Source: Pygmaiobacter sp. (GTDB lineage: Bacteria; Bacillota; Clostridia; Oscillospirales; Ruminococcaceae). From it: a stretch of DNA of 41,362 nucleotides. The translations under genes were made by a program, and so were the position numbers. The notes beneath the pieces were generated by a model. The model was not told where the DNA came from. It was given only the letters and a program-made list of their open reading frames with translations, and made no database searches. The stretch covers positions 1 to 41,362 of the forward strand of contig JAQVCK010000006.1 of NCBI GenBank assembly GCA_028689835.1. The letters are read 5' to 3'. Below, piece after piece: positions 1 through 41,362 of the stretch. How positions within the stretch are numbered: position 1 is the stretch's first letter; each line of letters starts with the position of its first letter.

Positions 1-145
1 CCTGCAATTTTTCTTTCAGCGCGTCACACTTTGACTTTGTGCGGCTGGCAATCATAATTTCTTCAAACACGTCGCTGTTTTGGCAGCACTTGTGAATGGC
101 AACGCTGGCGACACCGCCACAGCCAATGATCATGCATTTTCCCAT
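1..145 (-). CDS. Carboxynorspermidine (saccharopine-type) dehydrogenase, N-terminal fragment
   Basis: Only the first 48 codons lie in the window; the gene runs off the left edge. The protein opens with a Rossmann dinucleotide-binding motif (GCGGVA at residues 8-13) and continues IHKCCQNSDVFEEI...ASRTKSKCDAL, the usual start of the saccharopine dehydrogenase-like carboxynorspermidine synthase family. Those enzymes reductively condense aspartate semialdehyde with putrescine or diaminopropane to give carboxyspermidine or carboxynorspermidine. The ATG follows the speB stop by 15 nt and has an AGGAG site 9 nt upstream, so it is the last visible gene of the spe operon. Context supports a polyamine role rather than lysine metabolism. 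A carboxynorspermidine decarboxylase would be expected just beyond the edge, but that cannot be seen. Confidence 0.8.
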   Translation of the reverse strand, partial: MGKCMIIGCGGVASVAIHKCCQNSDVFEEIMIASRTKSKCDALKEKLQ

Positions 146-160
146 CTGGTTCGTCTCCTT

Positions 161-1009
161 TTATTTGACAATTTGCAATAAAATTTCGCGGGTCAGTTTA
201 CAGGCCACGGCGGTCGAAGTGCCGCTTTGGTCGTAGTGGGGCGAAAGCTCGTTGATGTCACAGCCTACCACCCGCAGCTTGTTCAGCTGCAAAATGGCGC
301 GCAGCAGCTCGGTAAAGCTGACGCCGCCGGCCTCCGGCGTGCCGGTGCCGCAGAAAACCGACGGGTCCAGCACATCAAGGTCCAGCGACACATACACCGG
401 CACCCCCGCAAGCGCCGGTAACACCGCGGCAAAATCCGCAAGGGTAAACGGGTGCAGGTCAGTGTGGGCGCGGGCAAACGCAAACTCGTCGCGCTCGCCG
501 CTGCGAATGCCAAACTGGTGCAGGCGGCCGTCGCCGACAAGCTGCCACACCTGCCGCATCACCGTCGCGTGGGACAATGTCTCGCCAAGATAGTCGGCGC
601 GCAAATCGGTGTGGGCGTCAAAATGCAGCACGTGCAGGGAGGGGTAAGCCTTTTGCACGGCGCGCACCGCACCCAGCGTTATCAGGTGCTCGCCGCCCAG
701 CATCACCGGCAGCTTGCCGTCTGCCATCAGCCGCGCGGTGTATTCTTCGGTGAGCTGCAGCACCCTTGCGGGGTTGCCGAACGGCAACTCTAAATCGCCG
801 CCGTCGAACACCTGAATGTCGGTGAGGTCACGCCCGCTATAGGGCGAATAGGTCTCGATACCAAAGGACTCGCTGCGGATGGCGGGCGGCCCAAAACGGG
901 TGCCTGGCCGAAACGAGGTCGTACCGTCAAACGGTACGCCAAACAGCACGGCAGAGGCTTCTTCGTAATCGGCGTCGCAGCCAAGAAACGTCTGGATATT
1001 CTTATTCAC
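161..1009 (-). CDS. speB: Agmatinase (ureohydrolase family)
   Basis: This 282-residue cytoplasmic enzyme should hydrolyse agmatine to putrescine and urea. The binuclear manganese ligands of the arginase/agmatinase family are present: GGEH at 105-108, DAHTD at 131-135 and the SLDLDVLDP block with D210, D212 and D215. The length is normal for bacterial SpeB. The start is a GTG at 1009, overlapping the 3' end of speE by 8 nt, with a GGAGG site inside the speE coding end. Sitting after speA, it makes the agmatine route to putrescine complete and argues that the SpeA enzyme uses arginine. The closely related formimidoylglutamase and guanidinobutyrase families are less likely in this setting. Confidence 0.92.
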   Translation of the reverse strand: MNKNIQTFLGCDADYEEASAVLFGVPFDGTTSFRPGTRFGPPAIRSESFGIETYSPYSGRDLTDIQVFDGGDLELPFGNPARVLQLTEEYTARLMADGKLPVMLGGEHLITLGAVRAVQKAYPSLHVLHFDAHTDLRADYLGETLSHATVMRQVWQLVGDGRLHQFGIRSGERDEFAFARAHTDLHPFTLADFAAVLPALAGVPVYVSLDLDVLDPSVFCGTGTPEAGGVSFTELLRAILQLNKLRVVGCDINELSPHYDQSGTSTAVACKLTREILLQIVK

Positions 1010-1856
1010 TTTGCGCCAGCGCCTCCTTTACGTAGGTTGGCAGGTAAAACGCGCCGCGGTGCAGCGCGGTGTTGTAGTAGCGGGTGGCAAGGCCAAGGCG
1101 GTTCCACTGTGCGGGCTGCTGGTCGCTTACCGGGTGCAGCCCCTTGGACGCAAACCCAAACAGCCAGTGCCCCGACGGGTAGGTAGGGATATGCGCCTGA
1201 TATACTTCGCTCACCGGGAACACCCCTGCAATGCGGCGGTGGGCGTCCTGCATGGCCTTTGCGTCCTCTTGGTAAAACGGGCTTTCGTGCTGGTTTACCA
1301 TGATGCCCTGCGCCGTCAGCGCCTTGTGGCAGTTGCCGTAAAACTCTTTGGTAAACAGCACTTCGCCCGGGCCGGACGGGTCGGTAGAATCGACCAGAAT
1401 CAAATCATACACGCTGTCGGTATGGCGGATGAATTTCAAGCCGTCCTCAAAATGCAGGTGCATGCGCGCATCGTCAAACCCGCAGGCAGTACCGGGTAAA
1501 AAGCGGCGGCAGGTCTTTACGACCTCTTCGTCGATCTCCACAATGTCCACCTGCTCAATGCCGGGGTACTTGCCCAGCTCGCGGGCAACCCCGCCGTCGC
1601 CCGCGCCAATTACCAGCACGCGGCGGATGCCGGGGTTTACCGCCATCGGCACATGCACCATCATTTCATGGTAGATAAACTCGTCACGCTCGGTCAGCAT
1701 CATCACGCCGTCCAGCGTGAGAAACCGCCCAAACTCGGGCGAATCGTACACGGCAATGCGCTGGTAGTCACTTTGGGCCGCATAAAGCTGCTGCGTGACC
1801 CGGATGGAAAAGCGCACATCCTTTGTGTGGTACTCGCTGTACCATAAATCATCCAT
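1002..1856 (-). CDS. speE: Spermidine synthase (putrescine aminopropyltransferase)
   Basis: This 284-residue protein transfers the aminopropyl group of decarboxylated S-adenosylmethionine to putrescine. It has the short N-terminal beta domain ([18 protein letters not shown]) followed by a Rossmann methyltransferase-like fold. GAGDGG (84-89) binds the nucleoside part of the donor, the acidic VEIDE segment follows, and DSTDP (156-160) carries the active-site aspartate region. The ATG at 1856 overlaps the speA 3' end by 8 nt, which points to translational coupling. Its donor is supplied by SpeD at the head of the same operon. Size and motifs fit SpeE rather than the longer thermospermine or membrane-fused versions. 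Confidence 0.95.
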   Translation of the reverse strand: MDDLWYSEYHTKDVRFSIRVTQQLYAAQSDYQRIAVYDSPEFGRFLTLDGVMMLTERDEFIYHEMMVHVPMAVNPGIRRVLVIGAGDGGVARELGKYPGIEQVDIVEIDEEVVKTCRRFLPGTACGFDDARMHLHFEDGLKFIRHTDSVYDLILVDSTDPSGPGEVLFTKEFYGNCHKALTAQGIMVNQHESPFYQEDAKAMQDAHRRIAGVFPVSEVYQAHIPTYPSGHWLFGFASKGLHPVSDQQPAQWNRLGLATRYYNTALHRGAFYLPTYVKEALAQSE

Positions 1857-3309
1857 CGGCTTCCCCTTTCTCCAGCACGTTTAAGCGGCTGGCGTCCATG
1901 CACTCGGGCCCGGTCAGCAGGCAGCCCTTTTCGCGTGCGTAGTTGATATAATCCACAATGTCGCGGGTGATGCGCTCGCCCGGTGCCAGCACCGGGATGC
2001 CCGGCGGGTAGCACATCACAAATTCGGTGCACACTTCGCCGATGCTTTCTTCTAGCGGCAGGCTGCGCTTTGGCGCATAAAATGCCGTTTGCGGCGACAG
2101 CACCACCTCGGGGCTGATGTATTCGCTTTCAAACATATCACTGTTGTCTTTTTTATAAAGGCGCCGCAGTTCGGCCAGCGCGCTGATGAGCCGCTCGACA
2201 TTTTTGGTCTTATCCCCCACCGAAATATAAGCAAGAATGTTGCCAAGGTCGCCAAACTCAATTTGAATGTTGTACTCGTCGCGCAGCAGGTCGTACACCT
2301 CAATGCCCGCAAGGCCGATGCCCAGCGTGTTCACCGAAAGCTTGGTCGTATCAAAATCGTAAATGCTGTCGCCGTTGACAAGCTCGCTGCCGTAGGCGTA
2401 ATAGTCGCCAATGGCGTTGATTTCGCTGCGGGCATAGGCGGCAAAGTTTTTGACCTTTTCAAAAATCTGCACCCCCTGCAACGCAAGGTTGCGGCGCGAA
2501 ATATCAAGGCTGGACATTAGCAGGTAAGACCCGCTGGTCGTCTGCGTGAGGTTGATGACCTGCCGCACATAATGCTCGTTCACCGCCGGCCCGCACAGCA
2601 ACAGCGAGCTTTGGGTCAGCGACCCGCCGGATTTGTGCATGCTGACGGCGGCCATATCCGCCCCCGCCGCCATAGCGGAGACCGGCAGCCCCGCGCCAAA
2701 ATAAAAGTGGGTGCCGTGGGCTTCGTCTGCCAGCACGCGCAGCCCGTGCGCGTGGGCCAGCTGCACAATTTCGGCAAGGTTGGAACAGATGCCGTAATAG
2801 GTGGGGTTGTTGACTAAAATGGCCTTGGCTGCCGGGTGCGCGGCAAGGGTGCGCCGCACCTCGGGCATGGCCATGCCCAGCGCAATGCCAAGGCGGCGGT
2901 CGGTTTCGGGGTTGACATACACCGGCACCGCGCCGCACAGCACCAGCGCGTTGATGACGCTTTGGTGCACATTGCGCGGCAGAATAATTTCATCGCCGCT
3001 TTTCAGGGTGGAAAGCAGCATCGCCTGCACCGCCGAGGTGGTGCCGCCTACCATAAAAAAGGCGTGCGCGGCGCCAAAGGCTTCGGCGGCAAGCTGTTCT
3101 GCCTCGCGGATGACCCCGGACGGGTGGCACAGGTTGTCCAGCGGCTTCATTGAGTTCACGTCCACCGCAAGGCACTGCTCGCCCAAAAAAGCGGTCAGCG
3201 CCGGGTTGCCGCGCCCGCGCTTGTGGCCCGGCACATCAAACGGCACCAGGCGGTCGCTTTTCATGCGCTCTAGCGCCTCGTACAGCGGTGCTCTGGTCTG
3301 GTCCATCAT
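1849..3309 (-). CDS. speA: PLP-dependent Orn/Lys/Arg decarboxylase, probably arginine decarboxylase
   Basis: This 486-residue fold-type I PLP enzyme is of the short Bacillus SpeA/YaaO type and lacks the large N-terminal wing domain of the inducible E. coli decarboxylases. VPGHKRG lies near residues 26-32, DEAHG is at 195-199, and the Schiff-base lysine is K226 in SMHKSGGS. The family includes arginine, lysine and ornithine decarboxylases that cannot be told apart by motif alone. An agmatinase gene two places downstream favours arginine to agmatine. The ATG at 3309 overlaps the speD stop in an ATGA arrangement. Confidence 0.9.
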
Positions 3310-4085
3310 TGCTGTGCCTCCCGGTAGATGTTGGTGCCGCTGAAAATTTCAATCATCTCGCGGCGCAGTGCATTGGTGATGTCCAGCCGCACCTGCGGCG
3401 GCAGCTCGTACACGTCGGAGTTGAACAGGTAGTTTTGCAGCACAATGTCTTTGATGAGCATTTTGGTGTGAAAGATATTCGACTGGTAGATGTTGACGTC
3501 GATGGAGTCGTACCGGCGCAAGGTATCCTCTGCGATATAGTCCTGTATCGAGGCGATGCGGTGGTCGATGAACAGCTTTTTGCCCTCGACATCGCGGGTA
3601 AAGCCGCGCACGCGGTAATCCATCGTGATGATGTCGGAGTCAAAGCTGCCAATCAAAAAGTCCAGCGTGGAAAGCGGGGTAATCTCGCCACAGGTGGCAA
3701 CGTCGATGTCCACCCGGAAGGTGGCAATCGAGGTTTCGGGGTGGTACTCGGGGTAGGTGTGCACCGTGACATGGCTTTTGTCCAAATGGGCCACGACGGT
3801 TTCCCCGCTGCGGCTTTGCACCATGCTTTTTTCGGCAATCAAAAAGGTGACACTGGCGCCCTGCGGCTCGTAGTCCTGCCGGGAGATGTTCAGCACCGTC
3901 GCGCCAATCATGCCGGTCAACCGGGTCAGGATGTCGGTGAGACGCTCTGAATTGTACTGCTCGTTGATATACTTGATATAGTCCTGTTGTTCACGTGCCG
4001 TTTTAGCATAGCAGATATCGTAAATATTAAAGCTCAGCGACTTGGTTAAATTGTTAAAGCCGTACAGTTTCAGTTTGTCCACCAT
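3306..4085 (-). CDS. speD: S-adenosylmethionine decarboxylase proenzyme, E. coli type
   Basis: This 259-residue proenzyme makes decarboxylated AdoMet, the aminopropyl donor for SpeE. It belongs to the longer, E. coli-like class of bacterial SpeD (about 264 residues), not the short Bacillus/Thermotoga class, as shown by the conserved [22 protein letters not shown] start and the [10 protein letters not shown] segment. Self-cleavage that forms the pyruvoyl cofactor is expected between K103 and S104 in AHLDKSH. The ATG has a run of six G as ribosome site 6 nt upstream. It is the first gene of the operon and sits directly behind an intrinsic terminator, so its expression, and that of the whole pathway, probably depends on readthrough. 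Confidence 0.96.
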
Positions 4086-4108
4086 TAAAATCCCCCCAAA
4101 TACAAAAA

Positions 4109-4140
4109 AAGATGCACCACAGTATTCTGTGATGCATCTT
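4109..4140 (-). terminator. Intrinsic terminator in the speD leader (attenuator)
   Basis: On the minus strand a 14-bp stem (AAGATGCATCACAG paired with CTGTGGTGCATCTT, one G-U pair) closes a 4-nt loop and is followed by seven T at 4110-4104. The speD ribosome site begins only about 7 nt after the T run. The neighbouring gene upstream (flavodoxin) is divergent, so this terminator can only act on the transcript that enters speD. That makes it either an attenuator or the end of a stand-alone leader RNA. Confidence 0.9.
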
Positions 4141-4477
4141 GCGTTTTTGCCAAAATCAATACAACAGCATACGGCGCCTTGCGGTACCCGGCAGGCCGGG
4201 CGCTGCGCGCTTTCTTTTGTACTGGCTCAGAGTCTATATAGTAAGAAACTACTTTTACCACTCTTATTGACCGTTTCACAAGCGTGTATCAGAATACACT
4301 TGGTTATGAAGTAACCAACTGGCAATTCAGTTGCCAACTTATAAATTTTGCGCTCTTAACGCAATCAATAATGTGGGTTGCCCCACGCTCGGCAGTTGAC
4401 CCGGCTGTCCGTCTGGCCTTAAGTTTTGCCGCGGCAAAACTGGTCTGTGTTTCTTCTCGCTATATGCGACCTGAAGC
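4141..4477 (-). ncRNA. Long structured leader RNA upstream of speD (riboswitch/attenuator or free ncRNA)
   Basis: Between the predicted start of transcription (about 4477) and the terminator there is no credible coding frame but a dense series of perfect hairpins on the minus-strand RNA. They are at 4423-4440 (GUUUUGC/GCAAAAC), 4373-4386 (GUGGG-GCAA-CCCAC, a GNRA tetraloop), 4348-4364 (UUGCG/CGCAA), 4319-4337 (UGGCAA/UUGCCA), 4300-4318 (UUGGUUA/UAACCAA), 4284-4299 (GUGUAU/AUACAC) and 4187-4200 (CCCGG/CCGGG). Five are packed head to tail over about 100 nt. The unpaired block between the first two hairpins is the kind of conserved-looking core seen in large clostridial RNAs; the raiA motif RNA is one candidate family, from memory only. 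It is not a T-box, tmRNA, RNase P or SRP RNA by motif. Confidence 0.6.
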
Positions 4478-4483
4478 AGATTT

Positions 4484-4513
4484 ACTATAAAGTATTACAC
4501 TGGTTGCTGTCAA
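4484..4513 (-). promoter_or_regulatory. Promoter of the spe operon
   Basis: Minus-strand -35 TTGACA (4513-4508) and -10 TATAGT (4489-4484) are separated by 18 bp. Transcription should start near 4477, giving a 5' leader of about 390 nt before speD. No better promoter lies closer to the gene. Confidence 0.75.
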
Positions 4514-4550
4514 GGTTTTTTTGTTTTGCCCATCACGATTAAACCATTTC

Positions 4551-4569
4551 ATACCCATAATATGGGTAT
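4551..4569. promoter_or_regulatory. Perfect palindrome, likely operator
   Basis: ATACCCATA-A-TATGGGTAT is a 9+9 bp inverted repeat with a single central base. It lies about 40 bp upstream of the spe -35 and about 160 bp upstream of the flavodoxin promoter. The form is that of a dimeric repressor or activator site; the regulator is unknown. Confidence 0.5.
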
Positions 4570-4660
4570 TATTCTTGTTTCTGTTGTGACATCCAAGCTT
4601 TTTGGTACACAAAAACCGTTATTTTGTAAACTGTGGGGCTTTTGCAGCACAGTTTTTTAG

Positions 4661-4703
4661 GTGATATAGAAAATTTGACCAAATTTGTGAAATTTCATAT
4701 CAC
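4661..4703. repeat. AT-rich imperfect inverted repeat
   Basis: GTGATAT...AAATTT at 4661-4674 is mirrored by AAATTTCATATCAC at 4690-4703 with one or two bulges. This gives a potential stem of about 13-14 bp around a 15-nt centre. It sits in the otherwise empty 4570-4730 stretch between divergent promoters and ends 30 bp upstream of the flavodoxin -35. It has no T run, so a protein-binding or DNA-topology role is more likely than termination. Confidence 0.4.
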
Positions 4704-4732
4704 ATCACTGTTTTCCCTGTGGCTTCAAGCAG

Positions 4733-4762
4733 TTGACAGCCCTTGCAACAGCGGGCTATACT
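4733..4762 (+). promoter_or_regulatory. Promoter of the flavodoxin-like reductase gene
   Basis: TTGACA (4733-4738) and TATACT (4757-4762) are 18 bp apart. A short inverted repeat (AGCCC...GGGCT) spans the spacer. A GCCCGC/GCGGGC hairpin at 4796-4810 precedes the ribosome site of the gene. Confidence 0.7.
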
Positions 4763-4834
4763 GGCAGGGTAGGCGGGCTTTTGTAACTGGCCTGCGCCCG
4801 CCCTGCGGGCAGATTGAAACTGGGGGGTTTTAAA

Positions 4835-5461
4835 ATGAAGGTACTGCTGGTCAACGGCAGCAGCCACGAAAAAGGCTGCACTTATACTGCACTGCAACAG
4901 GTGGCGGCTGTTTTAGAACAGGAAGGCATTGCCTGCGAAACAGTGCAACTGGGTGGTGGCCCGGTGCGGGACTGCATTGCCTGTGGCAAATGTAAAACGC
5001 TGCAAAATGCCTGTGTGTTCCGCGATGATGTGGTCAACGAGGTGATTGACAAAGCCGCGCAGGCCGACGGCTTTATTTTTGGCACACCGGTGTATTACGC
5101 GCACCCCAGCGGGCGCATTTTGTCGGTGCTGGACCGCACGTTTTACGCGGGCAAAAAAGCTTTTTTGCATAAGCCCGGTGCCGCCATTGCCTCTGCGCGT
5201 CGCGCGGGTACCACCGTGTCGACTGACGTGCTAAACAAATACTTCACCATTGCCGAAATGCCAATTGTCGCTTCGTCTTATTGGAACATGGTGCACGGCA
5301 ACCGGCCTGAAGAGGTATTGCAGGACGCCGAGGGCATGATGACCCTGCAAAACCTTGGTCGCAACATGGCTTGGCTGCTGCGCTGCATTGAGGCGGGCAA
5401 AGCGCAGGGCATTACCGCGCCCCAAAACGACGGCAGTGTGCGCACCAACTTTATTCGCTGA
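4835..5461 (+). CDS. Flavodoxin-fold NADPH-dependent FMN reductase family protein
   Basis: This 208-residue soluble protein has a flavodoxin-like fold. The N-terminal VLLVNGSSHEKGCTYTALQ forms the phosphate-binding loop for FMN, and DCIACGKC (about residues 45-52) is the cysteine cluster common in the iron-sulfur-flavoprotein-like and azoreductase-like branches. FGTPVYYAHPSG is the second flavin-binding strand-loop. The ATG at 4835 is preceded by TGGGGGG at 7 nt; a TTG 21 nt further up is less likely because it precedes the ribosome site. Members reduce quinones, azo dyes, iron or flavins with NAD(P)H; the substrate here is unknown. It is a single-gene unit with its own promoter and terminator. 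Confidence 0.85.
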   Translation: MKVLLVNGSSHEKGCTYTALQQVAAVLEQEGIACETVQLGGGPVRDCIACGKCKTLQNACVFRDDVVNEVIDKAAQADGFIFGTPVYYAHPSGRILSVLDRTFYAGKKAFLHKPGAAIASARRAGTTVSTDVLNKYFTIAEMPIVASSYWNMVHGNRPEEVLQDAEGMMTLQNLGRNMAWLLRCIEAGKAQGITAPQNDGSVRTNFIR

Positions 5462-5517
5462 CTCGGGTGCTGTGCGGCAGCACGCCGCCGCGGCCAGTTA
5501 GTGGCTAAAAAATGTAA

Positions 5518-5545
5518 CCCCGGCACACCGCCGGGGCCTTTTTTT
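5518..5545 (+). terminator. Intrinsic terminator after the flavodoxin-like gene
   Basis: A CCCCGGC/GCCGGGG 7-bp stem with loop ACACC is followed by CC and seven T. It ends the single-gene unit. Confidence 0.9.
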
Positions 5546-5628
5546 GCGGCACTGTTGCATTTTTTTGCCCCGTGCCGATTGCAAATGAGGCCTAAAAAAG
5601 TTATGATATTGGGCGAGGGGGAATGTTG

Positions 5629-6864
5629 ATGAAGTTGTTTTCGGGCAAGCACCACCCTGCCCTTGGTTTTTTAAAGTACGTTGGGCCCGGCTTGCTGGTA
5701 ACCGTGGGGTTTATTGACCCCGGCAACTGGGCATCCAACATTGCGGCAGGCTCTGCCTACGGCTATACGCTGCTTTGGATGGTCACGCTTTCTACCATCA
5801 TGCTGATTTTGTTGCAGCACAACGCCGCGCACCTTGGTATTGTAACCGGCAAGTGCCTTGCCGAAGCAACCACCGAAAACGTGCGCCCGTGGCTGCGTTA
5901 TTTTATTTTAGGCACCGCAGTTGCCGCCGCGGTGTCCACGGCGCTGGCTGAAATTTTAGGTGGCGCCATTGCGCTGAACATGCTGTTTCACCTGCCCATT
6001 AAACTGGGCTCGTTATTGGTGATGGTGGTTGCACTGTTTTTGCAGTTTACCAACTCGTACAAAAAAATTGAAAAAATCATCATTGGCTTTGTTTCGCTGA
6101 TTGGGCTTTCGTTTTTATTTGAGATTGCCATTGTCAATATCGGCTGGCCGCAGGCCGCCGCCGGGTGGGTGACACCGGCGTTCCCCACCGGGTCAATGCC
6201 CATCATCATGAGCGTGCTGGGTGCGGTGGTAATGCCGCATAACCTGTTTTTGCACTCCGAGATCATCCAAAGCAGGCAGTGGAACTTGCAGGATGAAGCG
6301 GTGATTCAAAAACAGCTGAAATACGAATTTGGCGACACTTTGCTTTCGATGTTGATTGGCTGGGCCATTAACAGCGCGATGATTTTAATGGCCGCCGCCA
6401 CCTTTTTTCAAAACGGCATTGTGGTAAACGACCTTGCGCAGGCAGAACAGATGTTGCGCCCGCTGCTGGGCAATGCCGCCTCGGTCGTATTTGCGGTGGC
6501 ACTGCTGTTTGCGGGGCTGTCCTCCAGTATTACGGCGGGCATGGCGGGCGGCAGTATTTTTGCCGGCATGTTTGCAGAGCCATACGACATCCACGACAGC
6601 CACACCAAAACCGGTGTGTTGATTACGATGGTGGTGGCTACTGTCATCATCTTTTTTATCTCGTCGCCGTTTGACGGGCTGATTTATTCGCAGATGCTGC
6701 TGAGCATTCAACTGCCAATTACCATTTTTACGCAAATCTACCTGACCTCTTCGCACAAGGTCATGGGCAAATACGCAAACTCGCGGCTGGACAAAACCCT
6801 GCTTTGGGTAATAGGCCTTGTCGTGACCGTACTAAATATTGCACTGCTACTCAGCGCGCTGTAA
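5629..6864 (+). CDS. NRAMP-family divalent metal ion transporter
   Basis: This 411-residue integral membrane protein with about 11 hydrophobic helices couples proton entry to uptake of Mn2+ or Fe2+. The family metal-site motifs are intact: DPGN in helix 1 (D30, N33) and VMPHNLFLHS in helix 6 (M202), which together coordinate the metal. The ATG at 5629 is preferred over 5623 because GGCGAGGGGG lies about 7 nt before it. The gene has a shared terminator downstream. No Fur, MntR or DtxR regulator lies nearby, so the preferred metal cannot be fixed. It is close to MsrAB, consistent with but not proof of a manganese/oxidative-stress link. Confidence 0.93.
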   Translation: MKLFSGKHHPALGFLKYVGPGLLVTVGFIDPGNWASNIAAGSAYGYTLLWMVTLSTIMLILLQHNAAHLGIVTGKCLAEATTENVRPWLRYFILGTAVAAAVSTALAEILGGAIALNMLFHLPIKLGSLLVMVVALFLQFTNSYKKIEKIIIGFVSLIGLSFLFEIAIVNIGWPQAAAGWVTPAFPTGSMPIIMSVLGAVVMPHNLFLHSEIIQSRQWNLQDEAVIQKQLKYEFGDTLLSMLIGWAINSAMILMAAATFFQNGIVVNDLAQAEQMLRPLLGNAASVVFAVALLFAGLSSSITAGMAGGSIFAGMFAEPYDIHDSHTKTGVLITMVVATVIIFFISSPFDGLIYSQMLLSIQLPITIFTQIYLTSSHKVMGKYANSRLDKTLLWVIGLVVTVLNIALLLSAL

Positions 6865-6877
6865 AGCGCTGTAAAAA

Positions 6878-6908
6878 GGCTCCGTTTGCCGGTACGGCAA
6901 ACGGAGCC
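6878..6908. terminator. Bidirectional intrinsic terminator between NRAMP gene and msrAB
   Basis: A 14-bp perfect stem (GGCTCCGTTTGCCG with its complement, loop GTA) has an A run on its left (6873-6877) and five T on its right (6909-6913). It can therefore stop transcription from both converging genes. Confidence 0.92.
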
Positions 6909-6941
6909 TTTTTATGTTCTGTTTTCTATTTTTACATACGG

Positions 6942-7892
6942 CTAATCCACCAGCGGCAGCAAGGCACCGTAGCCCTGTTGCTGCATTTCGTCTTTCGGCA
7001 CAAAGCGCAGCGACGCACTGTTAATACAATAGCGCAGGCCACCCCGCTCTGTGGGGCCATCATTGAACACATGCCCAAGGTGGGCATCCCCCACACGGCT
7101 GCGCACCTCGGTGCGCACCATACCGTGGGTGATGTCTTGCAGTTGCTTTACCACATTCGGGTCCAGCGGCTTTGCAAAACTGGGCCAACCGCACCCGCTT
7201 TCAAACTTGTCGGCAGAGCTGAACAGCGGCTCACCAGTGGTGATATCGACATAAATACCGGGACGAAACGTCTCATAGTACTCGTTTTGAAACGGCGGCT
7301 CGGTGGCATTTTGGCGTGCAACCTCATATTGCAACTGGCTCAATGTGGCGCGCAGCGCATCGTCGCTTTGCGGGGCATAGGCTGTGGGGTCTACCACCGC
7401 AGCCGCGGCCTTTGCAAATTTTTCGGGTGCAATGTGGCAGTACCCGCCGGGGTTTTTGTCCAGATAATCCTGATGGTACTCCTCCGCCCGGCTGAAATTT
7501 TCCAGCGGGCGCACCTCGATGGCAATCGGCTGGGTAACCTTTTTTGCCAGTGTGGCAATCGCCTTGTCAATCACAGGGCGGTCACTAGCATTGGTGTAAT
7601 AAATGCCGGTGCGGTACTGCGGGCCGCGGTCACCGCCCTGCCGGTTAACCGACACCGGGTCAATGGCGTCAAAATAGAGGTTTAGCAAAAAGCTCAGCGG
7701 CACCACCGCAGCGTCATACACCACCTTTACTGTTTCGGCGTGGCCGGTGGTGTGGCTACATACCTCTTCATAGGTGGGGTTTTGCGTGGTGCCGTTGGCG
7801 TACCCTACCTCAGTGTCCTGCACCCCATGCACCGATGCAATGTATTTTTCCATCCCCCAAAAGCAGCCGCCTGCAAGGTAAATTTCAGACAT
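6942..7892 (-). CDS. msrAB: Bifunctional peptide methionine sulfoxide reductase MsrA/MsrB
   Basis: This 316-residue fused enzyme repairs oxidised methionine. The N-terminal MsrA domain (about 1-160) reduces the S-sulfoxide with the nucleophile C10 in GGCFWG. The C-terminal MsrB domain (about 185-310) reduces the R-sulfoxide, with CGWPSF at 234-239 and the catalytic cysteine C289 in RYCINSAS. The zinc-binding CxxC pairs of some MsrB proteins are absent. No signal peptide is seen, so it is cytosolic. The ATG at 7892 follows AGGAGG by 8 nt; an upstream GTG overlaps the ribosome site and is rejected. It is monocistronic. Confidence 0.96.
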
Positions 7893-7966
7893 AAACAGCA
7901 CCTCCTGCTGATTATTTTGTAGATTGTTTGAACTGGGCTGCCAGCGTGTGGCCCCGCCCTGTCTTT

Positions 7967-7995
7967 ATACTACCTCAATTTGGTAGGAATTTCAA
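7967..7995 (-). promoter_or_regulatory. msrAB promoter with inverted repeat in the spacer
   Basis: -35 TTGAAA (7995-7990) and -10 TAGTAT (7972-7967) are 17 bp apart. An inverted repeat CTACC-N7-GGTAG runs across the -10/spacer region, the place where a repressor would block RNA polymerase. Confidence 0.6.
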
Positions 7996-8036
7996 TCCCC
8001 CCGCTTTTTCACTTTGCCGCCCCCCACAAAAACAAA

Positions 8037-8073
8037 CAGGGTGTGCTTTGCTGGTTTGGCAAAGCACACCCTG
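8037..8073 (-). terminator. Intrinsic terminator of the gltBD operon
   Basis: A 15-bp stem (CAGGGTGTGCTTTGC and its complement, 7-nt loop) is followed on the minus strand by a T-rich tract broken by single G residues. It lies 23 nt after the gltD stop. Confidence 0.88.
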
Positions 8074-8095
8074 TATTACTTGGGTTTAAACAACC

Positions 8096-9556
8096 TCATT
8101 CCAGGTTCGTATAGCCCATTAAAAATTCATCCACTTCGCGCGCCGCGGCACGCCCCTCATAAATAGCCCACACCACCAGCGACTGGCCGCGGTGCATATC
8201 CCCTGCGGTAAATACACGGGGGGCGGAGGATGCAAACCCGCCGGGGGCTGTTTCAACACAGCTGCGCGGGGTGCGCTTTAAGCCAAAGGCCGCGGGCACT
8301 TCGTCCTGCGGGCCCAAAAAACCTGCGGCAATCAGCAGCAGTTCGCAGTCCAACACTTCTTCGGTGCCGGCAACCGGCTTGAGGTCCGGCCCCAGCTTGA
8401 CTGTTTTTACCCCAACCAGCGAGCCCGCTTTGTCGCGCAACAGCTCGGCAATCGTCGTCTGGTAACGGCGGGGGTCCGCGCCAAATACGGCGATGGCCTC
8501 CTCCTGCCCGTAATCGGTCTTGGCGATTTTAGGCCATTCCGGCCAGGTGTTGGTGTCGGTGCGGGTGTCGGGTGCTTTTGGCATCATTTCCAGCTGCACC
8601 ACCGACTTGCACCCGTGGCGGATTGACGTGCCCACGCAGTCGTTGCCGGTGTCGCCGCCGCCCACAATCACAACATTTTTGCCCTTTGCCGAAATAAAGG
8701 CATTGTCTTTTAAATTGCTGTCCAGCAGGCTTTTGGTGGTCGCTTTCAAAAAGTCCACGGCAAAGTACACGCCGTCGCCCTCGCGGCCCGGCACTTTTAA
8801 GTCCCGCGGGTTTGCGGCGCCACAGCACAATACCACCGCGTCATAGCCGCGCAGCAACTCTTTTGCCGAAAGGTCTTTGCCCACTTCGACCCTGGTGCGG
8901 AATTCGACCCCCTCCGCCGCCATCAGGTCGGTGCGGCGACTGACAATCTGCTTTTCCAGCTTCATGTTGGGGATGCCGTACATCATCAGCCCGCCCACGC
9001 GGTCGGCACGCTCGAACACCGTGACGGTGTGCCCGCGGTGGTTTAATTGGTCGGCGGCGGCAAGGCCGGATGGCCCGCTGCCCACGACGGCTATGCGTTT
9101 GCCGGTGCGCACCTTGGGTGGGTTTGGCTGTACCAGCCCTTTTTGCCAGGCCTCTTCAATAATGCCCAGTTCGTTGTCCTTAATGGTCACGGGGTCGCCG
9201 TTCAGCCCGCAGGTGCAGGCGGTCTCGCACAGTGCCGGGCAAACGCGGCCGGTGAATTCGGGGAAATTGTTGGTCTTCATCAGCCGTTGCAATGCGTGGC
9301 CAAAGTTGCCGGTGTAAACAAGGTCGTTCCACTCCGGGATTAAGTTGTGGATGGGGCAGCCGGAGACCATGCCGTTCAGCACGGCGCCCGACTGGCAGAA
9401 CGGCACGCCGCACTCCATGCAGCGCGCGCCCTGTGTGCGGCGCTCTTCTTCGCTGAGCAGCGGGTGAAATTCATTGTAATGGGTGATGCGCTCGAGAGGT
9501 GACTCGCTGGGATTCACCTTGCGCTGATACTCCAGAAAACCGGTGGGCTTGCCCAT
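8096..9556 (-). CDS. gltD: Glutamate synthase (NADPH) small subunit
   Basis: This 486-residue flavoprotein takes electrons from NADPH and passes them through iron-sulfur clusters to GltB. N-terminal cysteines (C46, C49, C54, C67 and C106, C110, C114) build the two 4Fe-4S sites of the ferredoxin-like domain. GSGPSG at 159-164 is the FAD-binding loop, GGGDTGND about residue 300 is the NADPH-binding loop, and the C-terminal TAGDMHRGQ closes the FAD site. Its ATG overlaps the gltB stop by one base (TGATG), a sign of coupled translation at fixed ratio. Length is typical. Confidence 0.96.
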   Translation of the reverse strand: MGKPTGFLEYQRKVNPSESPLERITHYNEFHPLLSEEERRTQGARCMECGVPFCQSGAVLNGMVSGCPIHNLIPEWNDLVYTGNFGHALQRLMKTNNFPEFTGRVCPALCETACTCGLNGDPVTIKDNELGIIEEAWQKGLVQPNPPKVRTGKRIAVVGSGPSGLAAADQLNHRGHTVTVFERADRVGGLMMYGIPNMKLEKQIVSRRTDLMAAEGVEFRTRVEVGKDLSAKELLRGYDAVVLCCGAANPRDLKVPGREGDGVYFAVDFLKATTKSLLDSNLKDNAFISAKGKNVVIVGGGDTGNDCVGTSIRHGCKSVVQLEMMPKAPDTRTDTNTWPEWPKIAKTDYGQEEAIAVFGADPRRYQTTIAELLRDKAGSLVGVKTVKLGPDLKPVAGTEEVLDCELLLIAAGFLGPQDEVPAAFGLKRTPRSCVETAPGGFASSAPRVFTAGDMHRGQSLVVWAIYEGRAAAREVDEFLMGYTNLE

Positions 9557-12500
9557 CAGCGTTCCCCTCCTCTCGTATTCACATAAAAGGCCTCAACTTC
9601 GGCCTGCTCGCGGTTCATGCCCTTCTCTTCCATCTGGGCAATGGTGCGCAGCATGCGGTCGTAGTCGTAAGGCAGTATTTTTTTGAAGAACGGCAGATAG
9701 CGGCCAAAATCGGCCAGAATAGCCTTGCCGCGCGCAGAACCGGTAGCCGTGGCATGCTGGCTGATCAAATCTTTCAGCTCGGCAATGTCGTGCTTTTCGG
9801 TGACCTGCTCCATTGACACAAACTCTTTATTGAGCCGCATGTAAAGGTCGCGCCCCTCATCCAGCACATAGGCGACACCGCCCGACATGCCGGCGGCAAA
9901 GTTTTTGCCGGTGCGGCCCAAAACCACCGCGCGCCCGCCGGTCATGTACTCGCAGCCGTGGTCGCCCACGCCCTCTACCACCGCAATGGCGCCGGAGTTG
10001 CGCACGCAAAAGCGCTCGCCCGCGACACCGCACACAAAGGCCTTGCCGGAGGTAGCGCCGTACAGCGCCACATTGCCGATGATGATGTTTTCATCCGCCG
10101 CAAACGGGCTGCCCTTGGGCGGGTAGACAATCAGCTTGCCACCCGAGAGCCCCTTGCCAAAGTAGTCGTTGGAATCGCCCTCTAGCTCCAGCGTGAGGCC
10201 GCGCGGGATAAACGCGCCAAACGACTGCCCGCCGCCGCCGTTGCACTTTACGGTAATGGTGTCATCGGCAAGGCCCCCGCTGTATTTGCGCGTCAAATCA
10301 GAGCCCAAAATGGTGCCCAGCGTGCGGTTGGTGGACGACACCGGGATTTCGACCCTTGCCTTTTCGCCTTTTTCAAGTGCCTTTTGCAGCTTCTTTTCCA
10401 GCAGGCTGAGGTCCAGCGTGTCCTGCAACTTAAAGTCAAACACATCGGCAGGGTCAAAGTGGCGTTTTACGCCGGTGCCCAGCCACGGGTTTGCCAGCAC
10501 GCCCGAAAGGTCTATTTTTGCGGCGCGGCCATTGACGGCGTGGCGACGCACCTGCAACAGGTCGGTGCGGCCCACCAACTCGTCCACGGTGCGCACGCCC
10601 AGCTTTGCCATGTGTTCACGCAACTCTTGCGCAATAAAGCGCATAAAGTTTGCCACATACTCGGGCTTGCCGCGAAAACGCTTGCGCAGCTCTGGGTTTT
10701 GGGTGGCAACGCCCACGGGGCAGGTGTCGAGGTTGCACACCCGCATCATCACGCAGCCCATTGTCACTAGCGGCGCGGTGGCAAAACCAAATTCCTCTGC
10801 GCCCAGCATGCAGGCAATGGCGACGTCGCGCCCGCTCATCAGCTTGCCGTCGGTCTCTATCACCACGCGCGAGCGCAGGCCGTTTTCCATCAGCGTCTGG
10901 TGGGTTTCGGCAAGGCCCAGCTCCCACGGCAGGCCGGCCGAGTGGATGGACATGCGGGGGGCGGCGCCGGTGCCGCCGTCATGGCCGGAGATCAGCACCA
11001 CCTGTGCGCCCGCTTTGGCCACACCGGCGGCAATGGTGCCCACGCCTGCCTCTGACACCAGCTTGACCGAAATGCGCGCCTGCCGGTTGGCATTTTTTAA
11101 GTCGTAAATCAGCTGGGCAAGGTCTTCAATGGAATAAATGTCGTGGTGCGGCGGCGGCGAAATGAGCGACACGCCCGCGGTGGAATGCCGTGTTTTCGCA
11201 ATCCACGGGTACACCTTTTTGCTGGGCAAATGCCCACCCTCGCCGGGCTTTGCACCCTGCGCCATTTTAATTTGAATTTCGTTTGCCGACACCAGATACT
11301 CTGACGTGACACCAAAGCGCCCGCTGGCCACCTGTTTGATGGCCGAGTTGCGGTCGGTGCCAAGGCGCTCGGGCCGCTCGCCACCCTCACCGGAGTTCGA
11401 CTTGCCGCCCAGCATGTTCATGGCCTGCGCCATGCACTCGTGTGCCTCCTGCGAAATAGAGCCGTAGCTCATTGCGCCGGTTTTAAACCGCTTCACAATC
11501 GAGTCGACACTTTCCACTTCTTCCAGCGGCAGCGGGGTATCGCTGTACTGAATTTCCAACAGGCCGCGCAGCGTGTGCGGGCTATTTTCATCGTCCACCA
11601 GTGCGGTGTACTGTTGAAACAACTCGTAATCGCCACGGCGGGTAGCCTCTTGCAGCAGGTGGATGGTCTGCGGGTTATACATATGGTCCTCGTACCCTGC
11701 GCGTGCCTTGTGTGCCCCCATCGAATCGAGTGTGAGGTCGGTGCCAAGGCCCAGCGGGTCAAACGCACGCGAATGGTTGCGGTCAACCAGCTGCGCAATT
11801 TCGTCGAGGCCTATGCCGCCCACGCGTGAAACGGTGCCGGTAAAGTACTCGTCAATAACCTCTTTTGAGATACCCACCGCCTCAAAAATGCGGGCGGACT
11901 GGTACGACTGCACGGTGGAAATGCCCATTTTAGAGGCAATTTTAACGATGCCTTGCAGAATGGCGTTGTTGTAATCATCCAGCGCGACATGGTAATCCTT
12001 GTCCAGCAGGCCCTCGTCAATCAGCTCGGCAATCGTCTCCTGCGCAAGGTAGGGGTTGATGGCGCGCGCACCATAGCCAAGCAACGTTGCAAAATGGTGC
12101 ACGTCGCGCGGCTCGGCAGATTCAAGCACGATGGACACCGCCGTGCGCTTGCGGGTGCGCACAAGGTATTGTTCCAGCGCTGAAACCGCCAGCAATGAGG
12201 GCAGTGCGACATGGTTTTCGTCCACCCCGCGGTCGGACAGAATAATGATATTCGCCCCAGCGCGGTAAGCGCGGTCCACCACCACAAACAGGTGGTCAAT
12301 CGCTCGCTCGATGGGGGTGTTTTTGTAGTACAGCATCGACACAGTCTCGACATGGAAACCCGGCTTTTTCATGTGCCGGATCTTCATCAGGTCAACCGAG
12401 GTGAGGATGGGGTTGTGCACCTGCAACACCTTGCAGTTTTCGGCCTTCTCTTGCAGCAGGTTACCGTCGTCGCCGATGTACACCGTGGTGTCGGTGACGA

Positions 12501-14103
12501 CCTCTTCGCGAATGGCGTCGATAGGCGGGTTGGTCACCTGTGCAAACAGCTGTTTAAAATAGTTGAACAGCGGCTGGCCCTTGTCGTCCAGCACGGCCAG
12601 CGGGATATCAATACCCATGGCGGCCGTCGGTTCGGCCCCGGTTTTCGCCATCGGCAAAATGGTATTTTTCACATCCTCATACGTATAGCCAAATGCCTTT
12701 TGCAGGCGGGCCAGCTCTTCGGGCGAGCGGCTTTCCACCCGCTGGTTCGGGATGGGCAGGTCGGCAAGGTGCAACAAATTTTTGTCCAGCCATTCGCCGT
12801 AGGGCTGGCGGGTGGCATAGCGTTTTTTCAGCTCGCTGTCCTCAATCACCTGCCCCTGCACCGTATCCACCAGCAGCATGCGGCCGGGCTTGAGGCGCGA
12901 TTTTTCAACGATTTTTTCCGGCGGGATATCCAGCACGCCCACCTCGGACGACAAAATCAGCCGCCCGTCACTGGTGACATAGTAGCGCGAGGGGCGCAGG
13001 CCGTTACGGTCCAGCACCGCCCCCACCATGTCGCCGTCTGAAAACAAAATCGACGCGGGGCCGTCCCATGGCTCCATCAAAATGGCGTAATACTGGTATA
13101 AGTCGCGTTTTGCGCGCGAAATGGCCTTGTCGTTGCTCCACGGCTCCGGGATTGTCACCATCACGGCAAGCGGCAGCTCCAACCCGGCCATCATCATAAA
13201 TTCCAGCGTGTTGTCTAAAATAGCCGAGTCGGACCCGCGGTTGTCCACGACCGGGTAAATTTTGTCGGCATCCGCATCCAATAGAGGCGAAGACATTGTC
13301 TCCTCCCGCGCCAGCATACGGTCGGCGTTGCCGCGAATGGTGTTGATCTCGCCATTGTGCAACAACATCCGGTTGGGGTGCGCACGCTCCCACGACGGGT
13401 TGGTGTTGGTAGAAAAGCGCGAGTGTACCAGCGCAATGGCCGACTGGTAGTCTTTGTCCTGCAAGTCCTTGTAAAAGCCGCGCAGCTGGTGCACTAAAAA
13501 CATGCCCTTGTACACAATGGTGCGGCTGGACAGCGAGCAGACATAGGTGGTGTCGGCAGACTGTTCAAACACGCGGCGCGCGATGTACAGCTTGCGGTCG
13601 AAATCCAGCCCCTTTTTCACGTTGGCGGGCCGGGCGACAAAACCCTGCTCGATAAACGGCATTTTGGCCAGCGCCTTGCTGCCCAGAATCGACGAATCGA
13701 CCGGCACCGTGCGCCAGCCTAAAAACTGCATGCCCTCTTTTTCGACGATGACTTCAAACATCTTGCGCGCCTGGCTGCGTTTTAGCGCGTCCTGTGGGAA
13801 AAAGAACATCCCCACGCCATAATCGCGCTCTTGCCCCAGCGTCAGCGACAGCTCCGCCGCCGCTTTTGCAAAAAAGCGGTGTGAAATTTGCAGCAGAATC
13901 CCCACACCATCGCCTGTTTTGCCCTCGGCGTCTTTGCCTGCACGGTGCTCTAGCTTTTCGACGATTTTCAGCGCGTCATCGACCGTTTTGTAGCTTTTAC
14001 GGCCCTTGATGTCAACCACTGCGCCAATACCACAGGCATCGTGCTCAAAGGCGGGGTCGTAAAGACCCTGCGGGGCAAACCCTTCCCTTCGTTCCATTTC
14101 CAT
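9556..14103 (-). CDS. gltB: Glutamate synthase large subunit
   Basis: This 1515-residue enzyme makes glutamate from glutamine and 2-oxoglutarate. A 23-residue propeptide should be removed to expose C24 (HDACGIG), the N-terminal nucleophile of the class II glutamine amidotransferase domain (about 24-430). A central domain follows, then the FMN-binding synthase barrel (about 860-1240) and the C-terminal glutamate-synthase beta-helix domain with its GGG/GNVALYGATSG repeats. C1117, C1123 and C1128 (CVMMRVCNLDTCPVG) bind the 3Fe-4S cluster. The ATG at 14103 is chosen because GAGGGG lies 11 nt upstream and the family starts close to the propeptide; the open frame extends further up but without a ribosome site. 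It is co-transcribed with gltD. Confidence 0.96.
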   Translation of the reverse strand: MEMERREGFAPQGLYDPAFEHDACGIGAVVDIKGRKSYKTVDDALKIVEKLEHRAGKDAEGKTGDGVGILLQISHRFFAKAAAELSLTLGQERDYGVGMFFFPQDALKRSQARKMFEVIVEKEGMQFLGWRTVPVDSSILGSKALAKMPFIEQGFVARPANVKKGLDFDRKLYIARRVFEQSADTTYVCSLSSRTIVYKGMFLVHQLRGFYKDLQDKDYQSAIALVHSRFSTNTNPSWERAHPNRMLLHNGEINTIRGNADRMLAREETMSSPLLDADADKIYPVVDNRGSDSAILDNTLEFMMMAGLELPLAVMVTIPEPWSNDKAISRAKRDLYQYYAILMEPWDGPASILFSDGDMVGAVLDRNGLRPSRYYVTSDGRLILSSEVGVLDIPPEKIVEKSRLKPGRMLLVDTVQGQVIEDSELKKRYATRQPYGEWLDKNLLHLADLPIPNQRVESRSPEELARLQKAFGYTYEDVKNTILPMAKTGAEPTAAMGIDIPLAVLDDKGQPLFNYFKQLFAQVTNPPIDAIREEVVTDTTVYIGDDGNLLQEKAENCKVLQVHNPILTSVDLMKIRHMKKPGFHVETVSMLYYKNTPIERAIDHLFVVVDRAYRAGANIIILSDRGVDENHVALPSLLAVSALEQYLVRTRKRTAVSIVLESAEPRDVHHFATLLGYGARAINPYLAQETIAELIDEGLLDKDYHVALDDYNNAILQGIVKIASKMGISTVQSYQSARIFEAVGISKEVIDEYFTGTVSRVGGIGLDEIAQLVDRNHSRAFDPLGLGTDLTLDSMGAHKARAGYEDHMYNPQTIHLLQEATRRGDYELFQQYTALVDDENSPHTLRGLLEIQYSDTPLPLEEVESVDSIVKRFKTGAMSYGSISQEAHECMAQAMNMLGGKSNSGEGGERPERLGTDRNSAIKQVASGRFGVTSEYLVSANEIQIKMAQGAKPGEGGHLPSKKVYPWIAKTRHSTAGVSLISPPPHHDIYSIEDLAQLIYDLKNANRQARISVKLVSEAGVGTIAAGVAKAGAQVVLISGHDGGTGAAPRMSIHSAGLPWELGLAETHQTLMENGLRSRVVIETDGKLMSGRDVAIACMLGAEEFGFATAPLVTMGCVMMRVCNLDTCPVGVATQNPELRKRFRGKPEYVANFMRFIAQELREHMAKLGVRTVDELVGRTDLLQVRRHAVNGRAAKIDLSGVLANPWLGTGVKRHFDPADVFDFKLQDTLDLSLLEKKLQKALEKGEKARVEIPVSSTNRTLGTILGSDLTRKYSGGLADDTITVKCNGGGGQSFGAFIPRGLTLELEGDSNDYFGKGLSGGKLIVYPPKGSPFAADENIIIGNVALYGATSGKAFVCGVAGERFCVRNSGAIAVVEGVGDHGCEYMTGGRAVVLGRTGKNFAAGMSGGVAYVLDEGRDLYMRLNKEFVSMEQVTEKHDIAELKDLISQHATATGSARGKAILADFGRYLPFFKKILPYDYDRMLRTIAQMEEKGMNREQAEVEAFYVNTRGGER

Positions 14104-14416
14104 ATTGCTATAAACCCCTCTTCTGGTAGGTGCTGGCACCGCCCGCAGCTGCATGGCACAGCACACCGCCGCTCCGCAAAGCCCTACTGGCACCACCGCC
14201 TGCAGGCAGTGGGCCGTTTACCTTATAAAAGGCAGCTTTGCGGCGCATTGGTGCGCCCTGTTTTATGGGCCGGTTCCCGACCGGCCTTTGGTACACAGGC
14301 AGTGCAAACCGAAGAACGTTTTCCACTTTCGTTTTAAAAGAATTACCCTCTAAAACGGTATGGAAAAAGGCGTTCTTCCCCCTACCCCTGGGTGAACGCC
14401 TTTGTTCTCCGTTAGT
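14104..14416 (-). ncRNA. Structured 5' leader of gltBD
   Basis: About 310 nt separate the predicted transcription start from gltB. On the minus-strand RNA there is first the terminator hairpin at 14364-14403, then GGCCGGU/ACCGGCC at 14268-14286 and GGCGCA-CCAA-UGCGCC at 14242-14257. A long-range 9-nt complement links 14235-14243 with 14174-14182. An 8-nt complement links 14371-14378, which overlaps the terminator 3' arm, with 14311-14318. GGTGCCAG occurs twice near the gene. No T-box core (GGGTGGNACCGCG) or other riboswitch motif is recognised, and no credible leader peptide is seen. Confidence 0.45.
14364..14403 (-). terminator. Promoter-proximal intrinsic terminator in the gltB leader
   Basis: AAAGGCGTTC pairs with GAACGCCTTT across an 18-nt loop, followed by more T (five T at 14368-14364). 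It lies only about 15 nt after the predicted start of transcription, so most transcripts could stop after roughly 50 nt unless termination is prevented. It could also end readthrough from the upstream operon. Confidence 0.75.
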
Positions 14417-14422
14417 GTTTCG

Positions 14423-14451
14423 AGTATACTGTTTTGGCCGTTTGCTGTCAA
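14423..14451 (-). promoter_or_regulatory. Promoter of gltBD
   Basis: TTGACA (14451-14446) and TATACT (14428-14423) are separated by 17 bp, a near-consensus vegetative promoter. It is the only good candidate in the 488-bp gap between the GNAT gene and gltB. Confidence 0.8.
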
Positions 14452-14550
14452 GCAAACTGCCGGTCTTTCTGGTACTTTGTGCCTCTTTTTGGGTCTTTTA
14501 TGAAATCAGTATGCAAAATAATGCATTGTATTGTATATAATTACAACTGT

Positions 14551-14574
14551 GCCCACACCAGTGACGGTGCGGGC
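14551..14574 (-). terminator. Hairpin after the salvage operon, weak terminator
   Basis: GCCCGCACC pairs with GGTGTGGGC (one G-U pair) around a 6-nt loop, 17 nt after the GNAT stop. The tract that follows (ACAGTTGTAATTAT) is not a proper T run, so termination may be partial and some transcripts may reach the gltB leader terminator. Confidence 0.45.
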
Positions 14575-14591
14575 TGTGTGCGGTTTTCCTG

Positions 14592-15107
14592 CTATTCACC
14601 CTGTTGTTCAGCTTTGCGCTTTTGTGCGGCAAGGCGCCCACCGATAAAATGGCGGTAAAGCCCCGGCTCGGACCCGGGTATCACAAAGGCGTTTACCGTG
14701 CGGCGGTAAAACTCTTCGGGGCCCACCCCGCCAATGATGGCATAGGCATACCCCTCTTCTCGCATCGCGTGCAGCGCTTTCAGCAGCAGGGCCTTGCCAA
14801 GGCCTTTGCCGCGGTACTGCTCCAGCACCATGGTGGGGCCAAAAAAGTCGGGGGCGGTGGCGTCATAGCAGGCATAGCCCAAAATCTCGGTGCCCTGCAA
14901 TGCAATAAAGCAGGATACCGGCTGGCGGAAAAAGCAGACTTCGCACTCCGAAACTGCGCTTGGGTAGGCGTTTTGCTGCATCCACGCAAGCACCCGGTGC
15001 TTGTCCGGCGGCAAGGGGCGCACCAGCTCAATGCCCTGCGCGAATAGCGCCTCGCACAGCGGGCGCTCGTCGGGCAAATCCAATAAAGAAACCAGCATAT
15101 CCGGCAT
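14592..15107 (-). CDS. GNAT acetyltransferase, candidate GlmA-like glucosaminide N-acetyltransferase
   Basis: This 171-residue GCN5-type acetyltransferase is the last gene of the peptidoglycan-salvage operon, 19 nt after the serine hydrolase gene. The acetyl-CoA loop is EQYRGKGLGKALL (about 97-109), and GVGPEEFYRRTVNAFVIPGSEPGLYRHFI near the C-terminus resembles motif B. In Clostridium acetobutylicum a GNAT (GlmA) encoded beside nagZ and murK re-acetylates glucosamine from de-N-acetylated cell wall. By analogy this gene may do the same for imported sugars. That is inference from context; the acceptor cannot be read from the sequence. The ATG has AGGGG 9 nt upstream. Confidence 0.8.
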   Translation of the reverse strand: MPDMLVSLLDLPDERPLCEALFAQGIELVRPLPPDKHRVLAWMQQNAYPSAVSECEVCFFRQPVSCFIALQGTEILGYACYDATAPDFFGPTMVLEQYRGKGLGKALLLKALHAMREEGYAYAIIGGVGPEEFYRRTVNAFVIPGSEPGLYRHFIGGRLAAQKRKAEQQGE

Positions 15108-15126
15108 CGTGTTGTTCCCCTTTCAC

Positions 15127-16191
15127 TTAGCGGGCTAAAAAAGCACGCAATACTGCTTCGTGTACCTGGGTGCGGCACGCCGTCAAATCCGGCGGGGTGG
15201 TTTGCCCCGGCACGGCAAGGCGGTTTGTCAAAAGCGCCATGCCAACGCCATGCGCGGGCGACAGCCACAGGCTGGTGCCGGTAAAACCGGTATGCCCGCA
15301 GCCATCGGGGTATTTTGCGTCACACTCAAAGCCCAGCCCGCGCCCTACGCCGACATCCTGCATGGCCTGCACCAGCAGCCCGCTTTGCGCGCACAGGTAC
15401 CGCCGGCCCAGTGCCACAAGGGCGTCTGCCGGGCCAAACAGCCCCGCGTGCCCGCTGACACCGCCAAAATAATACCAGCAGTTGCCGTCGTTTGCCTGCC
15501 CGGTGACCGGCTGCCATTTGCTGCGAAAGCCGCCAAACGCAAGGCCGCGGTCGGCGCACATTTTTTCTTCTACCCCGTTGCCAAAACAGCCGATGGCAAT
15601 GCGGCCGGGCCCGCGCAGGCGGGCCGGCACCGGGGTGCCTTTTATAAAATACAGCGGGCCCTGCTGCTGTGTAGAAAGCCCAAGCTGCACAAGGGCTTGC
15701 GGCAGCGGCCGGCCGGTGGTCTGCTCTACCAGCTTGCCCAGCAAAATAAAATTGAGGTCGCTGTACCGCATGCCGCTTTGTGCCGGGTTTTCTGCCAGCA
15801 CCTTTGCCAGCAGCGGGTAAAACGGCCCGCCCTGTGTGTAAAACGGGTACCACGGCAGCAGGCCGGACGTATGGGTGAGCAACTGCGTAAGCGTAATTTC
15901 GCCCAGCCTTTGCTGTAGCACCGGGTACTCTGCCGTTTGTGGCAGCAACGGGGCCAGCGTGTCGGCTAGCGCAAAGGCCCCCTGCTCTGCCAGCAGTAAC
16001 ACCGCCGTTGTGGTAAACAGCTTGGTCAGCGAAGCAAAGTCAAACCAGGTATTTGCATTTGCAGTACCGCAGGCACCACGAAACAAAATCTCATCCCGCG
16101 TAAACACCGCATACGCGGCGTCCGGGTAACAGCCCGCCGCGCGGTAGCTTTCAATTAATTCTACTGCCTGCTGAAAAGAAGTGTCCGCCAT
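15127..16191 (-). CDS. Beta-lactamase-fold serine hydrolase, AmiE-like (N-acetylmuramyl-L-alanine amidase candidate)
   Basis: This 354-residue protein has the class C beta-lactamase/penicillin-binding fold: the nucleophile motif SLTK at S54-K57, the tyrosine motif YSD at 143-145 and a later HTGFTGTSL segment in place of KTG. In Bacillus subtilis the homologous position in the mur-nagZ cluster is held by AmiE (YbbE), an amidase of this fold that removes the stem peptide from MurNAc after NagZ has acted. No signal peptide or transmembrane segment is present, so it should work in the cytoplasm. The ATG at 16191 follows GAGAGG by 8 nt and is 5 nt beyond the nagZ stop; an upstream GTG is less likely. 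An esterase role remains possible. Confidence 0.8.
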   Translation of the reverse strand: MADTSFQQAVELIESYRAAGCYPDAAYAVFTRDEILFRGACGTANANTWFDFASLTKLFTTTAVLLLAEQGAFALADTLAPLLPQTAEYPVLQQRLGEITLTQLLTHTSGLLPWYPFYTQGGPFYPLLAKVLAENPAQSGMRYSDLNFILLGKLVEQTTGRPLPQALVQLGLSTQQQGPLYFIKGTPVPARLRGPGRIAIGCFGNGVEEKMCADRGLAFGGFRSKWQPVTGQANDGNCWYYFGGVSGHAGLFGPADALVALGRRYLCAQSGLLVQAMQDVGVGRGLGFECDAKYPDGCGHTGFTGTSLWLSPAHGVGMALLTNRLAVPGQTTPPDLTACRTQVHEAVLRAFLAR

Positions 16192-16196
16192 CGTTT

Positions 16197-17723
16197 TCAC
16201 CTCTCACGGGTAAACAGCCGCATGGCAAGCTGCACGGTTTTGGGGGCGTACTCAAACAGGGCAAACGCAAACACCCCGCCGGGCAGCAATTTCAGCTCAA
16301 ACGGGTTGCGCAGGGCCACAACCGCCAGCGGTACACCCGCCCTGTGCAGCGCTTCGGCCAACGCCATTTGGGCCGGGTGGATGTTGCCGTTAACAGTGCC
16401 CAGCACCACACTGCTGTGTGCCGGTGCCGCGGCCAGAATCTGCTGCACCTGCTGCTGCGTGGGGTCAAGGTCAAATAACTGCTGCGCGCCGCCAAACTGC
16501 GCCTGCATGGCACCCGCAAAGCTGTAATCGGCAAGCTGCGCGTTTGCCACCATGGTCGTCTGCCGGCGCAGCGGCGATACAAACAGCGGGTTTTGCCCCA
16601 GCGCAAAGCCAGTGCCCTCTCCCTGCCTGCTGCGCAGGATGGCGTCCCACGAAAGCTGTTCGGCAAACCCCTGCATCTCTGCCTTTGTCGCTGCCGCCAG
16701 CGGTGCCTGTGGGTGCAGGTACCGCGCTTTGCAGGCAAGGATACGCCCCACAGCCTCATCAATGCGGGCCATCGGGATCTCGCCGCTTTGCACGGCCTGC
16801 TGCAACGCCTCTACCGCACCGATGACCTCGGCGGGGGTGTGGGAGATAAAGATGAGGTCGATGCCCGCCTTGACGGCCTCCACCGTGCCCTTTGCCACCC
16901 CGACCGTCTCTTTGATGGCGTTCATCTCCATACAGTCTGAAATGATGAGGCCGCCAAAGCCCAGCTGCTCGCGCAGTAAGCCGGTGACAATGGCGCGCGA
17001 CATGGTGGCGGGCACGTTTGCCGCCTCCAGCGCGGGGAACAAAATGTGCGCGATGGTGATGGACGGGATGCCCTTCGCAATGGCCGCCTTAAAGGGCAGC
17101 AGCTCCAGCTCTTGTAACTGTTGTAGTGTTTTAGAGATGACCGGCAGCGCCAGATGCGAGTCGGTCACCGTGTCGCCGTGCCCGGGGAAGTGCTTGCCCG
17201 CGGTCAGCATGCCGGCCTGCTCGTACCCGTCGTAGGCCGCAAGAGCGTACCGGCACACCTGTTCGGCCGTTTCGCCATAGCTGCGCACGCCGATTACCGG
17301 GTTGCTTGCGTTGTTGTTGATGTCCAGCACCGGCGCAAGGTTAAAGTTGATGCCGACGCTTTGCAGCTGGGCCGCCGTGTCGGCTGCGGCCTTTTGCACC
17401 CGCGCGGTATCCCGCAGCGATGCCTGCGCCATGGCGGAGGGCATTTGCGCCATGTCCTCCGGCAGGCGGGAGACCACGCCCCCCTCTTCGTCGGAGGAGA
17501 TCAGCGGGGCGATGCCGGTGTTTTGCTCAATAAAATCATTCAGGTCGGCGCACAGCGTTTTCAGCTGTGCTTCGGTTTGCTGGTTATACTTAAACAGGAT
17601 GACATTGCCCAGCGCGTAATCCTTGACCAGCGCCCGAAACTCGTCGCTCATCTGCTGCCCGGGGAACCCGGTGACCAGCATTTGGCCCAGCTTTTGTTTC
17701 AGGCTCATTTCTTCTATCTTCAA
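16197..17723 (-). CDS. nagZ: Beta-N-acetylglucosaminidase, glycoside hydrolase family 3
   Basis: This 508-residue enzyme should cleave GlcNAc from GlcNAc-MurNAc or GlcNAc-anhydroMurNAc. GH3 signatures are DEEGGVVSR (78-86), KHFPGHGDT (177-185), whose histidine acts as the general acid/base in NagZ enzymes, and ISDCMEMNAI with D263 as nucleophile. It is longer than Gram-negative NagZ (about 340) because of a C-terminal domain. There is no signal peptide, unlike the exported B. subtilis NagZ. A TTG start at 17723 is proposed because GGGAGG lies 10 nt upstream; the ATG at 17708 is 25 nt from it. It sits 22 nt after anmK. Confidence 0.9.
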   Translation of the reverse strand: MKIEEMSLKQKLGQMLVTGFPGQQMSDEFRALVKDYALGNVILFKYNQQTEAQLKTLCADLNDFIEQNTGIAPLISSDEEGGVVSRLPEDMAQMPSAMAQASLRDTARVQKAAADTAAQLQSVGINFNLAPVLDINNNASNPVIGVRSYGETAEQVCRYALAAYDGYEQAGMLTAGKHFPGHGDTVTDSHLALPVISKTLQQLQELELLPFKAAIAKGIPSITIAHILFPALEAANVPATMSRAIVTGLLREQLGFGGLIISDCMEMNAIKETVGVAKGTVEAVKAGIDLIFISHTPAEVIGAVEALQQAVQSGEIPMARIDEAVGRILACKARYLHPQAPLAAATKAEMQGFAEQLSWDAILRSRQGEGTGFALGQNPLFVSPLRRQTTMVANAQLADYSFAGAMQAQFGGAQQLFDLDPTQQQVQQILAAAPAHSSVVLGTVNGNIHPAQMALAEALHRAGVPLAVVALRNPFELKLLPGGVFAFALFEYAPKTVQLAMRLFTRER

Positions 17724-17745
17724 TTCCCCTGTTCCTCCCTTGGGC

Positions 17746-18927
17746 TTATTGGCTGATTTTGCCCATGACGACCGGGTGCGCAGCGCCGGTGGCGGACGGC
17801 ACGTTGTTGCACCCGCCGTGAATGGCCTCGTTTGCCAGGACGGCAAAGGCAACCGCCTCTTTGGCATCGCCGTCAAAACCGATCTGCTCGTTGGTCACCA
17901 CTTCGGTTTCGGGCAAATAATCTGCGATGTCGTGCAGCAGGGTCTCGTTATAGCTGCCGCCGCCGCCCACAATCAGCCTGTCCGGCACTGCCGGCAAGTA
18001 CTGCTGCGCCGAAAACGCAATGGTTTTAGCCGTATAACGGGTCAGCGTGCGCAGTACCTGCCCGTCGGTCAGCCCCAGCGTTTTTGCCTGTTGCAGCACA
18101 CCCGCCAAAAAGCTTTCGGTATAGCGCTCGCGCCCGGTGGTTTTGGGCGGGCACTGTGCAAGGTAGGCATCTTGCATCAAAAAGTCCAGCAGTGTTTCGT
18201 CCCAGTCGTACTGGGCCGCGGTTTTGCCACCTTCATCCCAGCGCTGCTTGCCGCCGGTCATTTTGGCAATCATGCCGTCCATCAGCATATTGCCCGGGCC
18301 GGTGTCAAAGGCAATGGTATCGCTCATGGCGCCATTTGCCGGTAAAAAAGTGATGTTGCCGATGCCGCCGATGTTTTGCAGCGCGATATTCTGCGTTTTG
18401 CTGCGGTAGATCAAATACTCGGAATAGGGCACCAGCGGCGCACCCTGCCCGCCGGCGGCGACGTCCCGCACGCGAAAATCGGACACCGCAATGGTGTGCA
18501 GCCTTTCGCACAGCAGCGACACGTTGCCGATTTGCAGCGTGGCCGCGACCTCGCGCCCAAGGTACTGCACTGCCACCGGCTGGTGGTACACCGTTTGGCC
18601 GTGGCAGCCCACAAGGTCGATGTCGGCGGCGGTAATGCCCGCTTTGGCGCAAACCGCCTCGCAGGCCTCTAAATACAACTGGCCCAAAACGCCCTGTAGC
18701 ATACAGATGGTATAGGTGCCGCCGTAATCGCCGCGGGCAACGCGCAAAATTTCTTCGCGCACGGCATCGTCAAACGGCACGGTGACATAGGCGCGCTGGC
18801 GCACCACCGTGTCAAGGCCATGGCCGGTAATCTGCACCAGCACGGCATCCACCGCGTCGGCCGAGGTACCACTCATCAGGCCGATGACCAGCTTGTCCTG
18901 CTTTTGCATCAACTGTGCAAGGCTCAT
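17746..18927 (-). CDS. anmK: 1,6-Anhydro-N-acetylmuramic acid kinase
   Basis: This 393-residue ASKHA-fold kinase opens the 1,6-anhydro ring of anhMurNAc and phosphorylates it to MurNAc-6-phosphate. Diagnostic segments are GLMSGTSADAVD (16-27), GCHGQTVYH, LQNIGGIGNITFL, FDTGPGNMLMD and a C-terminal GGGGSYNETLL ATP-binding turn. Length fits the family (about 370-395). The ATG overlaps the permease stop (ATGA). Its product is the substrate of MurQ encoded four genes upstream. It implies that the sugar entering the cell is the anhydro form made by lytic transglycosylases. Confidence 0.95.
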   Translation of the reverse strand: MSLAQLMQKQDKLVIGLMSGTSADAVDAVLVQITGHGLDTVVRQRAYVTVPFDDAVREEILRVARGDYGGTYTICMLQGVLGQLYLEACEAVCAKAGITAADIDLVGCHGQTVYHQPVAVQYLGREVAATLQIGNVSLLCERLHTIAVSDFRVRDVAAGGQGAPLVPYSEYLIYRSKTQNIALQNIGGIGNITFLPANGAMSDTIAFDTGPGNMLMDGMIAKMTGGKQRWDEGGKTAAQYDWDETLLDFLMQDAYLAQCPPKTTGRERYTESFLAGVLQQAKTLGLTDGQVLRTLTRYTAKTIAFSAQQYLPAVPDRLIVGGGGSYNETLLHDIADYLPETEVVTNEQIGFDGDAKEAVAFAVLANEAIHGGCNNVPSATGAAHPVVMGKISQ

Positions 18928-19748
18928 CCTTTGACCCCCCCAAGGGCAATGCCCTCAATAAACTGTTTTTGCATTGTAATATAAAGCGCAAACGGGATGG
19001 CAAACGAAACGGTGGCCGCCGCCATGCTAAGGCCATAGTTGGTGTCGTGCTGCGAGTTAAGCAGCGAAAGCGCCACCGTAAAGGTGTACATGCTGTTTTC
19101 GGTATTGGCGACTAGCGGCCACAAAAAGCTGTTCCAGCAGGCGACAAAGGTAAAGATGGTCAGCGACACCAGCGCGGGCTGAATGAGCGGCAGAATAATC
19201 TTAAAGAAAATCTTGTACTCCGGGCAACCGTCAATCTGCGCCGCCTCGATGTAAACGTCATCGACGCCTTTCATGAATTGGCGAATCATAAACACGCCAA
19301 ACGCACCCGCCATGGGCACAAACAGCGCAGCGTAGCTGTTCAGCCAGCCTATTTTGCGCATGGTCAAGAATAGCGGGATCAGTGTGACCTGTGAGGGCAC
19401 CATCATCGTAGCCAGAAAAATCTTAAACAGCTTTTCTTTGCCCGGCACCGGTTTCTTTTCAAACCCGTACGCCGCCATGGCACACACAAGGTCGGTCCAT
19501 ACACAGGCCAGCACGGTAACGATGATACTGTTGAGCAGCGAGCGGCCAAAATCATTTTTAAAAATAATGGTGTAATAGTTTCTGAGATTAAAAGTCACTT
19601 CGTCCCACCGGATGTACAGCGAGCGCAACTGGGTAAAGGACATCAACAGCATATAGATCAGCGGGGCAACGCAGATTAGTGCAAACAGCGACACCAGCAC
19701 CGTGCCGATGATCCCCATGGGCGAAATTTTTTTGCGTGCGGTTTCCAT
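18924..19748 (-). CDS. Carbohydrate ABC transporter permease (MalG type)
   Basis: This 274-residue inner-membrane subunit of a sugar importer has about six hydrophobic helices. The EAA loop that docks the ATPase is at YIEAAQIDGCPEYKIFFKI (about 165-183). MalG-type permeases usually end in a helix like the one here (LYITMQKQFIEGIALGGVKG). It follows the other permease by 9 nt and overlaps anmK by 4 nt. The gene order (binding protein, permease, permease, sugar enzymes) indicates that it transports cell-wall sugars. Confidence 0.93.
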   Translation of the reverse strand: METARKKISPMGIIGTVLVSLFALICVAPLIYMLLMSFTQLRSLYIRWDEVTFNLRNYYTIIFKNDFGRSLLNSIIVTVLACVWTDLVCAMAAYGFEKKPVPGKEKLFKIFLATMMVPSQVTLIPLFLTMRKIGWLNSYAALFVPMAGAFGVFMIRQFMKGVDDVYIEAAQIDGCPEYKIFFKIILPLIQPALVSLTIFTFVACWNSFLWPLVANTENSMYTFTVALSLLNSQHDTNYGLSMAAATVSFAIPFALYITMQKQFIEGIALGGVKG

Positions 19749-19757
19749 CGCGTCTCC

Positions 19758-20642
19758 CTACCTTTCTTTAAATACTTTGTCCTGCAGCCAATGGATTGCA
19801 AGTACAAACAGCAGCAAAATGACCGCAATGGCACTTGCATACCCCAGCTTTTGGTTGGAGAACGCATACGTGTACACCATATACGCCAGCGTAATAGTAG
19901 AGGTACCCGGCCCGCCACCGGTAAGCTGGTATACAATATCAAAGATCTGGAACGATGAAATAATGCCCAGCGTCACGATCATATAAGTAATCGGGCGCAG
20001 GTTTGGCACCGTGACATGCCAAAAGCGCTGGGCGGGGCTGGCGCCGTCCATCAGCGCGGCCTCCTGCTGTTCTTTGGGGATGCCCATCACACCGGCATAG
20101 TAAATAACCATATAATAGCCGACGTTTTTCCAGATGGTCACAAGGCAGATACACAAAAATGCCAGTGCCTTGGTGCCCAGCCAGTTGACCTCGCCGATGC
20201 CGAATAACCCCAAAAAGTTATTGATGATGCCGCCTCTCGTTTTTAGCATTACTTTCCACACGGCAGCCGCCGCAATGTTGGAAACAATGACCGGGATAAA
20301 GATGGTGCTTTTAAGTAGCGCGCCATATAACCCCCGCATTTTGTCGGCAATAAACACTGCAATCAGCAATGCCAGCAGGGTTTGCACCGGCACAGTGACA
20401 ATTACATATTTTAGCGTGTTCCACAGCGCACTGTAAAACGTGGAGCTTTTGAATACCCCCTCATAGTTTTGTAACCCAATAAATTCAGCAGGGCTGTACA
20501 TATCGTACTTTGTAAAGCTGAAATAGATTGCAAGAATGATGGGTATAATGGAAAACATTAAAATGATCACAAAGCTTGGCAGGATATACAGTATACCATA
20601 AAACGCCTGCTGCTTGCGCCCGGTTAACCCTCTCTTTTTCAT
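19758..20642 (-). CDS. Carbohydrate ABC transporter permease (MalF type)
   Basis: This 294-residue membrane protein has about six helices, a short charged N-terminus (MKKRGLTGRKQQ) and the EAA loop QEAALMDGASPAQRFWHVTVP (about 195-215). It pairs with the MalG-type permease downstream. The ATG at 20642 has GTGGGG 8 nt upstream; longer frames reach into an intergenic hairpin and are rejected. No ATPase gene is present in the operon, so a shared MsmX-like ATPase encoded elsewhere is expected. Confidence 0.93.
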   Translation of the reverse strand: MKKRGLTGRKQQAFYGILYILPSFVIILMFSIIPIILAIYFSFTKYDMYSPAEFIGLQNYEGVFKSSTFYSALWNTLKYVIVTVPVQTLLALLIAVFIADKMRGLYGALLKSTIFIPVIVSNIAAAAVWKVMLKTRGGIINNFLGLFGIGEVNWLGTKALAFLCICLVTIWKNVGYYMVIYYAGVMGIPKEQQEAALMDGASPAQRFWHVTVPNLRPITYMIVTLGIISSFQIFDIVYQLTGGGPGTSTITLAYMVYTYAFSNQKLGYASAIAVILLLFVLAIHWLQDKVFKER

Positions 20643-20680
20643 GAACGCGTCCCCACGCCCTTTCCTCTGAGTATGGCAAA

Positions 20681-20716
20681 GGAGCCATATGGCCACTGGG
20701 TGGCACATGTGGCTCC
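20681..20716 (-). other. Intercistronic hairpin between binding-protein and permease genes
   Basis: GGAGCCACATG...CATATGGCTCC encloses an inner GCCAC-CCA-GTGGC stem. No proper T run follows. Such hairpins often protect the upstream binding-protein mRNA from 3' decay, giving more binding protein than permease. Confidence 0.65.
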
Positions 20717-20759
20717 CTTGCACGCGGCCCCACTGATGGGTAAAAGGTGCCTGCGTTAG

Positions 20760-22046
20760 TTACAGCGCCGCGTTGTATTCTTCCATCGTGTTGTCAATGA
20801 CCTGCTGCGGGGTCAAATCGCCCATGTACATCGACTGGATGTTTTTGAACAGGATGTCGTAGAACGAATCCGCATTCTCAAAACCGGGCCAGATATGGAA
20901 GTTTGCAATTTCGGCTTCGCTCTCGTAAATCTTCTGGAAACGCTCGTTCTCGGTATAAGCGCCATCCTTGGTCAGCGGGGTCATGGCATACAGCTTCTCG
21001 TGGAACGCGTCCATCACCTTGGCGCTGGTCATATACTTCAGCGCTTTGACTGCAAGCTCTTTGTGGGGGCTGTTGGCAGCCACGGCAAGCGAGTCGCCCG
21101 AAATCCAGAAGCCCTCTTGGCCATCCGGGCCTTTTAAGGTGCTGAAATCCCAGTTGATGCCGGCTTTGTCGATTGAGCCCGCCATACCGGTACCCATCAT
21201 CACCATCGCAGCTTCGCCATTGCGGAACAGGTCCGGTGCGTCGCCCACTGAAACAACGGTGTCATCAAAAATACCTTCGTCCTGCAAGCTCTTCAGGAAG
21301 TTGAGGGTCGTCTTGCCCGCTTCGCTGTTGAGGTTGGGCTTGCCGTCTGCATCCAGGAAATCGCCGCCCGCCTGCCAGAAATACGGCAGGAACGAAGTCA
21401 TCATAGAGCTTTTGCTGCTGGAGTTACCCCAGGGCTGAATAAACGAATAGACGTCGGGGCGTACTTCCTTGATTTTTTTGCTGTAGGCAATCAGCTCGTC
21501 CCAGTTTGCAGGAGGCGCATCAAAACCGGCCTCTTTCAAGATATCCATGTTGCAGAACAGCACACTGGCATCGCCCACCATCATGGGCAGCACATACTGG
21601 CCACCTGCAACGTTGCCAATGTCATAGTAATAGTAGTTATCTTTTTCTTCCTGCGTGAAATACGAATCCAGCGGCTCTAATGCGCCAGCTGCCGCAAGGT
21701 CATACAGGGTGTCGATGTATACAACGTCAGGCCCTTCGCCCGAGTTCATACCGGTGGTGATTTTCTGCATGTACCCGGTCCAAGGGAAGATTGAAACCTC
21801 TACCTTACAGTTGTTCTCCTGCTCAAACTCCTTAAACTGGTCGGTCCAGAAATCCATGTCCGTATACTCGGCATCGCCGCCGGCATAGGGGGGTACCCAT
21901 ACTTTCAGCACGGTGGCATCCGCAGAGGAACCCGATGTGCTTGCCCCACTGGCAGCCGCAGAAGAAGATGCCCCCGTGCTACCACAGGCAGCCAGAAGAG
22001 AAAACATCATCAGTGCCGACAAAAACAACGCGATCTTTTTTTTCAT
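20760..22046 (-). CDS. Sugar ABC transporter substrate-binding lipoprotein
   Basis: This 428-residue extracellular solute-binding protein is of the type that partners MalF/MalG permeases. It starts with a lipoprotein signal peptide: MKKK, a hydrophobic stretch and the lipobox LLAAC with C21 as the lipidated residue. A Ser/Ala-rich linker (about 22-43) follows, then the binding domain. The ATG is preceded by GGGAGG. Between murQ and the permeases, it most likely captures a MurNAc-containing mono- or disaccharide at the cell surface. The ligand is inferred only from context. Confidence 0.92.
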   Translation of the reverse strand: MKKKIALFLSALMMFSLLAACGSTGASSSAAASGASTSGSSADATVLKVWVPPYAGGDAEYTDMDFWTDQFKEFEQENNCKVEVSIFPWTGYMQKITTGMNSGEGPDVVYIDTLYDLAAAGALEPLDSYFTQEEKDNYYYYDIGNVAGGQYVLPMMVGDASVLFCNMDILKEAGFDAPPANWDELIAYSKKIKEVRPDVYSFIQPWGNSSSKSSMMTSFLPYFWQAGGDFLDADGKPNLNSEAGKTTLNFLKSLQDEGIFDDTVVSVGDAPDLFRNGEAAMVMMGTGMAGSIDKAGINWDFSTLKGPDGQEGFWISGDSLAVAANSPHKELAVKALKYMTSAKVMDAFHEKLYAMTPLTKDGAYTENERFQKIYESEAEIANFHIWPGFENADSFYDILFKNIQSMYMGDLTPQQVIDNTMEEYNAAL

Positions 22047-22122
22047 TCTTTTTTCCTCCCTTTTCAGGCTTTTTTATTAACAGAGCTGTTGCGCCCGGTG
22101 TTGCGATTGATTGCACCACAAA

Positions 22123-22156
22123 CGGCACTTACGCAGCACCGGGTGCTGCCTTGCCG
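22123..22156 (-). other. Intercistronic hairpin between murQ and the binding-protein gene
   Basis: An outer CGGCA/TGCCG pair encloses the near-perfect GCAGCACC-C-GGTGCTGC stem. There is no T run. It lies in the 135-nt gap and may be an RNA-processing or stability element; no clear internal promoter was seen there. Confidence 0.5.
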
Positions 22157-22181
22157 TGTTTTGCAATCTTCTACCAGTGCT

Positions 22182-23087
22182 TCAGCACGTTTTCAACGCT
22201 TCCCGCACCTTGCCGCCCGCCTGCATCAGTTTGCGCTTTGCGGTTTCAAGGTCGGTATCCAGTAAAATACGGGTGATGGCGAGCTTCGCCTCTCCCTCTG
22301 CCTCCAGCAATGCCTCACTTGCCTGGCTGCGGTCGCAGCCGGTGGCCTGCATCACAATATTTTCTGCACGGCAAGCCAACTTTTCATTGGTCTGCCGCAA
22401 ATCCACCATCAGGTTTTCGTACACCTTACCGGTCTCAATCATACTGACGGTCGAAATCATATTCAGGGCCATTTTTTCTGCGGTGCCCGCTTTCAGCCGG
22501 GTGCTGCCGGTTAAAACCTCCGGGCCGGTCAGCAGCTCAATGGGCACATCTGCCTCCGCTGAAATTTTGGCGTTTTTGTTGCAGGAGATTGCCACCGTCG
22601 CACAGCCAATGCTTCTTGCATACCGCAGGGCCCCAATGACATACGGGGTACGCCCGCTGGCCGCAAGGCCAATCACGGTATCGTTGCAGGTCAGCCGGAT
22701 GGCGGTAAGGTCCTGCTGTCCCAGCGTCAGGCTATCCTCTGCGCCTTCCACTGCTTTCACAAAGGCGGGGGTTCCGCCCGCAATCAACCCCACGACAGTG
22801 TTGTCGTTTACCCCAAAGGTAGGCGGGCATTCCACTGCGTCCAGCACGCCAAGGCGGCCACTGGTGCCCGCGCCAATATACACAATGCGCCCACCCCGCC
22901 GCAGGCTTGCCGCCGTGTGGGTAATTGCCTCTGCAATCTGCCCCAGCTGCTCGCGCACCGCAGTGACCGCATAAGCGTCCTCTTCGTTCATCACTTTTAA
23001 AATATCAATCGAGCCCATTTCATCTAAATGCATTGTTTTGGGGTTACGCGTCTCCGTCGTCAATGCATTCAAATTCAGCTTCGCCAT
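22182..23087 (-). CDS. murQ: N-acetylmuramic acid 6-phosphate etherase
   Basis: This 301-residue SIS-domain enzyme cleaves the lactyl ether of MurNAc-6-P to GlcNAc-6-P and D-lactate. Signatures are LTTETRNPKTMHLDEM at the start, YIGAGTSGRLGVLDAVECPPTFGV (about 68-91), and CDRSQASEALLEAEGEAKLAI near the C-terminus. The ATG at 23087 follows AGGGG by 9 nt and overlaps the murR 3' end by 44 nt. The length matches the family (about 300). It links AnmK output to central amino-sugar metabolism. Confidence 0.96.
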   Translation of the reverse strand: MAKLNLNALTTETRNPKTMHLDEMGSIDILKVMNEEDAYAVTAVREQLGQIAEAITHTAASLRRGGRIVYIGAGTSGRLGVLDAVECPPTFGVNDNTVVGLIAGGTPAFVKAVEGAEDSLTLGQQDLTAIRLTCNDTVIGLAASGRTPYVIGALRYARSIGCATVAISCNKNAKISAEADVPIELLTGPEVLTGSTRLKAGTAEKMALNMISTVSMIETGKVYENLMVDLRQTNEKLACRAENIVMQATGCDRSQASEALLEAEGEAKLAITRILLDTDLETAKRKLMQAGGKVREALKTC

Positions 23088-23943
23088 CTTCTGCTTCCCC
23101 TTTGTCACGTTTGTCAATATGCGTTGCAATCAGCGCAGTCTGGCTGGTAGAATATGTCGCTTGAATATAAGCAAGGTAAAGAATATCAATCACCAGCAGT
23201 TGTGACAGGCGGGAGGTGAATTTGCCCGACGTAAACTCGTATTCCGTTGCGCTGACATATAAGTTATAGTCTGCCAGCTTCGACAACTCCGACTCTACAA
23301 AGCAGGTAATCGCAATGATTGGCACCCCGTTTGCTTTCAGCTGCCTTGCGCAGTCCACCGTCGCCTTTGTCTTGCCGGAATAGCTGATGAGCACCGCCAC
23401 ATCGTTTGGTGTCATCGTCTTCGCCATCACAAGCTGCAAATCAAAATCATCCGAAATCTGGCAATGCTTTTTAACGCGGATAAATTTAAAAAATGCGTCC
23501 TTTGCCACTAACAGCGAAGCCCCCACGCCAAAAAAGGTCATGCTGTCGGCCCGCGACATCAGCCCCACACACTGTTCTACCACCCGGCCGTCAATCAAGC
23601 TTTGGGTGTCCTCCAGTGACGCATTGCTGCGCGATACCGTTTTGCTGATAATCGTCTCAATGCTGTCCTGTGCGCCAATTTCAAAATTGCTCTCAATCAC
23701 CACACCCTCTCGCAGTGCCAGCTCACAGGCCAGTGCACGCTGGTATTCGCGGTAATCGCCAAACCCAATTTTGCGGCACAGCCGGCCAATGGTCGAAGGG
23801 GAGGCAAACACCACCCTTGCCAGCTCGTGCGTACCCATATGGGACGCGCGTTCCGGGTCGCTGAGAATAAAGCGAATGATGCCCTTTTCGGTCTCGCTCG
23901 CCTGTTTTAAATATTCTTTTGCTCTTACAATCACGCTTTTCAT
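23044..23943 (-). CDS. murR: RpiR/MurR-family transcriptional regulator
   Basis: This 299-residue regulator has an N-terminal RpiR helix-turn-helix domain (about 1-75; recognition segment FASPSTIGRLCRKIGFGDYREYQRAL split over two helices) and a C-terminal SIS domain that senses phosphosugars (ISYSGKTKATVDCARQL). MurR proteins usually repress mur genes and are released by MurNAc-6-P. The acidic tail reflects its overlap with the murQ start. The ATG at 23943 is favoured over one 6 nt upstream because the weak AGG site is better spaced (9 nt). It heads the operon and faces a palindrome in the promoter. Confidence 0.9.
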   Translation of the reverse strand: MKSVIVRAKEYLKQASETEKGIIRFILSDPERASHMGTHELARVVFASPSTIGRLCRKIGFGDYREYQRALACELALREGVVIESNFEIGAQDSIETIISKTVSRSNASLEDTQSLIDGRVVEQCVGLMSRADSMTFFGVGASLLVAKDAFFKFIRVKKHCQISDDFDLQLVMAKTMTPNDVAVLISYSGKTKATVDCARQLKANGVPIIAITCFVESELSKLADYNLYVSATEYEFTSGKFTSRLSQLLVIDILYLAYIQATYSTSQTALIATHIDKRDKGEAEDGEAEFECIDDGDA

Positions 23944-23991
23944 ATTCATTTACCTGACGTCTGGCCGTTCCCTGTATACGGGTTGTTTGTA

Positions 23992-24063
23992 AAAAGCAAT
24001 GGGCCTTTCAAACAAAAATGCCCCCGTCGTGGCGGGCCTACCCGCCTGCCGGCCATTGCTTTT
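23992..24063 (-). terminator. Terminator-like hairpin in the murR leader
   Basis: On the minus strand AAAAGCAATGG (24063-24053) pairs with CCATTGCTTTT, which is part of a five-T tract ending at 23991. A GGCGGG/CCCGCC stem lies in the 50-nt loop region. It stands between the likely promoter and murR and is separate from the terminator of the preceding operon, so it may attenuate the mur operon. Confidence 0.55.
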
Positions 24064-24114
24064 CCCAAACCCAATATACAACCTTTAGGTACTTTATGTC
24101 TACATTTTTAAATT

Positions 24115-24145
24115 TTATGATACTTCGTTTCATAACATGATACAA
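24115..24145 (-). promoter_or_regulatory. Putative murR promoter with overlapping operator palindrome
   Basis: -35 TTGTAT (24145-24140) and -10 TATCAT (24122-24117) are 17 bp apart. The perfect inverted repeat TTATGA-N9-TCATAA (24115-24135) covers the -10 and spacer, and GTATCAT is repeated directly. The layout fits autorepression by MurR. A second, weaker promoter-like pair lies nearer the gene at about 24072-24100, so the start site is uncertain. Confidence 0.5.
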
Positions 24146-24222
24146 TATTGCCTATTTTCCTGCTCTAATTGTTTCTTTTTTGTCAAAAATATTCAAATAT
24201 TGTTTCATGCCGCTTTGCTTAC

Positions 24223-24268
24223 AAAAAAACAGGCGCTTGCCCGCGCTACCGGGCCAAACACCTGTTTT
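24223..24268 (-). terminator. Intrinsic terminator of the dipeptide epimerase-GNAT operon
   Basis: AAACAGG pairs with CCTGTTT and an inner GCCCG with CGGGC, followed by a run of seven T (24229-24223). It separates this small operon from murR. Confidence 0.8.
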
Positions 24269-24300
24269 AATACTTCTATTGCGCACTGCTGCCAGGGTGG

Positions 24301-24789
24301 TTAGTTTGTGGTACCCTGCTTCGCCAGTGTTTTAATCATCAGCCATTCGCCAATGCCGGGGTGCACCGCATTTTCAATCAGCCCCAGCGCACAGTACCCC
24401 TTGCGCTCGTATAGTGCTTTTGCCTGCCGGTTAAAATCGCTGACCATCAGCGTGACCTTTTTTGCGCCCTGTTGCAATGCCAGCTCTTCAAACTGGGCCA
24501 ACAAAAAGCTGCCTACCCCCTGTTTGCGCCATGCCGGGGCAACGCTGAGCAAAGACAGGTAGGGATATAAATTGCAAAAGCCCGCCGGTAAAATTTTCAT
24601 CAGGCCAACAGCTGTGTCGGCTTCATCCACTGCAACATATAATAGGTCTGCGGCGAAAGCTTTGTCGACTGCGCGCTGAAATGCACCGGGCTGTGCAAAA
24701 TAGTACTGCTCTATCGCACTGCCGCTTGCCATCTGCCCGCATGCCGCAAGGTCGCCCTCTACTGCCCTACGCAGTTTAAACTGTGTCAT
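24301..24789 (-). CDS. GNAT family N-acetyltransferase
   Basis: This 162-residue acetyltransferase has LSVAPAWRKQGVGSFLLAQFEELA (about 82-105), with the acetyl-CoA pyrophosphate loop RKQGVG, and the motif-B segment VSDFNRQAKALYERKGY. The ATG overlaps the epimerase stop (ATGA), so the two are translated together. That argues for a substrate related to dipeptides or amino acids from peptidoglycan, but the family is broad and the substrate is unknown. It resembles RimI-like/YkkB-like small-molecule acetyltransferases only in fold. Confidence 0.85.
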   Translation of the reverse strand: MTQFKLRRAVEGDLAACGQMASGSAIEQYYFAQPGAFQRAVDKAFAADLLYVAVDEADTAVGLMKILPAGFCNLYPYLSLLSVAPAWRKQGVGSFLLAQFEELALQQGAKKVTLMVSDFNRQAKALYERKGYCALGLIENAVHPGIGEWLMIKTLAKQGTTN

Positions 24790-25880
24790 TGTACACACTC
24801 TTCTAGCCAACTGGCCGTTGCTTTTACCCCAATACCGGGGGCATCTCCCAGTAAAACGCGCGGCCCGTCAAACACCGGGCCCCCGGTAAACGGGTCGGCC
24901 GCGCACAGCCCCGGGCCGTCCAGGTCCACCATCGTGACCACCTGCCGGGCTGCGGCCAAGTGGGCGGCCGCACTGACAGAAAGCCGGCTTTCCAGCATAC
25001 AGCCCACCATGCACTGCACCCCGTATAACTCGGCCAGCGTGCAAATTTGCAGGGCTTTGGCAATGCCGCCGGTTTTCATCAGTTTAATATTGATATAGTC
25101 CGCCGCATGGCTTTGTAACACTTTTAGCGCGTTTTGCGCCGAAAAAACACTTTCATCGGCCAAAATCGGGGTGTCCACCTGCCGGGTAACCTCGGCAAGG
25201 CCCTGCAAATCGTGGGCGGGTACCGGCTGTTCTACTAAGTCAATGTTCAGCCCCGCATCTTCCATCTGCCGTATCAGGCGCACGGCCTGCTTTGCCTGCC
25301 AGCCCTGGTTGGCATCTACCCGCAAGCGCACATCGTCGCCAACGGCCTGCCGCACCGCGCGTATGCGCTGCACATCGTCGCCGCCCTTGCCCACCTTTAC
25401 TTTTAAAATGCGGTACCCCGCCTGCACAGCGGCAAGGCTGTCCTGCACCATTTGCTGTGGCGCGTTCATCGAAATGGTCAAGTCGGTCTCAAGCGCACTG
25501 TGCGCACCGCCCAGCAGCCGGTAAAGCGGCTGGTTGCAGCTTTGGGCAAACAGGTCGTAAAGCGCCATGTCCACCGCGGCTTTGGCAGAGGTGTTGCCTA
25601 CAATGGCCCCGTGCAGGGTGGCCAGCACCTCTTCAAACGAATCCAAATCCCTGCCCAAAAGGGCGGGGCGAATATGGCCCAAAATCGCCGCTTTAATCGA
25701 CGCATTCGTCTCCCCGGTAATGGCTGCCGTAGGTGGGGCTTCCCCCCAGCCGACCAGCCCGCCAGAGGCGGTAACACAAACCAGCGTGTCCTCTACCGCT
25801 TCTACCGTGCGCAGTGCAGTTTTAAACGGGGTCTTTAGCGGTACACGCACCCTGCCCACCTTGATGTCCTCTATTTTCAT
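24786..25880 (-). CDS. Dipeptide epimerase of the enolase superfamily (L-Ala-D/L-Glu epimerase-like)
   Basis: This 364-residue enzyme is of the muconate-lactonising subgroup. The catalytic lysine pair is K160/K162 in LKVKVGKG on one face and K266 (KLMKTGG) on the other. Mg2+ ligands are D189, E217 and D242 (DANQGW, VEQPV, ADES). A late DLDGP motif matches the DxD that holds the dipeptide amino group in YcjG/YkfB-type epimerases. The reaction would convert L-Ala-D-Glu from peptidoglycan to L-Ala-L-Glu for peptidase cleavage. Its place directly upstream of the mur salvage operon supports that substrate, though other dipeptide specificities exist. The ATG has AAGGG 10 nt upstream. Confidence 0.9.
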   Translation of the reverse strand: MKIEDIKVGRVRVPLKTPFKTALRTVEAVEDTLVCVTASGGLVGWGEAPPTAAITGETNASIKAAILGHIRPALLGRDLDSFEEVLATLHGAIVGNTSAKAAVDMALYDLFAQSCNQPLYRLLGGAHSALETDLTISMNAPQQMVQDSLAAVQAGYRILKVKVGKGGDDVQRIRAVRQAVGDDVRLRVDANQGWQAKQAVRLIRQMEDAGLNIDLVEQPVPAHDLQGLAEVTRQVDTPILADESVFSAQNALKVLQSHAADYINIKLMKTGGIAKALQICTLAELYGVQCMVGCMLESRLSVSAAAHLAAARQVVTMVDLDGPGLCAADPFTGGPVFDGPRVLLGDAPGIGVKATASWLEECVQ

Positions 25881-25940
25881 CCGGCACCATCCCTTCGTTT
25901 TGCCTGTACGGCGCCTTTTTTCTACCGTACGCCAGTATTC

Positions 25941-25969
25941 AGTGTAACGCAAAGCAACGGGGGATGCAA
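25941..25969 (-). promoter_or_regulatory. Promoter of the dipeptide epimerase operon
   Basis: -35 TTGCAT (25969-25964) and -10 TACACT (25946-25941) are 17 bp apart, about 60 bp before the ATG. Upstream, GGTACG-GCG-CGTACC forms a small hairpin in the gap after the MATE gene, without a strong T run. Confidence 0.55.
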
Positions 25970-26041
25970 AACCATTTTGTGATACAATTTTTCACGCTGC
26001 AATTTGCCCCGGTACGCGCCGTACCTGCCCACATTGCCCGG

Positions 26042-27430
26042 TCATTGTACTGCCGGCGCCACTGGCCCAGTTTCCAGTTTTTTCATGCTCTTTTTAAACT
26101 GAACACCAAACAGCACTGCGGTAAAGGTAACCGCCAGCAAATCGGCCACCGGCTCTGCGGCATAAATCGCCGTTGTGGGGGCACCGCTGAATAGCCGTGG
26201 CAGTGTGTAGATCAGCGGGATTAATAATACAAACTTGCGCATCACCGCCACGACGATGGAGGCCTTGGCACTGCCAATTGCAATAAAGGTCATCTGGCAG
26301 GCAACCTGTAACCCAAACACCAGCAGTACGGCAAAGTAAACCCGCACCGCACCAATGGTAAAAGCGGCCAAGGCCGCATCAGCTGTAAACATGCCCACAA
26401 ACACCTGTGGTGCCAACATCAGCAAGGCCCAAAACAGCGCCGAATACAGCAGGCTGACCTTCAATAACAACCAAAAGGTCGCGCGTACCCTCTGCGGTTT
26501 TTTTGCCCCATAATTATAACTTGCAATTGGCTGTGCACCCTGCCCCAACCCCTGCAACGGCAACAGGGCAAACTGCATCACGCTGGTGAGGATGGTCATT
26601 GCCCCCACCGCAATATCACCGCCGGCGGCAAGCAGTGAAGAGTTATAGCAAACCGCAATGATGCTTTCGCTTGCCCCCATGATAAACGGCGCCAGCCCCA
26701 ACGCAAGGCAAGGCAGCAGAATACGCGGCGAAAGCCGCAGGTTGCGGCGTTGCAGCCGCAGCAGTGTTTTTTTGCCGGTCAAAAACAATAACACCCAGCA
26801 ACAGGACACCGCCTGTGACAAAATGGTGGCAAGCGCAGCACCACGCACCCCCATGCCAAGCGCATAGATGAAAATGGGGTCCAGCACAATGTTGCACACC
26901 GCGCCAATCATCACCGACGCCATACTGATTTTGGTAAACCCCTGCGCAGTGATAAACGCGTTCATGCCCAGCGTTAGCTGCACAAACAGCGTGCCAAGGG
27001 CATAGACACTCAGGTAATCGGTTGCGTAGGTAATGGTGTTTTCACTTGCACCAAAAGCTAATAAAACGGGCCGCCCCCAAAGCAACAGCACTGCGCTAAG
27101 CAATAATGAAATCAACACCTGAAACAAAAAGCAACTGCCCAATATTTTTTGGGCTTCTTCTTCATCGCCACGCCCCATGGCAATGGACGCACGGGGGGCC
27201 CCGCCGGATGCAACCAGCGACGCAAAGGCAGTGACCACCATGATGACCGGCATACACACCCCCACCCCCGTCAAAGCAAGGGCACCCTCTGCCGGCATAT
27301 GGCCAATATAAATGCGGTCTACAATGTTGTACAACATGTTGATGACCTGCGCTGTAACGGTGGGTAATGCCAGCCTGCGCAGCAGACGTGGGATGGGGGC
27401 AGTGCCAAGAAACTGGTTGCTTTGCTGCAT
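26042..27430 (-). CDS. MATE family multidrug efflux transporter
   Basis: This 462-residue protein has 12 hydrophobic helices in two homologous halves, as expected for the MATE family. The opening (FLGTAPIPRLLRRLALPTVTAQVINMLYNIVDRIYIGH) is typical of the MepA-like branch, in which sodium or proton entry drives export of cationic drugs. It lies 7 nt after the marR stop and shares its promoter, so MarR very likely controls it. The natural substrate is unknown. Confidence 0.93.
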   Translation of the reverse strand: MQQSNQFLGTAPIPRLLRRLALPTVTAQVINMLYNIVDRIYIGHMPAEGALALTGVGVCMPVIMVVTAFASLVASGGAPRASIAMGRGDEEEAQKILGSCFLFQVLISLLLSAVLLLWGRPVLLAFGASENTITYATDYLSVYALGTLFVQLTLGMNAFITAQGFTKISMASVMIGAVCNIVLDPIFIYALGMGVRGAALATILSQAVSCCWVLLFLTGKKTLLRLQRRNLRLSPRILLPCLALGLAPFIMGASESIIAVCYNSSLLAAGGDIAVGAMTILTSVMQFALLPLQGLGQGAQPIASYNYGAKKPQRVRATFWLLLKVSLLYSALFWALLMLAPQVFVGMFTADAALAAFTIGAVRVYFAVLLVFGLQVACQMTFIAIGSAKASIVVAVMRKFVLLIPLIYTLPRLFSGAPTTAIYAAEPVADLLAVTFTAVLFGVQFKKSMKKLETGPVAPAVQ

Positions 27431-27437
27431 GGGGGTG

Positions 27438-27878
27438 CTACTTCCTTTCCAGTGCGCTGTGTGCGTTTTTTACAATGCGGGCATTCAATGCGGCATATTC
27501 ATCCAACTGGCGTTGTGTAAAACCCGCAAACAAATCCGTGGTAAAGTCATCCCGCGCAGCCTTTACATCCGCAGTCATCGCCGCCCCGGCGGGGGTCAGT
27601 ACAAGGTGTATCCGCCGCCGGTCGGCCGTGTCTGGCCGGCGCAGCAACAGCTTTTTTTGTATCAGCCCTTCCACCGCCTTTGAAACATTAGCCTTGGGCA
27701 GCATGCGCAGCTCCACAATATCCGTTGCGGTGTCTTTCCCTGGGTTGTTGATCAAAAAAATCAGCACCTGCATCTCTAACGGCAAAAGGCCATACTTTTG
27801 TGCAAGGCTGCTTGCACTGCGCTCAAACAGCTGCATTACTAGCTGCACATTTTGCAATATTGCTGTATTGTTCAGCAT
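27438..27878 (-). CDS. MarR family transcriptional regulator
   Basis: This 146-residue winged-helix protein has a recognition-helix region around LPKANVSKAVEGLIQKKLLLRRP and the wing DRRRIHLVLTPAG (about 86-98). MarR proteins bind palindromes as dimers and are released by small phenolic or cationic ligands. It is the first gene of a two-gene operon with a MATE pump, the standard local-repressor layout. Two near-identical palindromes lie next to the -10 of its own promoter. Confidence 0.93.
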   Translation of the reverse strand: MLNNTAILQNVQLVMQLFERSASSLAQKYGLLPLEMQVLIFLINNPGKDTATDIVELRMLPKANVSKAVEGLIQKKLLLRRPDTADRRRIHLVLTPAGAAMTADVKAARDDFTTDLFAGFTQRQLDEYAALNARIVKNAHSALERK

Positions 27879-27896
27879 GGTACCACCTTCTTTTAA

Positions 27897-27931
27897 ATAG
27901 TTTTTATATAAACTGTTTCTATAGAAACTAT
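27897..27931. promoter_or_regulatory. Twin MarR operators
   Basis: Two 20-bp pseudo-palindromes of the form AYWGTTTNTATANAAACTRT occupy 27897-27916 and 27912-27931 and share five bases (ACTGT). They start directly after the -10 element and extend to 19 bp before the marR ATG, so bound repressor would block both initiation and elongation. Confidence 0.75.
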
Positions 27932-27957
27932 TATATTCCTTTCTTTCTCTTTGTCAA
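27930..27957 (-). promoter_or_regulatory. Promoter of marR-MATE
   Basis: Perfect consensus -35 TTGACA (27957-27952) and -10 TATAAT (27935-27930) are separated by 16 bp. The strength of the promoter and the adjacent operators fit tight repression. Confidence 0.88.
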
Positions 27958-28033
27958 GCGGGGGGCCGTTTTCTTTTTTATCGTCGAATTTCGTCTCCCT
28001 TTGGTATTTTTTGTTGTATTTTACCATTTTTCA

Positions 28034-28062
28034 TTGAATCCCCTTTGCAAAACCTATATAAT
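28034..28062 (+). promoter_or_regulatory. Promoter of the GGDEF/HD-GYP gene
   Basis: TTGAAT (28034-28039) and TATAAT (28057-28062) are 17 bp apart. A leader of about 130 nt follows; no c-di-GMP riboswitch motif is seen in it. Confidence 0.75.
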
Positions 28063-28201
28063 AAAGACAATTGGTTTTATTTGGTATCCCTGCTTATTTT
28101 CCGTTTAAGCGCCATGCTTTAGATTTCTGTTTTCGCATGGTATGTGTGACTTATTTCACCCGGCTGCTAAACTACCAGCAACCACAACAAAAGGACCGCC
28201 T

Positions 28202-30766
28202 ATGAAAAAGCACATTACATTTGGCCTTTCAACCGCTGTCACCCTGTTACTCTGCCTTTTATTTGGCAACGAAAACACTTATCGCATTGCTTCCATTTTA
28301 CTGATTTTCCCTGTCATTTTGGCGGTTATCTTCTACCGCAAACGCGGGCTTATTTATGCCGCCCTTATTTTGCTGGTCTCTCTTTTGATTCCCATTTTTT
28401 TAATCAAAAACCCTTATACCACTATACAATCTGTTGTTGAAGTGCTTCTTTTCTTCTCGCTTGCCGTTACCCGTTATTTCGTCGAGTCCCGGCGCGAAAC
28501 GTTGCAAAGCGAGCTGGATGTTTTTTTTGAAATCAATGCCGACATGATGTGTATTACCAACCTTGAGGGGTATTTTTTGCGGGTCAACCCCTCTTTTGGG
28601 CAGGTTTTGGGGTACGAGACGCAAGAGCTTGAGGGCCACCAATTTTTAGAGTTTGTGCACCCAGATGACCAAGAAGACACCATCAACGCGGCGCAGTCCA
28701 TCAACAACAACAACCGCATCCGCGGGTTTGTCAACCGATATTTGTGTAAAAATGGCGAGTACCGTTATATTGAATGGCAGTCTGCCCCACCTATTGGTGC
28801 TACCATTTATTCCACTGCACGGGATATCACCGCCCAAAAACAAGCAGACTTATTACAAAAATACACCATTTTGCGGTACGAAGCATTGCAAAAAGTCTCT
28901 GCTTTTCAGGCAAAAAACGAGGCTGAGTTATTAAATGTGCTTTTAGAAGAAGCTTTAACTTTGCTCGGCTGCCCTGCAGGGTATGTGTTTTTTGCAGACG
29001 CCGACACCAACAAGCTTTCGCTTGCCGCCTGTAAAACACCGCATGGGGCATGCAACTGCCCCCCAGAGGCGTACCAGCAAAACCCATTACTGCTACAAAC
29101 CCTCGCCAGCGACAAAGCGCAAATTTTTAATGACACTCACCAATTGCACGAACAAAACCTGTGCTTTGACACCAATGGAAGCATGGAAAACTTACTAATT
29201 TTACCGGTGCGTGACGCGGAAGCTCCGATTGCAGTACTTTGCATTGGCAACAAGGCCACCCCGTTTGACCAAAACGACCAGTTGCAACTACAACTGTTCA
29301 CCAAAAGCGGGCTGCAACTGCTGTTGCGCCGCCGGGCAGAAGCCGCATTAAAACAGCAAAAGCAATGGTTTGAAACCACTTTGCTTTCCATCCACGACGG
29401 CGTCGTCGCCACCTACCCCGACGGGCGTATCCGCTTTGCAAACCAGCCTGCGCTTACCTTTGCCCCGCCGGGTGTATCACCATTGGGGCAGCCCATCAGT
29501 GAGGTTTATCATTTTGTGGCCAGCAGTGGGAACCACCCCATTCAATTGCAAACCCCTTTAAACCCACAAGCAGAAAAACGGGGTATTTATGCCGAAAATC
29601 TGCACTGCCCGCGCGAAGACGGCACTGCCATCGACCTTGATATCAGCGCTTCCGCCATCCGCTCGGATAACCAAACTCTTTTGGGGTATCTTTTCATTTT
29701 TAAAGACGTCACCCAAAAAAACCGGGATGCACAGGAAATCCGTTTCCTCACCTACCACGATAAACTGACTGGCTTGTATAACCGCCGCTTTTTTGAAGAG
29801 GAGTTACATCGCTTAGATGAACAGCAAGGGTGCCCGCTTTCGATTATCATTGGCGATGTGAATGGCCTAAAACTGACCAACGATGCGTTTGGCCATTTGG
29901 CGGGAGACCTTTTGCTGACCACCACCGCAGACATTATCCGCGAAAGTGTGAGGCAAAGTGATGTTGCGGCGCGGTGGGGCGGTGACGAATACGGTATCCT
30001 GTTACCGGGGACCGACGAAAAAACCGCCAAATCCATTGCACAGCGCATTCACGAAAAATGTGCCGCTACCAACATCAGCAATATCACGCTGTCCATCTCG
30101 CTTGGTGTGGCCACTAAAACACAAGCTGGTGAAGATGTTACCGACGTGCTGCGCCGCGCAGATGATGCAATGTACTGCACCAAACTGCTGGAAAGCCGCA
30201 GCATGAAAAGCACGGCAGTAAAAACCATTTTACGTGTTTTACACGAAAAAAAGCCCGCAGAAGAGGCGCATTCCAACCGGGTCTCGTCTCTGTGCAGGCA
30301 GATAGGGCAACTGCTTGAATTGCCAACAGTACAGCTGGATGACCTTGCCCTGCTGGGCAAAATACACGACATTGGCAAAATTTCAGTACCCGACGCGGTG
30401 CTTAGCAAAGAGGGCCCCTTAAATGAGGAAGAGTTAGAAGATATGAAACGCCATGCAGAATCAGGGTATCATATCGTCAACGCTTCACCGGAACTTTCTT
30501 TCCTTGCAAACGAGGTACTTTGCCACCATGAGTGCTGGGACGGCACCGGTTACCCCGGTGGCCTTTCTGGCGGCCGCATCCCGTTGCTTGCGCGCATTTT
30601 GTCGGTAGCAGATGTCTATGACGAGATGACCAACGGGATACGTGGGCCACAGCTTGCAAACCCGGCGGCAATCAGCGAGCTGCGCCGGGTTGCAGGCAAA
30701 CAGCTTGACCCGATGATCGTTGAAGTTTTCACCCATGCACTAGAGCAGGATAAGGCGCAGTCATAA
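28202..30766 (+). CDS. Membrane-bound PAS-GAF-PAS-GGDEF-HD-GYP signalling protein
   Basis: This 854-residue protein predicts both synthesis and breakdown of cyclic di-GMP. Hydrophobic helices fill about 1-93. A PAS domain is at about 105-215, a GAF-like domain at 235-375 and a second PAS at 388-508. The GGDEF domain (515-665) has GGDEY at 593-597 and the product-inhibition RxxD site at R584-D587. The HD-GYP domain (675-845) has HDIGK at 722-726 and GTGYPGG at 781-787. All key residues of both catalytic domains are present. The ATG at 28202 has AAGGA 6 nt upstream. The stimulus is unknown; the GAF/PAS pair suggests a ligand or redox input. Confidence 0.93.
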   Translation: MKKHITFGLSTAVTLLLCLLFGNENTYRIASILLIFPVILAVIFYRKRGLIYAALILLVSLLIPIFLIKNPYTTIQSVVEVLLFFSLAVTRYFVESRRETLQSELDVFFEINADMMCITNLEGYFLRVNPSFGQVLGYETQELEGHQFLEFVHPDDQEDTINAAQSINNNNRIRGFVNRYLCKNGEYRYIEWQSAPPIGATIYSTARDITAQKQADLLQKYTILRYEALQKVSAFQAKNEAELLNVLLEEALTLLGCPAGYVFFADADTNKLSLAACKTPHGACNCPPEAYQQNPLLLQTLASDKAQIFNDTHQLHEQNLCFDTNGSMENLLILPVRDAEAPIAVLCIGNKATPFDQNDQLQLQLFTKSGLQLLLRRRAEAALKQQKQWFETTLLSIHDGVVATYPDGRIRFANQPALTFAPPGVSPLGQPISEVYHFVASSGNHPIQLQTPLNPQAEKRGIYAENLHCPREDGTAIDLDISASAIRSDNQTLLGYLFIFKDVTQKNRDAQEIRFLTYHDKLTGLYNRRFFEEELHRLDEQQGCPLSIIIGDVNGLKLTNDAFGHLAGDLLLTTTADIIRESVRQSDVAARWGGDEYGILLPGTDEKTAKSIAQRIHEKCAATNISNITLSISLGVATKTQAGEDVTDVLRRADDAMYCTKLLESRSMKSTAVKTILRVLHEKKPAEEAHSNRVSSLCRQIGQLLELPTVQLDDLALLGKIHDIGKISVPDAVLSKEGPLNEEELEDMKRHAESGYHIVNASPELSFLANEVLCHHECWDGTGYPGGLSGGRIPLLARILSVADVYDEMTNGIRGPQLANPAAISELRRVAGKQLDPMIVEVFTHALEQDKAQS

Positions 30767-30818
30767 ACCACAGCATTTCACGCTTAATGAACTTTTATCT
30801 ATTTTGACCATGTTTCTC

Positions 30819-30847
30819 TTGTGCTGTATCGCCAATCGTGGTATTAT
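30819..30847 (+). promoter_or_regulatory. Promoter of the PAS-HD-GYP gene
   Basis: TTGTGC (30819-30824) and TATTAT (30842-30847) are 17 bp apart. Just before the gene, CTCC-TTTAAG-GGAG (30904-30917) can pair with part of the ribosome site GGGAGG, which might lower or regulate translation. Confidence 0.5.
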
Positions 30848-30927
30848 ATGCCAAATAGGTTTTATTTTCATTAACCGTGCAAAGCTTGTTATCTTTTTTT
30901 ATTCTCCTTTAAGGGAGGGTTTCCTTT

Positions 30928-31932
30928 ATGGATAATTTGTTTTCTTGTAACTTATATCGCTTGCTGCTGGAACAACTGCCAGAAGGCGTTATTGTCACGG
31001 ATGCACAGGGCAAAATTCTTTTTGTGAACCCCGCTGCAGAGCGGATTCGCAATTTAAAAAAAGAAGATATTTTACAGCACAATGTCTTAGGGTGCCACGC
31101 ACCTGCTTCGCATGAAAAAGTGACACGCGCCATTGAGTTTTTACGTGCTCACCCAGATAAAACGTATCACCGCATGGTAAACGACCAGCTAAACAAAAAA
31201 GTATATGAAAATACGTATACCGGCATTTACGATGCAGAAAAAACGATGCAGGGTATGGCGGTGATTACCCATGATGTGACGGAGAAACGCCGCGCAGAAG
31301 AACTGCAGGCAACCGCGTCACGCGCGCAAAATATTGAGCTTGAAAACATGCGCCTGCAATACCATCAGTTGCTGATGACCTCAATGGAAGCACTGACCAA
31401 TGTATTGGAAGCACGGGATGAGTACACCAACGGGCACTCAAAACGGGTGGCCGATATTGCCTCGAAATTGTACGAGCACCAGTACGGTATCACCGACACC
31501 TACCTTGACATCCAGTGGGCGGCAAAGCTGCATGATATCGGCAAAATAGGTATTTCTGATTTAATCATCAACAAGCCCGGCAAGCTGACAAGTGCAGAAT
31601 ACGAACTGGTTAAAAACCATAGCCGCATTGGCGTTGATATTTTAAAAAACCTTGACCCCGGTGAACGCCTGACCCCGACAATTCTACACCACCACGAGCG
31701 GTTTGACGGTAAGGGGTACCCCTTGGGGCTTGCGGGGTATGCCATTCCCATGGGGTCGCGTATTATTGCCATTGCCGACACTTACGACGCAATGCGTTCT
31801 TGCCGGCCTTACCGGAAACCAATCTCCTTTGAAAATTGTATTGCAGAAATACGCAATAATGCTGGCAAACAGTTTGACCCCGAATGGGTGAATGTGTTTT
31901 TAGACCTTGCCAATACGGGTAGCATTGATTGA
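30928..31932 (+). CDS. Soluble PAS-HD-GYP phosphodiesterase
   Basis: This 334-residue cytoplasmic protein has an N-terminal PAS domain (about 8-120), a short coiled-coil linker (120-150) and an HD-GYP domain (150-325). HDIGK is at 202-206 and GKGYPLG at 261-267, so c-di-GMP (or cGAMP-type) phosphodiesterase activity is plausible. The PAS carries VLGCHAPASHEKV (C56, H57), which resembles the Cys-His PAS of DUF438 proteins and may hold a cofactor. The ATG has GGGAGG about 9 nt upstream. It follows the larger GGDEF/HD-GYP gene by 161 nt, probably forming a functional pair. Confidence 0.9.
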   Translation: MDNLFSCNLYRLLLEQLPEGVIVTDAQGKILFVNPAAERIRNLKKEDILQHNVLGCHAPASHEKVTRAIEFLRAHPDKTYHRMVNDQLNKKVYENTYTGIYDAEKTMQGMAVITHDVTEKRRAEELQATASRAQNIELENMRLQYHQLLMTSMEALTNVLEARDEYTNGHSKRVADIASKLYEHQYGITDTYLDIQWAAKLHDIGKIGISDLIINKPGKLTSAEYELVKNHSRIGVDILKNLDPGERLTPTILHHHERFDGKGYPLGLAGYAIPMGSRIIAIADTYDAMRSCRPYRKPISFENCIAEIRNNAGKQFDPEWVNVFLDLANTGSID

Positions 31933-32032
31933 TATTGGGCTGTGCAGCAACCTGCTGCGCAAGTTTGCCATGACATGGATACCGTGATTTTGACGGCCCA
32001 CATTATTGCTGTGATGAAAGAGGGGTTTAAAA

Positions 32033-32455
32033 ATGCTGACACCACAACAATTGGAAGCTTTTATGCGACACCAGCCAGTGGCCTTTATTGCCCCCACCGA
32101 CCAATCTACACCGTCCAACCAGCGTGCACCCCTGCGCCCCTGTGGGCGCCATGGGATGTCTGAATTTTATTTTTCTGTCAACGCCAACGCCTTACCCGCC
32201 GGCCAATACCAGCAAGGGCCAAATGTCAATTTATACTTCTTTCGCAAGGGGCTTTTTCGGTACGAGTCGGTGATGCTGTCGGGCCGCATGGAAATTTTGC
32301 GGGACCCCGAGCTTAAAAAAGACTTGTGGCGGCCTAAAAACCGCCTGTTTTACCACCACGGCAGCGATGACCCCAATTATTGCATATTAAAGTTCACCAC
32401 CACGGAGGGCCGCTATTACTGTGATTTAAAAACAGAACCCATTCTTATTTCATAA
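32033..32455 (+). CDS. Pyridoxamine 5'-phosphate oxidase-like flavin split-barrel protein
   Basis: This 140-residue protein looks like the general stress protein 26 branch of the PNPOx-like barrel family: PVAFIAPTD as first strand, NLYFFRKG in mid-protein, then LSGRMEILRDPELKKDLWRP and HHGSDDPNYCILKFTTTEGRYY. Members bind FMN or F420, and many have no known substrate. It is not expected to be a true PdxH. The ATG follows GAGGGG by 7 nt. It lies 100 nt after the HD-GYP gene and may be co-transcribed; no separate promoter was recognised. Confidence 0.7.
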   Translation: MLTPQQLEAFMRHQPVAFIAPTDQSTPSNQRAPLRPCGRHGMSEFYFSVNANALPAGQYQQGPNVNLYFFRKGLFRYESVMLSGRMEILRDPELKKDLWRPKNRLFYHHGSDDPNYCILKFTTTEGRYYCDLKTEPILIS

Positions 32456-32472
32456 ATCCTCTTTGCCAACAG

Positions 32473-32492
32473 TAAAGGGGGCTTTATTTTTT
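32473..32492 (+). terminator. Weak intrinsic terminator after the flavin-barrel gene
   Basis: A short TAAAG/CTTTA stem with GGGG loop is followed by six T. The stem is weak, and the stronger hairpin at 32558-32609 probably backs it up. Confidence 0.4.
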
Positions 32493-32557
32493 ATTGAATA
32501 CCATATATTACCATGTATATGAGGGGGCTACATGGTTTTTTCTTGTGGTGTATCTAT

Positions 32558-32609
32558 AAAAAAGTGCTTTGAAAACGGCCCGCACGGGGCTGCTCTCAAA
32601 GCACTTTTT
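32558..32609. terminator. Bidirectional intrinsic terminator before corA
   Basis: AAAAAGTGCTTTGA pairs with TCAAAGCACTTTTT around a GC-rich inner loop. A and T runs flank both sides, so it can end the plus-strand unit and corA on the minus strand. Confidence 0.88.
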
Positions 32610-32621
32610 ACTGCTGTTTTT

Positions 32622-33560
32622 TTAAATCCACTTTTTGCGCATCATCACCCAAATTGCCCCCAATGTCAACGCCAGAGCAATGGCCATAATATACAAAAAG
32701 CCAAACGGGTTTTGCGCAAAAGGCACCGGCACGTTCATACCCCAAAGCCCAAACACAATCGTTGGGATGGTGAGTGCAATGGTGATGACCGCCAGCAGCT
32801 TCATCACGATATTCAGGTTATTTGAAATGACCGAGGCAAACGCGTCCATCGTACCGCTTAAAATGTCGCGGTAAATATTGCTCATCTCAATGGCCTGCTT
32901 ATTTTCAATAATGACATCTTCCAGCAGTTCGGTGTCCTCCGGGTAATCTTTCACAAAATCAAGCCGCAACATTTTTTCCAGCACGATCTCGTTGCTTTTC
33001 AGCGCGGTAGAAAAATACACAAGGCTTTTTTCCAGCCCCAGCATCTGAATCAACTCTTTGTTTTTCATGCTGATGTGCAGCTCGTTTTCAACCCGGGTGC
33101 TACTTTTGTCCACCTGGCGCAGGTAAAACAAGAATAGCGTGGCGTTGCGGTACAAAAATTGCAGCGTCATGCGGTTTTTTTTGCGGGTGTTCAGCCCGCG
33201 CACCAGCCCCTCGGTAAAGGCGCGGGGCAACGCCACCTCTTTCAGGCAGACCGTCACAATGTTGTCGTCGGTCAAAATAATGCCAAACGGCAACGTGTTG
33301 TACACAAAGTTCGGCCCCTGTGTTTCTACCGTCGGGGTGTCCACCAAAATCAGGGTGTGCCCGTCCTCAATTTCCAGCCGGCTGCGTTCCTCTTCATCCA
33401 GCGCGGCAACTAAAAAGTCGCGCTCAATCGACAGGCAGGATGAGACCCGCCCAATTTCTTCTTCCGTCGGCGCGCAAAGGTGCACCCAGCAGCCGGGCAG
33501 GATTTTCTCCTGCTCTGCCAGTGCGCCGTTGACGGGGTTGGTCATGTAAATATCAATCAT
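32622..33560 (-). CDS. corA: CorA family divalent cation transporter
   Basis: This 312-residue protein is a channel-like transporter of Mg2+ or related metals, normally a homopentamer. A large N-terminal cytoplasmic alpha/beta domain is followed by a long stalk helix and two C-terminal helices (about 252-273 and 287-306). The signature GMN is at 274-276 (GLWGMNVPVP) with the positively charged C-terminal RKKWI. CorA-type metal specificity (Mg, Co, Ni, Zn) cannot be set by this motif. The ATG has AGGTG about 5 nt upstream. It has an unusual 5' leader with a terminator and a closed multi-helix element. Confidence 0.92.
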   Translation of the reverse strand: MIDIYMTNPVNGALAEQEKILPGCWVHLCAPTEEEIGRVSSCLSIERDFLVAALDEEERSRLEIEDGHTLILVDTPTVETQGPNFVYNTLPFGIILTDDNIVTVCLKEVALPRAFTEGLVRGLNTRKKNRMTLQFLYRNATLFLFYLRQVDKSSTRVENELHISMKNKELIQMLGLEKSLVYFSTALKSNEIVLEKMLRLDFVKDYPEDTELLEDVIIENKQAIEMSNIYRDILSGTMDAFASVISNNLNIVMKLLAVITIALTIPTIVFGLWGMNVPVPFAQNPFGFLYIMAIALALTLGAIWVMMRKKWI

Positions 33561-33598
33561 GCGTCACCTGCTTTCCCGGGCAGGGTCAGGCGCGCTGT

Positions 33599-33690
33599 GA
33601 GTGTAAAACCACTCGCCGGCGGGCCCGGCTACCCGGCATATTCATACTACTTCGAGGGTTAGGATCGCCTTCCACGAGGGTTTCACTCTC
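33599..33690 (-). ncRNA. Structured element in the corA leader (riboswitch candidate)
   Basis: On the minus-strand RNA the segment 33690-33675 (GAGAGUGAAACCCUCG) pairs with 33618-33599 (CGAG-U-GGUUUUACACUC), giving a closing helix of about 14 pairs with small bulges. Inside are GGA-AGGCGA-UCC, a purine-rich single-stranded stretch (AACCCUCGAAGUAGUAUGAAUA is split by no stem) and CCGG-GUAG-CCGG. The element ends 38 nt before corA. It does not match the M-box, yybP-ykoY, NiCo, fluoride or GEMM motifs that I can recall. A compact, closed junction ahead of a metal-transporter gene suggests a metal-responsive RNA. Confidence 0.5.
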
Positions 33691-33724
33691 CTTTTTTGTA
33701 AAATTTGTTTGGGGCCGCAAAAAA

Positions 33725-33744
33725 AGCGCAGGTTTTACTGCGCT
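33725..33744 (-). terminator. Intrinsic terminator between galactosidase gene and corA
   Basis: AGCGCAG pairs with CTGCGCT around a 6-nt loop and is followed by seven T (33725-33719). It may end the alpha-galactosidase transcript. It also lies downstream of the apparent corA promoter, so corA transcripts must read through it. Confidence 0.8.
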
Positions 33745-33760
33745 GTTTTGCTGTATCTTT

Positions 33761-33790
33761 AGTTTAGCCTATTTTAGGCTGTTTTGTCAA
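33761..33790 (-). promoter_or_regulatory. Promoter of corA with inverted repeat in the spacer
   Basis: TTGACA (33790-33785) and TAAACT (33766-33761) are 18 bp apart. AGCCTA-AAA-TAGGCT (33766-33780) is a perfect inverted repeat that fills most of the spacer and touches the -10, suggesting a repressor site. Confidence 0.6.
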
Positions 33791-33824
33791 CAAAAAAAGC
33801 CCTTTTTGCCGTATTTTACAGTTT

Positions 33825-36215
33825 TTAAACATCTGGCTCGTCTTTTCTCTCTTTTTCTTCCGGCAGCGCGGCTTTTCCCGCTTTTATTTCATACAAGCGG
33901 GCCGCAAAATCCGGCATGGGGCGCACGTTTTCGTTATAACCGGTGCCGGTAAACGCCTGTTTTAGGCGAATACCCGCCCGCATCAGCAAATCGCCCCACG
34001 CGGTATAACTCTCCTGCTCACAATCCAGCGCTTTCAAATCGCCCACCGCGTGCATCAGGTAACCGTCGGTATTCACATGCACGGGCAAAATCTGGTTGAG
34101 CAGGCTGCCAAAGGTTTTAATGGCAACGCGCTCGGGGCGCACCGTCACGGTGTACATGCGCTGGGGGCTAAGGCCGGCAAGCCGCAGCGGCCTGCGGGCA
34201 CTGTTGGGCACCACCAGCCCCTGAAACTCGCCGGCCACCGCTTCGGTGCGGTCTTCGCTTACCACCATCCAGCGGGTCTCGCGGGTTTCGGTGCCGCGGC
34301 TACCATCCGCTTCAAACGGGCTTTGCAGCCGGTAAAAGCGCCCCTGCTGCAACACCTCGCGGTGGGCTTTGTACCAGCTGATTTGCGCCGCCATCATCTT
34401 TTTTTTTACCGGGGACGCGACCGCAAGGTCCAGCTCGTACCCCAAAAGGCCAAAGGCCGCAACGTCAAACCGGGCCTCCAGCGGCGACTGGCGTGCCGTC
34501 TGATGGTTGGGGCTTGCCGAAACATGGGCCCCCACCACACATTGCGGGTAGCCGTAGCTGGTGCCGGTTTGAATTTTCTGCCGCTCGTAGGCATCGGTGT
34601 CGTCGCTGGCCCAAATTTGCGGCATATAGCACAGCATACCAAGGTCAAACCGGTTGCCGCCCGACGCGCAGCTTTCAAACAATACGTCAGGGCAGGCCGC
34701 CGTCACCCGCGCAAGCACATCGTACAGCCCCTGCACATACCGGTGCGAAAACCGGCCCTGCTCGTCGAGCGCGGGCGAATACAAATCGGTCAGCGGGCGG
34801 TTCATATCCCATTTCACATAGCGAATCGGCGCGCTTTGTACCGTTGATACAACCTGCTGCACGATGTAATCGCGCACTTCGGGCCGGCACAGGTCCAGCA
34901 CCAGCTGGTTGCGCCCGCGGGAGGGCGCAACCCCCGGCACCGTTACAGCCCAATCCGGGTGGGCACGGTAAAGGTCCGAATCCTCGTTTACCATCTCCGG
35001 CTCCATCCACAGGCCAAACTGCATGCCCAGCGCGTTGACCTTTTGCGCAAGCCCCGCAAGGCCCTGCGGCAGTTTTTTGGTGTTGACCGCGTAATCGCCA
35101 AGGCCCGCTTTGTCGCTGTTGCGCGCGCCAAACCAGCCGTCATCCAGCACAAACAGTTCAACGCCCAGCGCCGCGGCTTCGCGCGCCAGCTTTAGCAGCC
35201 GGCGCTCGTTAAAATCAAAATAGGTCGCCTCCCAGTTGTTCAGCAGCACCGGGCGCGGGCGGGTAGCAAACACAGGCGGCAAAATGTGCTGTTTCACAAA
35301 CCGGTGCATGTTGTCGCTCATGCCGTTTGCACCCTCGTCTGAACAGGTCATCACCGCCCACGGCGCGTCAAACTGCTGCCCCGGTGCCAGCGGCCAGCAA
35401 AAGCCGTCACTCTGCACCCCGGCCAGCACCCGTGTTTCGCCCAAGGTCGAAACCTCTGCCGCGCCCTCAAAGCTGCCGGAATAAACGAGGTTAAACCCGT
35501 ACACCCGGCCCGTAAACTCGGTGGCGCCGTCCTCTTTTAAAAAGAAAAACGGGTTGGTACGGCTGGACGATACCCCGCTGCGGCTGCCAAAGCAAACGGC
35601 CCCCGGCGTAAGGCGGTGCGGCGTGACATTGCGCTCGCGCGCCCAGGCACCGGTCAGCGTATACAGCGTGTAAGCGCAACCCGGCAAATCCAGCTGAAAG
35701 CTGTCTGCCCGCTGCAACTGCACGGTATCCTGTGTGCCGTTGTGCACCCGCACGGTGCGGGCAATCACGTCCGCCTGCTCGTATACGGTATAAAACAGTG
35801 TCACCTGCAAGCCGGTGGCGGTGGCAAGGTACAATGCCAGCGTGCCGTCTGCCCCATGGGGCGAGGGCAGCCCGTCCAGCACCGGGGTCTCGTTTAAAAT
35901 TTCAAAGCCGGTGTACGCAAAATCGGCGGTGGTGCCCGCCTTTTGTGCCGCAATAAACGACGAAAGCCGAAAATCGCCCTTATTTTGCGGCGAAAAATCC
36001 AGCGGCAGGCTGTCAAGTGACAACGGCGCGGTGTCGGGCCGGTATACGACCTCACTGCCATAGCCCGCCGCATTTTTAGTGAGTAGCGGGCCGGTGTCGC
36101 ACACCTTGATTTTAGGGCCGTAATAAAGCTGTTGCAACAGCCCGCCCTCTGCCCGCACAAGGTAACTGGTGGTACGGGTATCCAACTGAAAAACCGTATC
36201 GGTGACCGTGATCAA
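33825..36215 (-). CDS. Alpha-galactosidase, glycoside hydrolase family 36
   Basis: This 796-residue enzyme hydrolyses terminal alpha-1,6-galactosides such as melibiose and raffinose. An N-terminal beta-sandwich (about 1-320) precedes the catalytic barrel. The nucleophile is D470 in KWDMNRPL, and the acid/base is D538 in WASDDTDAYE. FVLDDGWFG and SCASGGNRFD are further GH36 signatures. No signal peptide is present, so it acts inside the cell on imported sugar. A TTG start at 36215 is supported by AGGGGG 8 nt upstream; there is no ATG near it. No sugar transporter or regulator is adjacent, so uptake genes must lie elsewhere. Confidence 0.95.
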   Translation of the reverse strand: MITVTDTVFQLDTRTTSYLVRAEGGLLQQLYYGPKIKVCDTGPLLTKNAAGYGSEVVYRPDTAPLSLDSLPLDFSPQNKGDFRLSSFIAAQKAGTTADFAYTGFEILNETPVLDGLPSPHGADGTLALYLATATGLQVTLFYTVYEQADVIARTVRVHNGTQDTVQLQRADSFQLDLPGCAYTLYTLTGAWARERNVTPHRLTPGAVCFGSRSGVSSSRTNPFFFLKEDGATEFTGRVYGFNLVYSGSFEGAAEVSTLGETRVLAGVQSDGFCWPLAPGQQFDAPWAVMTCSDEGANGMSDNMHRFVKQHILPPVFATRPRPVLLNNWEATYFDFNERRLLKLAREAAALGVELFVLDDGWFGARNSDKAGLGDYAVNTKKLPQGLAGLAQKVNALGMQFGLWMEPEMVNEDSDLYRAHPDWAVTVPGVAPSRGRNQLVLDLCRPEVRDYIVQQVVSTVQSAPIRYVKWDMNRPLTDLYSPALDEQGRFSHRYVQGLYDVLARVTAACPDVLFESCASGGNRFDLGMLCYMPQIWASDDTDAYERQKIQTGTSYGYPQCVVGAHVSASPNHQTARQSPLEARFDVAAFGLLGYELDLAVASPVKKKMMAAQISWYKAHREVLQQGRFYRLQSPFEADGSRGTETRETRWMVVSEDRTEAVAGEFQGLVVPNSARRPLRLAGLSPQRMYTVTVRPERVAIKTFGSLLNQILPVHVNTDGYLMHAVGDLKALDCEQESYTAWGDLLMRAGIRLKQAFTGTGYNENVRPMPDFAARLYEIKAGKAALPEEKERKDEPDV

Positions 36216-36243
36216 TCTGCGCGCCCCCTGCTTTTTAAAATTA

Positions 36244-36271
36244 CAATGTTTCAGCTAAAACTGAAACATTG
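36244..36271. promoter_or_regulatory. Perfect palindromic operator of the alpha-galactosidase gene
   Basis: CAATGTTTCAG-CTAAAA-CTGAAACATTG is an 11+11 bp perfect inverted repeat lying directly downstream of the galactosidase -10 and 29 bp before its TTG start. It is the shape of a repressor site at the transcription start. The regulator is not encoded in the window. Confidence 0.75.
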
Positions 36272-36279
36272 CTGCCTTA

Positions 36280-36308
36280 ATTATACCCCGCTGCGGGTGG
36301 TAAAACAA
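36280..36308 (-). promoter_or_regulatory. Promoter of the alpha-galactosidase gene
   Basis: -35 TTGTTT (36308-36303) and -10 TATAAT (36285-36280) are 17 bp apart. The start of transcription falls inside the operator palindrome. Confidence 0.75.
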
Positions 36309-36318
36309 CCGGCGGTGT

Positions 36319-36326
36319 GCTATACT
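36319..36326 (+). promoter_or_regulatory. Extended -10 promoter of the FemAB gene
   Basis: TGC-TATACT forms an extended -10 (TGN plus near-consensus hexamer); the -35 region is poor. It lies about 110 bp before the TTG start and diverges from the galactosidase promoter, which it almost touches. Confidence 0.55.
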
Positions 36327-36435
36327 GTTAAAGTATATAGGTATGCCGCCGTGTGTTTTGCTAAGCCTTGCCACGGCGGTGCTTTTGCCGATTACGCGCC
36401 AGCTACTGTGGCGCAGACCAAAGGGGACACAAACG

Positions 36436-37473
36436 TTGGAAATTTTGAAACCGGAGCAGTACGGCGAAGCCGAGGCTTTTGTCGCACACCACCCGTCGGG
36501 CAGCTTTATGCAAAGCCCGGCCTGGGCAAAGGTAAAACCGAACTGGAAGCACGAAATTGTGGTACAGCGGGACCCTGCGGGCCAGATCATTGGCAGCATG
36601 AGCATTTTGATTATGCCGATGGGCCCCGGCGCTTTGATGTATGCCCCGCGCGGCCCGGTGTGCAGCTATGATGACAGCGAAACGCTGGCGGCGCTGCTGG
36701 CGGGTGCCAAACAAGTGGCAAAACAGTACCACGCGCACATTTTAAAAATGGACCCCTATATCATAGAGGGGGACGAAGCCCATATTGCGGTGTTTCGCGC
36801 ACTGGGGTGTGAGTTTACACCCGACGCCGCGTTTCACGACACCATTCAGCCACGGCACAACTACATGCTGCCCTACCTTGAGGGGCTAACCGAAGAAAGC
36901 CTGCTGGCAAAGTTTGTGCGCGAGACCCGGTATTACATCCGCTACCCTGAAAAGCACGGGGTCGTGTGCCGCTATGGCACCGAGTGCCTCGACGACTTTT
37001 ACAAGGTCTATTCTGAGACCGGCGAGCGGCAGGGCTTTTCCATCCGCCCCAAAGAGTACCTTGCCGGGTTTTTGGCGGCTTACCCCGCCGCGGCACGGCT
37101 GTACATGTGCTACGCGCCGTCGGGCGAGCCAATCTGCGGCGGCCTTGCGGTAAACTACGCGGGCAAAACCGCGCATGTATACGGTTGCTCCAGCGACGAC
37201 CACGAGTTGCGCCGCCTGCGGGCAACCTACCTGTTGCAATGGGAAATGATGAAATGGGCGCTTTCGACCGGCTGCCGTATTTACGACATGCAGGGGGTCG
37301 CCACCCGGCCGGAGGACAGCGAAGCACTGTACAATGTGCTGGGCTTTAAACAAAACTTTACCGGTGAGATCGTCACGACCGCCGGCGAGTTTCGCATGAT
37401 TTACAACGCGGGGGTGAATGCCGCAGTGGAAGCTGCACTGCATCTGCGCGAGCGAATGCGCGGGCGGCGATAA
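36436..37473 (+). CDS. FemAB/FemX family peptidoglycan bridge-forming aminoacyltransferase
   Basis: This 345-residue cytosolic enzyme contains two GNAT-like halves. FVAHHPSGSFMQSPAWAKVKPNW at the start and GGLAVNYAGKTAHVYGCSS...LLQWEMMKWALSTGCRIYDMQG in the second half are typical of FemX/FemA proteins. These use aminoacyl-tRNA to add the first bridge residue (Gly, Ala or Ser) to lipid II. The LGFKQNFTGEIV segment near the end is the common C-terminal mark. A TTG start at 36436 is chosen because AAAGGGG lies 9 nt before it and the protein then begins at the family start; the upstream ATG lacks a ribosome site. The added amino acid cannot be told from sequence. Confidence 0.88.
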   Translation: MEILKPEQYGEAEAFVAHHPSGSFMQSPAWAKVKPNWKHEIVVQRDPAGQIIGSMSILIMPMGPGALMYAPRGPVCSYDDSETLAALLAGAKQVAKQYHAHILKMDPYIIEGDEAHIAVFRALGCEFTPDAAFHDTIQPRHNYMLPYLEGLTEESLLAKFVRETRYYIRYPEKHGVVCRYGTECLDDFYKVYSETGERQGFSIRPKEYLAGFLAAYPAAARLYMCYAPSGEPICGGLAVNYAGKTAHVYGCSSDDHELRRLRATYLLQWEMMKWALSTGCRIYDMQGVATRPEDSEALYNVLGFKQNFTGEIVTTAGEFRMIYNAGVNAAVEAALHLRERMRGRR

Positions 37474-37532
37474 CCACCAGCAACCAAACAAAGCCGGGCC
37501 GGGCATGGCCCAACCAGACAGGGGGAACAACC

Positions 37533-39515
37533 ATGCAAGAGAAAAAAACGTTTTACATTACCACACCTATTTATTACCCGTCGGACAAGCTGCACATTGG
37601 CCATAGTTATACCACCGTGGCCTGCGATGCGCTGGCGCGCTATAAACGCCTTTGCGGTTATGACGTGATGTTTTTGACCGGCACCGATGAGCACGGCCAG
37701 AAAATACAAGACAAGGCCGAAGCCCGCGGTGTCACCCCAAAACAGTATGTGGACGAGATCGTCGCAACCATCAAAGACCTGTGGAAGCTGATGGACATCA
37801 GCTATGACCGCTTTGTGCGCACAACCGACGACTACCACGTTGAATCGGTGCAGAAGATTTTTCAAAAGCTGTACGAAAAGGGCGACATCTACAAGGGTGT
37901 CTACAAAGGGCACTACTGCAAACCGTGCGAAAGCTTTTGGACCGACAGCCAGCTGGTGGACGGCAAGTGCCCCGACTGTGGGCGAGAGGTCTACGACGCA
38001 GAGGAAGAGGCCTATTTCTTCCGCATCAGCAACTACTCGGACCGTCTGCTGCAATACTATGAGGACCACCCGGACTTCATTCAGCCCGCCTCGCGCAAAA
38101 ACGAGATGATTGCATTCATCGGCCAGGGCTTGCAGGACACCTGTGTGTCGCGTACCAGTGTCAAATGGGGCATCCCCGTAACCTTTGACCCCAGCCACAC
38201 CATTTATGTGTGGATTGATGCGCTTTCAAACTACATCACCGCACTGGGTTACGGCAACACCCGCTACGACGATTACGACCACTATTGGCCCGCGGACATC
38301 CACATGGTGGGCAAAGAGATTTTGCGGTTCCACACCATTATCTGGCCCGCGATGCTGATGGCGCTGGATTTGCCGTTGCCTAAAAAGGTGTTTGGCCACG
38401 GCTGGGTGCTGATTGACGGCGGCAAAATGAGCAAATCGAAGGGCAACATTGTCGACCCCGGCATTCTGTGCGGGCGGTACGGCGTGGACGCCATCCGTTA
38501 CTTTTTACTGCGCGAGATCCCGTTTGGCAACGACGGTGTGTTTACCAACGAGTCGCTGATTAGCCGCATCAACACCGACCTTGCCAATGACCTTGGCAAC
38601 CTGCTGTCGCGCACCGCCGCCATGGTGAAAAAATATTTTGGCGGCACCCTGCCCGCACAGCGGCGCGCCGATGCGCTGGACGACGAGCTTGCCGCACTGT
38701 GCGAAGCGCTGCCCGGCAAAGTGACTGGCTGTATGGATGAACTGCTGTTGCCGCAGGCGCTGATGGAAATTTTTAAAGTGGTGCAGCGCGCCAACAAATA
38801 TATTGATGAAACCACCCCGTGGGCCCTTGCAAAGGACGAAGCCCAGCGCGACCGCCTTGGTGCCGTGTTGTATAACTTGTGCGAAACCTTGCGCTATGTC
38901 GCAGTGCTGATTACCCCGTTCTTGCCCTCTACCGGGCCGAAGATTGCCGACCAGATTGGCGTGCCCGCAGAGCTGCGCAGCTTTGACAGCCTTGGCCACT
39001 TTGGTGCCCTGCCCGCAGGGTGCCTCGTGCCCGGCGGCGAAGCGCTGTTCCCGCGCATTGATGCCGAAAAAGAGCTGGCAGAGCTTGCCGCCCAAAAGGC
39101 AGCACAGGAAGCCAAGCAAAAAGCAGCGGAAGCTGCCCCTGCCGGGACAAGCGCAGCCAGTGATGTCGCAATTGAGCATGAACCGGAAGTGGATTACGAC
39201 ACCTTTAGCAAAGTAGAAATGCGGGTGGCCAAGGTGACCGCCTGCGAAAAGATGAAAGAGAGCCGCAAGCTGTTAAAATTGACGGTGTTTGACGGCGAGC
39301 GCGAACGCACGATTCTCTCTGGCATTGCCAAATGGTACGAGCCGGAACACCTGATTGGCAAAAAGGTGGGCATTGTGGCAAACCTTGCCCCCCGCCCGAT
39401 GATGAGCGGCAAATACCTGTCGGAGGGCATGATCCTTGCCGCCGATACCGAAGACGGCGGCGCGGCGGTGTTCTTCTTCGCCGATGATGTGCTGCCCGGT
39501 AGCCGCATCCATTAA
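37533..39515 (+). CDS. metG: Methionine-tRNA ligase
   Basis: This 660-residue class I aminoacyl-tRNA synthetase has HIGH at 21-24, a two-CxxC zinc knuckle (C129/C132 and C146/C149), and KMSKS at 298-302. An alpha-helical anticodon-binding domain follows, then an Ala/Lys-rich linker (about 515-545) and a C-terminal tRNA-binding OB-fold domain of the EMAP/Trbp111 type (about 550-660, MRVAKVTACEKMKESRKLLKL). Length and fusion are normal for Firmicutes. The ATG follows a GGGGG site. It lies 59 nt after the FemAB gene and may be co-transcribed with it. Confidence 0.97.
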   Translation: MQEKKTFYITTPIYYPSDKLHIGHSYTTVACDALARYKRLCGYDVMFLTGTDEHGQKIQDKAEARGVTPKQYVDEIVATIKDLWKLMDISYDRFVRTTDDYHVESVQKIFQKLYEKGDIYKGVYKGHYCKPCESFWTDSQLVDGKCPDCGREVYDAEEEAYFFRISNYSDRLLQYYEDHPDFIQPASRKNEMIAFIGQGLQDTCVSRTSVKWGIPVTFDPSHTIYVWIDALSNYITALGYGNTRYDDYDHYWPADIHMVGKEILRFHTIIWPAMLMALDLPLPKKVFGHGWVLIDGGKMSKSKGNIVDPGILCGRYGVDAIRYFLLREIPFGNDGVFTNESLISRINTDLANDLGNLLSRTAAMVKKYFGGTLPAQRRADALDDELAALCEALPGKVTGCMDELLLPQALMEIFKVVQRANKYIDETTPWALAKDEAQRDRLGAVLYNLCETLRYVAVLITPFLPSTGPKIADQIGVPAELRSFDSLGHFGALPAGCLVPGGEALFPRIDAEKELAELAAQKAAQEAKQKAAEAAPAGTSAASDVAIEHEPEVDYDTFSKVEMRVAKVTACEKMKESRKLLKLTVFDGERERTILSGIAKWYEPEHLIGKKVGIVANLAPRPMMSGKYLSEGMILAADTEDGGAAVFFFADDVLPGSRIH

Positions 39516-39535
39516 CCTGCGCGGAAAAACCGTTC

Positions 39536-39569
39536 AAAAGTTGCCCTGCTTTCAAGGGCAACTTTTTTT
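39536..39569 (+). terminator. Intrinsic terminator after metG
   Basis: AAAAGTTGCCC pairs with GGGCAACTTTT, followed by further T. The pairing can extend outward through GTTCAAA/TTTGAAC. It lies 20 nt before the next start codon, so downstream genes need readthrough or an unseen promoter. Confidence 0.88.
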
Positions 39570-39588
39570 GAACCAAAGGAGAATTTTT

Positions 39589-40521
39589 GTGGAACACCAT
39601 CCCGTGCGGCGCTGGTTCACCGGCCGTTTTTCAATGCCTGCCACCGCAGTGCTTTGCACCCTGCTGTGGGGCAGCGCGTTCCCGTTTGTCAAGTTAGGGT
39701 ATGCGGCTTTTGGGGTCACCGCTGCCACCGGTGCACCGGCAAAGCTGTTGTTTGCAGGGTTGCGTTTTGGGTTTGCCGGGCTTTTGGTGCTGGTGCTGGG
39801 CAGCTTGCAGGCAAAGCGCCCCCTGCTGCCGGCACGCAATGCCATCGCACCTGTTTTACTGACTGCGCTGGTGCAAACCGTGGCGCAATATCTGTTTTTT
39901 TATATTGGTCTTTCCAACACCACCGGCACACTGGGCAGCATTCTCACCTCCACCTCCGCCTTTTTTGTGGTGCTGGCCGCCCCTGCCTTTTCGCGGGGGG
40001 AACAAATCACCGCAAAGGGCCTTGCCGGCAGCGTAATTGGGTTTTTGGGCGTATTTTGGGCAGCAGGCGGCGCGGCATTTGCCTTTCACCTGACCGGTGA
40101 GGGGTTTATGTTACTTTCCGCCCTCGCCTCTGCCGGCGGTGCGCTATTGTCACGCCGGTTTGCACAAACCATCTCCCCGCTGTTGCTCACTGGCTGGGCG
40201 CTGTTTTTGGGCGGCGCGGCACTGGCCGCGGCCGGGGCCTTACTGGGCGGGCGGCTTGCCGTGGTTTCCGCACAGGGCATTGCACTGCTTTGCTATTTAA
40301 TTTTACTGTCTGCCACGGCGTTTTCGCTTTGGACGACCCTGCTGAAATACAACCCTGCCGGGCGCGTTGCGGTATTTAATTTTCTCATCCCGCTGTTTGG
40401 CACCATCTTATCGGTATTGCTGCTGGGCGAAGACACGCTGCAACCACGCATTTTAGGTGCGCTGGTGCTGGTGTGCGCCGGCATCGCATTAGTCAACTAT
40501 AAAAAGGAGAGCAAGCAATGA
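39589..40521 (+). CDS. DMT superfamily (EamA) transporter
   Basis: This 310-residue membrane protein has ten hydrophobic helices in two EamA repeats: LWGSAFPFVKLGYAAFG in helix 1 and, at the end, FLIPLFGTILSVLLLGEDTLQPRILGALVLVCAGIALVNY. EamA proteins usually export amino acids or other metabolites; the substrate is not known. A GTG start at 39589 has AAAGGAG 7 nt upstream and lies after the metG stop and terminator. Its stop overlaps the tatD ATG (ATGA). Confidence 0.88.
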   Translation: MEHHPVRRWFTGRFSMPATAVLCTLLWGSAFPFVKLGYAAFGVTAATGAPAKLLFAGLRFGFAGLLVLVLGSLQAKRPLLPARNAIAPVLLTALVQTVAQYLFFYIGLSNTTGTLGSILTSTSAFFVVLAAPAFSRGEQITAKGLAGSVIGFLGVFWAAGGAAFAFHLTGEGFMLLSALASAGGALLSRRFAQTISPLLLTGWALFLGGAALAAAGALLGGRLAVVSAQGIALLCYLILLSATAFSLWTTLLKYNPAGRVAVFNFLIPLFGTILSVLLLGEDTLQPRILGALVLVCAGIALVNYKKESKQ

Positions 40522-41318
40522 CACCTATTTTTGACACTCACGCCCACTATAACGACAAGGCATTTGACGACGACCGCGAGGCCGTGGTTGCAGCCCTGCC
40601 ACAAAACGGCGTTGGCACTGTAATCGAGTGCGGCATTGATTTTAACAGCTGCATGACTGCGCTGGACCTTGGCCACCGGTACCCGCACATGTATGTGGCG
40701 CTGGGCATTCACCCGCAAAGCCTACTGCCGGAGATGCATGCCACCACGACCATGAAGTTCCACGGTGACTGGCGTGCCGAGATGGCCGCTATTCGCCCCT
40801 ATTATGACGACCCGAAGGTAGTTGCCGTGGGCGAATGCGGGCTGGACCACTTTTACCCCATCCCCCGCGACGAGCAGATTGAGCTGTTTCGCGCCGAACT
40901 GGAACTTGCCCGCGAGCTGGATTTTCCCATTTTGATGCACGACCGCGAGGCACACGGTGACACTTACCCCATTTTAAAAGAATACCGGCCCAAGGGCATC
41001 TTGCACTGCTATTCGGGCAGCGCACAGGACGTCGCGTGGCTGGCGGAACAGGGCCTGTACTTTGGCTTTGGCGGTGCCACGACCTACAAAAATGCCCACC
41101 ATACGCTGGAAGCCGTTGCCGCCGTGCCGGACGAGCTGTTTTTGCTGGAAACCGATTCGCCCTACATGACGCCGAACCCGGTGCGCAAAGAGCGCAATAC
41201 CTCGGCCAATATTTTGCATGTGGCAAACAAGCTTGCCGAAGTGCGCGGCACGACAACCGAAGAGCTGATTGCCCTTGCCTCTCGCAACGCGCACCGGCTG
41301 TTTAAGATACCGGAATAA
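40518..41318 (+). CDS. tatD: TatD family metal-dependent hydrolase
   Basis: This 266-residue amidohydrolase-fold protein is a probable metal-dependent DNase or phosphoesterase. Metal ligands are H8 and H10 (FDTHAH), E106 (GECGLD), H141 (LMHDRE), H163 (HCYSG) and D213 (ETDSPY). In many Firmicutes tatD follows metG closely; here a DMT transporter gene separates them. Translation is coupled to the upstream gene by a 4-nt overlap. The remaining 44 bases of the window hold no feature that I can support. Confidence 0.93.
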   Translation: MTPIFDTHAHYNDKAFDDDREAVVAALPQNGVGTVIECGIDFNSCMTALDLGHRYPHMYVALGIHPQSLLPEMHATTTMKFHGDWRAEMAAIRPYYDDPKVVAVGECGLDHFYPIPRDEQIELFRAELELARELDFPILMHDREAHGDTYPILKEYRPKGILHCYSGSAQDVAWLAEQGLYFGFGGATTYKNAHHTLEAVAAVPDELFLLETDSPYMTPNPVRKERNTSANILHVANKLAEVRGTTTEELIALASRNAHRLFKIPE

Positions 41319-41362
41319 GCTTGCCGCGCGCGGTACGCCGCAAAACAGCATTTTTGCACAGT

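Follow-up and report, generated by a model that had tools for sequence, protein, structure and literature searches.

An acidic-proline upstream reading frame overlaps competing, covarying helices in corA leaders of Pygmaiobacter and other Clostridia, suggesting a Mg2+-responsive translational attenuator

The corA leader of Pygmaiobacter sp. analyzed here probably acts as a translational attenuator operated by a short upstream open reading frame (uORF)—ribosome failure at an acidic-proline motif under low Mg2+ would turn corA on. The leader lies in a window of 41,362 nucleotides (the whole stretch of DNA that was analyzed), which is one contig of a 2.7-Mb genome split into 273 contigs. Within this reading, we infer that ribosomes drop off at the motif, that Mg2+ is the signal and which way the response runs; the reading frame, its motif and the helices that overlap it were followed through 182 distinct corA leaders, nearly all of them clostridial, taken from a contig collection and, at family and order level, from whole genomes.

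The gene itself (corA, 32622..33560; this and all features of its leader are on the minus strand) encodes a CorA-family divalent cation channel of 312 amino acids with a WGMN motif (Pfam PF01544, E = 4.5e-50). The nearest solved structures are the CorA Mg transporters 4cy4 and 4ev6, and the closest named relatives of the gene belong to uncultured Pygmaiobacter. We take CorA to serve here as a Mg2+ importer; another ion could be its cargo. In one leader of the set (L061), a NiCo riboswitch at positions 685-781 precedes a corA-family gene without an acidic uORF, a case implying that members of the corA family may differ in the ion they carry and that their regulation differs accordingly. Upstream of the corA leader in the window, on the same strand, lies an alpha-galactosidase gene (36215-33825).

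Transcription of corA is expected to start from a sigma-70-type promoter, TTGACA-18-TAAACT (33761..33790; TTGACA at 33790-33785 and TAAACT at 33766-33761). The first-pass annotation had named this promoter, and since it recurs at the same place with a spacing of 17-18 in 26 of 27 close homologues, we consider it real. The inverted repeat described within it is present in the window and, being missing from the other promoters inspected, is probably a product of chance. About 10 nt past the expected transcript start there is a terminator-like hairpin (33718..33744) with the arms GCGCAG and CTGCGC, followed by T7. It had been read as a clean terminator; the hairpin and its T-run are indeed there, but it is no more than a candidate terminator, in that most of the 27 close homologues compared carry the hairpin, whereas a clear T-run is confined to the Pygmaiobacter leaders and a handful of further ones. 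The hairpin may stabilise the 5' end of the transcript or attenuate it, and transcripts arriving from the alpha-galactosidase gene of the window could also stop there.

Directly upstream of corA, the window carries a uORF of 29 codons (33586..33675, GTG start, peptide VEGDPNPRSSMNMPGSRARRRVVLHSQRA*) with a Shine-Dalgarno (SD) sequence, AAGGAG, just ahead of it. Its first codons, GTG-GAA-GGC-GAT-CCT, read M-E-G-D-P, so that codons 2-5 (33661..33672) form a conserved acidic-proline motif, Glu-Gly-Asp-Pro, with its acidic residues at E2 and D4 and its proline at P5. Homologous leaders share this stretch as (A/G)TG-GA(A/C)-GGC-GA(C/T)-CC(N), varying mostly at third bases: the window peptide begins MEGDPNPRSS, and others begin MEGDPKPRSC, MDGDPGSRMC or MEGEPRSRST, while L150 holds a variant with an extra codon, MDGEGP by eye. 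Among close relatives, uORF length ranges from 22 to about 40 codons, and the motif holds only one or two acidic residues. We called a uORF strict when an SD-like site preceded its start codon and codons 4-5 read D/E-P, all within 300 nt. Such a uORF was found in 97 of the 182 corA leaders, compared with a mean of 0.9 and a maximum of 4 in 60 dinucleotide shuffles; a looser rule recovered 121 of 182 (3.5 in shuffles) and still left 61 leaders without the motif. A wider sample of the phylum was patchier—9 of 28 corA leaders by the loose rule, 4 by the strict one and 19 without the motif. The low count of acidic residues and the many leaders that lack the motif weigh against the attenuator reading.

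Once near-duplicates were dropped, 85 strict uORFs were left for codon counts. Start codons were ATG (40), GTG (37) or TTG (8); codon 4 was GAC in 68, GAT in 14 and GAG in 3 (D 82, E 3), and codon 5 was CCT in 48, CCG in 25, CCC in 9 and CCA in 3, so that all 85 have proline, as the selection demands. Since uORFs were selected for D/E-P, how often it occurs carries no weight as evidence; what does count is that strict uORFs far outnumber those in shuffles and that the wobble bases vary. At codons 4 and 5 the first and second bases are invariant and the wobble bases variable, and it is at these invariant bases, along with the SD and the start codon, that sequence information peaks. Synonymous variation, exchange of D for E and low information at wobble positions together show, at the level of sequence comparison, that the uORF is under selection for its peptide. 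Codon choice past the motif is also biased, with CGA for Arg and AGT for Ser (33646-33657 in the window, uORF codons 7-10); CGAAGT recurs after codon 5 in only part of the leader set, and this bias perhaps reflects codon slowing or a signal at the RNA level.

The same nucleotides take part in a set of alternative helices. Segment 1 (33667..33690) comprises the SD side of the uORF, its start codon and first codons, and forms the 5' arm of helix 1:2, the closing helix, in which 33690-33667 pairs with 33624-33599; in the window, the uORF SD and start codon make up the 5' strand of this helix. The first-pass annotation had described it as about 14 pairs, and the helix is real, with 21 pairs in the predicted fold when counted with interruptions. 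Segment 2 lies inside the uORF and occupies 33599..33624 as the 3' arm of helix 1:2; in the predicted fold of helix 2:3 it covers the later half of the uORF (33610..33638) and, with segment 1 occupied by a ribosome, finds its partners at 33574-33583 and 33587-33603. Segment 3 (33574..33603) spans the uORF end, the stop codon and the bases after it, and holds the anti-SD GCCTG. Segment 4 (33561..33570), made up of the corA SD (CAGGTG) and spacer, pairs with 33595-33587 in helix 3:4—a second hairpin between the closed element and corA that sequesters the corA SD. Fold-energy z-scores were between -1.1 and -2.3 (-1.1 for 111 nt, -2.0 for 135 nt and -2.3 for the whole leader); we treat single-sequence fold energy as modest evidence and do not rely on it, and the comparative evidence carries the case.

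Since a MAFFT alignment fails to align segment 2, column-wise covariation was dropped in favor of an alignment-free partner-swapping test, in which the best duplex energy of two segments from the same leader is compared with that of segments swapped between leaders; the resulting z-scores treat leaders as exchangeable and ignore phylogeny, with near-duplicates above 80% identity removed. Among 26 close homologues, the uORF start region against +42..+72 (helix 1:2) gave -21.0 kcal/mol for native pairs and -16.6 for swapped ones (z -7.1), and late uORF against post-stop sequence (2:3) gave z -6.5. The post-stop sequence against the corA SD (3:4) reached z -2.5, a signal limited by the near invariance of both segments (z -1.1 in the de-duplicated close group, with little variation), while six control pairings ranged from -0.3 to +1.9. 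Across 66 distant, de-duplicated leaders, the test gave z -9.8 for 1:2, -9.5 for 2:3 (40 leaders) and -10.7 for 3:4 (50 leaders), against control pairings between -1.0 and +2.6; no covariation was detected by partner swapping for segment 2 with the corA SD (2:4), nor for segment 1 with segments 3 or 4. Two leaders illustrate the point: in L062 the late-uORF stretch AATGGGTTTACTTAT is complementary to the post-stop stretch ATAAGTAAACCCAT, and in L058 the counterparts are GGGTTTATTTTCC and GGAAAATCAACCC—different in sequence, the same in pairing. The first-pass annotation had suggested looking for covariation in related corA leaders, and this comparison shows that three competing helices covary there. 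Covariation and the window fold agree on mutually exclusive helices that overlap the uORF, and the covarying 3:4 helix points to masking of the corA SD. A DNA similarity search with the leader in 299 genomes of the family gave convincing matches only in two genomes of the same genus, the others being short and near chance.

Accessibility calculations on 63 leaders are consistent with a switch between these helices. The corA SD is mostly paired in the free RNA (mean unpaired probability 0.24), and blocking the uORF start, as a ribosome held there would, raised mean accessibility to 0.40 (33 up and 5 down of 63; p = 2.6e-6); blocking segment 2 brought no rise (mean 0.21). The corresponding values in the window are 0.14, 0.70 and 0.14, and here too the prediction is that holding a ribosome at the start of the uORF opens up the corA SD. 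In the mechanism that we propose, helix 1:2 of the resting RNA would tie the uORF start to the later uORF and helix 3:4 would hide the corA SD. With ample Mg2+, ribosomes would read the uORF to its stop and clear segment 2, and the RNA would return to 1:2 plus 3:4 with corA off. Under low Mg2+, ribosomes would pause or drop off at the acidic-proline codons 2-5, leaving segment 1 repeatedly occupied and segment 2 free of ribosomes; segment 2 would then pair with segment 3, which would release the corA SD and allow CorA to be made.

The link to magnesium draws on the surroundings of the uORF in other genomes. A cmscan search over 60 corA loci placed an M-box shortly upstream of corA in six leaders (L042, L046, L049, L058, L062 and L110), and all six carry an acidic-proline uORF between the M-box and corA by the loose rule, with L042, L058 and L062 also passing the strict one. 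The location of some uORF-bearing corA genes behind a Mg2+ riboswitch supports Mg2+ as the relevant signal, and the M-box and acidic-proline uORF are candidates for two Mg2+ sensors in series before one corA. A further leader, L054, has an M-box about 680 nt upstream of corA and no uORF. Within the same family, the strict uORF was absent from all 28 mgtE leaders and all 11 P-type mgtA leaders searched. One short ORF with an SD, MDSDGNPRR..., lies about 111 nt before a P-type mgtA (L228); it is acidic at codons 2 and 4 and fails the strict rule.

The first-pass annotation had taken the closed multi-helix element for a possible metal-sensing RNA, and a divalent ion binding to it directly, with the uORF incidental, would make it a riboswitch. 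We regard this as very improbable. Part of the proposal holds: the leader is a covarying, cis-regulatory element of corA, plausibly linked to Mg2+, and its helices are genuine. Its architecture is nevertheless that of a ribosome-operated attenuator and not of an aptamer, the element being a 29-codon uORF with competing helices; the conserved single-stranded purine-rich stretch noted earlier proves to be uORF codons 8-13. A new metal-binding class was considered as a candidate and set aside, as a conserved unpaired binding core was not found and the information sits at the SD, the start codon and codons 4-5: conservation tracks codons and not a loop motif, the loop of helix 1:2 differs between leaders both in its length and in its sequence, and the helices compete and overlap the uORF. 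The lack of a match to any known class keeps a new one formally possible. As the first-pass annotation had judged from its look, the element falls outside the M-box, yybP-ykoY, NiCo and fluoride classes, with no such Rfam match in the window or the leader; cmscan, the check it had suggested, assigned the leader to no Rfam family at gathering score, and relaxed matches fell far below the family cut-offs (E of at least 0.075). Elsewhere in the window, Rfam identifies an SpF59/ldcC RNA (RF02440; 4389-4446, minus strand; 62.1 bits, gathering score 37.2), and downstream of it on that strand lies an ORF (4085-3306) resembling, by eye, S-adenosylmethionine decarboxylase. This suggests that SpF59, described as a streptococcal sRNA, may be a polyamine-related leader also outside streptococci.

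Two other readings keep the uORF at the center. Cues other than Mg2+—such as prolyl-tRNA supply, EF-P or ABC-F activity, or general translation stress slowing the acidic-proline codons—might drive the same attenuator, which we hold to be unlikely, though not negligibly so. Every strict uORF has proline at codon 5 (by definition) and often at codon 3; Salmonella mgtA is reported to respond to EF-P (PMC6460261), and EttA acts on MgtL. Against such cues, many strict uORF peptides have a single proline in the motif while nearly all have an acidic residue, and both the tandem M-box riboswitches and the CorA target point to Mg2+. The main ambiguity concerns the sign of the response. With a ribosome placed at the uORF stop, the corA SD likewise becomes accessible in the calculations (mean 0.42; 0.71 in the window), and full translation of the uORF could therefore activate corA instead: with the stop codon at or beside the anti-SD in many close homologues, a ribosome finishing the uORF would open helix 3:4. 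If the motif aborts translation, such coupling would mean that less importer is made when Mg2+ is low; it leaves the covarying 2:3 helix unexplained and runs contrary to mgtL, corL and mgtQ, and we give it only a slim chance.

Attenuation in response to Mg2+ through the corA uORF has its closest parallels in enterobacteria. MgtL, the leader peptide of enterobacterial mgtA, is likewise encoded by a short uORF with an acidic-proline motif at codons 2-5 before a Mg2+ transporter gene, and ribosomes dissociate at its EPDP motif at low Mg2+ (PMC11282234)—the event proposed here as the trigger for the corA uORF. It differs in phylum and RNA, and governs a P-type ATPase gene through Rho-dependent termination of transcription, whereas the predicted output here is access to the corA SD. 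The uORF mgtQ, between Salmonella mgtC and mgtB, likewise has acidic codons and alternative helices 1:2, 2:3 and 3:4, the last of which masks the downstream SD; its Asp2 and Glu5 reduce translation of mgtQ and, by releasing the mgtB SD from stem-loop 3:4, increase mgtB (PMC8092293). Unlike the corA uORF, mgtQ has 8 codons, lies inside an operon in Enterobacteriaceae and has a proline codon that acts only via base pairing. The corL uORF also sits in a corA leader (E. coli and Salmonella), where a stem hides the uORF SD and efficient corL translation lowers corA, the two being inversely related in E. coli (PMC11552253), but it has few proline or acidic codons and acts through Rho. The corA motif of gamma-proteobacteria was, like the present element, first taken as a riboswitch candidate, and the published motif is confined to that group. 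The M-box (ykoK) resembles our proposal in Mg2+-sensing control of transporter genes; the window has none, its element is separate, and in tandem leaders the uORF lies downstream of the M-box. In the mycobacterial pe20 operon an M-box is followed by a conserved uORF2 with a conserved proline, but in that operon the uORF is itself under M-box control, its peptide is specific to mycobacteria and no attenuator on corA has been described.

In the open-access literature, uORF control of Mg2+ transporters appears only in enterobacteria and close relatives, together with the mycobacterial M-box-controlled uORF; an earlier mention in subscription papers, which lie outside this scope, is possible. Among the large surveys of intergenic regions searched, one gives the corA motif, for gamma-proteobacteria only, and two others have no corA in their main text. 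By analogy of architecture and motif, the corA leaders may work as mgtQ and mgtL do, in a different phylum, gene and RNA. On balance we favor, with somewhat less assurance than the attenuator itself, the view that ribosome-based Mg2+ sensors of a widespread and hitherto undescribed class act on corA across Clostridia, that they arose separately from enterobacterial mgtL and mgtQ and that in some species they stand behind an M-box.

For the study of leaders in general, a covarying leader whose uORF goes unnoticed can be mistaken for a riboswitch. The leaders with both M-box and uORF lend themselves directly to testing how a pair of sensors for the same ion share the work, and the more than 80 natural uORF variants offer a resource for learning which residues destabilise ribosomes. 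If our reading is correct, the corA genes with tandem elements would be gated twice—by an RNA aptamer for transcription and by a destabilisable ribosome for translation. Sensing of Mg2+ through acidic-proline leader peptides is so far known from a few enterobacterial genes; ribosome destabilisation would then be a general bacterial strategy and not an enterobacterial speciality, at work in Clostridia of which many are gut anaerobes.
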